A stretch of DNA of 64,000 nucleotides from Streptomyces canus 299MFChir4.1 (lineage in GTDB: Bacteria; Actinomycetota; Actinomycetes; Streptomycetales; Streptomycetaceae): contig NZ_KB911583.1 of NCBI RefSeq assembly GCF_000383615.1, forward strand, positions 186,001-250,000. The letters run 5' to 3'. Each line of letters opens with the position of its first letter. Position 1 is the stretch's first letter. Both the position numbers and the translations under genes were made by a program. Positions 1 to 64,000 of this stretch are shown piece by piece. The notes under the pieces are model-generated. The model saw only the letters and a list, made by a program, of their open reading frames with translations, made no database searches and had not been told where the DNA came from.

Positions 1-1
1 G

Positions 2-304
2 GTGGACATCCACGACAACCGCTTCGTGCTGGACAAGTCCGTCCTCAAGTGCACGACGAAATGCGACCGGATGGCGGTGCTGTCCAATTACGGCACCTAT
101 CCGGACTGGTCGCCGTACAAGGGCGAGAAGGTGGCCGACGCGATCACGCAGAAGCAGCACAACCGCTGGCACGACAACGTCTACGTCGGACCATGGCAGT
201 TCGTCGTCCACGACCCGAGCAGCTTGCTCGCGTTCGAGCGCTGGCAGGGCATGCCGAACCAGCAGGACGCGGGCAGCACCCTCGTCGCCCGGGCCGGTGG
301 TTGA
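2..304 (+). CDS. C-terminal end of a glycan-cluster protein (partial)
   Basis: Only the last 100 residues are inside the window; the reading frame is open to the left edge, so the true start lies outside. The fragment is soluble-looking, rich in Trp, Asp and Asn, and has a Cys pair (CTTKC near residue 18). That texture fits a secreted or surface carbohydrate-active protein such as a beta-helix lyase, but no family motif is decisive. It ends one base before the ATG of the membrane polymerase, so it is probably the upstream member of the same operon. Confidence 0.55.
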   Translation: MDIHDNRFVLDKSVLKCTTKCDRMAVLSNYGTYPDWSPYKGEKVADAITQKQHNRWHDNVYVGPWQFVVHDPSSLLAFERWQGMPNQQDAGSTLVARAGG

Positions 305-305
305 G

Positions 306-1538
306 ATGGAGGCAGAGCGCACGCCGAAGATCGTCGGGGTGGTCTGGGGGCTGCTGGTCCTCAACACGCTCGGCTCCGCCGGGGCGAAGACCATCGTCCC
401 GTTGCCCCGCTCCCTCATCCAGATGGTCACCATGGGCGCGCTGGTTCTCGCGTTCACGCTGGCACTCGCGGTCAATGCCCGGCTGCGCATCCGAGCCGGC
501 GCGTACGTGTTCCTGCTGACCCTGCTGCTGGTGACGAGCGTGATCTCCAGTGCTCACCTGGAGTCCGGGTTCGGCGCGCTGTTCCGCTGCTTCAGACTGG
601 CGCTCTTCGTCGGCACGCTGTGGCTGCTCAGCCGCTGGTGGGACGGCAGCCTGACGTTCGTACGGCACCACATCCGGATGTACTACGCGGTGCTCGGATC
701 GGTGGCCCTCGGCCTGGTCGTCTCACCGGGCGCGGCCCTGCCCGAGCTCTACGGCGGGCGGCTGGTCGGCGCGCTGTGGCCGCTCACCCCGCCGCAGATC
801 GGCCAGTACGCCGCGGTGATCATCGGGCTCACCGTGCTGCTCCTCCTGGGTGGCCGGACCGACAGGACCAGCGCGGCGGTGGTCATCGTGCCGTCCCTCG
901 TCCTGCTCGCCCTGACCCATACCCGGACGGCTACGCTCGGCCTGCTCCTCGGGCTGGTGCTGGCGATCGGCTCGCTCCTGCTCACCAGCGCCGCGGCCCG
1001 CCGCTTCTTCACCTGGGCGGTGGTGTGCGCCACGGTGGCCGCGGTGGGATTCGCCGGCGCACTGCAGGCGTGGTTCCTGCGCGGCCAGAGCAAGGACAAC
1101 TTCTCCAGCCTCACCGGTCGCGCCAAGGTCTGGGACGCCCTGCTGGCCGCGCCCCGGTCGACCGGGGAGAAGTGGTTCGGCGTGGGTCTGGGCGACAAGT
1201 CGTTCGGCGGTCTGCCGATCGACAACAGCTGGCTGGCCGTCTACAACGAGCAGGGCCTGATCGGCGTCACCCTCGTCGCGGCGATCATCATCGTGCTGGG
1301 CGGCGTCGCGCTGCTGCGGCCACCGTCGCTGCAGCGGGCCTGCGCGATCTTCCTGATCAGCTACTGCGCGATCGCGTCGTACACCGAGGCCGGTCTCGGC
1401 GACGCCTCGCCGTATCTGCTGCATCTGGCCCTGGCCGTCTCGCTGTTGGCGGCACCTGCCGCGGCCGGCCCCCTCGCGACGCCCGTCGTCCCCCGACAAC
1501 GCGTCCCGCGCTGGGCCAAGAGATCGGAGGTGAGGTGA
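306..1538 (+). CDS. O-antigen ligase/polymerase-like membrane protein
   Basis: A 410-residue integral membrane protein with about ten hydrophobic segments. The long loop near residues 295-315 contains IDNSWLAVYNEQGLIG, the Asn/Gly-rich pattern of the Wzy_C/WaaL family. Such proteins polymerise lipid-linked repeat units or transfer glycan chains at the outer face of the membrane. ATG 306 was chosen over GTG 297 because it follows the stop of the preceding gene without overlap. The next gene starts 2 bases after the stop. Whether it is a polymerase or a ligase cannot be told from sequence. Confidence 0.75.
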   Translation: MEAERTPKIVGVVWGLLVLNTLGSAGAKTIVPLPRSLIQMVTMGALVLAFTLALAVNARLRIRAGAYVFLLTLLLVTSVISSAHLESGFGALFRCFRLALFVGTLWLLSRWWDGSLTFVRHHIRMYYAVLGSVALGLVVSPGAALPELYGGRLVGALWPLTPPQIGQYAAVIIGLTVLLLLGGRTDRTSAAVVIVPSLVLLALTHTRTATLGLLLGLVLAIGSLLLTSAAARRFFTWAVVCATVAAVGFAGALQAWFLRGQSKDNFSSLTGRAKVWDALLAAPRSTGEKWFGVGLGDKSFGGLPIDNSWLAVYNEQGLIGVTLVAAIIIVLGGVALLRPPSLQRACAIFLISYCAIASYTEAGLGDASPYLLHLALAVSLLAAPAAAGPLATPVVPRQRVPRWAKRSEVR

Positions 1539-1540
1539 GC

Positions 1541-2782
1541 ATGCACATCCTCGTGGTGCACAACCGTTACGGCTCGGCGCAGCCGAGCGGCGAGAACAAG
1601 GTCGTCGACCAGGAGGTGGAGCTGCTGCGCGAGGGCGGCCACCGGGTCGAGACGTTCGAGCGGCGCAGCGACGACATCGGCGCCATGTCCCTCCTCGCCA
1701 AGGTCGCGGTGCCCCTGCGGGTGCCGTGGAACCCGGCGGTCCGCACCGAACTCGCCACCCGGCTCCGCACCGAGCGGCCGGACATCGTCCACGTGCACAA
1801 CGTCTTCCCGCTCCTGTCGCCCGCGGTGCTCGCCGCCTGCGCCGACGCCGGCGTGCCCGCCGTGGCGACGCTGCACAACTACACCCAGGTCTGCCCGCCC
1901 GGCACCCTGCAGCGGGACGGCCGGCCGTGCACCGACTGCGTCGGGTCGACGCCACTGCCCGCCGTCCGGCACGGCTGCTACCGCGACTCCCGCCTCGCGA
2001 CCGTGCCGCTCGCGGTCAGCCTGTCGGCCAACCGGCGGCGGTGGTGGTCCGGCGTGGAGCGCTTCTTCTGCATCTCCGCGGCGCAGCGTGACGTCCTCGT
2101 GGGTGCCGGGATGCCGGCCGAACGGCTGGCGGTGAAGCACAACTTCGTGCCCGACCCGGACGCGCGCCGAACGGACGCCGGCGAGCATGTGCTCTATCTC
2201 GGCCGGCTCGCGGAGGCCAAGGGCGTACGGCTGCTCATGGCCGCGTGGGACGAGATCGCGGCGAGCGGCGGTGTGGGAGTACCGCTCGTGATCGCCGGCA
2301 CGGGACCACTGGAGGCAGCGGTCACCGCCTGGGCGGCGGGCCGGGACGACGTGCGGTACGTCGGCCTGTACGACACGGCGGAGTGCCAGAAGGCCATCGC
2401 GCGGTCGGTCGCCGTGGTGGCTCCCTCGACGTGGCTGGAGGCGTTCGGCCTGGTGGTCGTGGAGGCGATGGCGGCCGGGGTACCGGTCGTCGCGGCCGGG
2501 CACGGCGCCTTCGTCGAACTCGTCGAGGACGGGGTGACCGGGCTGCTGCACGAGCCGGGCGAGTCCGCCTCGCTCTCGTCCTGCATACGCCGGATCGCGG
2601 GCGAGCCGGCCGGCAACCGGGAGATGGGCGAGGCGGCCCGGCGCCGTTACGAAAAGGGTTTCAGCCCGACGGTCGGCCTTGACCGTCTGGTTGACGAGTA
2701 CCGCTCCGTGATCGCGGGGCGGTCAGCACGGACTCGCGGCGGGGACACCCGCGCGAGCAGGGGGGATGGGGACAACAGATGA
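1541..2782 (+). CDS. GT4 family glycosyltransferase
   Basis: A 413-residue GT-B enzyme. The N-terminal domain has the HNRYG...SGENKVVDQE start typical of group 1 transferases. The C-terminal domain has the E-x7-E signature (EAFGLVVVEAMAAGVPVVA) that holds the nucleotide-sugar donor. It probably adds one sugar to a lipid-linked intermediate on the cytoplasmic face. ATG 1541 is preceded by a GGAGGTGAGG Shine-Dalgarno sequence, and the stop overlaps the next start (ATGA). Donor and acceptor are unknown. Confidence 0.85.
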   Translation: MHILVVHNRYGSAQPSGENKVVDQEVELLREGGHRVETFERRSDDIGAMSLLAKVAVPLRVPWNPAVRTELATRLRTERPDIVHVHNVFPLLSPAVLAACADAGVPAVATLHNYTQVCPPGTLQRDGRPCTDCVGSTPLPAVRHGCYRDSRLATVPLAVSLSANRRRWWSGVERFFCISAAQRDVLVGAGMPAERLAVKHNFVPDPDARRTDAGEHVLYLGRLAEAKGVRLLMAAWDEIAASGGVGVPLVIAGTGPLEAAVTAWAAGRDDVRYVGLYDTAECQKAIARSVAVVAPSTWLEAFGLVVVEAMAAGVPVVAAGHGAFVELVEDGVTGLLHEPGESASLSSCIRRIAGEPAGNREMGEAARRRYEKGFSPTVGLDRLVDEYRSVIAGRSARTRGGDTRASRGDGDNR

Positions 2783-4038
2783 CACGATGCCGACTGTGCG
2801 GCTCGGAGGCGATGGCGAGCGTCGTCGACCTCGGGGCGACGCCACCGTGCGAGAGCTTTCTCGCCGCGGACCAACTCGACCAGCCGGAGCCCGCGTACCC
2901 GCTGCACCTGCGGGTCTGCACCGACTGCTGGCTCGCGCAGATCCCACCGCTGATCACGCCGGAGGAGACGTTCAAGGAGTACGCGTACTTCTCCTCGTTC
3001 TCGACCTCCTGGGTGGAGCACGCGCGCACGTTCGTCGCCGACGCCGTGGCGCGCGTGGGTCTCGGCGCCGAGGGCTCCGACGCCTTCGTGGTCGAGGTCG
3101 CGAGCAACGACGGGTACCTGCTGAAGCACGTGGTGGACCGGGGGATCCGCTGCCTCGGCATCGAGCCCTCGGTGAACGTCGGCGCCGCGGCGCGCGACGC
3201 GGGCGTGCCCACGCTCACGGAGTTCCTGAGCCCGGACACCGGCTCGGCCGTCCGCGCCGAGCACGGCCCGGCGAACCTGGTCGTGGCCAACAACGTGTAC
3301 GCGCACATCCCGGACGTGGTCGGCTTCACCCAGGGCCTGCGCGCCCTCGTCGCCGACGACGGCTGGGTCTCCATCGAGGTGCAGCACCTGCTGACCCTGA
3401 TCGAGGAGAACCAGTACGACACGATCTACCACGAGCACTTCCAGTACTACACGGTCGCCTCCGCGATCCGGGCCCTCGCGAGCGGCGGACTGACGCTCGT
3501 GGACGTCGAGTTGCTGCCCACGCACGGCGGCTCCATCCGGCTGTGGGCCCGGCCGGCCGAGGTGGCCGGCGAGCCGTCGCAGCAGGTGGCCGACGTGCTG
3601 GCCCGGGAGAAGGCCGCCGGGTTGCAGGAGCTGTCCGGGTACGCCGAGTTCTCCGCCCGGGTGGCCAAGGTGCGCCGGGACCTCCTGAAGTTCCTCATCG
3701 AGGCGGCCGAGCGCGGCGAGACGGTCGTCGGCTACGGCGCCCCGGGCAAGGGCAACACCCTGCTCAACCACTGCGGCATCCGGCCCGACCTGCTCGCGTA
3801 CACGGTCGACCGCAACCCCTACAAGCACGGCAGGTTCACGCCGGGCACCCGTATCCCGATCCTGGCGCCCGAACAGATAGCCGCCGACAAGCCGGACTAC
3901 GTGCTCGTCCTCCCATGGAACCTGCGGGCCGAGCTGGTCGAGCAGCTGTCCTTCGTGCACGACTGGGGCGGCCGGCTGGTCTTTCCCATCCCGGAAATGA
4001 GCATCGTCGAGGTCGCGTCGCGAAAGGTCACAGCATGA
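2779..4038 (+). CDS. NovU/TylCIII-type sugar C-methyltransferase
   Basis: This 419-residue protein has three parts: an N-terminal zinc knuckle (C4, C7, C47, C50), a Rossmann SAM-binding core (VVEVASNDGYLL near residue 110) and a C-terminal domain with GYGAPGKGNTLLNH. That layout is the signature of deoxysugar C-methyltransferases such as NovU, CloU and TylCIII, which methylate C3 or C5 of a 4-keto-6-deoxysugar nucleotide. It lies directly before a cytidylyltransferase, so the substrate is probably a CDP-4-keto sugar, giving a branched-chain sugar. Both ends overlap neighbours by 4 bases. Confidence 0.85.
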   Translation: MTRCRLCGSEAMASVVDLGATPPCESFLAADQLDQPEPAYPLHLRVCTDCWLAQIPPLITPEETFKEYAYFSSFSTSWVEHARTFVADAVARVGLGAEGSDAFVVEVASNDGYLLKHVVDRGIRCLGIEPSVNVGAAARDAGVPTLTEFLSPDTGSAVRAEHGPANLVVANNVYAHIPDVVGFTQGLRALVADDGWVSIEVQHLLTLIEENQYDTIYHEHFQYYTVASAIRALASGGLTLVDVELLPTHGGSIRLWARPAEVAGEPSQQVADVLAREKAAGLQELSGYAEFSARVAKVRRDLLKFLIEAAERGETVVGYGAPGKGNTLLNHCGIRPDLLAYTVDRNPYKHGRFTPGTRIPILAPEQIAADKPDYVLVLPWNLRAELVEQLSFVHDWGGRLVFPIPEMSIVEVASRKVTA

Positions 4039-4829
4039 AGGTCGTTCTGTTCTGCGGCGGTTACGGCATGCGGATGCGCAACGGAACCTCCGACGACGTG
4101 CCCAAGCCGATGGCGATGGTCGGCCCCAGACCGCTGATCTGGCACGTCATGCGCTACTACGCGCACTTCGGGCACACGGAGTTCATCCTGTGCCTCGGGT
4201 ACGGGGCCCACCACATCAAGGACTTCTTCCTCAACTACGAGGAGACGACGTCCAACGACTTCGTGCTGCGCAAGGGACAGACCGAGCTGCTGTCCACCGA
4301 CATAGCCGACTGGACGATCACGTTCGCGCAGACCGGCATCGAGTCACCGATCGGGGAGCGGCTGCGCCGGGTCCGGCACCACCTGGACGGCGACGAGATG
4401 TTCCTCGCCAACTACGCCGACGTGCTCACCGACGCCCCGCTGCCCGAGATGATCGAGAAGTTCGCGCAGCGCGACGCCGGTGCGTCGATGATGGTGGTGC
4501 CGCCCCAATCCTCCTTCCACTGCGTGGAGTTGGGCGAGGACGGCCTGGTGGGGGGTATCACCGCGGTGAGCGACATGCCGCTGTGGGAGAACGGCGGCTA
4601 CTTCGTGCTCCGCCAGGAGGTCTTCGACCACATACCGGAGAACGGTGACCTGGTGGCCGACGGCTGCGGCCAGCTCGCGAAGCAGGGCCGCCTGGTGGCC
4701 CACCAGCACCGCGGCTTCTGGAAGCCGACCGACACCGTGAAGGAGCGCGCCGCGCTCGACGAGGCATACGCCCGGGGCGAGCGCCCGTGGGCCGTGTGGG
4801 AACGCGACAACGCCGGGGTGGGAGCGTGA
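4035..4829 (+). CDS. rfbF: Glucose-1-phosphate cytidylyltransferase-like nucleotidyltransferase
   Basis: A 264-residue nucleotidyltransferase beginning MKVVLFCGGYGMRM, the G-G-x-G-x-R loop of the family. KPMAMVGPRPLIWHVMRYY and CLGYGAHHIKDFFLNY follow, closely matching RfbF/AscA cytidylyltransferases that make CDP-glucose from CTP and glucose 1-phosphate. CDP-glucose feeds CDP-deoxysugar pathways. ATG 4035 overlaps the preceding stop. No unmistakable CDP-glucose 4,6-dehydratase is visible; it may lie upstream of the window or be replaced by the SDR at 5478. Confidence 0.85.
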   Translation: MKVVLFCGGYGMRMRNGTSDDVPKPMAMVGPRPLIWHVMRYYAHFGHTEFILCLGYGAHHIKDFFLNYEETTSNDFVLRKGQTELLSTDIADWTITFAQTGIESPIGERLRRVRHHLDGDEMFLANYADVLTDAPLPEMIEKFAQRDAGASMMVVPPQSSFHCVELGEDGLVGGITAVSDMPLWENGGYFVLRQEVFDHIPENGDLVADGCGQLAKQGRLVAHQHRGFWKPTDTVKERAALDEAYARGERPWAVWERDNAGVGA

Positions 4830-5473
4830 TCCGGCTCGCGGCCGGGCGCCCGGACCGGATCGTCGCGGTGGGCGCGCACTGCGACGACATCGCCATCGGC
4901 GCAGGCGGCACGCTGCTGACGCTGTGCCGTGCGCGGCCGGGCATCCGCGTCGACGCACTGGTGCTCTCCGGCGGTGGCGGCGAGCGGGAGCAGGAGGAGG
5001 AGGCCGCGCTCGCCGCCTTCTGCCCCGGCGCCGACCTGCGGCTGACCGTGCACAAGCTTCCGGACGGCCGACTGCCCGTGCACTGGGACGAGGCCAAGGC
5101 CGCGGTCGAGGAACTGCGCGCGCAGACCGACCCGGACCTGATCCTCGCCCCGCGCACCGACGACGCCCACCAGGACCACCGCGGCCTGGCGCAGCTGATA
5201 CCCACCGCCTTCCGCGACCACCTCGTGCTCGGCTACGAGATCGTCAAGTGGGACGGCGACCTCGGCCGCATGGCGGCGTACCAGCCTCTGTCGACGGAGA
5301 TCGCCGAACAGAAGGTGCGGCTGCTGCAGGAGCACTACGCCTCGCAGCGGCACCGGCCCTGGTACGACCGGGAGGCCTTCCTCGGCCTCGCGCGAATCCG
5401 CGGCATCGAATGCCACGAGCGATACGCCGAAGCGTTCGCCGTCACCAAACTCACGCTCAACCTGGGGGGTTGA
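4826..5473 (+). CDS. PIG-L family N-deacetylase
   Basis: This 215-residue protein has the AHCDD zinc-binding motif at residues 17-21 (family consensus AHPDDE) and the second histidine motif DAHQDH near residue 115, both diagnostic of PIG-L/LmbE deacetylases. These remove an acetyl group from an N-acetylated sugar or similar substrate. GTG 4826 overlaps the stop of the cytidylyltransferase gene. The Cys in AHCDD in place of Pro is a mild deviation and does not remove a metal ligand. Here it may expose an amino group on the sugar for later modification. Confidence 0.82.
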   Translation: MIRLAAGRPDRIVAVGAHCDDIAIGAGGTLLTLCRARPGIRVDALVLSGGGGEREQEEEAALAAFCPGADLRLTVHKLPDGRLPVHWDEAKAAVEELRAQTDPDLILAPRTDDAHQDHRGLAQLIPTAFRDHLVLGYEIVKWDGDLGRMAAYQPLSTEIAEQKVRLLQEHYASQRHRPWYDREAFLGLARIRGIECHERYAEAFAVTKLTLNLGG

Positions 5474-5477
5474 ACCC

Positions 5478-6503
5478 ATGCGCGTACTGCTCACCGGACA
5501 CCAGGGCTACCTGGGAACCGTCATGGCCCCGGTCCTCGCCGCCGCCGGGCACGAGGTCGTCGGCCTCGACGCCGGCCTGTTCGCCGACTCCGTCCTCGGC
5601 GAGACACCCGCGGACCCGCCGGGGCACCGGGTGGACCTGCGCGACGTCACGGCCGAACACGTGGCCGGGGTCGACGCCGTCATCCACCTGGCCGCGCTCT
5701 CCAACGACCCGCTGGGATCACTGGCACCGGAACTCACCTACGACATCAACCACCACGCGTCGGTACACCTCGCCCGGCTGGCCCGTGACGCCGGAGTGGG
5801 GCGCTTCCTGTACGCGTCGACCTGCTCGGTGTACGGCGCCGCCGGCGGCGAGGACCTGGTGGGCGAGGACGCCCCGCTGCGCCCGGTGACGCCGTACGCG
5901 GAGTCCAAGGTGCGGGTCGAGGACGACCTGCACGAGCTGGCCGACGGCGACTTCACCCCGGTGTTCATGCGCAACGCCACGGCCTTCGGTTTCTCGCCCC
6001 GGCTGCGCGCCGACATCGTGCTGAACAACCTGGTGGGCCACGCGCTGCTGTCCGGCGAGGTACTGGTGATGTCCGACGGCACACCCTGGCGCCCGCTGGT
6101 GCACGCCGTCGACATCGCGCGGGCCTTCACCGCCGCGCTGACCGCGCCGCGGGAAGCGGTGCACGACCGGGCGTTCAACATCGGCAGCGAGATCAACAAC
6201 GTCACGGTCGCCGAGATCGCCGAGCAGGTCGCCGAGGCGGTGCCCGGCTCCAAGGTGAGGATCACCGGGGAGAACGGGGCCGACCCGCGGTCCTACCGCG
6301 TGGACTTCTCCCGGTTCCGCGCCGCGATCCCCGGCTTCGACATCGAGTGGACGGTCAAGCGCGGCGCCCTCGAACTCGCCGACGCCTACCAGAAGTTCGG
6401 GCTGACCAAGGAGGCCTTCGACCAGCGCTTCACCCGCCTGGCCGTGCTGCGCGCGGCGTCCGACGCCGGCACCGTCGACGACACCCTGCGGTGGCGCGGA
6501 TGA
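5478..6503 (+). CDS. NAD-dependent sugar epimerase/dehydratase (extended SDR)
   Basis: An extended SDR of 341 residues with the nucleotide-binding TGHQGYLG at residues 6-13 and the catalytic YAESK at 140-144. It acts on a nucleotide sugar as epimerase, dehydratase or 4-ketoreductase. Operon position beside the cytidylyltransferase and C-methyltransferase suggests a CDP-linked intermediate. The start is separated from the PIG-L gene by 4 bases, and the stop overlaps the next ATG. Sequence alone does not tell which of the three reactions it performs. Confidence 0.85.
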   Translation: MRVLLTGHQGYLGTVMAPVLAAAGHEVVGLDAGLFADSVLGETPADPPGHRVDLRDVTAEHVAGVDAVIHLAALSNDPLGSLAPELTYDINHHASVHLARLARDAGVGRFLYASTCSVYGAAGGEDLVGEDAPLRPVTPYAESKVRVEDDLHELADGDFTPVFMRNATAFGFSPRLRADIVLNNLVGHALLSGEVLVMSDGTPWRPLVHAVDIARAFTAALTAPREAVHDRAFNIGSEINNVTVAEIAEQVAEAVPGSKVRITGENGADPRSYRVDFSRFRAAIPGFDIEWTVKRGALELADAYQKFGLTKEAFDQRFTRLAVLRAASDAGTVDDTLRWRG

Positions 6504-7798
6504 CCGCGGACGGCGAACAGCCGACGACCTCGGCCGGCGACGAGATGCACGCGCTGGTGGAGCGGCTGTACCCGTTGTGCCGCAGCATCACCGGCGACGG
6601 GGTGCGCGCCACCCTGGACATCGTCGGTGAGTACATTCCGCTTCAGGTCCACGAGGTGCCGACCGGGACGCAGGTGCTCGACTGGACGGTGCCGCAGGAG
6701 TGGAACATCCGGGACGCGTACATCGCCGACCCCGCCGGCAACCGGGTCGTCGACTTCGCCGCGTCCAGCCTGCACGTGCTCGGCTACAGCGTGCCGGTGG
6801 CGCGGACCATGCCGCTGGCCGAACTGCGCGCACACCTGCACACGCTGCCGGACCACCCGTCCTGGGTGCCGTACCGCACCAGCTACTACAAGCCGGAGTG
6901 GGGGTTCTGCCTGGCCCAGGACACCCTGGACGCGATGCCGGACGGCGAGTACGAGGTGCGCATCGACTCCACGCTCGCCGACGGTCATCTCACCTACGCC
7001 GAGCACGTGGTCCCCGGGCAGGTCCCCGACGAGGTGATCGTCTCCTGCCACGTCTGCCACCCTTCGCTGGCCAACGACAACATGGCCGGCGTGGCGGTGG
7101 CGACGTTCCTGGCGCGGGAGCTGGCGGAGCGGACGCCGTACTACACCTACCGCTTCATCTTCGCGCCCGGCACCATCGGCGCGATCACGTGGCTGGCCCG
7201 CAACAGGGAGCGGGTGGAACGGGTCAAGCACGGCGTCGTGCTGGCCTGCGCCGGCGACCGGGGCCGACTGACGTACAAGCAGAGCAGGCGCGGCGACGCG
7301 GAGATCGACCGGGTGATGCGGCATGTGCTGACCGATTCCGAACGCCCGCACGGCGTCGTCGAGTTCACTCCGTACGGCTACGACGAGCGGCAGTACTGCT
7401 CGCCCGGCTTCGACCTCGGCGTCGGCTCGCTCACCCGGACCCCGTACGCGGGCTACCCCGAGTACCACACCTCGGCGGACAACCTGGACTTCGTCTCCCC
7501 GGAGGCGATGGCCGACACCCTCGCGGTCTGCCGCGAGGCGTTCGCCGTCCTCGACCGCAACCGGCGGTACCTCAACCTCAGCCCCTACGGCGAACCGCAG
7601 CTGGGCCGACGGGGGTTGTACGACGCGCTCGGCGGCCGCAGCGACACCAAGCAGGCCCAGATGGCCATGCTCTGGGTGCTCAACATCTCCGACGGAGAGC
7701 ACGATCTGCTGGACGTCGCCGAGCGGTCCGGGCTGCCCTTCGACACCGTCGCCGGCGCGGCCGGCGCACTGCACGAGGCAGGACTGATCAAGACATGA
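6500..7798 (+). CDS. DUF4910 aminopeptidase-like protein
   Basis: A 432-residue protein of the DUF4910/DUF2172 type. The central metallopeptidase-like core contains SCHVCHPSLANDNMAGV, the conserved His/Asp/Asn cluster, and a later YHTSADNLDFV motif. The C-terminal 80 residues form a small winged-helix-like tail. Members recur in nucleotide-sugar clusters and resemble M28 aminopeptidases, but their reaction in glycan synthesis is not established. An amide- or ester-bond reaction on a decorated sugar is an inference only. ATG 6500 overlaps the SDR stop. Confidence 0.8.
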   Translation: MTADGEQPTTSAGDEMHALVERLYPLCRSITGDGVRATLDIVGEYIPLQVHEVPTGTQVLDWTVPQEWNIRDAYIADPAGNRVVDFAASSLHVLGYSVPVARTMPLAELRAHLHTLPDHPSWVPYRTSYYKPEWGFCLAQDTLDAMPDGEYEVRIDSTLADGHLTYAEHVVPGQVPDEVIVSCHVCHPSLANDNMAGVAVATFLARELAERTPYYTYRFIFAPGTIGAITWLARNRERVERVKHGVVLACAGDRGRLTYKQSRRGDAEIDRVMRHVLTDSERPHGVVEFTPYGYDERQYCSPGFDLGVGSLTRTPYAGYPEYHTSADNLDFVSPEAMADTLAVCREAFAVLDRNRRYLNLSPYGEPQLGRRGLYDALGGRSDTKQAQMAMLWVLNISDGEHDLLDVAERSGLPFDTVAGAAGALHEAGLIKT

Positions 7799-9102
7799 CG
7801 TCGATGCCCGTCGAGGGGGAGAATCCGCCGACAGCGGCGCCACGGGCCGGATCCGCCAAACGGGCCCTCCTCGGCCGGCTGTCCTGGGGACTGGCCGACC
7901 AGGCGGCCTCCAGCATCTCCAACTTCGCGGTGGGCATCTACGTGGCCCGCTCGCTGGGGGTGACCGCGTTCGGCGTGTTCAGCCTGGCCTGGGTCACCTA
8001 CGGCGTGGTGCTGAACGTCTCGCGCGGCCTGTCCACCGACCCGCTCGTGGTGCGTTTCAGCGGTGTGCCGGAGGCGACCTGGCGGGGGGCGGTGGCCCGT
8101 TCGACGGGTACGGCACTCACGGTCGGTGGCGCCGTGGGTGTGGTGTCCCTGGTGGCCGGAGCGGGTCTCGGCGGCCGGTTGGGGTCCGCGTTCCTCTGTT
8201 TGGGCGTCATGCTGCCGGGGCTGCTGCTCCAGGACGCCTGGCGGTTCTCGTTCTTCGCCGCGGGCAACGGGCGCAAGGCCTTCGTCAACGACGTGGTGTG
8301 GTGCGTGGCGCTCGTCCCGGCGATGGTGGCGGCGGCCCACGTGGACACCGTGGGTGCCTTCGTGCTGGCCTGGGGCGCGTCCGCCGCGGTGGCCGCCGCG
8401 TACGGCTGCTATCAGTCCGGCATCCGGCCCCGGATGGCGAAGGCGCGCGGATGGCTGGGTGAGCAGCGCGACCTCGGCTACCGGTACCTGGTCGAGAACG
8501 TCAGCCTCAGCGGCGCGAGTCAGCTGCGGGCCTACGGTCTCGGCGCGATCGTCGGTCTGGGCGCGGTGGGGGCGGTACGGGGCGCGGAGCTGTTGATGGG
8601 CCCCTTCCTCGCCGTACTGATGGGACTGTCGCTGGTCACCGTCCCGGAGGCGGCACGGGTGCTGCGGCAGTCCCCGCACCGCCTGGGCACGTTCTGTCTC
8701 CTGCTGGGCGGCGGACAGGCCGTCGCCGCCCTGCTGTGGGGCGGCTCGTTGCTGCTGCTGCCGAACCGGCTCGGCGACCTGCTGCTCGGTAGCGTCTGGC
8801 ACTCCTCCTCGCATCTCATCCTGCCGATCACCTTCAGCGTCGCGGGCGCGGGCCTCGGCACCGGCGCGGCGGCCGGACTGCGCGCTCTCGGCGCCGCCCG
8901 GCGCAGCCTGCGCTGCCAGCTGTTCGCCTCCGCCTTCTATGTCGGCGGCGGGCTCGGTGGGGCGGCCCTGGCCGGCACGGTCGGCTCCGCCTGGGGCGTC
9001 GCCGCCGCGACCGTCAGCGGCTCGGCCGTGTGGTGGCTCCAGCTGCGGTCCGCCCTGCGCGAACGCCACCACGACTCCGTTCCCGAAGTGAGGACCTCAT
9101 GA
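7795..9102 (+). CDS. Polysaccharide flippase (Wzx/MATE-like)
   Basis: A 435-residue polytopic membrane protein with about 12-14 predicted helices and few charged residues. Its N-terminal segment (LSWGLADQAASSISNFAVGIYVARSLG by pattern, helix 1 near residues 30-55) is typical of Wzx/RfbX flippases that move lipid-linked oligosaccharide units across the membrane. With the polymerase at 306 it gives the classic Wzx/Wzy pair. ATG 7795 overlaps the preceding stop and the last bases overlap the next gene. Confidence 0.78.
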   Translation: MTSMPVEGENPPTAAPRAGSAKRALLGRLSWGLADQAASSISNFAVGIYVARSLGVTAFGVFSLAWVTYGVVLNVSRGLSTDPLVVRFSGVPEATWRGAVARSTGTALTVGGAVGVVSLVAGAGLGGRLGSAFLCLGVMLPGLLLQDAWRFSFFAAGNGRKAFVNDVVWCVALVPAMVAAAHVDTVGAFVLAWGASAAVAAAYGCYQSGIRPRMAKARGWLGEQRDLGYRYLVENVSLSGASQLRAYGLGAIVGLGAVGAVRGAELLMGPFLAVLMGLSLVTVPEAARVLRQSPHRLGTFCLLLGGGQAVAALLWGGSLLLLPNRLGDLLLGSVWHSSSHLILPITFSVAGAGLGTGAAAGLRALGAARRSLRCQLFASAFYVGGGLGGAALAGTVGSAWGVAAATVSGSAVWWLQLRSALRERHHDSVPEVRTS

Positions 9103-10046
9103 CCGACCGACCCAGGCTGAGCATCGGCCTGCCCGTGTACAACGGCGAGGAGTACCTGGCCGAGTCGCTCGACGCGCTGCTCGGCCAGACCTACGAGGAC
9201 TTCGAACTGGTCATCTCCGACAACGCCTCGACCGACGGGACCGAGGAGATCTGCCGCAAGTACCTCGCGCAGGACTCTCGCATCCGGTATCTGCGGCTGC
9301 CCCGGAACATCGGCGCCACACCGAACCACAACCGTGTGCTCGACGAGGCCCGCGGCGAATTGTTCAAGTGGGCCTCGCACGACGACCTCTACGGCCGCGA
9401 CCTGCTGCGGCGCTGCATCGAGGCCCTGGACGAGCGGCCGGACGTGATCCTCGCCCACACCGACCAGGCGGTCATCGACGGCGACGGCCAGGTGAAGGTC
9501 CCCTACGACTACACGCTGGCCACCGACTCGCCGCACGCACCGGACCGCTTCCGCAGTCTGCTGTTCGAGCCCGGTGGCGACGACTTCTACGGGGTGATGC
9601 GGACCGACGCGCTGCGCCGGGTGAAGCCGATGGACAGCTACCACCACGCGGACCGCACGTACGTCGCCGAGATCGCCCTCCACGGACGCTTCCACCAGGT
9701 GCCGGAGCTCCTGTACTTCCGCCGCGACCACCCCACCCGTGCCGAGCGGGCGAACCCGTCCAAGCGGTCCCGGTGCGTCAACCTGGACCCGCGCCGGGCC
9801 GGCCTGCTGCACCCGACGCCCCGGCTGCTCGCCGAGTACGTCTGGGGCTTCGTCTCGGCGATCCACCGGGCCCCGCTGTCCCCGGCCGACCGGCGCGAGT
9901 GCTACCGCCATCTTGCCGCCTGGATGACCAGCCGGGCCCGGCCCGGCGCCGGCGAGCGGGTCGAGGACCGCGCCCCGGTCGACCCGGCCAAGCTGACCGT
10001 CTCCGTGGACGACCTCGTCGCCGGCCGAGAGGAGAGGCGGGCATGA
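9099..10046 (+). CDS. GT2 family glycosyltransferase
   Basis: This 315-residue GT-A enzyme opens with LSIGLPVYNGEEYLAESL. DNASTDGTEEI follows near residue 47, and the metal-binding SHDD (DxD equivalent) near residue 92. Group 2 inverting transferases add a sugar to a lipid-linked or peptide acceptor. It has no transmembrane segment, so it is probably peripheral. It is translationally coupled to both neighbours by 4-base overlaps. Confidence 0.85.
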   Translation: MTDRPRLSIGLPVYNGEEYLAESLDALLGQTYEDFELVISDNASTDGTEEICRKYLAQDSRIRYLRLPRNIGATPNHNRVLDEARGELFKWASHDDLYGRDLLRRCIEALDERPDVILAHTDQAVIDGDGQVKVPYDYTLATDSPHAPDRFRSLLFEPGGDDFYGVMRTDALRRVKPMDSYHHADRTYVAEIALHGRFHQVPELLYFRRDHPTRAERANPSKRSRCVNLDPRRAGLLHPTPRLLAEYVWGFVSAIHRAPLSPADRRECYRHLAAWMTSRARPGAGERVEDRAPVDPAKLTVSVDDLVAGREERRA

Positions 10047-11275
10047 CATCGGCGGACGAAACCCCGGTACGCGTCGGGGTGTTCGGCCTGCTCGGCTCCG
10101 GCAACCTCGGCAACGACGGGTCGCTGGAAGCCGTCCTCGGCTACCTCCGAGCCGAGCATCCGGACGCGAGCGTGGACGCGCTGTGCGGCGGCCCCGAGGC
10201 GGTGACGGCCACGTTCGGGATCCCCGCGACACGGATGCACTGGAACCGCGCGGAGTACCGGACCGCGTCCCGGGCGAGCGCGATCGTGTCGAAGGGACTC
10301 GGCAAACTCGTCGACGCCTACCGCACCGCCGCCTGGGTACGCCGGCACGACGTGGTGATCGTGCCGGGCATGGGCGTGCTTGAGGCCACCCTGCCGCTGC
10401 GGCCGTGGGGCTTCCCGTACTCGCTGTTCCTGCTCTGCGCGAGCGGACGGCTGCTGGGCACCAGGGTCGCGCTGGTCAGCGTCGGCGCCGCCGGGATCAG
10501 GAGCCGGCCGACCCGGGCCCTGGTGCGCTGGTCGGCACGGCTCGCCGCGTACCGGTCCTACCGGGACGAGCAGTCCCGCGACGCGATGCGCGCGATGGGC
10601 GTGGACACCTCGCGCGACGAGATCTACCCCGACCTCGCGTTCGCCCTGCCGGCGCCGCAGGCCGGCGCGCCCGTCGGCACACCGGGTCCCGTCTGCCTCG
10701 GCGTCATGGACTTCCACGGCGGCAACGACGACCGCGCCCGGGCCGAGGAGATATACCGGCGCTACCTCGACGGGACGATCACGTTCGTCCGCGCGCTGGT
10801 CGAGGAGGGCAGACCGGTCCGGCTGCTCACCGGCGACCAGTGCGATCTGTCGGTGGTCGCCGCGATCCTCGACGCCGTGGACTCACCGCTGGTCACCGCG
10901 GCCGAACCGGCCTCACTGGCCGACCTGATGAACGAGATGGCGGCCGCCGACACCGTGGTGGCCGTCCGCTACCACAACCTGATCTGCGCGCTGAAGACCG
11001 GAACGCCCGTGCTCGCCCTGTCTTATGCGGCGAAGAGCGATGCGCTCATGCACCGGATGGGCCTCGGCGCGTACTGCCACCCGGCACGCGAGGTCGACGC
11101 CGACCGGCTGCTCCAACAGTTCCGGGACCTGGAGAAGCACGCGGTGGAGGTACGGCGGACTCTCGCCGAGCGAAACCGGGTCGCCGCAGAGCAACTCGCC
11201 CAGCAGTTCACCGCCTTGACCACGACCCTGTTCCCGGCGAACTCCCACGCCCACGTCCCGCGGAAGGCCCGATGA
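10043..11275 (+). CDS. Polysaccharide pyruvyl transferase family protein
   Basis: A 410-residue protein of the CsaB/WcaK superfamily: an N-terminal GLLGSGNLGNDGSLEAV loop and a C-terminal HNLICALKTGTPVLALSY segment. These enzymes use phosphoenolpyruvate to place a ketal-linked pyruvate on a sugar, giving the glycan negative charge. Some family members are instead glycosyltransferase-like, so the exact reaction is inferred. Overlaps of 4 bases at both ends keep it in the same operon. Confidence 0.8.
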   Translation: MTSADETPVRVGVFGLLGSGNLGNDGSLEAVLGYLRAEHPDASVDALCGGPEAVTATFGIPATRMHWNRAEYRTASRASAIVSKGLGKLVDAYRTAAWVRRHDVVIVPGMGVLEATLPLRPWGFPYSLFLLCASGRLLGTRVALVSVGAAGIRSRPTRALVRWSARLAAYRSYRDEQSRDAMRAMGVDTSRDEIYPDLAFALPAPQAGAPVGTPGPVCLGVMDFHGGNDDRARAEEIYRRYLDGTITFVRALVEEGRPVRLLTGDQCDLSVVAAILDAVDSPLVTAAEPASLADLMNEMAAADTVVAVRYHNLICALKTGTPVLALSYAAKSDALMHRMGLGAYCHPAREVDADRLLQQFRDLEKHAVEVRRTLAERNRVAAEQLAQQFTALTTTLFPANSHAHVPRKAR

Positions 11276-11823
11276 AAGCGACCGAAGTCCCGGAGATCGC
11301 CGGCGCGTACCTGTTCGAGCCGACACCGCACTCCGACGAACGAGGCTTCTTCTGCCGCACCTTCGACGTCGACGTGGTCCGCTCGGTGGGCCTCGACCCG
11401 CACGCCTTCGTCCAGGACAGCGTGTCCCGCTCGGTCCGGGGCGTGCTGCGCGGCCTGCACCTGCGCTCCGGCGCCGGCGAGGCCAAGCTGGTGCGGTGCT
11501 CGTACGGGCAGATCTTCGACGTCGTCGTGGACCTGCGGCCGGACTCGCCGACGTACCGGAACCGGGCCTTCTTCGAGCTGTCGGGCGAGACGCAGAAGAC
11601 GGTGTACATCCCGGCGGGATGCGCCCACGGCTTCCAGGCTCTTACCGAAATCGCAGATACCTCTTACCGTATCGACCGTGAGCACGATCCGTCCGAGGAC
11701 GTGACGATCGCCTTCGACGACCCGGAACTCGCCATTCCCTGGCCGCTGCCGGTCACATCGATGTCCCAGCGGGACCGGGAGGCACCGAGCCTCGCCGAGG
11801 TCCTCAAGCACACGGAAAGGTGA
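11272..11823 (+). CDS. dTDP-4-dehydrorhamnose 3,5-epimerase-like enzyme
   Basis: This 183-residue cupin enzyme of the RmlC family keeps the catalytic His at position 63 (RGVLRGLHL) and Tyr at 132 (TSYRID), the acid-base pair of true epimerases. PAGCAHGFQ forms the conserved barrel strand. It epimerises C3 and/or C5 of a 4-keto-6-deoxysugar nucleotide. The cluster also has a cytidylyltransferase, so the substrate may be CDP- rather than dTDP-linked; no RmlA or RmlB is seen nearby. Confidence 0.85.
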   Translation: MKATEVPEIAGAYLFEPTPHSDERGFFCRTFDVDVVRSVGLDPHAFVQDSVSRSVRGVLRGLHLRSGAGEAKLVRCSYGQIFDVVVDLRPDSPTYRNRAFFELSGETQKTVYIPAGCAHGFQALTEIADTSYRIDREHDPSEDVTIAFDDPELAIPWPLPVTSMSQRDREAPSLAEVLKHTER

Positions 11824-11830
11824 AGTCGGC

Positions 11831-13156
11831 TTGCACAGCGAAGAATTCCAACTGCCCCGGTCGCGTGCGGCCAACGAACGGCTGCACGCCCTGATCCCCG
11901 GCGGCGCCCACACCTACGCCAAGGGTGACGACCAGTACCCCGAGGACCTGGCCCCGGTCATCAGCCACGGCCGCGGAGCCCACGTGTGGGACGTCGACGG
12001 CAACCGGTACATCGAGTACGGCTCCGGCCTGCGGTCGGTCAGCCTCGGACACGCCCACCCACGGGTCACGGAGGCGGTGCGGCGGGAGATCGACCGCGGC
12101 AGCAACTTCGTCCGGCCGTCCATCGTGGAGGCCGAAGCCGCGGAACGATTCCTCGCCACGGTGCCGACCGCCGAGATGGTGAAGTTCGCGAAGAACGGTT
12201 CCGACGCCACCACCGCCGCGGTACGCCTCGCCCGCGCCGCCACCGGGCGCCCGCGGGTGGCCCTCTGCGCCGACCATCCGTTCTTCTCCACCGACGACTG
12301 GTTCATCGGCACCACACCGATGTCCGCCGGCATTCCGTCGGCGACCAACGAGCTCACCGTGGCGTTCCCCTACGGGGATCTGGCCGCCACGGAGGAGCTG
12401 CTCACCCGGTACCAGGACGAGGTCGCCTGTCTGATCCTCGAACCCGCCACCCACACCGAGCCGCCGCCCGGGTATCTCGCCGGCCTGCGCGAACTGGCCG
12501 ACCGGCACGGCTGCGTCCTGATCTTCGACGAGATGATCACCGGCTTCCGCTGGTCCGAGGCGGGCGCCCAGGGGCTGTACGGCGTGGTCCCCGACCTCTC
12601 CACGTTCGGCAAGGCGCTGGGCAACGGATTCGCCGTCTCCGCACTGGCCGGGCGGCGCGAGCTGATGGAACGGGGCGGGCTGCGCCACTCCGGCGAACGG
12701 GTGTTCCTGCTGTCCACCACGCACGGCGCCGAGACGCATTCCCTGGCCGCCGCGATGGCCGTGCAGACCGTCTACACCGAGGAGGGCGTCACCGCGCGGC
12801 TGCACGCCCTCGGCGAGCGGCTGGCCGCCGGTGTCCGCGACGCGGCGGCCGGCATGGGCGTGGGCGAGCACGTCGTCGTCCGGGGCCGGGCCAGCAACCT
12901 GGTCTTCGCCACCCTCGACGAGAACGGGCAGCCGTCGCAGGAGTACCGCACCCTGTTCCTGCGCCGGCTCCTCGCGGGCGGGGTGCTGGCCCCGTCGTTC
13001 GTGGTGAGCAGCGCGCTCAGCGACGCCGACATCGATCACACCGTCGACGTGGTGGCCCAGGCCTGTGCGGTGTACCGGAAGGCACTGGACGCCGCCGACC
13101 CCACGCCCTGGGTGGGCGGACGACCGGTGAAGCCCGTGTTCCGTCGCCTGGCGTGA
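11831..13156 (+). CDS. Glutamate-1-semialdehyde aminotransferase-like PLP enzyme
   Basis: A 441-residue class III PLP enzyme. IPGGAHTYAKGDDQYP and WDVDGNRYIEYGSGL lie in the N-terminal region. The PLP aspartate motif IFDEMITGFRW precedes the Schiff-base lysine at residue 261 (STFGKALGNG). Such HemL relatives in sugar clusters aminate keto sugars or keto acids rather than making 5-aminolevulinate. The start is TTG 11831, preceded by AAAGGTGAAG; no ATG is better placed. Last gene of the operon, ending 7 bases from a convergent gene. Confidence 0.83.
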   Translation: MHSEEFQLPRSRAANERLHALIPGGAHTYAKGDDQYPEDLAPVISHGRGAHVWDVDGNRYIEYGSGLRSVSLGHAHPRVTEAVRREIDRGSNFVRPSIVEAEAAERFLATVPTAEMVKFAKNGSDATTAAVRLARAATGRPRVALCADHPFFSTDDWFIGTTPMSAGIPSATNELTVAFPYGDLAATEELLTRYQDEVACLILEPATHTEPPPGYLAGLRELADRHGCVLIFDEMITGFRWSEAGAQGLYGVVPDLSTFGKALGNGFAVSALAGRRELMERGGLRHSGERVFLLSTTHGAETHSLAAAMAVQTVYTEEGVTARLHALGERLAAGVRDAAAGMGVGEHVVVRGRASNLVFATLDENGQPSQEYRTLFLRRLLAGGVLAPSFVVSSALSDADIDHTVDVVAQACAVYRKALDAADPTPWVGGRPVKPVFRRLA

Positions 13157-13163
13157 GGAGACG

Positions 13164-13838
13164 TCAGTGGCGCGCCCGCGGACCGGCGTCGGCCAACCGG
13201 TCGGCGATCCGGTCGACCAGCCAGGATGTCGCCGGTGTCACCGCCAGCGCGGTGCACCAGCCGCCGAGGACGTCGGTCGGATAGTGCGCGCCCAGGGCGA
13301 CCTGCGCCCATCCCATCGTGGCGCCGGCGACCAGCGCCGCGGCGAGCACGAGTGACGTGCCGGCCGTGACGCCGAGGCCGAGCCGGTCGGTCGCGAGCAG
13401 CGCCGCGGCGAAGGCGAGCGCCGTGAAGAAGGCGGTGTGGCCGCTCGGGTAGGACAGGTTGTCGGGGCCGTGGATGGTGCGTCCCACCAGGTGCTTGAGC
13501 AGCGTCGCCGTTCCCACGGCGAGGCCGGCGCCGGCCACCATGAGGACGCCCGCGCGAGGACGCCCCAGCAGCAGGCAGCCCGTCACGGCCGCTAGGACCA
13601 CCATGGCCGATCCCGCGGGTTCCCCGAGGAAGTCCAGGGTCTCAGCGGCGTACCGCAACGGCGGCCGTACGCTGTCCGCCGTCGGCGGGACGATCCAGCT
13701 GTCCACCGCACCGGGTCGGCTGTGGCCGGCATACAGGACAGCGAGCCCGGCGACCACCAGCGCGGCGAGGACCGCGACCAGCCCGAGCCGCGCGCGCAGC
13801 GGCGAGGGCAGCACCGCGGTCGTCGGCCGGCCGGTCAC
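13164..13838 (-). CDS. PAP2 family membrane phosphatase
   Basis: A 224-residue membrane protein with five or six helices and the PAP2 triad in order: K115-x4-R120, PSGH at residues 131-134, and H185-x3-D189. Members remove a phosphate from lipid pyrophosphates such as undecaprenyl-PP or from phosphatidic acid. Next to a glycan operon, recycling of the lipid carrier is attractive but inferred. It faces the aminotransferase gene with only 7 bases between stops, so there is no room for a conventional terminator there. Confidence 0.88.
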   Translation of the reverse strand: MTGRPTTAVLPSPLRARLGLVAVLAALVVAGLAVLYAGHSRPGAVDSWIVPPTADSVRPPLRYAAETLDFLGEPAGSAMVVLAAVTGCLLLGRPRAGVLMVAGAGLAVGTATLLKHLVGRTIHGPDNLSYPSGHTAFFTALAFAAALLATDRLGLGVTAGTSLVLAAALVAGATMGWAQVALGAHYPTDVLGGWCTALAVTPATSWLVDRIADRLADAGPRARH

Positions 13839-13962
13839 CCTCCCACCGTGTTCGGTCGATTTGCGATGCCTTTCTTGTCCGCCGTGAGCACGGACGACAC
13901 GTTATCGGAAGGTGCGGGCAGCCGTGGCCGGTCCGTGACATCGGCAACATCACCACTGGGCG

Positions 13963-14562
13963 TCATGCGCGCTCGACGAGGTGACCGTCCCTCTCGTCGT
14001 ACAGCGCACCCGACTCCGGGCACTCCCAGCCGTCGGGCTCGCCGTCCCGCCGGACCAGCCGCACGCCGACCCGGCCGACCCAGCCGATCCGCCGCGCGGG
14101 AACACCGGCCACCAACGCGAAGTCCGGGACGTCCTCGGTCACCACGGCGCCCGCCGCGACCAGTGCCCAGCGGCCGATCCGCACCGGGGCCACACACACC
14201 GAACGGGCGCCGAGGGACGCCCCTTCGGCCACCTCCACCGCCACGGCCTCCCAGTCGCCGCCGCGTTTGAGCCTGCCCTCCGGGTCGACCGAGCGGGGGA
14301 AGCAGTCGTTGGTGAGGACCGCGGCCGGGCCGACGAACACCCCGTCGCCGAGCACGGCGGGTTCGTAGACCAGCGCGTAGTTCTGGAGCTTCACGTTGTC
14401 GCCGATCCGCACTCCCGGGCCGACGTAGGCGCCCCGGCCGACGACGCACCCGCTGCCCAGCCGGGCGTCCTCGCGGATCTGGGCCAGATCCCAGACCGTC
14501 GTCCCCGCGCCGATCGCCGCCGTCCCGTCGACCTGGGCGGTCGGCCGCACCTTGAAGTCCAC
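13963..14562 (-). CDS. Left-handed beta-helix (hexapeptide) acyltransferase
   Basis: A 199-residue trimeric LbH acyltransferase, recognisable by repeated hexapeptides ([I/V]-G-x-x-x-x) from residue 8 to about 150, including IGAGTTVWDLAQIRE and LQNYALVYEP. Close relatives (WbpD/FdtC type) N-acetylate aminosugar nucleotides with acetyl-CoA. GTG 14562 is chosen because the family begins just before this point and GAAGGG lies 9 bases upstream; an upstream GTG at 14643 would add 27 non-family residues. It may serve the glycan operon although transcribed leftward. Confidence 0.8.
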   Translation of the reverse strand: MDFKVRPTAQVDGTAAIGAGTTVWDLAQIREDARLGSGCVVGRGAYVGPGVRIGDNVKLQNYALVYEPAVLGDGVFVGPAAVLTNDCFPRSVDPEGRLKRGGDWEAVAVEVAEGASLGARSVCVAPVRIGRWALVAAGAVVTEDVPDFALVAGVPARRIGWVGRVGVRLVRRDGEPDGWECPESGALYDERDGHLVERA

Positions 14563-14649
14563 CGGGCTGAACCCTTCGTTGCGTCGAGGATGTCCGATCG
14601 TCGAACGTGTCCACGGTGTCGCTGACGGACCGAGTCTGACCACCGCGTC

Positions 14650-15696
14650 TCAGACCGGGCGGGGGTCGACGTGGATCTTCGGCCCCGGACCGGCCCCGGG
14701 CGGACGTTCCCCCGCGAGTACGGGTCCGATCGCGTCCAGCGCGACGGTCGCGGCCACGAGCGGCCTCGGGTCGACGACCTGCTCGGCGTACGCCTTGATG
14801 GTGGCGTCGAGCCCGGGGGAGGCCGACAGGACGCCGACCGCCGTCACGTCCTTGAGGACGAGCGCGCGGGTGTCGATCCTGCTGGGCTCGCCGGCCAGCC
14901 CGATGTACACGAGCCGCCCGCCAGGTTCGACCAGTTCCTGGGCCAGCGCGGGCAGATGGACCGCGTTGGTGGCGTCGACGACCGCGTCGAACGGCAGGTC
15001 AGGCAGCGTGTCCTCGCGCCAGGCGTGCGGGAAGCCCAGTGAGCGCGCGAAGGCGAGGGAGTTCTCGGTGGCGCCCATCAGGTGGACCTCCGCCCCGGCG
15101 GCCCGGACGAACAGCGCGACCAGCAGGCCGATGGTGCCCGGCCCCAGCACCAGGACCCGGTCGCCGGGCCCCGCTCCGGTGGCCCGCGCGGCCCGCAGGG
15201 CGTTGCCGCCCGGCTCGACGAGGGCGCCGAGCACCGCGTCCACCGAGTCGGGGAGCGCGTGCAACGAGCTTGTCGGGACGGCGAGTTGTTCGGCCAGGGC
15301 GCCCGCGCGGCCGCCCCGGATGCCCACCTCCTCCCGCTTCTCGCACACATGCTGCAGTCCGCGCCGGCAGCGTCGGCAGGACCCGCAGCCGAGCATCGTG
15401 TCACCCATGACCCGGCGCCCGACCCACCCGGGTGCGACCCCGGCACCCACCGCACGCACCCGGCCCGCCCACTCGTGGCCCAGCCGCATCGGATAGCCGG
15501 CGTGTCCCTGGTGCAGATAGGTCATGGCACCGGTGAAGAACTCCAGATCGGTGCCGCACACGCCGACCCGCTCGACGTCGACGACGACCTCACCGGGAGC
15601 GGCGACCGGCGCGGGCACCTCCCGGACCGCGAACTCGCCGGGGGAGGTCAGGACGAAGGCGCGCATCCGCCGCCCCGCTGCCGAGGGGACGTTCAC
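14650..15696 (-). CDS. Zinc-dependent medium-chain dehydrogenase
   Basis: This 348-residue MDR enzyme has the catalytic zinc site C47 (VCGTD) with H74-E75 (LGHEW), the structural zinc set C104, C107, C110, C118, and the NAD(P) loop VLGPGTIG near residue 177. It resembles sorbitol, threonine or galactitol dehydrogenases and oxidises a secondary alcohol. GTG 15696 overlaps the IclR stop, so the two are co-translated. With the divergent IlvD-type dehydratase it suggests catabolism of a sugar or sugar acid. Confidence 0.85.
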   Translation of the reverse strand: MNVPSAAGRRMRAFVLTSPGEFAVREVPAPVAAPGEVVVDVERVGVCGTDLEFFTGAMTYLHQGHAGYPMRLGHEWAGRVRAVGAGVAPGWVGRRVMGDTMLGCGSCRRCRRGLQHVCEKREEVGIRGGRAGALAEQLAVPTSSLHALPDSVDAVLGALVEPGGNALRAARATGAGPGDRVLVLGPGTIGLLVALFVRAAGAEVHLMGATENSLAFARSLGFPHAWREDTLPDLPFDAVVDATNAVHLPALAQELVEPGGRLVYIGLAGEPSRIDTRALVLKDVTAVGVLSASPGLDATIKAYAEQVVDPRPLVAATVALDAIGPVLAGERPPGAGPGPKIHVDPRPV

Positions 15697-16508
15697 CGGA
15701 GAGGCTCCTTCAGGGGTCCGAGGGCGTCACGGATCTCCTCCACGGCCTCGACCAGCGTTCGCACGGGAGTCCGGTACGCCAGGGCGCTGACGCTCACCGC
15801 CCCGGACGGGGCCGTGAGCGACGTCCCGTACACGGGCAGGGCGAGGCAGTTGACGCCGGGCTCGTTCTCCTGGTCGTCCAGGGCGTAGCCCCGCTCGCGC
15901 GTGGCCCGCAGCTCGCGGTGCAACTCCTCGGCCGTGCACAGGGTTCGGGGCGTCGGGCGGGCCGGGGGCACCTCGCCGATCCATCGCCGTACGGCGTCGA
16001 GGGTGCCCAACTCGTGGGCGAGCAGCACCTTTCCGACGCCGGTCGCGTGGGCGGGGTTGCGGCCGCCGACCGTGGAGGTCAGCCGCACGGCACCGGTGGG
16101 AGGGTCGACCTTGGCACGGTAGACGACCTCGCGGCCGTCCAGGACGGCGTAGTGGGCCGTCTCGCCGAACCGGGCGGCCAGCTCCTCCAACAGCGGCCGC
16201 ACCCGCACGTGTTCGGGGCGGGCCTCGTGATGGGCGAAGGCCATCCGCAGGAACTCGTCGCCGAGCAGATAGCGCCCGCCCGGGTCCTGACCGGCCAGAC
16301 CGGCCCGGCGCAAGGCGGCCAGGGCCCGGTGCACGGTCGGCTTGGGGCTGCCGATCGTCCGGGTGAGCTCGTCGAGCGCCACGCCGTCCGGATGCCGGGC
16401 CAGCTCCTTGAGCACGGCGAGCACCCGGTCCGACCCCACCAGACGATCGCCCTCCGCGCGGTCCGTGACGGGGGCTGTCGAAGTGGGGAGTCGCTGCGTA
16501 TGCTGCAT
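15693..16508 (-). CDS. IclR family transcriptional regulator
   Basis: A 271-residue regulator with an N-terminal winged helix (about residues 25-85: DRVLAVLKELARHPDG...SPKPTVHRALAALRRAGL) and a C-terminal GAF-like effector domain. It probably controls its own operon and the divergent dehydratase in response to a sugar acid or related carboxylate. ATG 16508 lies 51 bases from the divergent start, and an inverted repeat sits between. The GTG of the zinc dehydrogenase overlaps its stop. Confidence 0.88.
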   Translation of the reverse strand: MQHTQRLPTSTAPVTDRAEGDRLVGSDRVLAVLKELARHPDGVALDELTRTIGSPKPTVHRALAALRRAGLAGQDPGGRYLLGDEFLRMAFAHHEARPEHVRVRPLLEELAARFGETAHYAVLDGREVVYRAKVDPPTGAVRLTSTVGGRNPAHATGVGKVLLAHELGTLDAVRRWIGEVPPARPTPRTLCTAEELHRELRATRERGYALDDQENEPGVNCLALPVYGTSLTAPSGAVSVSALAYRTPVRTLVEAVEEIRDALGPLKEPLR

Positions 16509-16512
16509 CGCG

Positions 16513-16547
16513 TTCCGGATAGTAGACCGCCGTACCGAATACCGGAA
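16513..16547. promoter_or_regulatory. Divergent promoter region with candidate IclR operator
   Basis: The 51-base gap between the IclR gene and the dehydratase gene contains TTCCGG at 16513-16518 and its exact complement CCGGAA at 16542-16547, separated by 23 bases. The position between divergent starts fits an autoregulatory IclR site. The assignment rests on the repeat and its position only. Confidence 0.4.
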
Positions 16548-16559
16548 AGAGCCCCAGCG

Positions 16560-18272
16560 ATGAACCTTCGCAGCGCGCAGTGGTACGCGGGACAGGACCG
16601 CAACGCCTACATCCACCGGGCCTGGATGCGCCGGGGCGCCCCCGCCGACGCCTTCACCGGCCGGCCCCAGATCGCCATCGCCAACACCGCCTCCGACCTC
16701 ACCCCGTGCAACGCCCACCTGGACGAGGTGGCCAGGTCCGTGCGCGACGGCGTCCACGAGGCGGGCGGCGTCCCTCTCGACCTGCCCGTGGTGTCGCTGG
16801 GCGAGACCAACGTGCGGCCCACGGCGATGCTCTGGCGCAACATGGCGGCGATGGCCACGGAGGAGATGCTGCGCGCCAACCCCCTGGACGGCGTGGTCCT
16901 GCTGGGCGGCTGCGACAAGACGATCCCCTCGCTGCTGATGGCCGCCGCCTCCGTGGACCTGCCCGCCGTGGTCGTGCCCGGCGGGCCCATGCTGACCGGC
17001 ACCTTCCGCGGCACCCCGCTGGGCTGCGGCACGGACGTGTGGCGGCTGTCGGAGGAGGTCCGCGCCGGGACCCTGTCCCAGGAGCAGTTCACCCGCTCCG
17101 AGTCGTCGATGATCCGCAGCCGCGGGCACTGCAACACCATGGGGACCGCCTCCACCATGGCGCTGGTCGCCGAGGCGCTGGGCACGGTCGTCCCCGGGGT
17201 GGCCGGTACCCCGGCGCCGGACAGCAGGCTGCTGGAGGCCGCGCACGGCACCGGCCGGCTCGCGGTGGAGCTGGTGGCCGCCGACCGCCGCCCGAGCACC
17301 TTCCTGACCAAGGGGTCCTTCCACAACGCGATCGTGGCGCTGGCCGCGATCGGCGGCTCCACCAACGCGGTCGTCCATCTCCTCGCCATCGCGGGCCGGT
17401 TGGGCATCGAACTGACCCTGGACGACTTCGACCGCATCGGCTCCCGGGTGCCGGTCCTGGTGGACCTGCAGCCCGCCGGACGCTTCCTCATGGAGGACTT
17501 CCACCGGGCCGGCGGCCTGCTCGCCGTGCTGCGCGAGGTCGCCGACCTCCTGGACCCCGACGCGCTCGCCGTGACGGGGAGGCCCCTGGTGGACCACCTC
17601 GCCGACGCCCCGATCTGGGACGCCGAGGTGATCAGGACCCGGGCCCGCCCGCTCGTCGAGGAGGGCGGCATCGCCGTCCTGCGCGGCAGCCTCGCCCCCG
17701 ACGGGGCCCTGATCAAACCCGCGGCCGCCTCGGCGCATCTGCTGCGCCACCGGGGCCGGGCGGTCGTCTTCGACAGCATCGAGGACTTCCATGCCCGCGT
17801 CGACGACCCGGACCTGGACGTAGACGCCGACTCCGTCCTGGTCCTGCGCGGCTGCGGCCCGCAGGGCTATCCGGGCATGCCCGAGGTCGCCAACATGCCG
17901 CTGCCCACCAAGCTGCTGGAGCAGGGCGTGCGGGACATGGTCCGCGTCTGCGACGGCCGGATGAGCGGCACCGCGTACGGCACGGTCGTCCTGCACGTGG
18001 CACCGGAGGCGGCGGCGGGCGGCCCGCTCGCCCTCGTGCGGACCGGTGATGTCATCAGCCTCGACGTCGAGGCCCGCCGCATCGACCTGGAGGTGCCCGC
18101 CGACGAACTCGCCGCCCGCACCCCGAACGCGGCCACCGTCGAGGGCTTCGCCAACCCGAGGCGGGGCTGGGAGCGGCTGTACGTGGACCACGTCCAACAG
18201 GCCGACAAGGGCGCGGACCTGGACTTCCTCGTCGGTTCCAGCGGCTCGGAGGTCAGCCGCGAGTCGCACTGA
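16560..18272 (+). CDS. IlvD/Edd family dehydratase (probable sugar-acid dehydratase)
   Basis: A 570-residue Fe-S dehydratase. The cluster cysteines are C50 (TPCNAH), C118 (GGCDKT) and C191 (GHCNTMGTAST). These enzymes dehydrate dihydroxy acids. Length and context (IclR regulator, sugar dehydrogenase, no branched-chain amino-acid genes nearby) favour a sugar acid such as xylonate, arabonate or galactonate over dihydroxy-isovalerate. ATG 16560 is chosen; AGAGCC-type upstream sequence gives only a weak ribosome site. Transcribed away from the IclR gene. Confidence 0.8.
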   Translation: MNLRSAQWYAGQDRNAYIHRAWMRRGAPADAFTGRPQIAIANTASDLTPCNAHLDEVARSVRDGVHEAGGVPLDLPVVSLGETNVRPTAMLWRNMAAMATEEMLRANPLDGVVLLGGCDKTIPSLLMAAASVDLPAVVVPGGPMLTGTFRGTPLGCGTDVWRLSEEVRAGTLSQEQFTRSESSMIRSRGHCNTMGTASTMALVAEALGTVVPGVAGTPAPDSRLLEAAHGTGRLAVELVAADRRPSTFLTKGSFHNAIVALAAIGGSTNAVVHLLAIAGRLGIELTLDDFDRIGSRVPVLVDLQPAGRFLMEDFHRAGGLLAVLREVADLLDPDALAVTGRPLVDHLADAPIWDAEVIRTRARPLVEEGGIAVLRGSLAPDGALIKPAAASAHLLRHRGRAVVFDSIEDFHARVDDPDLDVDADSVLVLRGCGPQGYPGMPEVANMPLPTKLLEQGVRDMVRVCDGRMSGTAYGTVVLHVAPEAAAGGPLALVRTGDVISLDVEARRIDLEVPADELAARTPNAATVEGFANPRRGWERLYVDHVQQADKGADLDFLVGSSGSEVSRESH

Positions 18273-18384
18273 CCAGGGCGGCGGTGTCCCGCTCCGCCCT
18301 GCCCATCCCGTGGACGCCCCCTTGACGTGCGCCCGGACGCGATCGACACTCCAGATGGGAATCCTAGTGAACAGGTAGGGAAAC

Positions 18385-18507
18385 ATGGGGCGCGTGGAAC
18401 CGGCCGTCGGCCGAGAGAGCCGTACACCGCGGCCTTCGCCTCTTCTGACCTCCCGCCGGCATATCGACCTGCAGCGCGTCTGCAGCGCGATCAGGCCCCT
18501 GGGCTGA
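18385..18507 (+). CDS. Cysteine-type leader peptide 1
   Basis: An unlisted 40-codon reading frame in the 334-base gap before the glutathionyl-reductase-like gene. It ends with SRRHIDLQRVCSAIRPLG. The H-[IV]-D-L-x-R-V-x-[ST]-A core near the C-terminus is the hallmark of actinobacterial putative leader peptides found before sulfur-assimilation genes. ATG 18385 is preceded by AGGTAGGG. A weak sigma-70-like TTGACG (18322) lies upstream. It carries one Cys codon inside the core, so stalling at low Cys-tRNA could regulate the downstream gene; that role is inferred. Confidence 0.6.
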   Translation: MGRVEPAVGRESRTPRPSPLLTSRRHIDLQRVCSAIRPLG

Positions 18508-18606
18508 GCCCGGCCACGGCCGCCCCCTCCTGTCCTGCCCCTCGCTTCCGGCCCGACGACGCTTCCGCCGCGCGTACGTCTGCGCACCGACACCCCGGGG
18601 AGACCC

Positions 18607-19473
18607 ATGTCCGTCACATCGCTCGCCCATGTCCCCGCCACCCACCCCGTCCCCGCGTTCCGGGGCCGCATCGGACAGGACGCGCGCAGCGGGCACTACG
18701 CCGTGCCGCGCCGCTACCGGCTCCACCTGACCGCCGCCTGTGCGGACGGTCTGCGCATCGCCGTCGCGCACAGTCTGCTCGGCCTCGACGACGTCTGTCC
18801 CGTGACCTTCCTGGACCCGGTCCCCGACTGTCCGGACGGCGGGCATTCCGCGCTGCGCCCGCTGTACGAGGCCAGCGCGCACCGGTACTCCGGCGCGGCC
18901 GTCGCGCCGGTGCTCAGCGACGACTGGTCGGGACGGATCGTCAGCACCCACGCCGCCGACATCACCCGCGACCTCGCCCGGCACTTCGGCGGCGGCCGTC
19001 CGGCGCTGTACCCCTGCGGAGCGGAGTCGGAGACCGAGGCCGCCGAGCGGATGGGCCGGGCCATCGCCGAGGCCGCGCAGCAGGCCGGTTCGGCGGGCGG
19101 CGGCGACGTGGACCGGGCCGCCGCCCTGGAACGGCTGCTGGACACCCTGGGCTCACTGGAGCGCTGGCTGGTGGGACGCTCGTATCTGATCAGGGATCAC
19201 CTCACCGCCGCCGACGTCGAGTTGTGGGTCGCGCTGGTGCAACTCGACACCGTGCACCGCGACCACCTCGACGCCGGCGCGGTGCAGCGCATCGCCGACC
19301 ACCCCACCCTGTGGGCCTACGCCCGCCGCCTGACCGCCCACCCGGCCTTCGGCACCCACCTCGACCTCGACGGCATCGCCCGCCGGCACCACGCCCACTG
19401 CCGCGGTCTGGAGGCCGCCGGGGCCGCCGTACAGATTCTGGACTGGGCCGCGCACACCGCCCGCACGTCCTGA
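18607..19473 (+). CDS. Glutathionyl-hydroquinone reductase-like (xi-class GST) protein
   Basis: A 288-residue protein matching the xi-class GST/ECM4 layout. The N-terminal thioredoxin-fold segment HYAVPRRYRLHLTAACADGLR keeps the catalytic Cys (C45). IVSTHAADITRDL comes next, and the helical C-terminal domain has DHLTAADVELWVALVQLD. Family members reduce glutathionyl-hydroquinones by attacking a thioether. The usual C-P-W-A is here C-A-D-G. Streptomyces use mycothiol rather than glutathione, so a cysteine- or mycothiol-derived thioether is a more likely substrate. It is preceded by leader peptide 1. Confidence 0.72.
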   Translation: MSVTSLAHVPATHPVPAFRGRIGQDARSGHYAVPRRYRLHLTAACADGLRIAVAHSLLGLDDVCPVTFLDPVPDCPDGGHSALRPLYEASAHRYSGAAVAPVLSDDWSGRIVSTHAADITRDLARHFGGGRPALYPCGAESETEAAERMGRAIAEAAQQAGSAGGGDVDRAAALERLLDTLGSLERWLVGRSYLIRDHLTAADVELWVALVQLDTVHRDHLDAGAVQRIADHPTLWAYARRLTAHPAFGTHLDLDGIARRHHAHCRGLEAAGAAVQILDWAAHTARTS

Positions 19474-19496
19474 GCGTTCCATCTGATGGACCGGCA

Positions 19497-19527
19497 TTGA
19501 CACCGGTTCGGACGACTGCCTTAACTA
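19497..19527 (+). promoter_or_regulatory. Candidate sigma-70-type promoter before leader peptide 2
   Basis: TTGACA at 19497-19502 is a consensus -35 element. An 18-base spacer leads to TTAACT (19521-19526), giving a plausible -10. It lies just after the GST-like gene and about 80 bases before leader peptide 2, so the transporter operon may have its own start. Confidence 0.45.
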
Positions 19528-19606
19528 CGGGTCCCACCAGGGCCTGTTGCAGCCACAGGTCCACAAGGGTCCCGCGAGACCCCCGAGAACAGCGACGGTG
19601 ACCGAC

Positions 19607-19756
19607 ATGTACGCAGCTCCCAGGACGGCCGCCCGCCGTTCTCCGGGCTGCGTTCGGCCGTACGGCGACTCGCTCGTCGCCGACCGGGCCGTCGACCTGC
19701 TCCGCGTGAGCAGCGCACTGTGTACCGCACCGGGCCGTGCCCGCTGTCGAGGCTGA
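19607..19756 (+). CDS. Cysteine-type leader peptide 2
   Basis: A 49-codon frame in the 440-base gap before the ABC permease, containing VADRAVDLLRVSSALC at residues 25-40, followed by a short Arg/Cys-rich tail. The V-D-L-x-R-V-S-S-A-L-C core matches leader peptides 1 and 3 in this locus. ATG 19607 or the in-frame GTG 19598 could be the start; the ribosome site is weak for both. The core Cys codon would let translation sense Cys-tRNA supply. The rest of the gap holds the promoter at 19497 and no other gene that I can see. Confidence 0.45.
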   Translation: MYAAPRTAARRSPGCVRPYGDSLVADRAVDLLRVSSALCTAPGRARCRG

Positions 19757-19913
19757 CGTACCGCCTCCGCAGCCCCCGCGTTCCTGACGAACACCGCGCT
19801 CGCGGTGTGCCGTCGCCCGCCCCGCCCCGGTTCCCGTGCGTCACGTCCCGCGTCTGTAGTACGCCGTGTCCGCCGTGTCCCAGGGGTATCCCGACTCCCG
19901 CCGGAGCCCCCTC

Positions 19914-20893
19914 ATGAGTGAACCCCCAGGCGCCGCCGTCTCCGTCACCGAGGCGCCGCCGCCAACCGACGTACCGTCAGTACCACCCGCCCCGCAGCGA
20001 GTTCTGCCGCTTCGGCGGCCCGGCCGCTGGATCGCCACCGCCGTCGTCCTGGTCGTTGCGGCCCAGTTCGTCCACGGTCTGGCGACCAACCCGTTCTACC
20101 AGTGGGACCGCTTCGGCTACTGGTTCCTGCGGCCGACCGTCCTCGACGGGCTCCTCATCACCCTCGAAGTCACCGCCTACAGTGCGGTGTTGGGGCTCCT
20201 GGGCGGGATCCTCCTCGCCCTGGCCAGGCTCTCGAAGAGCCCGGTGCTCCGGGCGGTGAGCTGGACCTATGTCTGGGCCCTGCGCTCCATACCGCTGATC
20301 GTCGTCCTGCTCTTCCTCTACAACTTCTCGGCCCTGTACAAGACGTTGAGCGTCGGTGTGCCCTTCGGGCCGGCCTTCTTCAGCTTCGACGAGTCACGGC
20401 TCGCCACCGACATGGCCATCGCCGTCATCGGCCTCAGCCTCAACGAGGCCGCCTACGCGGCCGAGGTCGTCCGCGGCGGCATCCTCTCCGTCGACCAGGG
20501 CCAGCACGAGGCGGCCGCCGCCCTCGGTCTCCCGAAGAGCTACCAGTTCCGCAGAATCGTCTTTCCGCAGGCGCTGCGCTCCATCACCCCGAACTACGTC
20601 AACCAGCTCATCGGCCTCGTCAAGAGCACCTCGCTGGTCTTCTACGTCTCACTGCTCGACCTGTTCGGCACCGTGCAGTCCATGGGCGCCACCTACCCCG
20701 GCGACATCGTGCCCCTGCTGCTGGTCGCCACCGTCTGGTACCTGACCCTGACCAGCGCCGTCTCGGTCGTCCAGTTCTACGTCGAGCGGTACTACGCCCG
20801 GGGCGCCACCCGCTCCCTGCCGCCGACCCCGCTCCAGAAACTTCGGGCCGGTCTCACCGACCTGCGCGCCCGCATCCGCAGGGAGGCCGCCGT

Positions 20894-20897
<4 letters not shown>
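19914..20897 (+). CDS. Polar amino-acid ABC transporter permease
   Basis: A 327-residue HisM/GlnP-type inner-membrane permease. It has a long polar N-terminus, then helices from residue 38 on, with the ABC-binding EAA loop AAAALGLPKSYQFRRIVFPQALRSI around residue 200. It forms the membrane channel with the ATPase at 20894. ATG 19914 is preceded by GGAGCC at proper spacing; the GTG at 19866 would give a 16-residue extension. Context with the monooxygenases suggests an S-containing amino acid as cargo. Confidence 0.87.
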
Positions 20898-21658
<761 letters not shown>

Positions 21659-21696
21659 GCCCCTTTTTTTGCCCCTCCCGATCGACAAGGACAGTC

Positions 21697-22719
21697 ATGC
21701 GCACCCACCTCTCCCGACGCAGCCTGATACGCGGCCTCACCGCGGCGACCACCGTCACCGCCCTCGCCGGCGGGCTCGCCGCCTGCGGTGGTGACAGCGA
21801 CGCCGCCACCAGGACGACCGACAGCGCCGGCACCGTCACCGTGGGCCGGCTCTCCAACGGCGCCGCCAAGGAGACCACCCTCAAGGTCGCCGAGGTGAAG
21901 GCCATCAGCGCGGAACTGCCCGACGCCGTCAAGAAGAGCGGCAAGCTCGTCATCGGGTCCGGCACCCTGCCCTCCGGTTCCCCGCCGCTGGGCTTCGTGG
22001 GCAGCGACCAGAAGACCCTCACCGGCTCCGAGACCGACCTGGCCCGCCTGGTCGCCGCCGTCCTCGGACTCGAGCCCGAGGTCAAGCGCTTCACCTGGGA
22101 GAACCTCTTCGTCGGCATCGACAGCGGCAAGGTGAACGTCGGCTTCTCCAACATCACCGACACCGAGGAGCGCAAGCAGAAGTACGAGTTCGCCTCCTAC
22201 CGCAAGGACGACCTCGCCTTCGAGACGCTCAAGACGTCGAAGTGGACCTTCGACGGTGACTACGAGGCCCTGGCGGGCAAGACCGTCTCGGTGGGCGCCG
22301 GCACCAACCAGGAGCGGATCCTGCTGGAGTGGCAGGCCAAGCTGAAGAAGGAGGGCAAGAAGCTGACCATCAAGTACTTCCAGGACAGCCCCAGCATCTA
22401 CCTGGCCCTGGGCAGCGGCAAGATCGACGCCTACCTGGGCCCCAGCCCCAACTCCTCCTACCACGTCACCCAGACGGCGGGCACACCCAACGCGACCCGC
22501 ATCGCGGGCCAGTACTCCGGTGCCGGCGAGACGCTCCAGGGCCTGATCGCCGCGACCGCCAAGAAGGACAGCGGCCTCGCGAAGCCCCTCGCCGACGCGA
22601 TCAACCACCTGATCGACAACGGCCAGTACGCCAAGTGGCTCGCCGCGTGGAACCTCTCCAACGACGCCGTCTCCAAGTCGGAGGTCAACCCGCCCGGGCT
22701 GCCGCTCGACAACTCCTGA
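21697..22719 (+). CDS. Lipoprotein substrate-binding protein of the amino-acid ABC transporter
   Basis: A 340-residue SBP_bac_3-type receptor. The signal peptide carries a twin-arginine pattern (SRRSLIRG) and a lipobox LAAC with Cys30, so it is probably a Tat-exported lipoprotein. The mature part has KLVIGSGTLPSGSPPLGF and the later FQDSPSIYLALGSGKIDAYLG ligand-cleft segment. It captures the transported compound outside the membrane. Poly-T (seven T, 21664-21670) sits in the short gap before it, without a clear hairpin. Confidence 0.87.
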   Translation: MRTHLSRRSLIRGLTAATTVTALAGGLAACGGDSDAATRTTDSAGTVTVGRLSNGAAKETTLKVAEVKAISAELPDAVKKSGKLVIGSGTLPSGSPPLGFVGSDQKTLTGSETDLARLVAAVLGLEPEVKRFTWENLFVGIDSGKVNVGFSNITDTEERKQKYEFASYRKDDLAFETLKTSKWTFDGDYEALAGKTVSVGAGTNQERILLEWQAKLKKEGKKLTIKYFQDSPSIYLALGSGKIDAYLGPSPNSSYHVTQTAGTPNATRIAGQYSGAGETLQGLIAATAKKDSGLAKPLADAINHLIDNGQYAKWLAAWNLSNDAVSKSEVNPPGLPLDNS

Positions 22720-22777
22720 TCACTGATCAGAAAGCCTGGCACGCACATCCGTTGACTTGGGAAAGGACTCCGCCTCC

Positions 22778-23533
22778 ATGGCCCAGCAGACCGAACTCCG
22801 CGGAGGCGGAGCCTGCCTGAGACCCAGCGCACCCGACATCTCCGTCCTCGACAACGCCGTATGGGCCGCCCTCACCGGCCCCCACGCCCACCTCGCCGAA
22901 CGCGTCGGCCGTGCCGCCCGCTACCCGGCGGACGTCTACGCCTTCGCCGCCCTCGCCGATCCCGGCGATCCGGCGGCCTGGGACGACCTGCACACCCTCG
23001 TCGGCCCCGGAACCACCGTACGGATCAAGCCCGTCGAGCACGTCCCGGACGGGTGGGAGATCGTCGGCGGGGGAGTCGGCGTCCAACTCGTCGACACCGC
23101 TCTACGGGCCGAGCCCGCCCCTGAGACGGTACGGCTCGGCCCCGACGACGTGCCCGAGATCCTGGACCTCGTCGCCCGCACCAGGCCGGGCCCCTTCCTC
23201 AAGCGGACCATGGACCTCGGCACCTACCTCGGCATCCGGGATCGGGGACGCCTGATCGCCCTCGCCGGCGAGCGGCTGCGCCCGCCCGGCTGGACCGAGA
23301 TCAGCGCGGTCTGCACCGACCCGGCCCACCGGGGCCGGGGCCTGGCCACCCGGCTGGTCCGCGCGGTCGCCGCCGGGATCCGGGAGCGCGGCGACACCCC
23401 GTTCCTGCACGCGGCATCGGACAACACGCAGGCGATCCGGCTCTACGAGTCGATCGGCTTCACCCTGCGCCGCCGCTCGCCCATCCTGCTGGTCCGCAGT
23501 CCAGGAACAACCCGCGAAGCCACCGCGTTGTGA
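22778..23533 (+). CDS. GNAT family N-acetyltransferase
   Basis: A 251-residue GNAT. The C-terminal half carries the acetyl-CoA loop VCTDPAHRGRGLATRLV and the late beta-strand DNTQAIRLYESIGFTLRRR. The N-terminal half is a family-specific extension. ATG 22778 has AAAGGA upstream; TTG 22757 is a weaker alternative. N-acetylation of S-modified cysteines is a step of the Bacillus S-alkylcysteine salvage route, whose operon also joins a GNAT, an amino-acid ABC importer and two FMN monooxygenases. That role is inferred from gene content. Confidence 0.82.
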   Translation: MAQQTELRGGGACLRPSAPDISVLDNAVWAALTGPHAHLAERVGRAARYPADVYAFAALADPGDPAAWDDLHTLVGPGTTVRIKPVEHVPDGWEIVGGGVGVQLVDTALRAEPAPETVRLGPDDVPEILDLVARTRPGPFLKRTMDLGTYLGIRDRGRLIALAGERLRPPGWTEISAVCTDPAHRGRGLATRLVRAVAAGIRERGDTPFLHAASDNTQAIRLYESIGFTLRRRSPILLVRSPGTTREATAL

Positions 23534-23589
23534 CTCACGACGAGATCTGCCGGGTGCCCTCGCGCACCCAGAAGGAGGAGGTGACGGGC

Positions 23590-23676
23590 GTGATCCGCAC
23601 ACTCCGCTCCGCCCACCTCCACTCCCGGGCGCACATCGATCTCCAGCGCGTGTCCACCGCGCTCTGTTGTTCCTGA
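23590..23676 (+). CDS. Cysteine-type leader peptide 3
   Basis: A 28-codon frame in the 224-base gap before the first monooxygenase gene. It has a strong AAGGAGGAG ribosome site and starts at GTG 23590. The sequence ends SRAHIDLQRVSTALCCS. This is the clearest of the three leader peptides here: the H-I-D-L-Q-R-V-S-T-A-L-C core is followed by a second Cys codon and then the stop. Low Cys-tRNA should stall the ribosome on the Cys-Cys pair just before the monooxygenase genes; the control mechanism is inferred. Confidence 0.72.
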   Translation: MIRTLRSAHLHSRAHIDLQRVSTALCCS

Positions 23677-23757
23677 CCCGTCTGCTGCCCCAGCCGCCGC
23701 GTCCCGCGCCTTTGCGGGCCGGCCCTCTCGTACGGATCTCCAGGAAGGCACTTACCC

Positions 23758-24954
23758 GTGTCCCCTTCGTCTTCGCTGCATCTTGCCGTCGCCCTCGACG
23801 GCACCGGCTGGCACCCCGCCTCCTGGCGCGAGCCGGCCGCCCGGCCCCGTGAGCTGTTCACCGCCGGATACTGGGCCGACCTGGTCGCCGAGGCGGAGCG
23901 CGGCCTGCTCGACTTCGTCACCATCGAGGACGGACTCGGCCCGCAGTCCAGCCACTTCCTGGACCCGGACGAGCGCACCGACCAGGTCCGCGGCCGGCTC
24001 GACGCCGTTCTCATCGCCTCGCGCATCGCCCCGCTCACCCGGCACATAGGCCTGGTCCCGACCGTGGTGGCCACCCACACGGAGCCGTTCCACATCTCCA
24101 AGGCCATCGCGACCCTCGACTACGTCAGCACCGGCCGGGCGGGCCTGCGCGTCCAGATCACCGCACGCCCCAACGAGGCCGCGCACTTCGGCCGCCGCAC
24201 CATCTCCCCGATCGAGGCATACGACAGCCCCGAGGCCCAGGAACTCGTCACCGACCTGTTCGACGAGGCCGCCGACCATGTGGAGGCCGTCCGCCGGCTC
24301 TGGGACAGCTGGGAGGACGACGCCGAGATCCGCCACGCCGCCACCGGCCGCTTCATCGACCGGGACAAGCTGCACTACATCGACTTCGAGGGACAGCACT
24401 TCAGCGTCAAGGGCCCCTCCATCACCCCGCGCCCGCCGCAAGGCCAGCCCCTCGTCACCGCACTCGGCCACCAGACCGTCCCCTACCGGCTCATCGCCCG
24501 TCAGGCGGACGTCGGTTACGTCACCCCGCACGACGTCGACCAGGCCCGCGCGATCGTCGCCGAGATCCGCGCCGAGCAGGAGACGGCCGGGCGGGCCGAC
24601 GCCCTCCTCCATGTCTTCGGCGACCTGGTCGTCTTCCTCGACGACGACCCGGCGGCGGCCGCCGCCCGCCGGGACCGTCTCGACGCGCTCGCGGGCGAGC
24701 CGTACACGAGCGATGCCCGCGTCTTCACCGGCTCTCCGACCCAACTCGCCGATCTGCTGGGCGAGTTCCAGGTGGCCGGGATCACCGGCTTCCGGCTGCG
24801 GCCCGCCGTCCTCGGCCACGACCTCCCGGCGATCACCCGCGGCCTGGTCCCCGAACTCCAGCGCCGGGGCGCCTTCCGCACCGCCTACGAGGCCGACACC
24901 CTGCGCGGCCTGCTGGGTCTCGCCCGCCCCGCCAACCGCTACGCCGCCGTCTGA
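23758..24954 (+). CDS. LLM class FMN-dependent monooxygenase
   Basis: A 398-residue luciferase-like TIM-barrel enzyme of the bacterial LLM/NtaA-SnaA-DszA group. Visible motifs are FVTIEDGLGPQ (strand 2), HIGLVPTVVATHTEPFHISKAIATLDYVSTGRAGLRVQ (strands 3-4, FMN phosphate site) and a C-terminal FRLRPAVLGHDLP. It uses reduced FMN and O2 to oxidise an organic substrate, commonly cleaving C-S or C-N bonds. GTG 23758 follows AGGAAGG. No flavin reductase gene is in the locus, so FMNH2 must come from elsewhere. Confidence 0.85.
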   Translation: MSPSSSLHLAVALDGTGWHPASWREPAARPRELFTAGYWADLVAEAERGLLDFVTIEDGLGPQSSHFLDPDERTDQVRGRLDAVLIASRIAPLTRHIGLVPTVVATHTEPFHISKAIATLDYVSTGRAGLRVQITARPNEAAHFGRRTISPIEAYDSPEAQELVTDLFDEAADHVEAVRRLWDSWEDDAEIRHAATGRFIDRDKLHYIDFEGQHFSVKGPSITPRPPQGQPLVTALGHQTVPYRLIARQADVGYVTPHDVDQARAIVAEIRAEQETAGRADALLHVFGDLVVFLDDDPAAAAARRDRLDALAGEPYTSDARVFTGSPTQLADLLGEFQVAGITGFRLRPAVLGHDLPAITRGLVPELQRRGAFRTAYEADTLRGLLGLARPANRYAAV

Positions 24955-24976
24955 AGCCGGAAGGACCCGCACCGAC

Positions 24977-26356
24977 ATGAGCAGCAAGCCGCTGAAGCAG
25001 ATCCACCTGGCCGCGCATTTCCCGGGCGTCAACAACACCACCGTGTGGAGCGCCCCCGAGGCCGGCAGCCATATCGAGTTCAGCTCCTTCGCGCACTTCG
25101 CGCGGACCGCCGAACGCGCCAAGTTCGACTTCCTGTTCCTCGCCGAGGGACTCAGGCTCCGTGAACAGGGCGGAAAGATTTACGACTTGGACGTCGTCGG
25201 CCGCCCCGACACCTTCACGATCCTCGCCGCGCTCGCCGCCGTCACCGAACACCTCGGCCTGACCGGCACCATCAACTCCACGTTCAACGAGCCGTACGAG
25301 GTGGCCCGCCAGTTCGCCAGTCTCGACCACCTCTCCGGGGGCCGCTCCGCCTGGAACGTGGTCACCTCCTGGGACGCCTTCACCGGTGAGAACTTCCGCC
25401 GCGGCGGCTTCCTGCCGCAGGCGGAGCGCTACTCACGCGCCAAGGAGTTCCTCGCCACCACCCAGGAGCTCTTCGACTCCTGGCACGGCGACGAGATCCT
25501 CGCCGACCAGGCCTCGGGTGTGTTCCTGCGGGACGCGAAGGCCGGCTCCTTCGTGCACACCGGTCAACACTTCGACATCCACGGCCAGTTCAACGTCCCG
25601 CGCTCCCCGCAGGGCCGCCCGGTGATCTTCCAGGCCGGCGACTCCGAGGAGGGCCGCGAGTTCGCCGCCTCCTCCGCCGACGCCATCTTCAGCCGGTACG
25701 CCACCCTCACCGAGGGCCAGGCCTTCTACACCGACGTCAAGAACCGCCTCGCCAGGTACGGCCGCAGGCATGACCAGTTGCTGATCCTGCCCGCCGCCTC
25801 CTTCGCGCTCGCGGACACCGACGCCGAGGCCGAGGAGCTGGCGCGGATCGTCCGACGCCAGCAGGTCAGCGGGGCCACCGCCCTCAAGCACCTGGAGTTC
25901 GTCTGGAACCGGGACCTGTCCTCCTACGACCCCGAAGGTCCGCTCCCCGACATCGACCCGGACGTCAGCGACGACCACATCTCCAAGGGGCGCGCCCAGG
26001 TCCGCATGTACCGGGACCCGCTGGCCACCGCCCGTGAATGGCGCGAGCTGGCCGCCGCCAACAACTGGTCGATCCGCGACCTGGTCATCCACACGGGCAA
26101 CCGGCAGAACTTCATCGGCTCACCGGAGACGATCGCCCGCACCATCAACGAGTTTGTGCAGGCCGACGCGAGCGACGGCTTCATCCTCGTCCCGCACATC
26201 ACCCCGACCGGCCTCGACGCCTTCGCCGACAAGGTCGTCCCGCTCCTCCAGGAACAGGGCGTCTTCCGCACCGACTACGAGGGCCCGACCCTCCGCCACC
26301 ACCTGGGCCTCGCCCACCCCGACGACGTCCAGGACGAGCAGCGGGTGGCGTCGTGA
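24977..26356 (+). CDS. NtaA/SnaA/DszA family FMN-dependent monooxygenase
   Basis: This 459-residue LLM enzyme matches the NtaA/DmoA/DszA subgroup: LAAHFPGVNNTTVW at the start, FDFLFLAEGLRLRE, and the highly typical ASLDHLSGGRSAWNVVTSWD around residue 120, then YTxxRAKEF-like and GSPETIARTINEFV segments. It probably catalyses oxidative C-S cleavage of an imported S-compound, acting with the upstream LLM enzyme. The start is 22 bases after the upstream stop (AAGGACC ribosome site). Confidence 0.87.
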   Translation: MSSKPLKQIHLAAHFPGVNNTTVWSAPEAGSHIEFSSFAHFARTAERAKFDFLFLAEGLRLREQGGKIYDLDVVGRPDTFTILAALAAVTEHLGLTGTINSTFNEPYEVARQFASLDHLSGGRSAWNVVTSWDAFTGENFRRGGFLPQAERYSRAKEFLATTQELFDSWHGDEILADQASGVFLRDAKAGSFVHTGQHFDIHGQFNVPRSPQGRPVIFQAGDSEEGREFAASSADAIFSRYATLTEGQAFYTDVKNRLARYGRRHDQLLILPAASFALADTDAEAEELARIVRRQQVSGATALKHLEFVWNRDLSSYDPEGPLPDIDPDVSDDHISKGRAQVRMYRDPLATAREWRELAAANNWSIRDLVIHTGNRQNFIGSPETIARTINEFVQADASDGFILVPHITPTGLDAFADKVVPLLQEQGVFRTDYEGPTLRHHLGLAHPDDVQDEQRVAS

Positions 26357-26363
26357 AACGAGG

Positions 26364-26732
26364 TCACTCCTCCCAGTCCAGCTGATGCCCGGGCGTCCCC
26401 ACCGACCGCCCGTACGCCACCGCTTCGGCGCGGCCCGTCTCGTCGCCGCGCCGATAGCGGAACACCTTGCCCGCGAAGACGACCACGCGCTCGTCCCCGG
26501 CCGTGAAGTCGGCGTACCAGCCGTTCTCCGGCTCCAGCGCCGAGGCCAGCGTGTCCGCGAGCGCACCGACGTCCTCGCTGTCGGTCTCCCACTCGACGAG
26601 CGTCCACACCGGCGGCTGCGCGTCACTCGCCCCGTCGATCTCGACCCTGCTGACCTTCCGCAACCGCAGTCCGCGCGGCCCGAACGCCGCGCCGGGCCGA
26701 AGGCTCTCGCCGATGACGTATCCGGTGATCAC
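26364..26732 (-). CDS. Conserved small protein of unknown function
   Basis: A 122-residue soluble acidic protein with no domain I can name. It has an N-terminal beta-rich half (VIGESLRPGAAF...VSRVEIDGA) and a C-terminal FTAGDERVVVFAGKVFRYRRGD segment. It converges on the second monooxygenase with 7 bases between stops and is divergent from the decayed WYL-type regulator at 26844. Such regulators often control a divergent neighbour, so this gene could have been its target. Confidence 0.6.
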   Translation of the reverse strand: MITGYVIGESLRPGAAFGPRGLRLRKVSRVEIDGASDAQPPVWTLVEWETDSEDVGALADTLASALEPENGWYADFTAGDERVVVFAGKVFRYRRGDETGRAEAVAYGRSVGTPGHQLDWEE

Positions 26733-26785
26733 GTGCTGTCTCCTTGCTGATCGGGGGCTTCACAGGTGACGCTACGACCGTATGG

Positions 26786-26824
26786 CTGACATCCTTTGTC
26801 AGGTATACGGCCGTCAGGCATACG
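26786..26824. promoter_or_regulatory. Repeated operator-like sites between divergent genes
   Basis: CTGACA-N5-TGTCAG forms a 17-base inverted repeat at 26786-26802. The direct repeats GTCAGGTATACG (26798-26809) and GTCAGGCATACG (26813-26824) are spaced 15 bases apart. All lie in the 111-base gap between the leftward conserved gene and the rightward regulator remnant. Confidence 0.4.
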
Positions 26825-26843
26825 CCGATGAGGTGATCGCCCG

Positions 26844-27291
26844 ATGCGTGCGGACCGGCTGCTGTCCCTCCTGCTCCGCCTCCAGTCCCGCAGGCAGATG
26901 ACGGCTCGTCACCTAGCGGCGGAGCTGGAGGTGTCGGTCCGTACCGTCCTCCACCAGGTGTTGGAGGACCACGCCCGTTACTTGCCTGGTCGCCAGAGCC
27001 GAGGACGGCATCCGTGGCTACCTCCTGGGATTCGTCACCCCCGACCGCACCGGATATGTCCACCTGATCGCCACCCGCGACGACACCCGCGGCACCGGTC
27101 TCGGCCGTACCCTCTACGAGGCCTTCACCGAGACCGCCCGCCGTCAGGGAGCGGCCCGCCTCAAGGCGATCACCTCGGTCACCAACGAGGGCTCCATCGC
27201 CTTCCACCGCAGCCTCGGCTTCTGCGACCGAGTGGTGGAGGACTACGACGGCCCCGGCCACGACCGCGTCGTCTTCACGCGCGAGCTGTGA
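26844..27291 (+). pseudogene. Chimeric remnant: WYL-type regulator N-terminus joined to GNAT C-terminus
   Basis: From ATG 26844, after a good AGGTGA ribosome site, the frame gives about 38 residues of an HTH domain (MRADRLLSLLLRLQSRRQM then HLAAELEVSVRTV), the usual start of YafY/WYL regulators, then loses similarity. From about 26980 to the stop at 27289-27291 a different frame encodes a GNAT C-terminus (TRDDTRGTGLGRTLYEAF and EGSIAFHRSLGF) that has no start codon of its own. The simplest reading is a deletion that fused two genes. The last 17 bases overlap the convergent kinase gene. Confidence 0.6.
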
Positions 27292-27784
27292 GGACCGCGT
27301 CGATCAGCGGGGCCAGCGAGTTCTCCGGCTCCTGACCGGCGGTGTCGACGACCAGGCGATCCCGGTTCCACGGCTCGTAGTCCCGCCCGGCGATCTGCAC
27401 CCAGTCGGGCAGCGGCAGGTCGGGGATGTCCACCGAACGTGAACGCGCGCGGCGCCGGTGCTCGTCCGGGTCGGAGCAGACGACCTCCACCTCCAGGACG
27501 GGCGCACCGGCCCGTACGGCGGCGTCGCGCCAGGCGTCGCGCGTCACGGCCAGCGGATTGACCGACTCGGCGATCACGGTGAGCCCCTGCCGCAGGTGCT
27601 CCTCGGCGAGGGCGTACCCCACGACATAGCCCACCGGGCCCACGGGATGCCGCGCCAATCCGGAGCGGACGATCGCCTGCTCGATGGTGTCGACCCGCAG
27701 ATGAACGCCGTTCGTCCTGGACGCCAGGAGCCGGGAAAGGGTGGTCTTGCCGGTGGCGGGGAGGCCACCGATGACGATCAGCAT
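27275..27784 (-). CDS. Small P-loop kinase-like ATPase
   Basis: A 169-residue AAA_33/zeta-like P-loop protein. Walker A is GLPATGKTT at residues 7-15. LRVDTIEQAIVRSG holds the substrate-binding Asp, and HRRRARSR is the lid-type Arg cluster. Homologues phosphorylate small molecules or are of unknown substrate; there is no antitoxin partner, so a toxin role is unlikely. Its start codon is 110 bases from the integrase start and faces it, so the prophage was probably inserted just upstream of this gene. Confidence 0.75.
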   Translation of the reverse strand: MLIVIGGLPATGKTTLSRLLASRTNGVHLRVDTIEQAIVRSGLARHPVGPVGYVVGYALAEEHLRQGLTVIAESVNPLAVTRDAWRDAAVRAGAPVLEVEVVCSDPDEHRRRARSRSVDIPDLPLPDWVQIAGRDYEPWNRDRLVVDTAGQEPENSLAPLIDAVLTARA

Positions 27785-27893
27785 GCCCCCACTCTTTCAC
27801 CGGGGACTCCCGCTGAACGCCGTGTGGCCGGAAGTACGTCTCCCTCCCCCGATATTGCAGTTAAGGGTACCCGGCCAGGAGTAGGCTCCACCC
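27785..27893. other. Presumed attL region
   Basis: This 109-base gap separates host DNA from the integrase gene. It contains the palindrome GGGTACCC (27865-27872) and a locally AT-rich GATATTGCAGTTAAGG stretch (27851-27866), unlike the surrounding GC content. A large serine integrase attL of about 40-50 bases would fit. No core dinucleotide can be named from one end. Confidence 0.4.
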
Positions 27894-29534
27894 ATGGCCT
27901 TTGACCCCTCGTACCTGCACCTCGTCTTCCCGAACACACGGTTCGAGGCACTGCTCTACGGTCGGGCCTCCCGCGACCCCAACAAACGCGGAGACAGCGT
28001 CGCAGACCAGCTCGGATGGGGCCGCACCCTCTGCCGCGAGTACAACTGGCACGTCGCCGAGGAGTTCAAAGACACCGGCCTGTCCGCCTCCCGTCACGCC
28101 AAGCAGGCCCGCGACGACTTCGAGGAACTCCTCGAAACCATCGAAGACACACCCCCCACCCAAGGAGTCATTCGCATCGTCGTCGCCTACGAAGCCTCCC
28201 GCTACTACAGAGACCTCGAAGCCTACGTACGCCTCCGCGCCGCCTGCATGAGCTCCGGAGTGCTGCTCTGCTACAAGGGCACCGTCTACGACCTCAGCCG
28301 CAGCGACGACCGGAAGGCCACTGCCCAGCACGCCATCGACGCGGAGGCTGAAGCTGACGACATCCGCGACCGAAACCTACGCACTGCCGCCCGCACCGCG
28401 GATGCCGGTGACCCGCACGGGCGGCTGCTCTTCGGCTACACCCGCGACTACGAGACGGTCAACGGGCAGCTGCGGTGCGTCCGGCAGTACGAGCACCCGA
28501 AGACGGGGCAGTACGTCTACCGCGCGCTGGTGCACATCGACCAGGGCCGCTCGGTGGGCTCTCTGGTCAAGTGGCTCAACAGCGAAGAGGATGCAGCCCG
28601 CCCGTTCGGCTACCCGTGGACGGCACAGAACGTCCGGCTCATGCTCCTCAACCGCGCCTACCTGGGGGAGCGGAAGAACCGAGGCAACTGGAAAAAGGCG
28701 ACCTGGCCCCCGATCCGCGGCCTGGAGACCCCGGAGGGCCGTGCCATGTTCAACCGGGTCACGGCCCGGCTGACCGACTCGGGCCGGCGTACGCAGCGCG
28801 GGTCGGCGCCTGTGCATCTCCTGTCGCTCATCGGGCTCTGCGGGCCCTGCGGTGATCATGCTCTGCTGAAGGCGCGGCCAAGCAGCACGAAGGGGCGGTC
28901 GGCGCTGCACTGTTCGGAGAAGCGCGACACCGTCATCCGTGAGGACGTCATCGACTCCTACGTCGAGGAGGCGGTCATCGCCTGGTTCACGGACAAGGGC
29001 CGGGCCACTTCCGCTCTCGTGCCCAGCGGGGACAACGTCCAGGAGAAGGTGTCGGCTGCGCAGCGCCGCATCAACGCCTACGAGGAGCAGCTGGCCGAGG
29101 CGAAGGCGTTGTCCGAGGAGTTCGACGAGGAGACGGGCCGCTTCAAGCTGTCCTCGTCAGCGTTCGCGTCTATGGAGCGGAGCCTGTCGCCCAAGCTGGA
29201 GGCGGAGCGGAAGACGCTCCGGACAGTGACCGGGGTTCCTCCTGTGCTGCTGGCACTCATCGGCGCGCCCGACCCGGACGTGGTGTGGAACGGGGTGCCG
29301 GAGGGGGAGGGGCGGCCAGGTGTCGCGGGCTTGACGATGGAACAGAAGCGGGAGGTCATCAGGAAGGTGGTGACCGTGCGCTTGTGGAAGGCGTCCAGGC
29401 CAGGGATTCAACGTCTGGAGCCGGGACGGATCACGCTGTCGTTTGTGGGGGAGCCGGGTTTCAGGGACCGACCACTCCGTGCTCCCGCGAACGCTCCCGC
29501 TGTTGGGTCGGAAGGTCCTTCGGGAACTGAATGA
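27894..29534 (+). CDS. int: Large serine recombinase (phage integrase)
   Basis: A 546-residue integrase. The N-terminal catalytic domain has YGRAS with nucleophile Ser26 and Arg24, then DSVADQLGWGR, SASRHAKQARDDFEEL and the second Arg motif EASRYYRD. The recombinase domain (FGYTRDYE...WTAQNVRLMLLNRAYLGE) and a zinc ribbon (CGPCGDHALLKARPS...ALHCSEK) follow, with a coiled coil near residues 385-440 that normally controls attP/attB specificity. It inserts and, with a directionality factor, excises the prophage. The 3' end overlaps a convergent gene by 74 bases. Confidence 0.93.
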   Translation: MAFDPSYLHLVFPNTRFEALLYGRASRDPNKRGDSVADQLGWGRTLCREYNWHVAEEFKDTGLSASRHAKQARDDFEELLETIEDTPPTQGVIRIVVAYEASRYYRDLEAYVRLRAACMSSGVLLCYKGTVYDLSRSDDRKATAQHAIDAEAEADDIRDRNLRTAARTADAGDPHGRLLFGYTRDYETVNGQLRCVRQYEHPKTGQYVYRALVHIDQGRSVGSLVKWLNSEEDAARPFGYPWTAQNVRLMLLNRAYLGERKNRGNWKKATWPPIRGLETPEGRAMFNRVTARLTDSGRRTQRGSAPVHLLSLIGLCGPCGDHALLKARPSSTKGRSALHCSEKRDTVIREDVIDSYVEEAVIAWFTDKGRATSALVPSGDNVQEKVSAAQRRINAYEEQLAEAKALSEEFDEETGRFKLSSSAFASMERSLSPKLEAERKTLRTVTGVPPVLLALIGAPDPDVVWNGVPEGEGRPGVAGLTMEQKREVIRKVVTVRLWKASRPGIQRLEPGRITLSFVGEPGFRDRPLRAPANAPAVGSEGPSGTE

Positions 29535-30012
29535 GATTGCCGATCTGAGGCGCGTCGGGCTTGAGCATGCCGGCACGTTCCATCTCGACGCCGGTACGGA
29601 AGGCGTCCCTCATGATCTGTGCCCGCTCGTCTTCGAAGTCTCGGCGCATCTTTGCGCGTTCGGCGGTGAGGCGGGCCTCGATGCTGGCCCTCTCCGCGGC
29701 GAGGTCCTGCTGGCGCCGGCTGTGCTCGATCTCTGCCGCGGCCTGCGCGGCGACGTAGCGGTTGCGTTCCTCGTCGGCGGCGCGGGTGGCCTCGGCGAGG
29801 GTTCGGCGCTCGTTGCTGGTGTTGGTGACCCACTGCTTTATGCGGATGAGGGAGACCCAGGTGAGTGCTGAAATGACGAGGCAGGCTCCTGTGATGGAGC
29901 CTGCCAAGTGGTTGTGGTATGCGCTGTAGGCGGTCGAGGCGATTCCTGCGATCAGGACGCCTGTGGCTTGTGCGGTGGCCGTCCTGCTGTTGGCCGTGGA
30001 CCTCATGTGCAC
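29461..30012 (-). CDS. Prophage membrane protein with coiled coil
   Basis: A 183-residue protein with two transmembrane helices near residues 12-60 (TGVLIAGIASTAYSAY; ITGACLVISALTWVSLI), then about 80 residues of Ala/Glu/Arg-rich heptads forming a cytoplasmic coiled coil. It follows the repressor by 11 bases on the same strand, so it is probably expressed in the lysogen. A lysogen-expressed membrane protein could block superinfection, but nothing in the sequence proves this. Its 3' end lies inside the integrase gene. Confidence 0.7.
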   Translation of the reverse strand: MHMRSTANSRTATAQATGVLIAGIASTAYSAYHNHLAGSITGACLVISALTWVSLIRIKQWVTNTSNERRTLAEATRAADEERNRYVAAQAAAEIEHSRRQQDLAAERASIEARLTAERAKMRRDFEDERAQIMRDAFRTGVEMERAGMLKPDAPQIGNLIQFPKDLPTQQRERSREHGVVGP

Positions 30013-30023
30013 ACCCCCGGGGT

Positions 30024-30476
30024 TTACATCTGTGCTGCCGTGCCTCCGGGGTTGGCGTCCTCGTCTTCAGCCTGAGGATTCTTGAGCTTGTCCACCATGG
30101 CGAGGAACATGAACCGGTCCAGGCCTTCAAAGCCCAGTTGGTCCGCCGCCTCCTCCGGAGTGATAGATCCAGACCCTACCTGTGACTGTTTAGTTTCGGA
30201 CAGTGTCTGTTGAGACTGCCGGTAGCCGGGGGGCAGAATTTCTGCTGCCTCAAGGAGGTCAAGCAGGTCGAGACGGAGCACGTTTGCGAGCGAAGCGAAG
30301 AACTGGACATGGGGAATCCCCTCGCGGTTGATGAGCCGCGAGGCCGTGCTCTTGTTCATGCCTGTGTCGGCGACCAGGCGCTGCTGGCCGCGGTAGGCCG
30401 TGTACCCATGCTCTACGAGGGCCGGGTAGACGAGCGCGAAGAACTTCTCTTCCCGCGTGGTGGGGGCATCCGTCAT
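30024..30476 (-). CDS. Prophage repressor-like HTH protein
   Basis: This 150-residue protein has a helix-turn-helix at about residues 30-60 (GQQRLVADTGMNKSTASRLINREGIPHVQFFASLANVL), XRE-like, and a C-terminal acidic region. It is transcribed leftward beside a divergent Cro-like gene across five palindromic operators, the layout of a lysogeny switch. ATG 30476 is used. A -10-like TAAAGT ends only 8 bases upstream, so the mRNA may be leaderless or nearly so, as for some phage repressors. Confidence 0.75.
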   Translation of the reverse strand: MTDAPTTREEKFFALVYPALVEHGYTAYRGQQRLVADTGMNKSTASRLINREGIPHVQFFASLANVLRLDLLDLLEAAEILPPGYRQSQQTLSETKQSQVGSGSITPEEAADQLGFEGLDRFMFLAMVDKLKNPQAEDEDANPGGTAAQM

Positions 30477-30484
30477 GTCCTGAA

Positions 30485-30514
30485 ACTTTACTTCCCTGGG
30501 GAGGGAATAGTCAC
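30485..30514 (-). promoter_or_regulatory. Candidate repressor-maintenance promoter
   Basis: On the minus strand GTGACT (30514-30509), an 18-base spacer and TAAAGT (30490-30485) form a plausible promoter ending 8 bases before the repressor ATG. Operator O1 lies within the spacer, so repressor binding should control its own transcription. Confidence 0.45.
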
Positions 30515-30678
30515 TGCTTCCCTCTCCAGGGAAAGTCGCCATTCGGCCACTGACCTGCATTAACGCAGGCCACATGCGTACTCGAACGCATGTTCGCACG
30601 AAAAATCATCCTTCCCTCAACAGGGCATTCCCTTGCTAGGGAGGGAATGCGTGTGGGAGAGTTTCCCTCGACAGGGAA
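30492..30678. promoter_or_regulatory. Five-operator lysogeny switch (TTCCCT-N4-AGGGAA)
   Basis: Five 16-base palindromes lie in the divergent gap: O1 30492-30507, O2 30518-30533, O3 30612-30627 (last half AGGGCA), O4 30628-30643 (last half AGGGAG) and O5 30663-30678. O1, O2 and O5 are perfect. O5 extends to the 20-base palindrome GTTTCCCTCGACAGGGAAAC at 30661-30680. Two flank the repressor start and three the Cro-side start. O3 and O4 are adjacent, which favours cooperative binding. Confidence 0.8.
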
Positions 30679-30714
30679 ACTTGCCTCGCCACCTGCGAAG
30701 GGAGGCCTACACAC

Positions 30715-30957
30715 GTGTACCGACTCAACGTCACCCGGCTCCGCGCCATCGCCGCGCAGCACGGCGACAAAACCCCCTACAGCGTCGCTACGACCACCGG
30801 CATCGCCGTCAGTAGCGCGTACCGCATCTTCCGTGAAGAGTCGCAACTTGACTTGATCTCTGCGCTTCGGATCGCAGATGCGTACGACCTCGACATTCGC
30901 ACCCTCATGGACCGGGTGCCTGACGAGGAAGAACAGACCGCCGAGGCGGTCGCATGA
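30715..30957 (+). CDS. Cro-like HTH protein
   Basis: An 80-residue XRE-type protein: LRAIAAQHGDKTPYSVATTTGIAVSSAYRIFRE (HTH near residues 20-40), then SQLDLISALRIADAYDLDIRTLM, the hydrophobic closing helices of Cro/C1 folds. It is the first rightward gene after the operator array and so is the likely Cro counterpart, which would turn off the repressor and allow lytic growth. GTG 30715 is preceded by GAAGGGAGG. The next gene overlaps by 4 bases. Confidence 0.8.
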   Translation: MYRLNVTRLRAIAAQHGDKTPYSVATTTGIAVSSAYRIFREESQLDLISALRIADAYDLDIRTLMDRVPDEEEQTAEAVA

Positions 30958-31145
30958 CCCGCGAAGAACGCCTCGCGATCCTCGGCCCCGAGACCGTCGC
31001 CGAGATCCACGCCCGGGTGAAAGCAGCCCCCGAGCCGAGCGACGAACTCGTCGAAGAGCTCCGCCGAATCATGACGAATCCCGCGGGCGAGATTCCGGCG
31101 CCCCGGCCGGCTCCTGACGTCCGGCCTGCGGCCGACGCCGCCTGA
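30954..31145 (+). CDS. Small early prophage protein
   Basis: A 63-residue acidic, helical N-terminal half (REERLAILGPETVAEIHARV) with a Pro/Ala-rich tail. The ATGA overlap with the Cro-like gene indicates co-expression at the start of the early operon. No family is recognised. Confidence 0.6.
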   Translation: MTREERLAILGPETVAEIHARVKAAPEPSDELVEELRRIMTNPAGEIPAPRPAPDVRPAADAA

Positions 31146-31236
31146 TCCAAATCCACGCCGAAGGGCCGCTCCGACTGCCAGGCCCGAGCAGCCCCCGACT
31201 CGGCGACCCCATCACCAGAACGAAAGAGAGGTCCCC

Positions 31237-31545
31237 GTGACCAGTAACTCTACCCAGCTCAGCGCGGCAACCGCGCTGGTGCAGCTCCTCCAGGAGCACC
31301 CCGACCTGCCTGAGGCCGGTTGGTCGATCGGCTCGATCATCCCGGACTTGCACGGGAGCCTCTACGGCGGCATGGAGTCGCTGTCGGCGTACGCCGAGGT
31401 CCTCGGCGGCAGCGTGCGGGCGGCGGCGGACACCTTCGAGTTGCGTGGGCAGCGGGTGCGCCGGCACGTGCTGAAGACGGTGTGGCGTGACGTTCCGGTC
31501 GAGGTGGCCGTGGTCCTGCCTGCTGCTGTGGCGGTGTCGCTGTGA
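31237..31545 (+). CDS. Early prophage protein of unknown function
   Basis: A 102-residue protein with an amphipathic N-terminal half and a hydrophobic C-terminus (VPVEVAVVLPAAVAVSL). GTG 31237 has GAGAGG upstream, and the stop overlaps the next GTG. The length and acidic first half resemble small regulatory proteins, but I recognise no family. Confidence 0.6.
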   Translation: MTSNSTQLSAATALVQLLQEHPDLPEAGWSIGSIIPDLHGSLYGGMESLSAYAEVLGGSVRAAADTFELRGQRVRRHVLKTVWRDVPVEVAVVLPAAVAVSL

Positions 31546-32147
31546 GCGCCCCGGTGTCGCACGACCCGCTGGTCGTGAACACGAGGGATGGCGTGTGCTG
31601 GGAGCGGCGCGCGGTGACGTCGGACGGTCGCGGCTTGTACGCGGTCGAGGGTTCGTGTAAGTGCCCGGAGTTCGTGATGGCGACGTTGGCGGAGTTGGCG
31701 GAGCACGGGATTGTCGGGTCGGCGCGTGTGTTGCCGGTGCCGGTGGGCACGGCGCCGCAGCCCCTGAGCGTTGACCCCCGAATCGAGCTGATCCGGCGGG
31801 AGCGGACCCACTGTGAGGCCGCTCAGTTCGAGTCGGAGGACGACCGGCCGCTGCACGTGTGGGGGCCGTCGCAGTACCCGAAGCGTGAGATGTGCCAGCG
31901 GTGCACTCTGTCGCGGGAGTGGGCGGAGGACCCGGAGGCCACCGATGTGGTGCTGCTGGCCGAGGTGGACCGTTTGCGGGCCCGGGTCGCGGAGTTGGAG
32001 TCGGAGCGCGCGGCGTGGCGGCGGACGGCCCACCGGCTGGCTGGCGAGGCGGGGCTGATCCCGAAGTCGGTGGAGGGCGAGCACTACGCGGTTACGCATC
32101 ACGCGTACCGGGTGGGCCGGGATCTGCCTGAGGCGGGTGCCCAGTGA
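31542..32147 (+). CDS. Prophage protein with Cys motifs and coiled coil
   Basis: A 201-residue protein. The N-terminal half holds Cys residues in SCKCPEF and, later, EMCQRCTLS near residue 112, a possible zinc site. LLAEVDRLRARVAELESERAAWRRTAHRL then forms a short leucine-zipper-like coiled coil. It overlaps the genes on both sides by 4 bases. The function is unknown; dimerisation through the coiled coil is likely. Confidence 0.6.
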   Translation: MSAPVSHDPLVVNTRDGVCWERRAVTSDGRGLYAVEGSCKCPEFVMATLAELAEHGIVGSARVLPVPVGTAPQPLSVDPRIELIRRERTHCEAAQFESEDDRPLHVWGPSQYPKREMCQRCTLSREWAEDPEATDVVLLAEVDRLRARVAELESERAAWRRTAHRLAGEAGLIPKSVEGEHYAVTHHAYRVGRDLPEAGAQ

Positions 32148-32482
32148 GCTACCAAGCCCATAGCCCCGCCGAGTGGGCGGAGATGGTGTCCCTCGCGGTG
32201 GCCGTGTACGGCGGCCTGTCGGTCCCGTACTTCGTGTTCGTCGACGCGGACCTCGCCGACTTCGACCCGCGTCCGAAGCTGGCCCGTTCCGAGTCCCCGC
32301 TGTGGCAGGCCGCCGTGAACGCGGGCCACGACCTCAACCGGGCTGTCGGTTCCGCTCGTCACGAGCTGGCCCCCGTCGTGCACGTCGTGCGGCATACGGC
32401 GTACCTCGCCCGCGAAACCGGCCGGGATCTGGCCGCTCTCCTCATCCTCCTCGCCACCCGGCCGAACGGAGCCACCCGATGA
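32144..32482 (+). CDS. Small prophage protein of unknown function
   Basis: A 112-residue protein with a weakly hydrophobic segment near residues 15-32 and another near 95-107 (DLAALLILLAT), which may associate with membrane. GTG 32144 is coupled to the preceding gene. No family recognised. Confidence 0.55.
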   Translation: MSYQAHSPAEWAEMVSLAVAVYGGLSVPYFVFVDADLADFDPRPKLARSESPLWQAAVNAGHDLNRAVGSARHELAPVVHVVRHTAYLARETGRDLAALLILLATRPNGATR

Positions 32483-32859
32483 ACCGCATCCGACTCGCGA
32501 TCCACCGCCTGTTCCGTCGCCCCGCGATCACCGAGCCCATGCGGATCGGCACCCGCCGAATCCCCGACGGCCTGCTCCTCGACTTCGAGGACTACTTCGT
32601 CTACGTGATCGAGACGATCGCCGACGACCCCGAACTCCTCGACCTCCTCATGGAGATCGTCGAGGACCGGGCCATGGCCCGCGACCACGACGGGTGGGAG
32701 CCGGAGCAGCTCCTCGTGGAGAAACTCGCGGAGCGGGTGGGTCACGAGATTCCGATCCGGGGTCGTGCGCTGGCTGCGCTGGCGGACCGGCTGGGGGCTG
32801 CGGTGCTGCGGCCTCAGATCGTCATCCCGGCTCAGCGTGAGGGCGGTGCCGCCGCATGA
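32479..32859 (+). CDS. Small acidic prophage protein
   Basis: A 126-residue protein whose central part is strongly acidic (LLLDFEDYFVYVIETIADDPELLDLLMEIVED by composition, residues 38-70). A basic, hydrophobic N-terminus, RIRLAIHRLFRR, could bind membrane or nucleic acid. It is coupled at both ends by 4-base overlaps. No family recognised. Confidence 0.55.
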   Translation: MNRIRLAIHRLFRRPAITEPMRIGTRRIPDGLLLDFEDYFVYVIETIADDPELLDLLMEIVEDRAMARDHDGWEPEQLLVEKLAERVGHEIPIRGRALAALADRLGAAVLRPQIVIPAQREGGAAA

Positions 32860-33137
32860 GCCGCTACGAGAACGTCCCGCACCAGGTCTACGAGATCACC
32901 TGGCAGTCCGGACACATCGAGAAGGTCATCGCCCACCAGGTCTCCCACGACACCCTGCGCATGCGGGTCGCGGCCATCGGCGACGGCCAGTTCGCCTCGG
33001 ACTCCGAGGGCGCCCGCATCAAGTTCCACGCTGAGGTCGACGGGCGTTGGACGCTGCAACTGTCGGCACACGAGGCGGACATCCGCACGATCCGCAACAT
33101 CACCAGCGGCGAGCAGGCCCCGGGCGGTGCGGTATGA
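32856..33137 (+). CDS. Small early prophage protein
   Basis: A 93-residue, mostly beta-strand protein: VYEITWQSGHIEKVIAHQV then IKFHAEVDGRWTLQLSA. It overlaps its neighbours by 4 bases. Similar short beta proteins are common in early operons of actinophages, usually without known function. Confidence 0.58.
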   Translation: MSRYENVPHQVYEITWQSGHIEKVIAHQVSHDTLRMRVAAIGDGQFASDSEGARIKFHAEVDGRWTLQLSAHEADIRTIRNITSGEQAPGGAV

Positions 33138-33811
33138 GCATCGTCCGCTACCGCAAGCTCCCCGTCGAGGTCGACACCATCGAGTGGACCGGCGACAACC
33201 TCGACGAGCTGACCGCCTTCACCGGTGGCCTGTTCGTCCCCGTCGACCCGGGCAAGGGCCTCACCTCGGAGTTCACGGGCAAGGTCTTCGACGCACTGCA
33301 CTCCACGTGGGTGCTCGTGAAGACCGGCCAGCGCGTGGTGTGCGGGGTGCTTGGCGAGTTTTACCCGATCGCGGAGGACGTCCTCGCCGAGACGTACGAG
33401 CTGGCCTCCGTGGAGCGGCCGAGCCCCGGCGACGCCCACCGGGCTGAGGTCCTTGCCGAGGCCGACTTGCTGCCCAAGGCGGACGTCGTCGCCTGGCTGG
33501 TGAAGAAGGCCCGCGAGGAGACGCCGGTGTGGCTGCTCGCCTCGAAGGTCGAACGCGGCGCGATCCGCCCAGACAACCTGCGGATGCTGCCCGCCACGTT
33601 CTTCGAGGCCGGGCGCACCTACGAGTACGCGCCCCTGCACCTCCTCTTCCGCTGCGACGCCGTCGGCGCCCACCCCGTGACGGGCGAACCATCGGCCGTC
33701 GGCTGGGTCCGCTACCACGGGGCGGGCTGGAGCTCCGGCGACTACTCGCCTGCGGAGTACGCCGACGGCTGGACCGACATCACCGACACCACCACGGGGG
33801 ACAACCAGTGA
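33134..33811 (+). CDS. Actinophage early protein of unknown function
   Basis: A 225-residue protein. Its first 95 residues (YRKLPVEVDTIEWTGDNLDEL then FYPIAEDVLAETYEL) match a small beta domain often seen in actinophages. The remainder has VVAWLVKKAREETPVWLLA and an aromatic C-terminus. ATG 33134 overlaps the preceding stop, and the next GTG overlaps its own stop. Confidence 0.6.
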   Translation: MSIVRYRKLPVEVDTIEWTGDNLDELTAFTGGLFVPVDPGKGLTSEFTGKVFDALHSTWVLVKTGQRVVCGVLGEFYPIAEDVLAETYELASVERPSPGDAHRAEVLAEADLLPKADVVAWLVKKAREETPVWLLASKVERGAIRPDNLRMLPATFFEAGRTYEYAPLHLLFRCDAVGAHPVTGEPSAVGWVRYHGAGWSSGDYSPAEYADGWTDITDTTTGDNQ

Positions 33812-34107
33812 CCGCACGAGACGACATCCTCACCGCCCTCCGCGCCGCCGGCTACGACGACGCCGGAGCCCGCCACCTCGTCGAACAGGCAGACAAGGAA
33901 CCCCGCACCCCCACCGGATTGGGCGACCCCGAGTTCCCAACCCTCCTCACTGGCGGACACGCCCTGATCGTCGAGTACGGCGACTGCGAGTTCTACGGCT
34001 GGTGCCAGTGCGGCAAGCCCCTCGGCATGGTCACGCCGGACAAGTTCCGCGACGACGTGTTCGCCAGTTTGTGGGAGCGCCACGTCATGACGGAGGTGCA
34101 GGTCTGA
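33808..34107 (+). CDS. Small prophage protein with Cys cluster
   Basis: A 99-residue protein. An acidic helical start (DDILTALRAAGYDDAGARHLVEQ) is followed by GDCEFYGWCQCGKP, a compact CxxxxxCxC group that may bind zinc. GTG 33808 and the shared stop-start base with the next ATG show coupling. No known family. Confidence 0.57.
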   Translation: MTARDDILTALRAAGYDDAGARHLVEQADKEPRTPTGLGDPEFPTLLTGGHALIVEYGDCEFYGWCQCGKPLGMVTPDKFRDDVFASLWERHVMTEVQV

Positions 34108-34463
34108 TGACCACCACCACGGAACTCGTCCTCGTCGTCATCCTCGTCATCGCCGTTGGTATCCCCGCTACCTATCTGCAGGTGCGGCGAGCTCGGCGCA
34201 CGGAGTCCGAGCGCGACCGGCTCCTCTGGGGTGCACGCCAGCCCGGACAGCGTGTCTGGGACTCGGACGCCGCGGAGTGGGTCGAACTGCCGCCCGGGAC
34301 ATCACTGGCACCGGGCCAGCTCCCGGAAGACGAGGTCGCTGAGATCCGCGAACTCCGGCTCCTGTTCGAGGCGCCCGCCTACGAGGGCTCAGACCTGGAC
34401 GCCAGCCTCGACAGGTTCCGGCAGGCCATCCGCGACGAACAACAGAACGGAGACCCCGCGTGA
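34107..34463 (+). CDS. Small membrane-anchored prophage protein
   Basis: A 118-residue protein with one N-terminal transmembrane helix (residues 6-27, TELVLVVILVIAVGIPATYL), a basic stop-transfer patch (RRARRTESERDR) and an acidic cytoplasmic tail. Its ATG overlaps the last base of the previous stop. Function unknown. Confidence 0.6.
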   Translation: MTTTTELVLVVILVIAVGIPATYLQVRRARRTESERDRLLWGARQPGQRVWDSDAAEWVELPPGTSLAPGQLPEDEVAEIRELRLLFEAPAYEGSDLDASLDRFRQAIRDEQQNGDPA

Positions 34464-35260
34464 TCGCCACCGGGAACGACGAGTTCAGCCAAACCCTCGC
34501 CGAACGCATCGGCCAGTTCATCATCGACGCGGACGCCAACAGCGCACGGACCATGCAGAAAGCCATCGGCCCGTCCGAGGTCGGCGAACCGTGCGAACGC
34601 CAACTCGCCTACAAGATCCTCGACTGGCCCGAAAGCAACGACGCCCGCGACCCGATCGCCGCGATCATCGGCACCGGATTCCACCTGTGGATCGGCGAGC
34701 GCTTCGAAGCCCGCAACGAGGCCCTCGGCGGCACCCGCTACAAGGTCGAGACCCGCGTCACGGTCCGCGACAGCCCCATCGAGACCGCGCGTCTCACAGG
34801 GAGTGCAGACCTGTACGACCGACTGATCCGCGCCAACCTCGACTGGAAACTCGTCGGCGCCAGCTCGCACGACAAGTACCGGCGCCAGGGCCCCGGCGAG
34901 AAGTACCGCATCCAGGCCCACCTGTACGGGCTCGGCCAGGAGAACGCCGGCGAGCACGTCGACCGCGTCGTCATCGTCTTCATCGCCCGATACCACGAGC
35001 TCAAAGTCCACGTGTGGAGCGAGGCGTACAACCGCCAGATCGCGCTGGACGCGCTGGCTCGTCTGGACCGCATCCGCGACCAGGTCATGGCTCTCGACCC
35101 GGAATCGCACCCGGAGCGCTGGCAGCAGTTCGCCATCCCCGAGAAGCCCAACTGCCGCTTCTGCGCCTACCTCAAGCCGGGCAGCAGCGACCTCTCCCAG
35201 GGATGCCCCGGAGTGCAGTCCTCGAACCCGGGGGCCTCCCTTCAAGCCCTCATCGCCTGA
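34460..35260 (+). CDS. PD-(D/E)XK nuclease (RecB/Cas4-like exonuclease)
   Basis: This 266-residue protein fits the RecB-like PD-(D/E)XK fold. It has GPSEVGEPCERQLAY, an IIGTGFHLWIGERFEARN helix, the acidic TGSADLYDRL (motif D) followed by DWKLVGASSHDKYRR (the x-K part), and a QAHLYGLG helix. C-terminal cysteines (CRFCAYLKPG...CPG) with the early Cys could ligate an Fe-S cluster as in Cas4/AddB. It probably processes DNA ends for phage recombination, next to OB-like and DUF2303 proteins. Confidence 0.75.
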   Translation: MIATGNDEFSQTLAERIGQFIIDADANSARTMQKAIGPSEVGEPCERQLAYKILDWPESNDARDPIAAIIGTGFHLWIGERFEARNEALGGTRYKVETRVTVRDSPIETARLTGSADLYDRLIRANLDWKLVGASSHDKYRRQGPGEKYRIQAHLYGLGQENAGEHVDRVVIVFIARYHELKVHVWSEAYNRQIALDALARLDRIRDQVMALDPESHPERWQQFAIPEKPNCRFCAYLKPGSSDLSQGCPGVQSSNPGASLQALIA

Positions 35261-35327
35261 CCACACCCACAGACCCGCCACTCACAAGCAGTCGGCGTAA
35301 CTCAACACACAGCAGGAGCAGAAGCAG

Positions 35328-36014
35328 ATGACAACTCAGCAGCAGCCGCAGGCCTTCCCCGACGCCGACGCCTTCCTCATGGGCGGTGGCGGCGCGCCGA
35401 CCGCGAAGTTCCCCACCGCGGGCACCACCGTCAGCGGACGAATCACCGAGAAGCCGAAGGTCGAGCAGCAGCGCGACATCAAGGACCAGTCCCTCAAGTT
35501 CTGGAGCGACGGCAACCCGATGCTCCAGCTCGTCGTCACCGTGCAGACCGAGGAGCGCGACCCCGCCATCGAGGAGGACGACGGGCGCCGCCGGATCTTC
35601 GTCAAGGGCCAGATGAAGAACGTGATCGCCGACGCGGTCACGCAGTCCGGAGCACGCGGCCTCGAAATCGGCGGCACCCTCACCGTCAAGTACACCCACG
35701 ACGGGCAGTCCAAGGGCGCGGGCATGAGCCCGCCGAAGCAGTACATCGCGCAGTACGTGCCCGCGGCGACGAACGCGCTGCACACCCCGGACCCGGGTAC
35801 CGCGCCCCAGGCCGCGCCCCAGGCCGCCCCGCAGCAGCAGTACGCGGTACCCGCCCCGGCGCCGGCCGCCTCGGTGCCCGGGCTCACTCCGGAGCAGCTG
35901 CAGGCGGCCATGGCCAACCCGGCCACTGCGGCGCTCCTCGCACAGCAGCAGGCCGCGGGCCAGCAGGCCATGGCTCCCGCGCCCGCCAACCCGGGTGACG
36001 TGCCCGCGTTCTAG
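35328..36014 (+). CDS. Probable phage single-strand DNA-binding/OB-fold protein
   Basis: A 228-residue protein. The first 140 residues have a beta-rich, OB-like pattern (GTTVSGRITEKPKVEQQR then PMLQLVVTVQT and IFVKGQMKNVI). The C-terminal 90 residues are a Pro/Ala/Gln-rich flexible tail, as in many single-strand-binding proteins. Position between the nuclease and DUF2303 genes supports a replication or recombination role. No acidic C-terminal tip of the classical SSB type is present, so the function is inferred. Confidence 0.62.
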   Translation: MTTQQQPQAFPDADAFLMGGGGAPTAKFPTAGTTVSGRITEKPKVEQQRDIKDQSLKFWSDGNPMLQLVVTVQTEERDPAIEEDDGRRRIFVKGQMKNVIADAVTQSGARGLEIGGTLTVKYTHDGQSKGAGMSPPKQYIAQYVPAATNALHTPDPGTAPQAAPQAAPQQQYAVPAPAPAASVPGLTPEQLQAAMANPATAALLAQQQAAGQQAMAPAPANPGDVPAF

Positions 36015-36108
36015 CCGCCACCCCACCAGCACCCGCTCGCGGCCATTCGCTACTTCCCCCCTGGCAGTGGCCGCGGGCGGGGCCAACCCACCGAGACAGG
36101 AACTGCAC

Positions 36109-36471
36109 ATGAGCACTGAAGCCCAGCCCGCGGAGTTCGCCGCCTTCTTCGTCCAGCACTCCCGCGGCGAAGCCCACGAGCAGGCCAGCGAGGAGTTCCA
36201 CCAGCTCCTCGCCGCCGTACAGGAGCACGGCAAGAAGGGCACGCTCACCCTCACCGTGACCGTCGAACCCCCCAAGGGGGGCATGGACGGGGCACCGGTC
36301 GCGATCTCCATCGACAGCGTCCTCAAGGCCCCGAAGGCGACCGCACCGCCCTCCATCTACTTCGTCGATGGCCACGGTCACGCCACCCGCAATGACCCGC
36401 GCCAGACGTCTGCGTTTGACGTCCGCGACCTGCCCACCACCCGCAACGAGATCAAGGACATCCAGAAGTGA
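36109..36471 (+). CDS. Early prophage protein of unknown function
   Basis: A 120-residue acidic protein with a short helix bundle, then a beta segment (KGTLTLTVTVEPP...VAISIDSVLKAPKATAPPSIYFVDGHGH). ATG 36109 has ACAGGA upstream, and the next GTG overlaps the stop. It belongs to the recombination block; no family recognised. Confidence 0.58.
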   Translation: MSTEAQPAEFAAFFVQHSRGEAHEQASEEFHQLLAAVQEHGKKGTLTLTVTVEPPKGGMDGAPVAISIDSVLKAPKATAPPSIYFVDGHGHATRNDPRQTSAFDVRDLPTTRNEIKDIQK

Positions 36472-37283
36472 CCGACACCGACACCAGCGTCCAGGCCGTC
36501 GCCGCCCTTGCGCAGCAGGCACTCAAGGCGCAAGACGTCGAGCCCGGCGGCATTTACCTCGTCGCCACCGCCAACGGCGACGTCAAAAAGTTCGACCTCA
36601 CCGGGCCCGAGTACACCGGGGCCCTCGCGAGGAAGACCGGCATCACAACCGTCCGAGACGCCGCGTCCTTCCTCGTCTACTACGCCAAGCACAAGGGCGA
36701 CGCCACCGAGGTCTACAGCGACGTCGAGGCCCTGTCTGTCACCGCCGTCCTCAACGCCCACTCCGCCGACGAGCCTGACTTCGGCGACCACCGTCTCGTT
36801 CTCGGCCTGCGCCGCACCAAGGCCTGGCAGCAGTGGCTCGCCCTCGACGACAAGTTCGTCGACCAGGACGCCTTCGCGAACTTCCTCGAGGACCAACTGC
36901 CATACCTCGTCGAGCCCGACGCCGCGACCATGCTGGAGATCGCGCAGTCCATCAAGGCGACGACGAAGGCCGAGTTCCAGTCGAGCAGCCGACTCCAGTC
37001 TGGCGAGCGGAAGTTCTCCTACGTCGAGGAGACCAAGGGCACCGCCGGCGCGAAGGGCGAGCTGCAGATCCCCGAGACATTCAAGATCGCTGTACCGCCG
37101 TTCGAGGGCGCCGACGCCTACTCGATGACCGCGCGCTTCAAGTACCGCATCGACCGTGGCCAACTCGCCCTCGGATTCAAGTTGGAGCAGCCCGAGGAGC
37201 GCGCCAAGGCCGCGTTCGCCGACGTCCTGACGGCCATCGGTGAGGGCGTCGACACGCCGATCCTCAACGGCACCCCGGTCTGA
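36468..37283 (+). CDS. DUF2303 family protein
   Basis: A 271-residue protein of the DUF2303 (YfdQ-like) group. It has FLVYYAKHKGDATEVYSDVEA near residue 65, VTAVLNAHSADEPDFGDHR, and the long central helical domain AFANFLEDQLPYLVEPDAATMLEIAQ. Members are phage genes next to recombination and replication functions, with no proven activity. Same transcription unit as the nuclease and OB-like protein. Confidence 0.72.
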   Translation: MTDTDTSVQAVAALAQQALKAQDVEPGGIYLVATANGDVKKFDLTGPEYTGALARKTGITTVRDAASFLVYYAKHKGDATEVYSDVEALSVTAVLNAHSADEPDFGDHRLVLGLRRTKAWQQWLALDDKFVDQDAFANFLEDQLPYLVEPDAATMLEIAQSIKATTKAEFQSSSRLQSGERKFSYVEETKGTAGAKGELQIPETFKIAVPPFEGADAYSMTARFKYRIDRGQLALGFKLEQPEERAKAAFADVLTAIGEGVDTPILNGTPV

Positions 37284-37386
37284 CCCCTCTCCTCTCTTTC
37301 CGCCCGTCTCGGTGCCCACGCCGACGGCCCTGGTGCAACGCCAGGCAACGGGCCTTGCCAGCACCACACGACCAAGGAGCCCCCCG

Positions 37387-39924
37387 TTGAGCGACACCAC
37401 ACCCGACACCCTGGCCGCAGCGCTGCAGCTGCACGCGGCCGGCTGCTCGGTGGTCGCCGTCCGAGCGGACGGAAGCAAACACCCGCGGGGTTCATGGAAG
37501 ACCTTCCAGTCCGAGCGGGTCAGCGAAGAGCAGCTGCACGCCTGGTTCGCCAACGGGCACCCCGGGATCGGCATCATCTGCGGCGCCGTCTCCGGCGGAC
37601 TCGAAATGCTCGAACTCGAAGGCCGCGCCGTGGACGAAGGCGTCCTCAACCAACTCGCCGAAATCTTCCTCGGATCCGGGCTCGGCGAACTCTGGCAGCG
37701 CATCGCCACCGGATGGCTCGACCGCAGCCCCTCCGGCGGACTCCACTTCCACTACCGCGTCCACGGGATGCCCGTCCCCGGAAACACGAAGCTTGCCTCC
37801 CGGCTCGCCCGCGAAGACGAGTACACCGCGGACGAGATCGAGCTGAAGAAGAAGCACCCGAACAAGAAGATCCTCCGCGGCCTCATCGAAACCCGCGGCG
37901 AAGGCGGCTTCGTCGTCACCGCACCCTCGCACGGGCCCGTCCACCCCTCCGGCCAGCCCTACGAACTCCTCGCCGGCGGCCCCGACACCATGCCCGTCCT
38001 CACCGCGGAGGAACACCAGTCAGTCCACGCGATCTGCCGCATGATCGACGCCGTCCCCTCGGACGAGACGCCCGATCACTTTCCAGGCGCCTCGAAAGTG
38101 ATGGCCGAGCCCCTCGACGAGGCCGCAGCGTTCCTCTTCTCCTCGGGTGGCGGCGAAATCGGCGAGGGCGGAATCACCCCGCTGGACGACTTCGACGCGA
38201 AGACCTCATGGGCCGACATCCTCACCCCGCACGGGTGGAAGCTGATGTTCGTCTCCGGACAGACCTCCTACTGGCAGCGCCCCGGGAAAGACGGCCGCGA
38301 GCCCTCCGCCACCACCGGCCGAGCCGCGGACCGCGACCGCCTTTACGTCTTCACCACCAGCACCGAATTCACCCCCGAAGTCCCCTACACCAAGGCCGGT
38401 GCCTACGCCCTTCTCAACCACGGGGGAAACCACTCCGCGGCCGCGAGCGCCCTGCGCCGCCAAGGCTTCGGCCAGCCCGCGCCCGAGCCCGTCCGGCACC
38501 TCACCGCGGTGCCGAGCAGCCCCGCCGCGCCCACCGACGGGACAGCCGCCCTCAACGTCCACCCCCACCCCACCGCCGACACCGGGCCGGGCACCTACAC
38601 CCGCACCGACGACGGGAACGCCCTCCGCCTCATCGACGAACACGAAGCCGAAATCCGCTACGTCCCCCAGCGCGGCAAGTGGCTCCACTGGAACGGACAC
38701 CGCTGGGAGTGGGACGACGCAGGCCTCGTCCGCGAAATGGCCCGCACCATCGCCCGCGCACTGCCCAACGGGGAAGGCGAAGCCAAACACCGCGCCCGCA
38801 GCCTCTCCCAATCCGGCATCAGCGCCATGGTCACCATGGCCCAGACCGACCCCCGCGCCGTCGCCCTCATGGAAACCCTCGACGCGCACCCCCTCCACCT
38901 GAACACCCCCGCCGGCACCGTCGACCTCACCACCGGGCAGATCAGCCCCCCAGACCCGGCCGCCATGCACACCCGCACCACCAGCGTCGCCCCCGACGCA
39001 ACCCTGCCCACACCCCGCTTCGCACAGTTCCTCGCCGACACCTTCGGCGAACACTCCGACATCGCCGCCTTCGTGCAGCGCCTCGCCGGATACTCCGCCA
39101 GCGGCGACACCCGCTTCCACATCCTCCCGTTCCTCAACGGGCCCGGCGGCAACGGCAAGTCCGTGTTCCTCGACCTCCTGCGCATGCTCCTCGGGGACTA
39201 CGCGGCCACCGCGCCGAACACATTCCTCATGGCCGGGCAGCAGCAGCACGAGACCGAAGTCGCCCGCCTCCAGGGCCTCCGCCTCGTCGTCGTCTCCGAG
39301 GTCAACCAGGACGCGCGCTTCGACGAGGCCAAGATGAAGCTCCTCACCGGCGGCGACGCGCTCACCGCACGGTTCATGCGCCAAGACCACTTCACCTTCG
39401 AACCCACCCACCACCTGTGGCTGATGGGCAACCACCTCCCCGCGGTGAAGGCCGGCGGCGACTCGTTCTGGCGGCGCCTGCGCCTCATCCCCTTCACCCG
39501 CAGCGTCCCGCCAGAGAGAAAGATCGAGAACCTCGCCCGGATCCTCGCCGAGGAGGAAGGCCCCGGGATCCTCGCCTGGATCATCGCGGGCGCCGTCGAT
39601 GTCTTCGACAAGGGGCTGCGCGAGCCCGGCACGGTCATGGCGTTCACGGAGACCTACGCGGAGGAAGAGGACTCCCTTGCCCGCTTCATGGCGGACTGCT
39701 GCCACCTCGGCGGCGGCAACCACGTTGCGATCAACACCGCCAAGCTTCGCGCCGCATACGACGACTGGTGCCGCGCCGAAGGCGAGACCCCGCTGAAGCC
39801 GCAGGTGTTCGGCCGAGAGCTGCGCACCCGCTTCGGCATCGAGCAGACCCGTTCCAACGGGCGCCGCTTCTACGTGGGCGTCGCACTCCTTGCCCACCCC
39901 GAGGACGAGGAGCGCGACGAGTGA
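37387..39924 (+). CDS. DNA primase/polymerase-helicase fusion (prim-pol plus D5/P4-like)
   Basis: An 845-residue replication protein. The N-terminal third is a bifunctional primase-polymerase domain (LHAAGCSVVAVRADGSKHP, HPGIGIICGAVSGGLEMLELEG, GGLHFHYRV). After a Pro-rich linker near residue 380 comes a P4/D5-type SF3 helicase with Walker A GPGGNGKS at residues 585-592 and VVVSEVNQDARFDEAKMK, then a winged-helix end. It starts at TTG 37387 after AAGGAGCC. It should prime and unwind the origin, which probably lies in the iteron array immediately downstream. Confidence 0.88.
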   Translation: MSDTTPDTLAAALQLHAAGCSVVAVRADGSKHPRGSWKTFQSERVSEEQLHAWFANGHPGIGIICGAVSGGLEMLELEGRAVDEGVLNQLAEIFLGSGLGELWQRIATGWLDRSPSGGLHFHYRVHGMPVPGNTKLASRLAREDEYTADEIELKKKHPNKKILRGLIETRGEGGFVVTAPSHGPVHPSGQPYELLAGGPDTMPVLTAEEHQSVHAICRMIDAVPSDETPDHFPGASKVMAEPLDEAAAFLFSSGGGEIGEGGITPLDDFDAKTSWADILTPHGWKLMFVSGQTSYWQRPGKDGREPSATTGRAADRDRLYVFTTSTEFTPEVPYTKAGAYALLNHGGNHSAAASALRRQGFGQPAPEPVRHLTAVPSSPAAPTDGTAALNVHPHPTADTGPGTYTRTDDGNALRLIDEHEAEIRYVPQRGKWLHWNGHRWEWDDAGLVREMARTIARALPNGEGEAKHRARSLSQSGISAMVTMAQTDPRAVALMETLDAHPLHLNTPAGTVDLTTGQISPPDPAAMHTRTTSVAPDATLPTPRFAQFLADTFGEHSDIAAFVQRLAGYSASGDTRFHILPFLNGPGGNGKSVFLDLLRMLLGDYAATAPNTFLMAGQQQHETEVARLQGLRLVVVSEVNQDARFDEAKMKLLTGGDALTARFMRQDHFTFEPTHHLWLMGNHLPAVKAGGDSFWRRLRLIPFTRSVPPERKIENLARILAEEEGPGILAWIIAGAVDVFDKGLREPGTVMAFTETYAEEEDSLARFMADCCHLGGGNHVAINTAKLRAAYDDWCRAEGETPLKPQVFGRELRTRFGIEQTRSNGRRFYVGVALLAHPEDEERDE

Positions 39925-40154
39925 TCACCGCCCTCAGTGACAGCAGTGACCGATACGTGACCGTTTCGATGACCCTACGGTCACTGTCAAAAACCGCATC
40001 TGACCTGCAACAACGCTCGCACAGTGACCGCAGTGACCGTAAATCCCTAGTTCCAGCCCCACGCGCACGCAAGGTGTTCAACCTGAGAAACCCCCTGATC
40101 GGTCACTGCTGTCACTGCCCCACCGGCACCACACACAGCAGGAGCCACCCATGA
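39921..40154 (+). CDS. Possible small reading frame across the iteron array
   Basis: A 77-residue frame that starts at GTG overlapping the primase stop and ends overlapping the next ATG. The product is Ser/Arg/His-rich with no fold pattern. Its content follows directly from the repeated CAGTGAC units beneath it, so translation is doubtful. It is listed because the overlaps at both ends fit the operon style. Confidence 0.25.
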   Translation: MITALSDSSDRYVTVSMTLRSLSKTASDLQQRSHSDRSDRKSLVPAPRARKVFNLRNPLIGHCCHCPTGTTHSRSHP

Positions 40155-40242
40155 CCCGCTCTGACCAGCCGAAATGGCTTGCTGAACGCATCGACCAAGC
40201 CAGTGACCGTATCCGCGAAGGCACCTGCCCGCGCTGTCACTG
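39935..40242. repeat. Iteron array, candidate prophage replication origin
   Basis: Nine copies of CAGTGAC (either strand) occur in 308 bases: forward at 39935, 39944, 40022, 40031 and 40201; reverse at 39980, 40102, 40111 and 40236. Six form three doublets with 9-base spacing. The 18-mer CAGTGACAGCAGTGACCG (39935-39952) recurs exactly inverted at 40100-40117, with CAGTGACCG repeated directly at 40022-40039 between. P4-like helicases bind iterons to open origins, so this is the best origin candidate; the last two copies lie in the next gene. Confidence 0.65.
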
Positions 40243-40495
40243 CCCCGTCCTACGCGCCCGCGCCGGCCGCGTCGCCGCCCTCGACGTGATCGCCGACCCG
40301 GAACCCCTCGACACCACCGCCGAACTCCTCGCCCGCCTCGAAGGCCGCCTCACCTGGCACCTGACAACCAACGCCCTCGGAGTACGGCGCCTCACCTGGC
40401 GAACCCACTTCCACATCCGCGCAGGCCCCCCGAAACACCCCGTCGTCCGCGACCACCAATGCCCGCCCCAACCCGTACAGGAGACGCTGCTGTGA
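40151..40495 (+). CDS. Small zinc-knuckle protein
   Basis: A 114-residue basic protein with CPRCHCPV at residues 26-33 and a lone C-terminal Cys (HQCPP), a possible zinc site for nucleic-acid binding. It lies between primase and RusA; its 5' end carries the last two iteron copies. No family recognised. Confidence 0.62.
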   Translation: MTRSDQPKWLAERIDQASDRIREGTCPRCHCPVLRARAGRVAALDVIADPEPLDTTAELLARLEGRLTWHLTTNALGVRRLTWRTHFHIRAGPPKHPVVRDHQCPPQPVQETLL

Positions 40496-40956
40496 CCACA
40501 CCACCCCGCCTCTTCACCCTGGACCTCCCCCCAGGGCTGAAGCTCATGAGCGCCAACCAGCGCATCCACCACCGCGTCCGCGCGGACCTCACCAGCCGAC
40601 TCCGCTCCGCCGCCCACACCGCCTGCTCGGAGAACGAGCACATGCGAGCAGCGCTCGCCGCGGCCACCCCCGACTACGTCCTGGAACGGGCGTACATCCT
40701 CGGAGTCCTCCACCCCGGGTCCCGCCGCCGCATCGACCCCGCGAACTTCTACCCATCCTTCAAGGCCGCCGTCGACGGGCTCGTCGACGCGGGCGTCCTC
40801 GAAGACGACGACCACACCCGCCTCGTCGGACCCGACATGCGCATCGGACCCGTCGTCAAGGGCAGCCAACTCACCCTCGTCATCCAGGAACTCACCCCCG
40901 CGCAGCACGCCGCGTTCCAGTGGCCCACCAAGCAGCAGGCGGTGATCGCCCGATGA
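40492..40956 (+). CDS. RusA-like Holliday junction resolvase
   Basis: This 154-residue protein carries the RusA pattern: N-terminal MSANQRIHHRVR, then RRIDPANFYPSFKAAVDGLVDAGVLEDDDH with the catalytic Asp residues, and a beta-strand end. RusA nucleases cut four-way junctions arising in phage replication and recombination. GTG 40492 overlaps the preceding stop; an upstream ATG at 40459 would lie within the previous gene. It overlaps the next ATG by 4 bases. Confidence 0.82.
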   Translation: MTTPPRLFTLDLPPGLKLMSANQRIHHRVRADLTSRLRSAAHTACSENEHMRAALAAATPDYVLERAYILGVLHPGSRRRIDPANFYPSFKAAVDGLVDAGVLEDDDHTRLVGPDMRIGPVVKGSQLTLVIQELTPAQHAAFQWPTKQQAVIAR

Positions 40957-41387
40957 AGATCCGCGACGACATCGCCGAACTCCTCTTGGCCGGGATGCCA
41001 CAAGCCCACATCTGCCGCGAGCTCCGCTGCTCGCCTCTCACCGTGCAGCGCACCCGCGAAGCCCTCGGCCTGCCCGCGCCCAAAACCTGCCGAGTCCTGC
41101 CGACCACGCCTGAGGCTGCGTTCGCCCAGTACACGCGCCCCATCGACGGCGGCCACCTTCAGTGGGCCGGCCCGCTCAAGAACCGTGCCCCGTTCTTCGT
41201 TCACCAAGGGCAGCACCACTACGCCCGCCCCTTCTCCTTCCGCCTGCAGCACGGCCGCGGCCCGATCGGCAACGTCACCCCCAGCTGCACCGTGGAGCGC
41301 TGCGTGGCCGGCCGCTGCCTGCAAGACCGGCCGATGCGAGAGCACACGAACTCCCTGTACAAGGCGATCTTCGGGGGTACGGCATGA
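40953..41387 (+). CDS. HTH plus degenerate HNH-like domain protein
   Basis: A 144-residue protein. It starts with an HTH (DDIAELLLAGMPQAHICRELRCSPLTVQRTREALG, residues 4-38). A second domain (HLQWAGPL...FSFRLQHGRGPIGNVTPSCTVERCVAGRCLQD) resembles the C-terminal domain of the next gene, with the same W-x-G, F-R-L-x-x-G-R and C-x4-C-V spacing. The histidine that follows the last Cys there is missing here. It probably binds DNA; nuclease activity is doubtful. Confidence 0.62.
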   Translation: MKIRDDIAELLLAGMPQAHICRELRCSPLTVQRTREALGLPAPKTCRVLPTTPEAAFAQYTRPIDGGHLQWAGPLKNRAPFFVHQGQHHYARPFSFRLQHGRGPIGNVTPSCTVERCVAGRCLQDRPMREHTNSLYKAIFGGTA

Positions 41388-42073
41388 TCCGGATCAGTCC
41401 CCGTGGCAGCCGCCCCAGTGCACCCTGCACTGCCAACCCCGACGCCATGTACGAGACCAGCGACACCGGCATCGAGGAAGCCAAGGCCGTCTGCCGTCGC
41501 TGCCCCGTCATGGACCAGTGCGGACAGTGGGCACTGGACAACCGGGAGCCGTACGGCACATGGGGCGGCCTCTCCGAGAAAGAGCGCCGCAAGATCCTGC
41601 GCCGCCGCGGCATCAAACCCCTCAACACCACTGACGAGGAGCCGCGCCCGCGGACCTTCCAGTCCCTATACGACGAACGCACCGTCCACCTCAAAGACGG
41701 GCATGTCGCCTGGACCGGCGCCATCCCCGTCTACTGCGACGGCGCCTACCACACGCCCGCGCAGATCGCATTCCGTCTCGACCGCGGCCGGCCCGCCGAA
41801 GGGATCGTGCGACGCACCTGCGAGCGGGAGGGCTGCGTACTGGCCTCGCATCTCGCGGACCAGCAGGAGCGGAACCAGCGGCGCGAGCAGGCCTCCAAGT
41901 CGGCAGCCGCGTACTCCGAGAGCGGGCGACTCCTCGCACCGTGCGGCACCCGGTCCGCGTACACGCGGCACGTGAAGCGCGGTGAGCCGATCGACGCGGC
42001 CTGCCGCCAGGCGAACACGGACGCCGACAACCGGCTACGCCGCACCGGCACGACGAAGGCCCTGGCTTCATGA
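41384..42073 (+). CDS. WhiB-family protein with C-terminal HNH-like extension
   Basis: A 229-residue protein. Residues 1-80 form a WhiB domain: C15, C37, C40 and C46 would ligate a 4Fe-4S cluster, followed by YGTWGGLSEKER, the G-[VIT]-W-G-G turn. Ordinary Wbl proteins are about 80-130 residues, so the C-terminal part is an addition: an HNH-like core (VAWTGAI...AFRLDRGRPAEGIVRRTCEREGCVLASHL) and a Cys-containing tail. ATG 41384 overlaps the related preceding gene. Phage Wbl proteins can redirect host transcription. Confidence 0.78.
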   Translation: MIRISPRGSRPSAPCTANPDAMYETSDTGIEEAKAVCRRCPVMDQCGQWALDNREPYGTWGGLSEKERRKILRRRGIKPLNTTDEEPRPRTFQSLYDERTVHLKDGHVAWTGAIPVYCDGAYHTPAQIAFRLDRGRPAEGIVRRTCEREGCVLASHLADQQERNQRREQASKSAAAYSESGRLLAPCGTRSAYTRHVKRGEPIDAACRQANTDADNRLRRTGTTKALAS

Positions 42074-42273
42074 GCGGCTGGATCGGAGGCCTCCACATCC
42101 ACGGCCTCGACCGCGGACAAACCCCCACCGCCGACTACCTCTGCACCCGCTGCGGCGCCCACAAACGCGCCACCGGGAGCACCGACGTCAAGACGTTCGT
42201 GGCCACCAACCCCGCAGCAGACCACTCAACACGCTGCAACCCCGCCACCGACAAACCCCACGACGCCGCCTGA
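42070..42273 (+). CDS. Small zinc-ribbon protein
   Basis: A 67-residue protein with CTRCGAHKR in the middle and a second Cys (TRCNP) near the end, plausibly half of a zinc site. It overlaps the WhiB fusion gene by 4 bases. No family recognised. Confidence 0.6.
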   Translation: MSGWIGGLHIHGLDRGQTPTADYLCTRCGAHKRATGSTDVKTFVATNPAADHSTRCNPATDKPHDAA

Positions 42274-42284
42274 AAGGAGCCCCC

Positions 42285-42650
42285 ATGCCCATCCGCCCCG
42301 AGAACCGCCACCGCTACCCGGCCAACTGGAAGACCATCAGCCTCCACATCCGCACCGTCCGCGCCGCCGGCCGCTGCGAATGCCACGGCGAATGCGGACG
42401 CGGCACACACACCGGCCGCTGCCCCAACCACAACGGCGGCACCGCCTACGGCACCGGCTCGAAGGTCGTCCTCACCGTCGCCCACCTCGACCACACCCCC
42501 GAGAACTGCGACGAGACCAACCTCCGCGCCATGTGCCAGGGCTGCCACCTCCACTACGACCGCGACCACCACCGCCACACCGCAGCAGCCACACGCCGAG
42601 CCGCCATCGAAGCCACCGGACAGCTCGCGATCACCGACCCCGCCGCCTGA
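42285..42650 (+). CDS. HNH endonuclease-like protein
   Basis: This 121-residue basic protein has an extended Cys/His set: CECHGECGRG and CPNHNGG, then the HNH core VAHLDHTPENCDETNLRAMCQGCHLHYD. The core gives H-x-N/D-x-H with structural C-x2-C. Phage HNH proteins cut DNA, sometimes assisting terminase, sometimes acting as homing nucleases. ATG 42285 follows AAAGGAGCC. It is far from the terminase, so a packaging role is less likely. Confidence 0.78.
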   Translation: MPIRPENRHRYPANWKTISLHIRTVRAAGRCECHGECGRGTHTGRCPNHNGGTAYGTGSKVVLTVAHLDHTPENCDETNLRAMCQGCHLHYDRDHHRHTAAATRRAAIEATGQLAITDPAA

Positions 42651-42752
42651 CAACGCACTCGGGACAACACCACCCACCGCAACCAGACCGTCACCCGGTT
42701 ACAGCCGCCGCACGCGTGACAACCACGACGAAACAACCCAGAAAGGCCCGAC

Positions 42753-42968
42753 ATGACCACACCCGATGAGGAACTGACCCGGCTCCGGCAGCAGCTCGAC
42801 CGCTGCGATCCCGAAGCCTTGATCGACCTCCTGATCGCCAACAGGGCGCGGACCGTCCGCCGCCTGCGCCGGGCCGTCGCGAAGCTGCGCGCCTCCACCG
42901 AAGCCACTGCGGCCGGACACGAACGGCTCGCCGCTCTCCTCGGCCTCACCACCGACCGCACCGCCTGA
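42753..42968 (+). CDS. Small helical prophage protein
   Basis: A 71-residue protein, almost all helix: DEELTRLRQQLDRCDPEALIDLLIANRARTVRRLRRAV. Its ATG has AGAAAGG upstream. Its last bases form the start of a 40-base repeat that recurs after the next gene. No family recognised. Confidence 0.55.
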   Translation: MTTPDEELTRLRQQLDRCDPEALIDLLIANRARTVRRLRRAVAKLRASTEATAAGHERLAALLGLTTDRTA

Positions 42969-42999
42969 CCGGTCTGCCGGCCAGCACCCCGAAAGGAAC
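42960..42999 (+). repeat. Left copy of 40-base direct repeat
   Basis: This segment starts inside the stop region of the small helical gene and ends with a GAAAGGAAC ribosome site. It matches 43404-43444 over 40 bases with a single inserted base there. The two copies bracket the gene at 43003. Confidence 0.8.
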
Positions 43000-43002
43000 C
43001 CC

Positions 43003-43395
43003 GTGACCCACACCCCGCTCACCGAACAGCAGCTCACCGACCTGGAGGCCCTCGCCAAGAGCCGACACGCCGCCCTGTCCGGCTGGATCAACTGCTACTC
43101 GCCGCTGTCCGAGCAGGAAGCGCTGGAGGACGCTGAGGCCGTGCTGGGGGAGGACGTGCCCGCGCTGGTCGCCGAGGTCCGCCGCCTGCGTGCCGAGTTG
43201 GAGCAGCGCACCGAAGACCTCGCGTCCGCCGAGAACCCCACTCGCCTCCGGTGGGGCCTGAACGACGTGATGTGGGGCGACGACGACTCCGTGATCGTCC
43301 TGCTGTCCGGACCAGAGGGCGAGCCCTACTGGCTGGAACTCGAAGCGTCGCGCGCCGCCGTCCTTCGCGAAGACCTCGCTGGCCCCCACGACTGA
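43003..43395 (+). CDS. Small prophage protein flanked by direct repeats
   Basis: A 130-residue acidic protein with a helical N-terminus (LTEQQLTDLEALAKSRHAALSGWINCY), a short coiled coil (LVAEVRRLRAELEQR) and a beta-rich end (DDSVIVLLSGPEGEPYWLELEASRA). It uses the ribosome site inside the left repeat. The repeats suggest that it arrived, or could leave, by recombination between them. Confidence 0.58.
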   Translation: MTHTPLTEQQLTDLEALAKSRHAALSGWINCYSPLSEQEALEDAEAVLGEDVPALVAEVRRLRAELEQRTEDLASAENPTRLRWGLNDVMWGDDDSVIVLLSGPEGEPYWLELEASRAAVLREDLAGPHD

Positions 43396-43403
43396 CCCCC
43401 GCC

Positions 43404-43444
43404 ACCGCCTGACCGGTCTGCCGGCCAGCCACCCCGAAAGGAAC
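43404..43444 (+). repeat. Right copy of 40-base direct repeat
   Basis: It carries the same sequence as 42960-42999 apart from one extra C at 43430. It lies between the stop of the preceding small gene and the start of the Dam-type methylase gene, and supplies that gene's GAAAGGAAC ribosome site. Confidence 0.8.
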
Positions 43445-43448
43445 ACCC

Positions 43449-44270
43449 GTGAAGTCACCCGTCCCGTACTTCGGCAGCAAGCAGCGCGTCGCTCCGTGGA
43501 TCGTCAGCCTGCTGCCCGGCCACGCCCACTACGTGGAACCGTTCGGCGGCTCTCTGTCGGTGCTGCTCGCCAAGCCGCCGTCGAAGATTGAGACCATCAA
43601 CGACCTCAACCGCGACCTGATGACGTTCTGGCGGGTCCTGCGCGACCAGCCCATCGAACTCGCCCGCGCCTGCACCCTCACCCCGCACAGCCTCGCCGAA
43701 CTCGACGGCGCGTTCGAAGCAGCCGACGACGACATCGAGATCGCCCGCCGCGTCTGGGTGCGCCTCACCCAGGCCCGCTCCAACGGCCTGGAATCGCGGC
43801 GTACCGGCTGGCGGCGGATCATCGGCCCCAATAACGGCGTCTCCATGCCGGCCTACATCGACGCCTACCTCGATCGGCTCGCCCCGGTGGCGGAGCGCCT
43901 GGCCCGCGTGTCGCTGGAGTGCCTGCCAGCGGTCGACCTGATCGCCAAGTACGGAGCCGAGCCGGAAGCCGTCCTGTACGTCGATCCGCCATACCTGGCC
44001 AGCACCCGCAACAGCGCGCACTACGGGCACGAGATGAAGGCCGAGGCCGACCATCGGGAGCTTGCGGCCGCACTGACCGGGTGCCGGGCCGCGGTCGTCC
44101 TGTCCGGCTACCACAGCCCGCTGTACGACGAGCTGTTCGACGGCTGGCACGTCTACGAAACCGCGGCCATGGCCAACAACGGCAACGGCGACAAGACGCG
44201 CACCGAGGTGCTGTGGGCGAACCGTCCGCTCGGTGACCGTCTCGACCTGTTCTCCGACCAGCCCGCATGA
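43449..44270 (+). CDS. Dam-type (D12 class) DNA adenine methyltransferase
   Basis: A 273-residue alpha-class N6-adenine methyltransferase with motif order X-I-TRD-IV: VPYFGSKQRVAPWIV, YVEPFGGSLSVLL (SAM loop), NDLNRDLMTFWRVLRD, and the catalytic VDPPYLA near residue 178. It transfers methyl from SAM to adenine in a short DNA site. No cognate restriction enzyme is adjacent, so it is probably an orphan methylase that shields phage DNA or alters timing. GTG start, ribosome site in the repeat. Confidence 0.9.
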   Translation: MKSPVPYFGSKQRVAPWIVSLLPGHAHYVEPFGGSLSVLLAKPPSKIETINDLNRDLMTFWRVLRDQPIELARACTLTPHSLAELDGAFEAADDDIEIARRVWVRLTQARSNGLESRRTGWRRIIGPNNGVSMPAYIDAYLDRLAPVAERLARVSLECLPAVDLIAKYGAEPEAVLYVDPPYLASTRNSAHYGHEMKAEADHRELAAALTGCRAAVVLSGYHSPLYDELFDGWHVYETAAMANNGNGDKTRTEVLWANRPLGDRLDLFSDQPA

Positions 44271-44347
44271 CCACGAGCACGGCCGCACGCGCTGCTATCG
44301 CGTGCGGCCGGCCCGCCCCGAACCCTACGACCGCGAGGAGTCGCACC

Positions 44348-45220
44348 ATGCCCGACCCCACCACCGACACCGCCCGCCTGCTTCGCGACGCCGAGCGCTA
44401 CCTGTCCGCCCTGCACGGCTCCGTGGCCCGGCACGACAACCTTGCCGCCGGCCTCGCGTGCGCGGGCTGCGAACTCCGCGACAAGATCCGCACCGCCCTA
44501 CCCGCACTCGCCACCGGGCAGGCGGAAGACAGGACGGCTGCAGCGCTTACGGAGGTCCGCCGCCTATGTGAGATGACCGTCGCAGCGTCCGCGCGGGTGC
44601 AGGCCATCGACCAGGCCCGCGACACCCTCGCCGTCATCGACCGCGTGATGGGGTCGGATCCTGCCGTGCCGGTCGTGTCGTCTGCCGCCACCCTCCGCGA
44701 CCGCATCGCCGAGGCGCTGATGGGGCCCGACGCCGCCGGAAGCCTGGACTCGGAGGCCGACGAGATGGTCGACGCGGTGCTGGCCGTGCTGCCGTCGGCG
44801 GCCGACTGGGACGCCTTGACCCGTGAAGCCGATCGACTTCGCCGTGAGGGTGCGGCCCTCGACAAGCGCGCGGCCGAGATCGAGGCCCAGGTCGCCGAGC
44901 TGCGCCGGTTGGGTGGCGAGCCGCAACCCGGGAACGACGAGGGCGAGCACTCGTGCGCGGTATCCGGCTGTTCCGGCGAACCCGAGCCCTGGGACGTGCC
45001 CGACGCCCGGCCCGGGACGACCGACCACACGCTGACCGCCCCCGCCGTTGTGGTGTCTGCTGCCGGGGCGGGACAGGACGAGACGCCGTGCGGGCCCGCG
45101 CCCGATCGGTGCGACGCCGAGGCCGGTGAGCCCTGCACCAACCATGAACGCGAGCAGGCCCACGCTGAGGGCGAGCACGCGTTCTGCGGGCCGGAGTGCG
45201 GGGAGCCGAGCCGTGGCTGA
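44348..45220 (+). CDS. Prophage protein with coiled coil and Cys-rich tail
   Basis: A 290-residue protein: helical N-terminus with an ACAGCELRDKI motif, a central helical region, a coiled coil (READRLRREGAALDKRAAEIEAQVAELRRLG), then an acidic tail with several Cys pairs (HSCAVSGC, CGPAPDRC, FCGPECG). ATG 44348 is chosen for its GAGGAG site; an ATG at 44267 overlapping the methylase stop would add 27 low-complexity residues. Function unknown. Confidence 0.58.
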   Translation: MPDPTTDTARLLRDAERYLSALHGSVARHDNLAAGLACAGCELRDKIRTALPALATGQAEDRTAAALTEVRRLCEMTVAASARVQAIDQARDTLAVIDRVMGSDPAVPVVSSAATLRDRIAEALMGPDAAGSLDSEADEMVDAVLAVLPSAADWDALTREADRLRREGAALDKRAAEIEAQVAELRRLGGEPQPGNDEGEHSCAVSGCSGEPEPWDVPDARPGTTDHTLTAPAVVVSAAGAGQDETPCGPAPDRCDAEAGEPCTNHEREQAHAEGEHAFCGPECGEPSRG

Positions 45221-45452
45221 ATACACGTCCGAGACCGTCACCCGCACCATCCGCCGCTGGATCATCCCCGCCGCCGAACCCTGGGGCGCGACCTCCGAGG
45301 AGATCGGCAAGGCGTGGACGGCGGCACAGGTCGCGTACCGAGAGGCACACGGCATCCCCGTCGGCGAGGCCCTGTCCGGGGGCGCGCTCCGGTTCCACGT
45401 CCGCGACGAGGAGATCGTCATCGAGTTCGCGACCGAGGCGAGGCAGTCGTGA
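45213..45452 (+). CDS. Small prophage protein of unknown function
   Basis: A 79-residue protein with [19 protein letters not shown] and a beta-rich end ([18 protein letters not shown]). GTG 45213 overlaps the preceding gene. No gene follows for 164 bases on this strand; the following stretch holds only a frame that runs antisense through the excisionase gene. Confidence 0.55.
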
Positions 45453-45616
45453 CTGCCGCCGCTATCGCCGTCGTGACGGTCGCGGTCGCGGGACTCCTGT
45501 GCGGGCACCAAGGGCAGCCGTGGCCGCTGCGGGGCGCGCGGCGGCGCTCCGTGGGGCCGTCCTGGGCTCGCGGCTGGCTCGGCGCACGGATTTACGTCCA
45601 GCGTCGCGCGAGACGC

Positions 45617-45820
45617 TCAGGCGGGCTTCTGCGGCTTCGAGCGCTTCGGGTGCCGGGCCCGCCACTCGTCGACGGCGGCCTCGGGCCAGACCGAGGCGCG
45701 GCCGATCTTCTCGGGCTTCGGGAAGTCGGCGACCCGGTTGACGAGGTTGTAGACGCTCTGCCGGTTGATGCCGAGACGTGCCGCGACCTGGTCAGACGTG
45801 AGGTAGCCGGGGATCTCCAT
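45617..45820 (-). CDS. AlpA/excisionase-like HTH protein
   Basis: A 67-residue winged-helix protein: [54 protein letters not shown] by pattern, the MerR/Xis-type fold with the closing W-x3-V-x-E-W. Such proteins act as excisionases or transcription activators. For a serine integrase the directionality factor is usually unrelated, so a regulatory role is at least as likely. The start (45820) is divergent from an HNH gene across two AGTAG-N5-CTACT sites. Confidence 0.72.
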
Positions 45821-45841
45821 CTTCCCAAGATAGCGCCTTTG

Positions 45842-45884
45842 AGTAGGTCGTCTACTGCTAGGATTGGAGTAGTTCAACTACTCC
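45842..45884. promoter_or_regulatory. Extended -10 promoter flanked by two AGTAG-N5-CTACT operators
   Basis: AGTAG-GTCGT-CTACT (45842-45856) and AGTAG-TTCAA-CTACT (45868-45882) lie 26 bases apart centre to centre. The second extends to the 19-base palindrome GGAGTAGTTCAACTACTCC (45866-45884). Between them TGCTAGGAT (45857-45864 approx.) is an extended -10 for the rightward HNH gene. A dimer on either site would block it. A related AGTAG-N7-CTACT occurs at 57042. Confidence 0.6.
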
Positions 45885-45904
45885 AAAGTGGAGGTTTGGC
45901 AAGC

Positions 45905-46453
45905 GTGGCCGCAAAGAAGATCTGCAAAACCGAGGGTTGTGACGAGCCGGTAAAGCGCGACCGACGTGATCGCGGGATGGGGTATTGCAGCGCGCACTAC
46001 AACGCCACCCTGCGAGTCCCTAAGCCAAGGAGGGACCCCAAGGTCTGCAAGAACGATCAGTGTTCGGAGCAGGTGAAGCGGAACAGGGACGGACAGTCGC
46101 TGGGCTACTGCGCGGCTCACTGGTCAGAGACGAACACGAGGCGACGCCCCGGCGATCGGTACATCACGAGTCAGGGGTACGTGATGATCAGACTGGAAGA
46201 CGGACGCGCAGTCAGCGAGCACCGTTTCGTGATGGAGCGGCATCTTGGACGCCCGCTCCTCAAGACCGAGAACGTGCACCACGTCAACGGTGTCCGCGAT
46301 GACAACCGCCTGGAGAACCTTGAGCTGTGGTACTCCCCGCAGCCATACGGCCAGCGCGTTGAAGACCTGCTCCGCTACGCCGTGACCACCCACCGCGAGG
46401 CGCTGGAGTCCCTGCTGAGGGAGCCGCCAACGACTACGGAGTCCGCCGCGTGA
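45905..46453 (+). CDS. HNH endonuclease with two zinc knuckles
   Basis: A 182-residue basic protein. Two similar N-terminal units ([13 protein letters not shown]...GYCSAH and [13 protein letters not shown]...GYCAAH) each give a C-C-C-H zinc knuckle. The HNH_3 core follows: [25 protein letters not shown] and [12 protein letters not shown] 45905 is chosen for its GGAGG site and the promoter just upstream. It is probably a free-standing homing-type nuclease. A perfect terminator hairpin follows. Confidence 0.82.
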
Positions 46454-46460
46454 AGCCGAC

Positions 46461-46491
46461 GGGGCGCCCCCGCTGATATCGGGGGCGCCCC
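46461..46491 (+). terminator. Strong hairpin terminator
   Basis: GGGGCGCCCCC (46461-46471) pairs perfectly with GGGGGCGCCCC (46481-46491) across a 9-base loop, starting 7 bases after the HNH stop. No T-run follows, as is common in Streptomyces. Confidence 0.7.
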
Positions 46492-46533
46492 GCCTCGCAT
46501 CCAACCACAGCCCGACCAGTACTGAGGTGTCCA

Positions 46534-46959
46534 ATGACCGACAAGCCGGAATCCATGGACGTCGAGCAGGCCGTGATCAATATGGACCGCGCCATGCACG
46601 ACCCGGCGCGACGCGGTGACGCCATGGGTGACCTGTTCACCGCGCTCGGCGCAGCAGCCCAGCAGATGGCCGACCAGCGCCGCGCAGCCCGCGAACTGCT
46701 CCGCCTCGCCCGGAAGAACGACCCCATCACCAAAGCCAACCGCGCCCGAGGCGCACGCCAAGGCTGGGAGAAGCGCCGTGCCCGCGAAGCCCGCGAACGA
46801 CTCCTTGATCAACTGGACAGCGGACCGCGCCGAACCGGACCGGTCTGCGGCGAGATGGCCCACAACTCCGTCGGCCACGAGATCTCCTGCCAGCTCGAAC
46901 CCGGCCACGAAGAAGACCACGACGACGACAACGGAACCACGTGGGAGCGCGAGGACTGA
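46534..46959 (+). CDS. Prophage protein of unknown function
   Basis: A 141-residue protein with a helical N-terminal half, a basic middle (KANRARGARQGWEKRRAREARERL) and an acidic His/Asp-rich tail containing CGEMAHNSVGHEISCQLEPGHEEDH, a Cys-His set that could bind zinc. It is the first gene after the terminator, so it may begin a new transcription unit. Confidence 0.57.
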   Translation: MTDKPESMDVEQAVINMDRAMHDPARRGDAMGDLFTALGAAAQQMADQRRAARELLRLARKNDPITKANRARGARQGWEKRRAREARERLLDQLDSGPRRTGPVCGEMAHNSVGHEISCQLEPGHEEDHDDDNGTTWERED

Positions 46960-47016
46960 AGCCCGCCTGTGCCCGCGAAACGGCCCCACGTGGGCCCGAA
47001 CCGACAAGGAAGCCGC

Positions 47017-47604
47017 ATGCATGACCCGCTGACCGTCGCCTTCGAAATCCGACGCCCCTGGCCCGAGATCGCGGACTGGCGCACCAAGCAAGCCGCCCGC
47101 GACGGGATCCGCTGGCGCATCGGCGACCCGTACATGGTCCTTGCCGGACGTGGCCTCTACTGGCCGTGCATGATCACCGTCTGGCACCGCGACCCGTCCG
47201 GCTACGACGACACCACCTGCCGTGGCATGCGCTGGCAGTGGCACATCCGCCACTGGAAGATCCAGGTCAGCCCGCTCCAGCACCTCCGGCGCCGACTCCT
47301 CACCCGCTGCGCCTGGTGCGGAGGCCCCTCGGTGAAGGGTGACGCGGTCAACGTGTCCCACCAGTGGGACGGGCCGCGCGCCCGCTGGTGGCGGGGCGAG
47401 AAGGGACTGTTCCACCGCGACTGCTCGGCAATCGAACGGGCGCACTCGACGTGCGTGTGCGAACAGCCGGTGCTGGAGCACGACACCTACGGGCAGTGCG
47501 CCCGCTGCACGCGGCACCGATCGTTCGGCGCCGATCCCGAACGGCTGACGCGGGTACGGGAACTGGCCGCGATCCCGCGCGGTGAGCGGAAGGCCCGACC
47601 GTGA
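47017..47604 (+). CDS. Prophage protein with zinc-finger-like Cys groups
   Basis: A 195-residue protein. The Trp-rich N-terminal half (RRPWPEIADWRTKQ, WHIRHWKIQ) is followed by CAWCGGPSVKGD, HRDCSAIERAHSTCVC and CARCTRHR, at least two probable zinc knuckles. ATG 47017 has AAGGAAG upstream; a GTG at 46969 is possible but weaker. Overlaps the next small gene by 4 bases. Confidence 0.6.
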   Translation: MHDPLTVAFEIRRPWPEIADWRTKQAARDGIRWRIGDPYMVLAGRGLYWPCMITVWHRDPSGYDDTTCRGMRWQWHIRHWKIQVSPLQHLRRRLLTRCAWCGGPSVKGDAVNVSHQWDGPRARWWRGEKGLFHRDCSAIERAHSTCVCEQPVLEHDTYGQCARCTRHRSFGADPERLTRVRELAAIPRGERKARP

Positions 47605-47750
47605 CCGCCCCGCCCGACTGCGACCCCTGCTGGGACGACTGGGACCTCGAACCCGACGACCCGCGCCTCCGCGACCTGCGAGGCCAAGGCCTCACCGCGA
47701 TCCAGCTGCACACGATCACCGACATCGAGCCGCCCCGGGAGTACCTATGA
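47601..47750 (+). CDS. Small acidic protein
   Basis: A 49-residue frame with CDPCWDDWDLEPDDPRLRDL and GLTAIQLHTITDIE. Coupled by a 4-base overlap at each end (GTGA, ATGA), which is the main evidence that it is real. No family recognised. Confidence 0.58.
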   Translation: MTAPPDCDPCWDDWDLEPDDPRLRDLRGQGLTAIQLHTITDIEPPREYL

Positions 47751-48124
47751 CCGACCAGCCCCGTCCCATGGTCGGCGTCGGCATGCCCGCCGCCCTCCAC
47801 CTCGACGCCTTCGGCCGCGAGATCAACGACGCCTTCGGCCACCTGCCCTACCTCGTCGGCACAGCCGCCGTCGGCAAGCAGTGGCGGGACGTCGACGTCC
47901 GCCTGATCCTGCCCGATGAGGAGTTTGATCACCTGTTCCCGCCCGTCGAACCCGGACAGTTCCCGGACGGGCTGTGGAGTCTCCTCTGCGCGGCGATCAG
48001 TGAGCTCGCCCGCCAGCGCACCGGGCTGCCGGTCGACTTCCAGATCCAGCGCCAGAGTTTCGCCAACGACCGCTACCCCGGGGTCCGCCACGCCCTCGGC
48101 CTCCACGACAGGAACGGCCAGTGA
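47747..48124 (+). CDS. Nucleotidyltransferase-fold-like prophage protein
   Basis: A 125-residue protein in which GTAAVGKQWRDVDVRLIL (residues 38-55) resembles the G-S-x8-D-x-D core of MNT-type nucleotidyltransferases. It is followed by DEEFDHLFPP and a helix (LWSLLCAAISELARQRTGLPVDFQIQ) that would carry the third acidic residue. The active-site pattern is degenerate, so the activity is uncertain. Coupled to both neighbours. Confidence 0.55.
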   Translation: MTDQPRPMVGVGMPAALHLDAFGREINDAFGHLPYLVGTAAVGKQWRDVDVRLILPDEEFDHLFPPVEPGQFPDGLWSLLCAAISELARQRTGLPVDFQIQRQSFANDRYPGVRHALGLHDRNGQ

Positions 48125-48516
48125 CCGACCTGCGCCCCGTCCACAAACACGTCTGGGATGGCGGCACCGTCCCCGCCTGGCTCGACCTCCACCAGTACTG
48201 GTTCGACAACAACCAGCTCACCGTCGCCACCCCCGACGGGCACGCCCACCCCCAGCCCGGATGGTGGCTCATCGGCTGGACCGACGGCACCGTGACCGTG
48301 GCCTCACCCTGGACCGGCGCCCACGTGTACGCGGACGACGGGATCACGGGCCGGCTCATGCGGGCCGAAGCCGCCATCGCCCACACCCGCACCCTCCACC
48401 GCCGCAACGAGCACACCGGCGACTGCGAACACTGCTCCGCCGGCGACTACCCCGACTACTCGGTACCGCACCCCTGCCCGACCATCCGCGCCCTCGACGA
48501 GGAGCCCACCCCGTGA
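48121..48516 (+). CDS. Actinophage protein of unknown function
   Basis: A 131-residue protein with an aromatic N-terminal half (LDLHQYWFDNNQLTV, GWWLIGWTDGTVTV) and a C-terminal CEHCSAG motif. Short proteins of this kind are frequent in Streptomyces phages next to a zinc-ribbon gene, as here. Coupled at both ends. Confidence 0.58.
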   Translation: MTDLRPVHKHVWDGGTVPAWLDLHQYWFDNNQLTVATPDGHAHPQPGWWLIGWTDGTVTVASPWTGAHVYADDGITGRLMRAEAAIAHTRTLHRRNEHTGDCEHCSAGDYPDYSVPHPCPTIRALDEEPTP

Positions 48517-48869
48517 CCGAGCAACCCGCATCCACCGCCCCGGCCGCCGCCGCGCACCCGCTCGTCCAAGGCCGTTGCCCCGCCTGCAACGGCAGCAGTC
48601 TCTTCCTCGGCTCCGGCGGCTACGTCACCTGCTCCCGCCTCGACTGCCCCAACCCATGCGCAGCCGACGACCTCATGCACCGGGGGAAGTCCACCGCGCC
48701 GGTCACCGCCCTCTACGAGCAGTGGGTGAAAGCCGGACCCCCGCCTCTCGGCGTGTTGATCAACCGCTGGTGGGATGCACGGCTCGTCGAACTCCGCGAA
48801 GCCATCCGGCCGCCCGCCGAACAACCGGCGCGAACAACCCCGAACAACCCGCCCACCAACGCCAGCTGA
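48513..48869 (+). CDS. Zinc-ribbon protein (DUF6085-like)
   Basis: A 118-residue protein with a full zinc ribbon near residues 22-50: CPACNGSSLFLGSGGYVTCSRLDCPNP, giving C-x2-C...C-x4-C. LMHRGKS and a helical tail follow. This pattern matches a family widespread in Streptomyces phages and labelled DUF6085 as far as I recall. Last gene before a strong bidirectional hairpin. Confidence 0.68.
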   Translation: MTEQPASTAPAAAAHPLVQGRCPACNGSSLFLGSGGYVTCSRLDCPNPCAADDLMHRGKSTAPVTALYEQWVKAGPPPLGVLINRWWDARLVELREAIRPPAEQPARTTPNNPPTNAS

Positions 48870-48961
48870 ACGCCTGTCGTACGATCGGATTGCTGCCCGT
48901 TGGCTTCACTGCTCTGGCGCCCCCGGGCCGCGCTACTCCGCCCGACGGCTCCGGGCACGAA

Positions 48962-48994
48962 GAAGCCCCGCCTCATCCATCGAGGCGGGGCTTC
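48962..48994. terminator. Bidirectional hairpin between convergent genes
   Basis: GAAGCCCCGCCTC (48962-48974) and GAGGCGGGGCTTC (48982-48994) form a perfect 13-base stem with a 7-base loop. It sits between the rightward zinc-ribbon gene and the leftward DUF6221-like gene and can serve both strands. Confidence 0.75.
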
Positions 48995-49006
48995 GGCGCG
49001 AGCAGG

Positions 49007-49429
49007 CTACGGCCGCCACTCCTCGCGGTAGCCGGGCCTCTCCTTGTAGGCCAGCGCGTACAGGCGCAGCGTCTTCTCCAGCCGGGCGTAGACGCCGGTC
49101 GTGAACGTCTCGTGGTGGTCGTGGATGCCCTTGGCGAAGACGAGCAGATCCCGCTTCGCGTCGATCTCGGCCAGCACCCGAGCCGGATCCCACTCCGCGA
49201 TGTGGGCTGTGGTCGCCGAGGCGTCGATATACCCGGGCCCGCGCTTCCCGCCCATCGGCTGGTTGTGGGTGTAGACCGTCGCTGAAGCGATCAGCCACTC
49301 CGGGTCATACACAGACCAGGCGCCGACATCCTCTGCGTCCGTTCCGAGCCACGGCCCAGGCGGTGCTGCCCGCGCGATCCGCTCGTCCTCGTCGAACTGC
49401 TCGCCCAACCACCGCACCAGCTCATCCAT
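49007..49429 (-). CDS. DUF6221-like protein
   Basis: A 140-residue protein: MDELVRWLGEQFDEDERIARAAPPGPW, then an internal HIAEWDPARVLAEIDAKRDLLVFA and a C-terminal helix ending ALAYKERPGYREEWRP. This arrangement is typical of a family abundant in Streptomyces and its phages (DUF6221 by my recollection), function unknown. It overlaps the upstream HTH gene, forming a two-gene leftward island. Confidence 0.72.
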   Translation of the reverse strand: MDELVRWLGEQFDEDERIARAAPPGPWLGTDAEDVGAWSVYDPEWLIASATVYTHNQPMGGKRGPGYIDASATTAHIAEWDPARVLAEIDAKRDLLVFAKGIHDHHETFTTGVYARLEKTLRLYALAYKERPGYREEWRP

Positions 49430-49733
49430 CCGACTCAGCCTCCGGCCGCTTCTCTCGGTTCTTCCACGAGCCGGTGTGCCCACGGATGATGTCCTGCACC
49501 ACGCCCGCCGACATCTCCAACCGCGCGGCGATCGTCCGGATCGGGACCGGCGGATCCTCGGCACGCATCGCGAGCACGAGGTCGCGCCGCTCCGCATGCC
49601 AGTCCTTCACCCGCGTGGCCTGAAGCGCGAGTACCTGGTTTCTCGCACGCACGCGCTCTTCCAGATCCGCGATGCCGTCGACGGCTTCAAGGGCGTCTGA
49701 CACCCGCTGCACCTCCTCGTTCGCGTCGTCCAC
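49422..49733 (-). CDS. Small HTH protein of a leftward prophage island
   Basis: A 103-residue protein: an N-terminal coiled coil (ANEEVQRVSDALEAVDGIADLEERVRARNQVLALQ by composition) and an HTH (PPVPIRTIAARLEMSAGVVQDIIRGHTG). GTG 49733 has AGAGGAG upstream. A 32-base palindrome 50 bases further upstream is the probable operator, so the protein may regulate its own two-gene operon. Confidence 0.65.
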   Translation of the reverse strand: MDDANEEVQRVSDALEAVDGIADLEERVRARNQVLALQATRVKDWHAERRDLVLAMRAEDPPVPIRTIAARLEMSAGVVQDIIRGHTGSWKNREKRPEAESDG

Positions 49734-49782
49734 GCCCGCTCCTCTCTTCCCGGCTGGAAGCGGCACGCCCCGACTCTCTTGC

Positions 49783-49820
49783 ATGGGGACCATACAACGC
49801 TGTACGGTCCCCATACAACG
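49783..49820. promoter_or_regulatory. Palindromic operator upstream of the HTH gene
   Basis: ATGGGGACC (49783-49791) pairs with GGTCCCCAT (49806-49814), and the inner TAC/GTA continue the symmetry. CCATACAACG is also directly repeated (49790-49799 and 49811-49820). The site lies upstream of the leftward HTH gene. Confidence 0.5.
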
Positions 49821-49855
49821 GACGGGAGCAACTGCCCTTCCGTGATCAACAACAA

Positions 49856-49895
49856 GGCCCCGGCCCGGAGTCGCCACTCCTGATGGGCCGGGGCC
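49856..49895. terminator. GC-rich hairpin
   Basis: GGCCCCGGCCC (49856-49866) pairs exactly with GGGCCGGGGCC (49885-49895) around an 18-base loop. It lies between the leftward island and the next rightward gene and may isolate the two transcription units. Confidence 0.55.
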
Positions 49896-49928
49896 GCCCA
49901 CCTTCAACCGTGACGAAGAGGCAGGCAC

Positions 49929-50081
49929 GTGAAGCCTAGCGATCAGCACACCCCGAAGCACGACCCCCGCAACTGCGGCCTCTGCGGAACCCTCCGCCAC
50001 CCCGCCCAAGCCAAGGCCGGGCGCGCCCTCACCAAGCACCTCGCCGCCAACCCCTTCCCGAAGCAAGGGGCCAACGCATGA
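49929..50081 (+). CDS. Small zinc-knuckle protein
   Basis: A 50-residue basic protein with RNCGLCGTLRHPAQAKAG, a C-x2-C plus His group. GTG 49929; its stop overlaps the following ATG. Four tiny genes follow each other here with coupled ends. Confidence 0.57.
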   Translation: MKPSDQHTPKHDPRNCGLCGTLRHPAQAKAGRALTKHLAANPFPKQGANA

Positions 50082-50275
50082 GCGGATCGGCAGCCCCCTG
50101 GCCCGACCTCACCGGCAAAACCTGGGCGAACAAAACCTCCACCCAGATGACCGACGACGAGGTCAACGACGCCCGCGCCACCTTCGAAGCGGTCGGCCGC
50201 AACGACTACGAGAGCGAATGGCTGCGACGCCACGGACTCCCCGAGAACTACGGCGACCCGGAGGCGACCCGATGA
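50078..50275 (+). CDS. Small prophage protein
   Basis: A 65-residue protein with TKTWANKTS-like and QMTDDEVNDARATFEAVGR segments, helical and acidic. It overlaps both neighbours by 4 bases. No family recognised. Confidence 0.55.
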   Translation: MSGSAAPWPDLTGKTWANKTSTQMTDDEVNDARATFEAVGRNDYESEWLRRHGLPENYGDPEATR

Positions 50276-50415
50276 GCGAGCAGCCGACCACCCCCGTCGC
50301 CGACGACGCGACCGCCACGGCAGCCGAACTCCACTCCCGCGCCGCCACCGACTACGCCAACGGCTGGGGCGCAACCGGCATCCGCGCCACCGCCGAAAGC
50401 GACGGTGACCACTGA
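50272..50415 (+). CDS. Small prophage protein
   Basis: A 47-residue Ala/Thr-rich frame (VADDATATAAELHSRAATDY). It begins in an ATGA overlap, and its final base is the first base of the next ATG. The coupling supports translation; otherwise there is little to see. Confidence 0.5.
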   Translation: MSEQPTTPVADDATATAAELHSRAATDYANGWGATGIRATAESDGDH

Positions 50416-50630
50416 TGGGCCGACTCTCCTGGCTGTTCGGCGGCAACGACCACCAACTCGCCGCAGAGCGGTACGCAGGCCGAGAAAGCGCCAGCGACGA
50501 AGCCGCCCGCAAGCGCCGCGAACGGCACCAGACCAAAGCCGCCAAGGCCGCCCGCCAAGGCCAGCGCTGGGAAGACAGCGACCGCCAACGCGGCAACGGC
50601 AAACCCACTGGCTGGTTCCGCTCCACCTGA
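50415..50630 (+). CDS. Small basic protein
   Basis: A 71-residue, highly charged, Arg/Lys/Gln-rich protein with LSWLFGGNDHQLAAERYAG at the start. It might bind nucleic acid. It is followed by a long perfect hairpin that probably ends the transcript. Confidence 0.55.
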   Translation: MGRLSWLFGGNDHQLAAERYAGRESASDEAARKRRERHQTKAAKAARQGQRWEDSDRQRGNGKPTGWFRST

Positions 50631-50643
50631 CCCACCCCCGATC

Positions 50644-50690
50644 GGCCGGCCCCGCGCGACTCCGTTCCCCCACGGCGCGCGGGGCCGGCC
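50644..50690 (+). terminator. Long perfect hairpin terminator
   Basis: GGCCGGCCCCGCGCG (50644-50658) pairs over 15 bases with CGCGCGGGGCCGGCC (50676-50690). It separates the small-gene run from the lipoprotein gene. Confidence 0.65.
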
Positions 50691-50710
50691 CCCTTCCACG
50701 AAAGCAGCCC

Positions 50711-51040
50711 ATGAGACTCCGCCTGATCGCAGCCCTCGCACTCACCGCGTGCGCCCTTACCGCCTGCACCACCAGCACCCCCGAGCCGGACCCGACGGTC
50801 ACCGTCACCAGCCAGCCCGACCCCGTCGAACAGCCCACCCTCACCGACGACATGACCGAACTCGTAGTCGACCTCTCCTGGGAACAGCAGACCAAGGACG
50901 ACAAAGACGCCATGTGTCTCGGTATCGCGGTGGGCGGACCCGAATGGGCGGCCGAACAGATGCAGCAAGGCGCCGGAGACAGCAGCGTCGACTGGAACCG
51001 GGCCGCCGAGCTCGTCGAGCAGAAGTGCGCCGAGCGGTGA
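50711..51040 (+). CDS. Prophage lipoprotein 1
   Basis: A 109-residue protein with a signal peptide (RLRLIAALALTACALTAC) containing two lipobox-like LTAC motifs (Cys14 and Cys19), then a Pro/Thr linker and a small acidic domain with two Cys (DAMCLGIAVGG and VEQKCAER) that could form a disulfide. It is probably exported to the outer face of the lysogen's membrane. Surface lipoproteins of prophages sometimes block superinfection. Confidence 0.7.
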   Translation: MRLRLIAALALTACALTACTTSTPEPDPTVTVTSQPDPVEQPTLTDDMTELVVDLSWEQQTKDDKDAMCLGIAVGGPEWAAEQMQQGAGDSSVDWNRAAELVEQKCAER

Positions 51041-51417
51041 ACGACGTCGCCTTCGCCATCGGCAACTTCGACGAAGAGACCGGATACAGGCCGCTGCACA
51101 TCCCGGACCGCGGCCACGAGAACGTCGTCTACTTCATCCTCAACGGCAACCGCGTGAAGATCGGCACGACCACCCACCTCCGCAACCGCGTTCGTGCGCT
51201 CGCGCTTGCGCCGCGCAACGTCATTGCCTGCGTGCCCGGCGACCGTCGGAAGGAAGACGAGCTGCACGCCCGGTTCTCCGAGCTGAGGATCGGCCGCACC
51301 GAGTGGTTCGCCTTCGAGGACCCGATCGCCGACGCGGTGAATGACTGGCACGCGCGCGCCATCGTCCTGCGCCGGCACGCCAACGCCAACCTCTTCGCCG
51401 TCCCGCACGGAGCCTGA
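51037..51417 (+). CDS. GIY-YIG nuclease-like (T5orf172-type) protein
   Basis: This 126-residue protein has VVYFILNGNRVKIGTTTHLRNRVRAL near residue 30, matching the GIY-YIG-related T5orf172 pattern (Y-[FV]-I...KIG-x-T). DELHARFSELRIGRTEWFAF follows, with the family His/Glu region. These proteins are presumed nucleases found in phages. GTG 51037 overlaps the lipoprotein stop. Confidence 0.72.
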   Translation: MNDVAFAIGNFDEETGYRPLHIPDRGHENVVYFILNGNRVKIGTTTHLRNRVRALALAPRNVIACVPGDRRKEDELHARFSELRIGRTEWFAFEDPIADAVNDWHARAIVLRRHANANLFAVPHGA

Positions 51418-51474
51418 CCCAGCCCGCGTCAGCCGCCCCACCAGGGCGGCCCTTCCCGCTCCCAGGAGAGCACC

Positions 51475-52359
51475 GTGAAGACCGAACGCCCGCCCATCCT
51501 CTACGGCGCCGTAGCCCTCGCCGTGCTCTCACTGGCCTGGTCCGGGTACGCCATCACCGACCTCATGCACTCCGGCAAGTTCGGCCTCTCCGTCGCCCTC
51601 GCCGGAGACATCGGCTGGATCACCGTCCTGTGGGCCGAATACAAGGGCGTCACCCTCGCCGGCCGTCGCTGGGCACCCACCCTCGCGGGCTGGCTCATCG
51701 CCGTCGGCGTCGCCCTCCTCCTCGTCATCCACGGCCACCAGGTCGGCGGCCGCGCCCAGGCTGTCGCCGGGCCGTTCGTCGTCGCCGTCGGGAAGATCGT
51801 GTGGGCGTTCGCACTCGCCGCAATGAAGGACACCACCGCCCCCACCCCGGAGCAGCAGGCCGAGATCGACGCGGTGATCCGTGAGTCGTCCTACAAGGCG
51901 CAGCTGCACGACGCCCGCGCGGACGCCGAGATCGCCCGCATCCGCGCCGAGGCCCGCACCACCCTCGCCCGCGATGACGCCGACTTCGAGGTCACCCTGG
52001 AGCGCATCCACAAGCGCGCCGAGCTGAACCGGCGTACCCCACTCGCCCTCACCGCGGGGAGCGCCGAGCAGCCGAACAACGTGATCGGCGAGCAGGGCGA
52101 GCAGCCTCCGAACGCCCCGAGCATGCTCGCGAACAAGCCGAGCGAACACCTGGCGAACAGCCCGTTGAACAGGCCGAACGCCGATCCCGACCAGCCGAGC
52201 ATCGCCGATCTCGTTCGCGAGCAGATCGCGAACCACCCGAACAACGCGGACGCGATCCGAGGCGTGATGGCTGCCCGGCCCGACGCGAACAAGGACAGCG
52301 TCGCCGCGGCGGTACGCCGGGAGCGCGCCAGGACCCGGTCCAAGGGGGGATACGCATGA
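51475..52359 (+). CDS. Membrane protein with helical cytoplasmic tail (Spd/DUF2637-like)
   Basis: A 294-residue protein. It has four transmembrane helices in the first 125 residues (ILYGAVALAVLSLAWSGYA onward), then a charged helical region and a C-terminal HTH-like end (SIADLVREQIANHPNNADAIRGVM). This layout recalls DUF2637/Spd spread proteins of Streptomyces conjugative elements. It heads a run of four membrane genes. The Asn/Pro-rich linker near residues 200-250 is unusual. Confidence 0.6.
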   Translation: MKTERPPILYGAVALAVLSLAWSGYAITDLMHSGKFGLSVALAGDIGWITVLWAEYKGVTLAGRRWAPTLAGWLIAVGVALLLVIHGHQVGGRAQAVAGPFVVAVGKIVWAFALAAMKDTTAPTPEQQAEIDAVIRESSYKAQLHDARADAEIARIRAEARTTLARDDADFEVTLERIHKRAELNRRTPLALTAGSAEQPNNVIGEQGEQPPNAPSMLANKPSEHLANSPLNRPNADPDQPSIADLVREQIANHPNNADAIRGVMAARPDANKDSVAAAVRRERARTRSKGGYA

Positions 52360-52904
52360 GCGGCACCGAGCAGGGGGGCGACGAGCTCCGCATGAAGGCG
52401 ATCCTCAAGCAGCACGGCGTGGGCCCCGACGCGCCCCCGCCCGTACCGGCGGAGGACTGGTGGGCGCCGAAGTCTGACCCGTTCCTCGACGAAGACGAGG
52501 ACGAGGACGAGCCGGACGACGACGCGCCCGCCCGGGCTGGCCGGTTCGAACCCCAACCCGGCTACTGGCCGCGCCCCCACACCCCCGCGATCGTCCACCG
52601 CGTCCGCGACCGGGCGCCCGCCGCGCTCAGCGACCGCACCCGCGCCGGCCTCTACAACGCCAGCGCGGCCGGCGCCGGATGGGGCCTCGGCCTGTACGAC
52701 CAGTTCGCGTGGGCCCTCCACGACTGCGGCCAAAGCGAGGGCATCGGCGCGGGCGTCGTCCTCGGCGTCGTCGCGACCCTGCTGATCGCGCACGTGTGGG
52801 ACCGGCGCACCCGCCACTGGTGGCCCGGCATCGCCTGGGCTGCCCGCATCCCCCTCGCTACCGCCGTCCTCGCACTCGCCCTCTGGGCACCCGCAGCCCA
52901 CTGA
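52356..52904 (+). CDS. Membrane protein of the four-gene block
   Basis: A 182-residue protein with an acidic N-terminal domain including a run of Asp/Glu (residues 45-60), then two or three transmembrane segments in the C-terminal 80 residues (GIGAGVVLGVVATLLIAHVW; IPLATAVLALALWA). It overlaps the preceding gene by 4 bases and is 13 bases from the next. No family recognised. Confidence 0.58.
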   Translation: MSGTEQGGDELRMKAILKQHGVGPDAPPPVPAEDWWAPKSDPFLDEDEDEDEPDDDAPARAGRFEPQPGYWPRPHTPAIVHRVRDRAPAALSDRTRAGLYNASAAGAGWGLGLYDQFAWALHDCGQSEGIGAGVVLGVVATLLIAHVWDRRTRHWWPGIAWAARIPLATAVLALALWAPAAH

Positions 52905-52917
52905 CCAGGAGATATCC

Positions 52918-53439
52918 GTGCACACCAGCATCATCGCCGCCCCCGCTGCGGCCGTCGGCATCGAGGGCGGGAAGATCCTCGGCAGCGTCGGGGCGGGTGG
53001 TATCGCCCTCGTCCTCACCCTGATCCTGTGGACCGGCATCCGCGACCCCAAGGGAGGCGGAGGGGCGGGCCCTGCAGCCGCCGGCGGGGGCGGTGGAGGG
53101 AAGAAGTCCCGCATCCGCAAGCGCCTCACCTCTGACCAGGCCCAATGGGTCGGCGTGGCAGCCGGCACGTTCTACATGGTCGCCGGATCGATCTGGGTGG
53201 TCGGGAGGAACCTCAGTGACGCATTCGCCTCGGTGTTCACCGGCGGCGGGTTTGGCACCGCGGGCCTCGGCGCCGTGAGCCTGCTGCTCGCCTGCCTCAT
53301 GTACTTCCGGGAGTTGTCCCCGGGGAAGGCCGCGCTCACGGGGATCATCGCGGCCGGGGTGTGGGCGCAGGCCGGGGGCATCTGGGGCCTCCCACAGGCC
53401 CTCATTCTGACGGGTGCGCAAGCGATCGGGGCCACCTGA
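52918..53439 (+). CDS. Membrane protein of the four-gene block
   Basis: A 173-residue protein with about four transmembrane helices. A Gly-rich, then Lys/Arg-rich cytoplasmic loop near residues 48-70 includes a run of Gly. The GTG 52918 start follows AGGAGATA. The stop overlaps the first base of the next ATG. No family recognised. Confidence 0.58.
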   Translation: MHTSIIAAPAAAVGIEGGKILGSVGAGGIALVLTLILWTGIRDPKGGGGAGPAAAGGGGGGKKSRIRKRLTSDQAQWVGVAAGTFYMVAGSIWVVGRNLSDAFASVFTGGGFGTAGLGAVSLLLACLMYFRELSPGKAALTGIIAAGVWAQAGGIWGLPQALILTGAQAIGAT

Positions 53440-54086
53440 TGAAGATCGTTAAAAGGGTAGGGGAGAGGCTCCTCCCCGCCTGGCTCAGGGATGAAATCCG
53501 GCCCGTCCTCGCATTCGCGGGGGCGGGCACCACCCTGTGGACCGGATCCGTCGTGCTCGCCGCCCGGGCATGGTCAGCGCTCCGGGAACGCCTCAGCTTC
53601 CAGGAAAGCCTCGGCGCCCTCGCCCTCGGCGCCTACGTCGCCGGATACGGCTGCTGGCACGCCCCCCACATCGCCCGCTTCGCCATCCCCGCAGCGGTCG
53701 TCGCCTGGTGCGCAGCCGCCTGGTGGGTGGCGCCCCCCGCCGCCGCAGAACCCGAGCCGACCGCCGACCAACCGACCGGCACCCCCCAGCAGGACGTCTA
53801 CACGGCCACCCTCGAATGGATCTGGCAACAGATCGGCGACCGGCAAGGCGTCCACCTCCGCGACCTCCTCGACCACGCCCAAGCACACGGCATGTTCGAG
53901 AACCTCGACGTGACCACGCTCCGGACCCACCTGGAACAGCACCGCTTCCCCGTCAAAAACCGCGTCCGCGTGCGCGGCCTGGGTGTCACCGTGGGCATCC
54001 ACCGAGACGACCTTCCACCCCTTCCCGAGCCTCTCCCCGACCGTGAAGGCCAAGACCCGCCGGAGTCTGAACTACACCCTGCGTGA
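53439..54086 (+). CDS. Membrane protein with C-terminal winged-helix-like domain
   Basis: A 215-residue protein: a basic amphipathic start (KIVKRVGERLLPAWL), two or three membrane helices, then a soluble domain (VYTATLEWIWQQIGDRQGVHLRDLLDHAQ, then TTLRTHLEQHRFPVKNRVRV) that looks like a winged helix. It is the last of four consecutive membrane genes, a composition typical of Streptomyces conjugative-element spread loci and unusual in a siphovirus early region. Confidence 0.58.
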   Translation: MKIVKRVGERLLPAWLRDEIRPVLAFAGAGTTLWTGSVVLAARAWSALRERLSFQESLGALALGAYVAGYGCWHAPHIARFAIPAAVVAWCAAAWWVAPPAAAEPEPTADQPTGTPQQDVYTATLEWIWQQIGDRQGVHLRDLLDHAQAHGMFENLDVTTLRTHLEQHRFPVKNRVRVRGLGVTVGIHRDDLPPLPEPLPDREGQDPPESELHPA

Positions 54087-54159
54087 CCTGCGAAACCACA
54101 CCTGGACTACGCCCCAGCTACAGGGGCCAGCTACACACCAAGAGAGGCCCGCGAACGCC

Positions 54160-54795
54160 ATGACCGGAGCCGTGTACACCCTCACCGATCCGCGCGACGG
54201 CACCATCCGATACGTCGGCAAGACCACGAAGACGCTCAGCGAGCGACTCGCCGGACACCTTTCGTCGCCTACCAACCCGGCCATGCAGGTATGGATCGGC
54301 ACTCTGCGCATGCAGCAACTGGCTCCCGTCATCACGCAGATCGCCAGCGCACCAGAGGGCCGACTGGGGGCCCTCGAAGAAAAGCTCATCACACAGCACA
54401 TCCACGACGGGCATCGGCTCTTCAATGCTCCCCATTTCGCCCAACACGTGGCAGACCTTGTTGCCGCAGCGCCTGCATCCCCACGCCGACGACCCATCCG
54501 GTACTGGGTTGTCCTGCCCTTGCTGGGCACCTATCTGTGGGTCGTAGGTTTTGACCGCTTGGCCCGTCGCGAGGTGTTCCCCAGGCTCTCGCCCGCCGAG
54601 GCACCCGGCCTCTTCCGCTCGTACTTCGCTCAGCCCCTGCTGATGATCTGCGTGCACGCGCTCGTCGTGCTGGCAGTGTGGGCGCTGTTCGCCTGCCTCA
54701 GGCGTCGCTCGGAAGCGAAGCGGTCCGATCCCGCACGCGTCGCCGCCGCAGCAGCCCAGGCGCTTACCGATGCCATCCCGCCGCGGAGCGCCTGA
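54160..54795 (+). CDS. GIY-YIG domain protein with membrane anchor
   Basis: A 211-residue protein. Residues 4-90 form a GIY-YIG domain (VYTLTDPRDGTIRYVGKTTKTLSERLAGHL then LGALEEKLITQH). The C-terminal half has two transmembrane helices (YWVVLPLLGTYLWVVGF; LLMICVHALVVLAVWALFA). A nuclease domain tied to the membrane is unusual. ATG 54160 has AGAGAGG upstream, after a 73-base gap. Confidence 0.72.
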   Translation: MTGAVYTLTDPRDGTIRYVGKTTKTLSERLAGHLSSPTNPAMQVWIGTLRMQQLAPVITQIASAPEGRLGALEEKLITQHIHDGHRLFNAPHFAQHVADLVAAAPASPRRRPIRYWVVLPLLGTYLWVVGFDRLARREVFPRLSPAEAPGLFRSYFAQPLLMICVHALVVLAVWALFACLRRRSEAKRSDPARVAAAAAQALTDAIPPRSA

Positions 54796-55046
54796 TGCCG
54801 TACGTGTACCGCTGCCGCACCTGCCGTGCCGCGAGCAGACCACAGCCCACCCGGGCCGACGCCGAAGCCTGCAGGCAGCAGCACCGCGACGACGAGCACG
54901 GCGGCCTCGTGCCGGCCGGTGAGGCGATCGAGCGGGTGCCGGGAAGCACGCGGGACCCGGACGGCCGGTACGTGGACACGCGAGTGCTACTGATCGGGCT
55001 CGTGCTGCTCATCCTCGCGGAAGCTGTAGTACGCCTCTTCACCTGA
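54795..55046 (+). CDS. Small zinc-ribbon membrane protein
   Basis: An 83-residue protein with a zinc knuckle (YRCRTCRAAS, Cys7 and Cys10) and a C-terminal transmembrane helix (VLLIGLVLLILAEAVVRLF). Its ATG shares a base with the preceding stop. Function unknown. Confidence 0.62.
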   Translation: MPYVYRCRTCRAASRPQPTRADAEACRQQHRDDEHGGLVPAGEAIERVPGSTRDPDGRYVDTRVLLIGLVLLILAEAVVRLFT

Positions 55047-55103
55047 CGTGCCGTGCCACACTGGCCATGCAGCCGAGGTTCGAGCGCCACGGATGCCCCT
55101 GAT

Positions 55104-55140
55104 GAAGGCTCCACCGCATCCCCCCGTCGGTGGAGCCTTC
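55104..55140 (+). terminator. Hairpin terminator
   Basis: GAAGGCTCCACCG (55104-55116) pairs perfectly over 13 bases with CGGTGGAGCCTTC (55128-55140). It lies between the zinc-ribbon membrane gene and lipoprotein 2. Confidence 0.7.
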
Positions 55141-55211
55141 GCCGTTCCCCGGGCCTGCTGTCGGTGCCGGCGGCTACGATCCGCCCCAACTGTCACATCC
55201 TTGGGGGGACC

Positions 55212-55772
55212 ATGCGCCACACCACCACCCTGCTCACCGCTGCCCTGCTCCTCACCGGAGCCACCGCCTGCTCCTCCGGCAGCAGCGACGAGCCCGCCGT
55301 GTCGAAGGCGAGCACCACACAGGCCGCCGAAACGTCGCCGAGCCCAAGCCCCACGGCCAGCCAGGAGACGCTGAAGGTCGGCGACACGGCGAACATCAGC
55401 ACCTCGGACGCCAAGTTCACTGCGGCTGTGCTGAAGTACCAGGACACCGGGATCAAGGGCGTGCCGGAGATGCTGTCGTCGGGTCAGAAGTGGGCCGCGG
55501 TGGAGGTGAAGGTGTGCAACACGGGCACGGACGGGTTCGGGGTCAGTCCGCTCGTGTGGTCGCTCGCGTATGCGGATGGGGCGCGTGTGGAGGCGGCAGG
55601 GACGAATGCTGGGGAGCTGCCGCAGCCGTTGTATCCGATGGATGCGAAGGTGAAGGTCGGGGACTGCGTGCGGGGGAACATCGCGTTTCAGGTGCCGGAG
55701 TTGGGGCGGCCGGAGCGGGTGTTGTACTCGCCGGATTCGTTGGATGAGCCGGCGGAGTGGTTGGTGAAGTAG
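55212..55772 (+). CDS. Prophage lipoprotein 2 (DUF4352-like)
   Basis: A 186-residue lipoprotein: signal peptide and lipobox TATAC with Cys20, a Ser/Thr/Pro linker, then a beta-sandwich domain. Segments KWAAVEVKVCNTGTDGFGVSP and VKVGDCVRGNIAFQVPEL match the DUF4352/telokin-like family of exported Streptomyces proteins. The two Cys probably form a disulfide. ATG 55212 follows GGGGGGA. It stands alone between two terminators, so it may be expressed in the lysogen. Confidence 0.78.
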   Translation: MRHTTTLLTAALLLTGATACSSGSSDEPAVSKASTTQAAETSPSPSPTASQETLKVGDTANISTSDAKFTAAVLKYQDTGIKGVPEMLSSGQKWAAVEVKVCNTGTDGFGVSPLVWSLAYADGARVEAAGTNAGELPQPLYPMDAKVKVGDCVRGNIAFQVPELGRPERVLYSPDSLDEPAEWLVK

Positions 55773-55973
55773 CCGGAGACGTCCCTCGTCCGGGGTCTGG
55801 TGTTCCGGGTGGGTGGCGTCTACGGTCGGAGGCCGAAGCGATCGCGGGGGCGCCTACGCGTCGCAGCGCGTAGCGGGTGATCCGGAGCTGCGAACGGTCA
55901 CATCCGCCAGCGGTTGCTTCGGCGGCGGCGCTCCGCTCTCCCAAGGTGTCGGGGCGCTGCTGTTCACCACGAC

Positions 55974-56005
55974 AAGGCCCCGCCCAGTACCCCGGGCGGG
56001 GCCTT
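55974..56005. terminator. Hairpin between convergent genes
   Basis: AAGGCCCCGCCC (55974-55985) and GGGCGGGGCCTT (55994-56005) form a perfect 12-base stem with an 8-base loop. It separates lipoprotein 2 from the leftward four-gene island and can act in both directions. Confidence 0.72.
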
Positions 56006-56019
56006 CGTCATGCGGTGGG

Positions 56020-56229
56020 CTACTCGCTGGGCACGCAGTCGCCCATGAGGATGAAGCGGCGCCAGCTCGGGCGCGGGGGTGCGACCTTGCCGCAGGTGAC
56101 GCAGACGCCCTTCCAGTCGGGGTGCTCGTCGCTACGCCCTGTCCAGAGGTGGCCCTTCGGGAAGCACCAGCGGACGTATCCGTACGCCTGCCCGGCCGCT
56201 TCCCGGGTGGCGGTGAGGGCGCGCCTCAT
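56020..56229 (-). CDS. Small Cys-containing protein of leftward island
   Basis: A 69-residue protein with YGYVRWCFPKGHLWTG and GVCVTCGKVAPPRP, a C-x2-C plus upstream Cys/His that may bind zinc. ATG 56229 overlaps the previous stop (ATGA). Last gene of the four-gene leftward island. Confidence 0.6.
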   Translation of the reverse strand: MRRALTATREAAGQAYGYVRWCFPKGHLWTGRSDEHPDWKGVCVTCGKVAPPRPSWRRFILMGDCVPSE

Positions 56230-56492
56230 GCCGTTCGTTCCTCGTCCAGGCTCCACAGCCCCGGCTTGTCCGGGTACGCCTCACGGAACGGAGCCGCCGT
56301 AACCACGTGGTCGCGACGGCCGATCGTGTCTGAGCGGATCACGCCGTGACGCCATGCCTGCCGCCACTCCCGTTTCAGTGCGCGGTAGCGCCACGGGAGC
56401 AGCATGTTCAGCAGCTGGTCCTGTTCGGCCATGATGAGTGGGCAGTTGCGGCGGTAGGTGCCGTCGTCGTCTTGGAACCAGGCGCGCCTCAT
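56226..56492 (-). CDS. Small prophage protein of leftward island
   Basis: An 88-residue, Trp/Arg-rich protein (LNMLLPWRYRALKREWRQAWRHG). It overlaps both neighbours by 4 bases in the leftward island. No family recognised. Confidence 0.57.
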   Translation of the reverse strand: MRRAWFQDDDGTYRRNCPLIMAEQDQLLNMLLPWRYRALKREWRQAWRHGVIRSDTIGRRDHVVTAAPFREAYPDKPGLWSLDEERTA

Positions 56493-56818
56493 GTGGGCTC
56501 CTCGTCCGGGCGCACCGGGCCCGCGCCCCGCAGCTGCTGGACCTCCACGCGCAGGCCGTGGATGACGCGCACGAACTGCTCCGTCGTGTGCGTGCCGAGG
56601 TGCTCACGAAGTGCCGTCTCCGTCTGGGTGGCCTCACGGAGGTACGCGTCGCGGGCGACGGAGTTGATCGCCTCGTGGGCATCGGAGACGGCAGGGTCGG
56701 CAGTCGCGCCGAGCTCGGTGATGCGGTCGAGGCTGGGCGGCGGCACGTCGTGGTGCCACCCGCATTCGAGGGGACACAGATAGCGGGTCGTCCCTGAGGG
56801 TGGTGCCGCACTGCTCAT
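56489..56818 (-). CDS. Small prophage protein of leftward island
   Basis: A 109-residue helical protein with YLCPLECGWHHD near the N-terminus (Cys-Cys-His-His, possible zinc site) and an acidic helical remainder. It overlaps both neighbours by 4 bases. No family recognised. Confidence 0.57.
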   Translation of the reverse strand: MSSAAPPSGTTRYLCPLECGWHHDVPPPSLDRITELGATADPAVSDAHEAINSVARDAYLREATQTETALREHLGTHTTEQFVRVIHGLRVEVQQLRGAGPVRPDEEPT

Positions 56819-57021
56819 GCGGTTGCCTCCTTGGCGAGCTGGCGTCCTTCGGCGATCAGGCGCCTGACGGTCTCTCGGCTGTAGCCGGTGGCTTCGATGA
56901 TGTCCTTCTGCGGCATCTCGTCCGCCGCCTCGGCCAGGGCGATGGCGCGGATGCGCTCCGCCTCGGCGACGGTGTCCTCGTAGTCGTGGCGGATCTTGGT
57001 GACGTCGTCTCGGGTGACCAT
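56815..57021 (-). CDS. Small HTH regulator of leftward island
   Basis: A 68-residue protein: a helical start (DDVTKIRHDYEDTVAEAERIRAIALAEA by composition) and an HTH, MPQKDIIEATGYSRETVRRLIAEGR. It is the first gene of the leftward island and is divergent from the gene at 57131 across a repeated AGTAG/CTACT site, so it is a candidate repressor of both. Confidence 0.68.
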   Translation of the reverse strand: MVTRDDVTKIRHDYEDTVAEAERIRAIALAEAADEMPQKDIIEATGYSRETVRRLIAEGRQLAKEATA

Positions 57022-57041
57022 GACCCCAGTATGCCTAATCG

Positions 57042-57090
57042 AGTAGGCCTAGTCTACTTGACATGCCTCATGCGCTAGGCCTAGTCTACT
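57042..57090. promoter_or_regulatory. Divergent operator/promoter with 15-base direct repeat
   Basis: TAGGCCTAGTCTACT occurs at 57044-57058 and again, exactly, at 57076-57090. The first copy lies in AGTAG-N7-CTACT (57042-57058). TTGACA (57058-57063), an 18-base spacer and TAGTCT (57082-57087) form a rightward promoter whose -10 is inside the second copy. Binding there would block it. Confidence 0.6.
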
Positions 57091-57130
57091 GGGCATAGCC
57101 AGTCGGGAACACCGCACCACGGAGGCAGCC

Positions 57131-57463
57131 ATGCAGAACACCCACCACACCAACTGCCTCCGCTGCGGCCGCACCCTCACCAGCGCCAAGAGCCAGGCCA
57201 CCGGCTACGGCCCCACCTGCGCCCGCCACATCCGCCGCGCCCAGGTCGACCTCGCCGACTACAAGCCCCACCAGATCACCAGCGCCCGCGAACTCATCGA
57301 AGACGGCGCGATCATCCCCCTCCGCAGCGTCATCTTCATCGCCGTCAGCACCGACGGCACCGAGACCTATCGGACCGCGCCCACCGCCTGCTCCTGCCCC
57401 GCCGGAATCAAGGGCTCGCGGTGCTACCACCAGCTCGCCGCCCGCATGCTGCTCGCGGCCTGA
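57131..57463 (+). CDS. Zinc-binding protein with DUF6011-like and SWIM-like motifs
   Basis: A 110-residue protein. The N-terminal CLRCGRTLTSAKSQATGYGPTCARH is the C-x2-C...GYGPxC pattern of DUF6011-type phage and actinobacterial proteins. The C-terminal CSCPAGIKGSRCYHQLAARML gives C-x-C...C-x-H, a SWIM zinc finger that binds DNA or protein. It is transcribed from the TTGACA promoter divergent from the HTH gene. Confidence 0.75.
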   Translation: MQNTHHTNCLRCGRTLTSAKSQATGYGPTCARHIRRAQVDLADYKPHQITSARELIEDGAIIPLRSVIFIAVSTDGTETYRTAPTACSCPAGIKGSRCYHQLAARMLLAA

Positions 57464-57480
57464 CCCGGAAGGATCCCGCC

Positions 57481-57648
57481 ATGCTCCCCTCCGAGACCCT
57501 CGCCAACATCTCCACCCTCGGACTCCACGAGGAACGCGCCGCCTGCCTGCAACTGACCGACCCCAGCTTCTGCAGCGACTCCGTGATCGAGTTCCACGCC
57601 GACCTGGCCGACCGGATCAGCGACGAAATCGACAGCCGCAACACCTGA
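57481..57648 (+). CDS. Small prophage protein
   Basis: A 55-residue acidic helical protein (LPSETLANISTLGLHEERA; FHADLADRISDEIDS). ATG 57481 has GGAAGGATC upstream. Same transcript as the SWIM-type gene. No family recognised. Confidence 0.55.
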   Translation: MLPSETLANISTLGLHEERAACLQLTDPSFCSDSVIEFHADLADRISDEIDSRNT

Positions 57649-57665
57649 CCTGATCGGAGCCCTTC

Positions 57666-57842
57666 ATGGCCCACACCATCCGCTGCGCCCACGACGACTG
57701 CCCTGAGTACTCCCTCCGCGCCGCCTTCCAGCCCACGCCCCGCGAGAAGGAAGCCGCCGACCACCGCCGCTCCCTCGCCGCTGACGGATGGAGCGACGTC
57801 GAAGGCCGGGACTACTGCCCCGACCACACCCCCGCCGCGTGA
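57666..57842 (+). CDS. Small Cys-containing protein
   Basis: A 58-residue protein with RCAHDDCPEYS at the start and YCPDHTP at the end, a likely zinc-binding C-x4-C...C-x2-H arrangement. ATG 57666; ribosome site GGAGCC upstream. Confidence 0.57.
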   Translation: MAHTIRCAHDDCPEYSLRAAFQPTPREKEAADHRRSLAADGWSDVEGRDYCPDHTPAA

Positions 57843-57868
57843 CCGACCGACACGACAGGATGAACCAC

Positions 57869-58204
57869 ATGACCGCGTGCGCCATCTGCTTCTCGACCGA
57901 CGGACACCACGTGCAATGCCCGAACTTCCAGACCGCCGAACTCGCCGCCGCCCGCGAAACTGCCACCGGTCCGATCGTCTGGGTCTTGTCCACCGGAGAA
58001 GACCACGAAGGAGGCGAAGTCCTCGGCGTCTACGCCTCGAAGGACGCCGCGAAGGGCCCGTTCGTCGAGGCCGCCAAGCGCATCCCCTTCGACCTCGACA
58101 ACGCGTGGCAGGACGAAGAGTCCGGCGCGGTCCACGCCCACGGCGGCTGCGACTGGGTCGCCCTCGAACCCCACCCGCTGATCACGGCCGTGCAGCTCAC
58201 CTGA
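57869..58204 (+). CDS. Prophage protein of unknown function
   Basis: A 111-residue protein with CAICFSTDGHHVQCPN near the start (possible zinc knuckle) and a central GEVLGVYASKDAAKGPFVEAAKRIPFDL. ATG 57869 is preferred for its AGGA spacing; ATG 57860 or GTG 57839 are possible. Last gene before the head module. Confidence 0.58.
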   Translation: MTACAICFSTDGHHVQCPNFQTAELAAARETATGPIVWVLSTGEDHEGGEVLGVYASKDAAKGPFVEAAKRIPFDLDNAWQDEESGAVHAHGGCDWVALEPHPLITAVQLT

Positions 58205-58217
58205 CCCCGCACACGCC

Positions 58218-58248
58218 GAAGGGCCCACCCCCGCCGCCCGGGAGTGGG
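58218..58248 (+). terminator. Hairpin before the late module
   Basis: GGGCCCAC near 58218-58225 pairs with GTGGGCCC near 58241-58248, closing the early/accessory transcript before the terminase genes. Confidence 0.5.
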
Positions 58249-58289
58249 CCCTCAGCCATGCGCGCACCCAACCACCGGCACGCCCACCT

Positions 58290-58320
58290 CGTTACCATCA
58301 CACCATGACAACCGGTAACG
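58290..58320 (+). promoter_or_regulatory. Inverted repeat spanning the small-terminase start
   Basis: CGTTACC (58290-58296) and GGTAACG (58314-58320) are exact complements separated by 17 bases that include the ATG (58305). No purine-rich ribosome site is visible upstream. It could be an operator for late transcription or an RNA hairpin over the start. Confidence 0.35.
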
Positions 58321-58853
58321 ACGCCACACAGCCGGTGCCGGCCGAGCCACAACCGCCCGGCCAGCCCCGGGACGCCAGCAACCAATTCGCCAGCACCATC
58401 ACCCAAGACGAACGCGCCGCCTCCGCCGCACGCCTCAAAGCCGCCAACCCCCGCATGACCTACCAACAGATCGCGGACCAACTCGGCTACAGCGACAAGG
58501 GCAACGCCTGGCGCGCCATCCAAAAGTGCCGCCAGGCCGTACTCCGCCAGGCTGGCGCCGAGCTCGTCGCATCGCAGGCTGCGCAGTTGGACAACATGTT
58601 CGTCGCGGCGATGGAGGTCCTGGAACGCGATCACGTGGTGGTCTCCCACGGCAAGGTCATCACCATGCCTGACGAGGACGGCACGGAGAGGCCCCTGGTC
58701 GATGACGGCCCCAAGCTCGCCGCGATCAGGGAGATGCGCGCCATCAACGAGTCGTACCGCAAGCTCCTCGGCGTCGACCAGCCTCAGCAAGTCGCCGTGT
58801 CCGGGTCCGTCCGCTACGAGGTCGTCGGCGTCGACACCGCGGACCTCACGTGA
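58305..58853 (+). CDS. Terminase small subunit-like protein
   Basis: A 182-residue protein with an HTH in the first half (NPRMTYQQIADQLGYSDKGNAWRAIQKCR, residues 48-76), then a helical oligomerisation region (LVASQAAQLDNMFVAAMEVLE) and an acidic end. It lies directly before the large terminase with a 4-base overlap. Small terminases bind the packaging site and load the large subunit. The assignment rests on HTH plus position. Confidence 0.72.
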   Translation: MTTGNDATQPVPAEPQPPGQPRDASNQFASTITQDERAASAARLKAANPRMTYQQIADQLGYSDKGNAWRAIQKCRQAVLRQAGAELVASQAAQLDNMFVAAMEVLERDHVVVSHGKVITMPDEDGTERPLVDDGPKLAAIREMRAINESYRKLLGVDQPQQVAVSGSVRYEVVGVDTADLT

Positions 58854-60196
58854 CGACCGCCCTCGACCAGGACGCCATCGTCCGGTACGAACCCCGCGGC
58901 GCAGCACGAGACCTCTTCAAGGCCCGCGACTCCGAGGTCTTCATGGCGGGCCCGGCCGGCACCGGGAAGAGCCTCGCGTCGCTGTTCCGGCTGCACTTGA
59001 CCGCCCTGCACAACCCGGACGCCCGCTTCCTCATCGTCCGTAAGACCGCGGTGTCCCTCGGCTCCACGACCCTCGTCACCTACGACAAGAAGGTCGCCGC
59101 GGACGCTCTCGCGCGCGGCATCGTCCGCTGGTTCGGCGGGTCGGTGCGGGAGGCGCCCGGCTACCGGTACTCGAACGGCGCGAAGATCGACGTCGGCGGG
59201 ATGGATAAACCCGAGAAGATCATGTCGGCCGAGTACGACATGGTCTTCGCCGACGAAGCCACCGAGCTCACCATCGACGACTGGGAAGCCATCGGCACCC
59301 GCCTCCGCAACGGCAAGCTGTCGTGGCAGCAGCAGATGGGCGCCTGCAACCCCGCCCACCCCGCGCACTGGATCAAGCAGCGCTGCGACCAGGGCACGGC
59401 TCGCATGCTGCTCTCCCGGCATGTCGACAACCCGGCCTACGTCAACGCTGACGGCACCTTCACCGACGTCGGCCGGGAGTACTTCAAGAAGCTCGACGCG
59501 CTCACCGGCGTCCGCAAACTCCGCCTCCGTGACGGGATCTGGGCCGCCGCCGAGGGCCTCATCTACGAGGGCTTCGACGAGGCCGTCCACCTCATCGACC
59601 CGTTCACGATCCCCGCCTCCTGGACGCGGTGGATCACCGTGGACTTCGGCTACACCAACCCGATGGTCATGCAGTGGTGGGCCGAGGACGGCGACGGCCG
59701 GCTGTTCCTGTACCGCGAGCTGTACCACACGCGCCGCCTGGTGGAGGACATGGCCGTCCAGGCGCGCGAGCTGATGGTGTGGCCGTCTGGGCAGTGGCGG
59801 GAGCCGCAGCCCCGCGGCGTGATCTGCGACCACGACGCCGAGGACCGGGCCACGCTGGAGAAGCACCTCCAGCTGCGGACGACGGCCGCGAACAAGGCTG
59901 TGAGCCCCGGACTTCAGGCCGTGCAGTCCCGCCTGAAGCCCGCAGGGGATGGCAGGCCGCGGCTGTTCATCCTGCGGGGCGCACTCGTCGAGCGGGACGC
60001 CGACCTGGACGCGGCGAAGAAGCCGGCGTGCACGGAGGAGGAGATCACGGGCTACGTGTGGGCGGTAAAGCCGGGCAACAAGGCGGGGCTGAAGGAAGAG
60101 CCGGTGAAGGAGAACGACCACGGGATGGACGGGATGCGGTACATGGTCGCGGAGCGGGATCTGGGCGCGCGCCCGTCGGTGCGCTGGCTTTCGTAG
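58850..60196 (+). CDS. terL: Terminase large subunit
   Basis: This 448-residue packaging motor has Walker A GPAGTGKS at residues 34-41, Walker B YDMVFADEA at 129-137 with its Glu, and the coupling GACNP motif. The RNase H-like nuclease carries Asp265 (VDFGYTNP) and Asp327/Asp329 (CDHDAED). It pumps DNA into the prohead and cuts it. GTG 58850 overlaps the small subunit stop. The length is normal for this type. Confidence 0.92.
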   Translation: MTTALDQDAIVRYEPRGAARDLFKARDSEVFMAGPAGTGKSLASLFRLHLTALHNPDARFLIVRKTAVSLGSTTLVTYDKKVAADALARGIVRWFGGSVREAPGYRYSNGAKIDVGGMDKPEKIMSAEYDMVFADEATELTIDDWEAIGTRLRNGKLSWQQQMGACNPAHPAHWIKQRCDQGTARMLLSRHVDNPAYVNADGTFTDVGREYFKKLDALTGVRKLRLRDGIWAAAEGLIYEGFDEAVHLIDPFTIPASWTRWITVDFGYTNPMVMQWWAEDGDGRLFLYRELYHTRRLVEDMAVQARELMVWPSGQWREPQPRGVICDHDAEDRATLEKHLQLRTTAANKAVSPGLQAVQSRLKPAGDGRPRLFILRGALVERDADLDAAKKPACTEEEITGYVWAVKPGNKAGLKEEPVKENDHGMDGMRYMVAERDLGARPSVRWLS

Positions 60197-60234
60197 GGTT
60201 CCCACAATCAGGTCTGATGGAGGGCGGGGCGGCT

Positions 60235-60426
60235 GTGAAGGTTCGGAAGGTACCTGTGCGCAGGTGGCTACAGGGATTGAATAGAGGTATGCCGGTTGTA
60301 CTTGATGCGACTGGCCTTATGCTGTTGTCGGGTTCCGCCATGTTGTGGAACCTGATCGCTGGCGTCGCCGCAGCTGGAATCAGCTGCTTCGTCCTGAACT
60401 GGCGGTGCTACAGCGGCAAACAGTGA
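60235..60426 (+). CDS. Small membrane protein between terminase and portal
   Basis: A 63-residue protein with a basic N-terminus (KVRKVPVRRWLQG) and one or two hydrophobic segments (LDATGLMLLSGSAMLWNLIAGVAAAGISCFVL by composition). GTG 60235 has GGAGGGCGG upstream; ATG 60217 is an alternative. A membrane protein inside the packaging operon is unusual; its composition is less GC-rich than its neighbours. Confidence 0.5.
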   Translation: MKVRKVPVRRWLQGLNRGMPVVLDATGLMLLSGSAMLWNLIAGVAAAGISCFVLNWRCYSGKQ

Positions 60427-60438
60427 GGGGAGGGGTAG

Positions 60439-62124
60439 GTGGCCAGAACCCTCCTCGGCGCGATCCTCAACCGCGCTGGCACGGCCGCCACCAACCTCCC
60501 CGTCCCCCTCGTAGGCCGCTCCCAGACCTACAGCGGAGGCCTCTTCGGCTCCCGGCGCGACGCCGAAGCCCAGATGCGGGCCATGACCGCGACCGGCACC
60601 CTCTTCTCCATCGTCGACCGCACCAGCAACGCCACCGCACAGGTCGACTGGAAGCTCTACCGCAAGGCCAAGTCCGGACGGCCCGAAGACCGCGTCGAGG
60701 TCACCTCCCACGCGGCCCTGGACCTGTGGAACCGGCCCAACAAGTTCATGCCCAGGCAAGAATTCGTCGAGGCATCCACCCAGCACTACGACCTCACCGG
60801 CGAAACCGAATGGGTCATCGCCCGCGCCCCCGGCATCAAACTGCCGCTGGAGATGTGGCCCGTCCGCCCCGACCGCATGACCCCCCAGCCGGACCGGGAG
60901 ACGTTCCTGAAGGGCTGGGTGTACACCAGCCCCGACGGCGAGCAGATCCCCCTCGAACTCGACGAGGTCATCCAACTCCGCCGACCGAACCCGTTGGACC
61001 CGTACCGCGGGCTCTCCCCGGTGCTGTCGATCCTCCCGGACTTGGACACCGCCCGGTACGCGGCGGAGTGGTCACGGGCGTTCTTCCTCAACAGCGCGCA
61101 GCCCGGCGGGATCATCGAGGTCCCCGTGCACTTGCAGGACCACGAGTTCGACGAGATGCGCGAGCGGTGGGCCGAGCAGCACAAGGGCGTCGGCAACGCG
61201 CACAAGGTCGCCATCGTCGAGTACGGCGCGAAGTGGGCCGACCGCACCATCAGCCAGCGGGACATGCAGTTCGTGGAGCTGCGCGGCGCAACGAGCGCGG
61301 CGATCCGTGAGGCCTACGGCATCCCGAAGTTCGCGATCGGTGACCTCGACGACGTCAACCGCGCGACCGCGGAGGCGGCGAAGGCCTGGTTCGCGGAGCA
61401 GCTGACGATCCCCCGCCTGGAGCGCATCAAGGGCGCGCTGAACAACGAGCTACTGCCGATGTACGGGCCGACGGCGGAGGGTCTGGAGTTCGACTACGAG
61501 AACCCGGTCCCTGCGGACGCGGAGACCGAGGCGGCCACGCTCACGGCCCGCGCGAACGCGGCGAAGGCCCTCGCCGACGCCAACCTGTGGGCGCCGGAAG
61601 GGATCCTCTCGGCGGTTGGCCTGCCGGAGATGGCGCCGGCGCCGGGCATGGGCGGCGACGGAACGATCAGCCCGCGTGAGCTCGGCGACATGATCCAGTC
61701 GATCTATCTGGGTGTTGGCGTGGTCATCACGTGGGATGAGGCGCGGGACATTCTCAACCGGGCCGGGGCCGGGCTGGACACGAACGTGCCTGCCCCGGTG
61801 TCGATGCCTCAGCGGGGCCGGCGTGCGGCTTCGGGGCCGGTAGAGGGCGAGCCTGAGGGGTCGTGGCCGGAGCTGGTGGCCGCCCTTGTGGAGGGTGGCG
61901 TGCCGGAGGTTGAGGGCGCGCAGCGTTGGGTGGCTGTCGCGGAGTTGGACGACAACACCTGTCAGCCGTGCCGGGACAACGACGGCCAGACCTACAAGAA
62001 CCGGGCGCAGGCCTACAAGGACTACCCGGGCGGCTCCGGCTACGTGCACTGCGTGGGTGCGGAGTACGGCAACGACTGCCGCTGCAAGGTCGTCAAGCGG
62101 CGGAAGACGGAGGACGACGAATGA
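60439..62124 (+). CDS. Portal protein fused to MuF-type C-terminal domain
   Basis: A 561-residue HK97-type portal. Typical portal segments are TLFSIVDRTSNATAQVDWKLYR, VIQLRRPNPLDPYRGLSPV, FFLNSAQPGGIIEVP and AAIREAYGIPKFAIGD. HK97 portals are usually about 400-450 residues. The extra C-terminus ends with LDDNTCQPCRDNDGQTY...GYVHCVGAEYGNDCRCKVV, the Cys pattern of SPP1 gp7/MuF head morphogenesis proteins. It forms the DNA entry ring of the capsid. GTG 60439; ATGA overlap with the next gene. Confidence 0.87.
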   Translation: MARTLLGAILNRAGTAATNLPVPLVGRSQTYSGGLFGSRRDAEAQMRAMTATGTLFSIVDRTSNATAQVDWKLYRKAKSGRPEDRVEVTSHAALDLWNRPNKFMPRQEFVEASTQHYDLTGETEWVIARAPGIKLPLEMWPVRPDRMTPQPDRETFLKGWVYTSPDGEQIPLELDEVIQLRRPNPLDPYRGLSPVLSILPDLDTARYAAEWSRAFFLNSAQPGGIIEVPVHLQDHEFDEMRERWAEQHKGVGNAHKVAIVEYGAKWADRTISQRDMQFVELRGATSAAIREAYGIPKFAIGDLDDVNRATAEAAKAWFAEQLTIPRLERIKGALNNELLPMYGPTAEGLEFDYENPVPADAETEAATLTARANAAKALADANLWAPEGILSAVGLPEMAPAPGMGGDGTISPRELGDMIQSIYLGVGVVITWDEARDILNRAGAGLDTNVPAPVSMPQRGRRAASGPVEGEPEGSWPELVAALVEGGVPEVEGAQRWVAVAELDDNTCQPCRDNDGQTYKNRAQAYKDYPGGSGYVHCVGAEYGNDCRCKVVKRRKTEDDE

Positions 62125-62387
62125 GCGGCAAGCCGCACGCCCTGCGCATCGGCAAGCGGACCGACGGCCCAGGCTGGACCGCCGAACTCGACGGCCAGGA
62201 CATCGCGCCCGCGCTGCGCAGTCTGTCGCTGAGCGTGGACAGCTCTCCTGTGGCGACGGCGCGACTCGACCTCGTCATCGAGGACGTGTCGACGCATGCC
62301 GAGGTGGATGTGTGGATGCCGGACGCGACGAAGGATCTGCTGGTCCGGCTCGGCTGGACCCCGCCCGCCGAGGAGGCCACGCCGTGA
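62121..62387 (+). CDS. Small head-module protein
   Basis: An 88-residue beta-rich protein (ALRSLSLSVDSSPVATARLDLVIEDVSTHAEVDVWM by composition) located between portal and protease. It overlaps both by 4 bases. Short genes at this position are common in Streptomyces siphoviruses; no function is known to me. Confidence 0.62.
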   Translation: MSGKPHALRIGKRTDGPGWTAELDGQDIAPALRSLSLSVDSSPVATARLDLVIEDVSTHAEVDVWMPDATKDLLVRLGWTPPAEEATP

Positions 62388-63415
62388 ACATCGTCATGCC
62401 CGGACGGGCGGCCGCGTTCGCCGCGAGCCAGCGAGAGCGCGCCGAGAAGCAGCGCGAGCAGCTCGGCGTGCAGGCCCGCGACTGGTATCGCATCACCAAC
62501 GCCGCAGACTCTGACGAGGCCGAGGTCATGCTGTACGACGAGATCGGCGGCTGGTGGGGGCGCACCGCCGACGACCTCGTCGCCGAACTCCGCGGCATCA
62601 CCGCCCCCCGGATGCGCGTGCGCATCAACTCGCCGGGCGGGTCGGTGTTCGAGGGCATCGCCATCGCCAACGCCCTGCGCGCGCACCCCGCTTTGGTGAC
62701 GGTGCAGGTCGACAGCATCGCCGCCTCGATCGCCTCGGTGATCGCGATGGCCGGGGACCGCATCGAGATGGCCCCGAACAGCATGCTGATGATCCACGAC
62801 GCGTCCGGGCTGTGCATGGGCAACGCCAGCGACATGGAGGAGATGGCCGAGCTCCTCGACCTGATCTCCGACAACATCGCCGACGCCTACGCCGCCCGGG
62901 CCGGCGGCACCCGCGACGAGTGGCGGGCCCGCATGCGCGCCGAAACCTGGTACCTCCCCGAGGACGCCGTCGACAACGGGCTCGCAGACGCGGCGATCGC
63001 CGCCCCGAAGGCCGCCGACCCTGTCGAGGAGCCTGTCGAGGAGGACGAGCCGGACATGGCCCGGCCGTTCGACCTCGCCGCCTACGGCTACACCGGGCCC
63101 ACCCCGGCCGAGCCGCAGCCCGAGCAGGTCACCCTCACCTTCAACGTCGGCGACGCGGTCGGTGAGCAGGTGCTGGCCGCCTTCCGTGAGATGGCCGCGG
63201 GCCGGAATACCGAGCCCGAAGCGGCCGTCGAGGACGTGGTGGTCGAGGCGCCTGCACCCGAGCCTGTCGCAGTCGCCGAGCCGGAGCAGCCGGCCGCCGA
63301 ACCCGAAGACGGGTGGGCGGCCCTGACCGCCCACCTCACCCAGGACGACGCCTGGTCGGCGCTCGTCACCAACCTGATCGAGCCCGACACGTCGTCCAGC
63401 GCGGCGACGGCCTGA
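62384..63415 (+). CDS. ClpP-like prohead maturation protease
   Basis: A 343-residue protein whose first 210 residues are a ClpP-type serine protease: MRVRINSPGGSVFEGIAIANAL, the nucleophile region DSIAASIASVIAMAGDRIEM, and MLMIHDASG with the catalytic His. The Ala/Glu/Pro-rich C-terminus could act as scaffold, as often fused in HK97-like phages. It processes the capsid protein during assembly. GTG 62384 overlaps the preceding stop; the capsid gene follows by 11 bases. Confidence 0.87.
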   Translation: MNIVMPGRAAAFAASQRERAEKQREQLGVQARDWYRITNAADSDEAEVMLYDEIGGWWGRTADDLVAELRGITAPRMRVRINSPGGSVFEGIAIANALRAHPALVTVQVDSIAASIASVIAMAGDRIEMAPNSMLMIHDASGLCMGNASDMEEMAELLDLISDNIADAYAARAGGTRDEWRARMRAETWYLPEDAVDNGLADAAIAAPKAADPVEEPVEEDEPDMARPFDLAAYGYTGPTPAEPQPEQVTLTFNVGDAVGEQVLAAFREMAAGRNTEPEAAVEDVVVEAPAPEPVAVAEPEQPAAEPEDGWAALTAHLTQDDAWSALVTNLIEPDTSSSAATA

Positions 63416-63426
63416 AGGAGGCAACT

Positions 63427-64000
63427 GTGGCACCCACGATGACCATCCCGCGCAACTCGGCGGAACTGGCGGAGATGCTCGCCGACGGCGGCAAGCTGAA
63501 GGAGGTTATGGCCTCCCGCGAGTCCCTGACCGAGTTCATCACCGCCTACGGCGAGGCACTCCAGGGCGAGGGCACCGACCTCAACCGGCTCGTCGCCGAG
63601 GAGACGCAGCGGGTGTTCGCGCAGATGATGCGCGAGAACGGCATGGACAAGGACGCCAAGGACGGCATCCGCCGCCTCGACCTCGACCCGCAGGCCAAGC
63701 GTGGCGGCGGCATGCTCACCTCGCACCGGAAGGGCACCGCCCACAACCAGAACGCCGTCGGCGCGCAGGTCGACAGCCTGTTCGCGGACAGCATCGACTA
63801 CGTCCGCAACATCTGGCACAAGAACACCCGGGCCGACGCCGAGAAGCTCGATGCGCTGCGGAACGCCGCATCGTCCGTGTCCCCGGCGGACGGCGGGTTC
63901 CTCGTCCCGGAGACGCTTCGGAGCCAGCTTCTCCAGCTCGCCCTCGAAGAGTCGGTGGTCCGGCCGCTCGCCACGGTCGTCCCGATGGAGTCGGCCCGGG
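63427..64000 (+). CDS. HK97-type major capsid protein (partial)
   Basis: The frame from GTG 63427 (AAGGAGG upstream) is open to the window end, giving 191 residues. The N-terminal about 140 residues are helical (delta/scaffold-like: LAEMLADGGKLKEVMASRESL). ASSVSPADGGFLVPETLRSQLLQLALEESVVRPLATVVPM then marks the start of the HK97 capsid fold. The segment between is the probable maturation cleavage region. Confidence 0.85.
   Translation, partial: MAPTMTIPRNSAELAEMLADGGKLKEVMASRESLTEFITAYGEALQGEGTDLNRLVAEETQRVFAQMMRENGMDKDAKDGIRRLDLDPQAKRGGGMLTSHRKGTAHNQNAVGAQVDSLFADSIDYVRNIWHKNTRADAEKLDALRNAASSVSPADGGFLVPETLRSQLLQLALEESVVRPLATVVPMESAR

Follow-up and report, generated by a model that had tools for sequence, protein, structure and literature searches.

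The window, by which we mean the whole stretch of 64,000 nucleotides analysed here, carries a prophage that starts close to a serine integrase gene (27894-29531, phrog_95) and extends at least to 58850-63412, where genes for terminase, portal and head protease are located; no right end was seen within the window. Since it has head genes of its own, the element is a prophage and not a phage satellite. The host can be taken to be a Streptomyces, as a host gene at 2779-4035 has 93% identity to records from that genus. Its replication block is made up of genes for an exonuclease-like protein, a DUF2303 protein and a primase-helicase, followed by an array of short repeats, a small open reading frame (ORF) and a gene for a RusA-like resolvase; a WhiB-like transcription factor (41384-42073, Pfam PF02467) is also encoded in this block. 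The primase-helicase matched PF09250, PF08706 and PF19263 in Pfam and phrog_2478 (E 1.7e-169), and its translation most likely begins at the TTG at 37387, which has a GGAG just upstream, rather than at the program-listed GTG at 37240. A preliminary description of this DNA had placed the repeats immediately after a primase-helicase gene, with P4-type enzymes as the parallel. The gene does lie directly 5' of the array, but its product combines a Prim-Pol domain (PF09250) with a D5/SF3-type helicase and has no Toprim (DnaG-like) domain. A single protein unites Prim-Pol, SF3-type helicase and a winged helix (Table 1).

Table 1. Features of the primase-helicase gene and of the repeat array behind it, in positions of the window.
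Feature	Position	Strand	Remarks
Prim-Pol/D5_N/SF3-type primase-helicase gene, proposed initiator	37387-39924	+	845 aa, TTG start
C-terminal winged-helix codons	39673-39900	+	residues about 763-838, AlphaFold2
Presumed recognition helix codons	39799-39834	+	residues 805-816, PQVFGRELRTRF; helix H72-83 of domain model
Iteron doublet A (CAGTGACAG CAGTGACCG)	39935-39952	+	left arm of 20-nt inverted repeat 39935-39954
Single inverted iteron copy	39980-39986	-	exact word
Iteron doublet B, direct half of dyad	40022-40039 (words 40022-40037)	+	
Core between facing doublets, 64 bp	40038-40101	.	
Alternating purine-pyrimidine tract CACGCGCACGCA, near core centre	40060-40071	.	12 bases
Iteron doublet C, inverted half of dyad	40100-40117 (words 40102-40117)	-	right arm 40098-40117
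Small ORF, phrog_16156, CPRCHC motif	40151-40495	+	context, outside origin
Iteron copy in ORF 40151-40495, possibly coincidental	40201-40207	+	present in L011 too
Iteron copy in ORF 40151-40495, possibly coincidental	40236-40242	-	present in L011 too

The array at 39935-40242 comprises nine exact copies of CAGTGAC or its complement GTCACTG, beginning at 39935, 39944, 39980 (minus strand), 40022, 40031, 40102 (minus), 40111 (minus), 40201 and 40236 (minus), precisely as first described, and 10 bases separate the first copy from the end of the stop codon at 39924. Six of the copies form three doublets with 9-bp spacing, again as described, and only seven are intergenic because those at 40201 and 40236 fall inside the small ORF. 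Dinucleotide shuffles of the whole window contained on average 9.36 copies in 64 kb; scaled to 308 bases this is about 0.05, similar to the earlier estimate of 0.04, and the remainder of the 64 kb holds five further copies. The inverted repeat, initially given as 18 bases (39935-39952 with 40100-40117), is exact as stated but extends to 20 nt (39935-39954 with 40098-40117); a nearer pair of arms, 40022-40039 and 40100-40117, matches at 94%. Within this nearer pair lies a dyad in which a direct doublet (40022-40037) faces an inverted one (40102-40117) across a 64-bp core, its four words being identical (28/28). At 96 bp (40022-40117), the dyad is an inverted-repeat element of roughly 100 bp that follows the gene. 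Across the 10.48-Mb host genome, perfect matches to the doublet pattern were confined to the window's array; with up to two mismatches there were 10 matches, three of them exact, and a reversed control pattern gave two. The core has a G+C content (0.53-0.62 in 60-base windows over 39920-40129) lower than that of the DNA upstream (0.65-0.75) without being AT-rich. Its alternating purine-pyrimidine tract is unremarkable taken alone, since runs of at least 12 bases occur in 5.1% of background windows.

Arrays of the same word were found behind the primase stop codon of several relatives, where the preliminary description had suggested looking for them: L011 and L009 carry eight copies (primases 88% and 75% identical) and L012 and L017 carry seven (78% and 61%), all with the same doublets as the window. 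That description also held that repeats lost beside conserved proteins would speak against an origin. This was not the pattern observed, because arrays are kept behind the primases, and where the 7-mer is replaced the new words follow the same geometry; L015 and L016 (primases 70-71% identical) have CAGTGCC in nine and eight copies, and L013 (62%) has eight copies of GTGACGC. Among close relatives, then, the layout is conserved and the word is not. L017, although less similar overall than L015 and L016, shares with the window both its word and the helix start PLKPQ, in place of the PLPSR/PLASR of L015/L016, and L117, a more distant homologue, combines CAGTGAC with a helix, PQVFGRELRTRF, identical to that of the window. 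L117 came from a scan of viral contigs for the doublet pattern, which returned 74 stretches, seven of them with at least eight copies within 400 bases; a primase was present in six of these seven. Of these six, L066 is the record of the window itself, L105 and L115 correspond to L012 and L011, and L112 repeats L017 (by eye), which leaves L067 and L117 as new loci. A scan of genome contigs with a single primase query yielded one locus, and a near-mode search for primase plus array among plasmids yielded no match. Searching phages with the intergenic DNA by blastn gave short matches, covering 10-19% of the query among the matches listed, and was set aside. Eight CAGTGAC copies with doublets were also seen at 248-590 of L046, a 1.4-kb viral-contig fragment that showed no primase.

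For a wider survey we pooled loci from the relative scans, a same-genus genome search (30 loci), the pattern scan and single records; the sample is not random, as three relative scans contributed at most their best 80 each. From 303 loci with a helicase, 281 were usable, having a near-complete C-terminus, enough downstream DNA and no N, and 108 representatives were left after removal of near-duplicates. The dyad detector looked within 373 bases around the stop codon for a 7-mer present twice in direct and twice in inverted orientation, with periods of 8-10 bp and a gap of 40-110 bp. At a threshold of 26/28 it was positive in 62 of the 108 representatives, compared with 0.68% of 1912 background windows taken elsewhere in these loci and with 0.09% of 2160 shuffles; an earlier, exact-match detector had been positive in 7/2037 background windows. 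The dyad was present in 3/6 streptococcal-type loci and in 59/89 others, mostly viral contigs, and in none of the 13 same-genus homologues tested (about 45% identical); the 46 representatives below 26/28 were these 13, the other three streptococcal-type loci and 30 of the 89.

The geometry was nearly fixed in the 59 detections among the 89 loci (the streptococcal loci were pooled apart). Periods of 9/9 bp were found in 45, and the facing gap measured 63 bp in 14 detections and fell within 61-65 bp in 30, with a second group of gaps near 92-100 bp to which the phage TM4 belongs. The longest alternating purine-pyrimidine run reached at least 11 bases in 51 detections, and in 40 of these it lay inside the core, with a relative centre of 0.49 (10-90%: 0.43-0.58). 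Alternating runs of at least 20 bases occurred in 41/89 loci, against 0/1762 background windows and no shuffle, and runs of at least 14 in 60/89, against 1.4% of background windows and 4.9% of shuffles. The steps of these tracts are chiefly CG/GC and AC/CA. Because the tracts had no excess of palindromy (z 0.17, standard error 0.16, n=37), it is alternation rather than dyad symmetry that seems to be conserved in them, even though 21 of the 62 cores folded better than shuffles. No long alternating run was found in the mycobacteriophages tested or in the streptococcal-type loci. On the primase strand the central tracts contained 189 AC/CA and 85 GT/TG steps, an approximately twofold bias that might reflect priming sites.

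Modelling of the primase-helicase gave a candidate for the part that reads the repeats. An AlphaFold2 model of the C-terminal domain, for which all of the 62 selected sequences except L320 and L332 were used (60 in total), had a mean pLDDT of 73.5, with 84-90 over residues 31-100; a whole-protein model from eight sequences was poor (mean pLDDT 50.6), its winged-helix part reaching 69-86 in 10-residue blocks. In a second-look alignment of the domain model, RFX DNA-binding domains came out on top (Z 10.6 and 10.0), followed by the P4 origin-binding domain 1ka8 (Z 8.6, rmsd 2.7, 78 aligned) and, after both, by the C-terminal part of AsfvPrimPol (Z 8.0). In the plain Foldseek list 1dp7 was the sole match with E below 0.001, and 1ka8 was absent among the matches listed. 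The likeness of the modelled winged helix to 1ka8 is one of shared fold, and the helix listed in Table 1 would be the one that contacts DNA.

The similarity of the iterons was associated with that of this domain. Over 62 loci, the partial Mantel correlation of iteron similarity with the C-terminal 63 residues, given the helicase, was 0.275 (p 0.0005), while that with the helicase, given the winged helix, was -0.07; the 25-residue recognition segment alone gave 0.195 (p 0.006). When 63-residue windows were slid along the protein (n=41), the last two (residues 772-844) ranked first, and a second, weaker peak of 0.207 was located at residues 562-624. Permuting the words among close relatives only gave p 0.001, it being understood that such permutations remove shared ancestry incompletely. 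At matched helicase identity, winged helices were more alike in same-word pairs in all four bands, as in that of 55-65%, where their similarity was 0.46 for the same word and 0.38 for different words; counting changes of word class on trees by parsimony told nothing either way (38 vs 39 changes). RFX half-sites read GTNRCC, and GTNRC was present on one strand in 37 of the 62 words, a count inflated by related words, whereas 200 draws of random 9-mers averaged 6.7 and never exceeded 13. Judged by these comparisons of sequences, the repeat word goes with the C-terminal winged helix more closely than with the helicase part. Together with the P4-like fold of the model, this agrees with the original proposal that the upstream protein reads the array through its C-terminal winged helix, whose candidate preferred target would be the CAGTGACNG doublets.

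Several replicons of known or annotated origin are arranged in a comparable manner. P4 alpha is a primase-SF3 helicase whose C-terminal winged helix binds origin repeats, and the window protein is like it in that domain as far as fold goes. P4 has a primase of the Toprim type, according to the available part of PMC4234260, unlike the Prim-Pol (PF09250) of the window. For phage Sfi21, record AF115103 annotates 302 bp behind the primase as the origin of replication. This non-coding stretch also contains facing doublets (28/28) behind the primase gene; however, its period is 8, its gap 73 and its core AT-rich, and its primase, of 382 aa, is shorter and shares 20% identity with that of the window across the helicase part. 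In SaPI/PICI elements, as described in the accessible portions of PMC6092414 and PMC7581432, the initiator gene is followed directly at its 3' side by the origin, in which two iteron sets flank a core, as in the window, and Rep is said to appear to bind as two hexamers. These elements are satellite islands and their core is AT-rich, in contrast to the prophage with head genes and the core G+C of 0.53-0.62 seen here, and to the alternating purine-pyrimidine centre of many of the window's relatives. SaPI Rep and Cch2 of SCCmec both read iterons via their C-terminal domains, those bound by Cch2 being short and located downstream of the operon (available text of PMC7581432); direct repeats alone are needed for Cch2 binding, and its associated primase differs (CCPol-MP).

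The Sulfolobus plasmid pRN1 offers a further parallel: one of its proteins combines Prim-Pol, SF3 helicase and winged helix, and an element of about 100 bp lies behind the gene for it. In the available part of PMC4234260 this element is a stem-loop behind orf904 that is required for replication, still works outside the transcript, is stated to lack iterons and showed no specific binding in gel shifts or footprints. In our own reading, which goes against the published one, the stem may be seen as iteron doublets, since it contains TGTCCA doublets of period 9 around a core of 62-64 bp (26/28). It differs from the window in being published as a stem-loop, in its single dyad and AT-rich core, and in belonging to an archaeal plasmid.

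Taken together, the arrays behind the primases, the association between word and domain, the modelled fold and the layout, which resembles that of the annotated Sfi21 origin and of the pRN1 replication element, support the proposal made at the outset that 39935-40117 is the replication origin of the prophage, read by the upstream primase-helicase, and we assign this reading a probability of roughly 0.87. On the other side weigh the 46 representatives below the detection threshold, the phages Shambre1 (no array) and BPP-1 (no dyad), the second association peak at residues 562-624 and the pRN1 results, with their negative binding assays and stem-mutation rescue.

An origin could instead be recognised as structure, with the arms extruding a cruciform or stem-loop on which the initiator assembles and the 9-bp repetition being secondary. 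Such recognition has been proposed for pRN1 and for BIP-1, and in pRN1 it is favoured because changing one arm of the stem abolished function and restored symmetry rescued it (PMC4234260, in the part available). It would also fit the agreement of the arms through the 2-nt spacer in 37 of the 45 dyads with 9/9 periods, the complementarity inward of the doublets (0.33-0.71, vs 0.25 at random) and the 21 of 62 cores that folded better than shuffles (z <=-2.5). Symmetry between the arms was partial: of 18 informative columns, six were mirrored (outer-outer/inner-inner), none was swapped and 12 were neither. Outward of the doublets, however, complementarity was 0.38-0.42 over four positions and then 0.16-0.33, the additional same-orientation doublets or triplets of the window, L009 and L137 cannot all pair, and the repeat word tracks a DNA-reading domain. 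Moreover, the window's own core folded no better than its shuffles (z +1.0), and the alternating tracts lack excess palindromy, as noted above. We regard recognition by structure as unlikely.

A different phage or host protein might read the origin, for example the product of the small ORF, with its CPRCHC motif and its homologues in 22/109 loci searched by tblastn and in phage VWB. This is quite improbable, given that L012 keeps the array without a detectable homologue of the ORF, that only 16 of the 61 dyad-bearing representatives besides the window have one (short loci, E 1e-3), and that AcaML1 has a 28/28 dyad beside a gene annotated as a putative polynucleotidyltransferase instead. We likewise give very little credence to the repeats being operators through which the primase-helicase or another regulator controls transcription of the replication operon. 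Although the array is intergenic, stands ahead of the downstream gene and has WhiB-like and weak HTH matches nearby, it occurs once, it persists in L012, where no homologue of the downstream ORF was detectable, its word follows the primase winged helix, and a scan of 39800-40300 for promoters of the sigma-70-like type and for terminators found none. That the array would act as RNA, an inverted-repeat hairpin in a transcript controlling the mRNA, is scarcely credible to us: the 226-nt strand does fold at -74.1 kcal/mol, compared with -54.9 (sd 4.1) for shuffles (z -4.65), yet any long inverted repeat would give such folding, the region had no Rfam match up to E 1, and it would leave unexplained the 9-bp direct doublets, the additional copies that share an orientation and the association with a domain that binds DNA.

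Under the favoured reading of the array as an origin recognised by the primase-helicase, the RFX/P4-like winged helix would bind each 9-bp unit, and each of the facing doublets would receive its own set of initiator, the two sets probably forming SF3 rings directed towards one another; that the rings load face to face is perhaps somewhat better than an even bet. The facing initiators would open the 64-bp core, and the Prim-Pol part would then prime the exposed strands, so that replication could leave in both directions. Upstream of the dyad, the further doublet and single copies may serve as added sites for loading or copy control. In GC-rich relatives the central alternating tract might be the point of opening or priming that replaces an AT-rich element, a role that we put forward as perhaps possible, with less than even confidence.

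This kind of origin is already known from P4, SaPI/PICI and pRN1; what appears to be new is that it is spread through tailed phages with hardly varying geometry, that its core alternates, and that word and reading domain change together. Among open-licence papers we found no earlier report of the layout in tailed phages, and the part of PMC11302927 available to us held nothing on phage origins. It is conceivable, though we advance it tentatively, that replicons with SF3/D5 primase-helicases in archaeal plasmids, tailed phages and satellites share one origin design, in which an RFX-fold winged helix would read GTNRC-like half-sites in a pair of 9-bp doublets that face each other at a distance of about 63 bp, and the word would evolve with the reading domain. 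In GC-rich genomes a central alternating, Z-DNA-prone tract would take the role of the AT-rich opener, and the class would include both the stem-loop of pRN1 and the origin of PICI elements.

Homologues of the primase were detected by tblastn in 1009 of 50,697 phage records, and a layout recognisable behind the primase gene would provide a predicted start of replication for many phages. Six of nine named phages (TM4, ZoeJ, Nibb, Cheetobro, AcaML1 and Peas) had a dyad of 27-28/28 within 380 nt, the gaps being 90-103 in the mycobacteriophages ZoeJ, Nibb and Cheetobro. The origin is predicted at 44168-44298 in TM4 and at 49045-49170 in ZoeJ, phages that can be grown on laboratory hosts. The dyad overlaps genes annotated as hypothetical proteins in ZoeJ and Peas, and a hypothetical protein is annotated in the dyad stretch of TM4 as well. 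In RootBeer and GMA4 the arrays are located further downstream, with seven copies of AGTGACA and 11 of GGCACCC, respectively. Shambre1 had no comparable array within 860 nt, and BPP-1, which is near-identical to BIP-1, had no dyad in 350 nt (20/28). Beyond these predictions, the many natural words paired with many reading domains make up a data set on how origin specificity changes, and the centred alternating core raises the question of how a GC-rich origin opens without an AT-rich element.

Some observations made along the way concern neighbouring arrangements. In phage VWB, where the small ORF has a homologue, neither primase nor array was seen over the 1.5 kb inspected. The same-genus helicase homologues, about 45% identical, occur in many genomes, some of them as close opposed pairs, such as G149:C4:106321-107763 and 110480-111886 (loci L018-L043). 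At L146, L147, L148, L149, L154 and L179, genes that match the profile in its Prim-Pol part only, up to about position 365, are followed by dense heptamer arrays, for example AAAGGGT 10-11 times in 350 bases, and a separate initiator may operate there. Finally, the Arthrobacter phages Peas and RootBeer (L118 and L403) contain, as judged by eye, two segments in succession that resemble the core and its alternating tract and have AGTGAC copies on either side, suggesting a duplicated origin unit.
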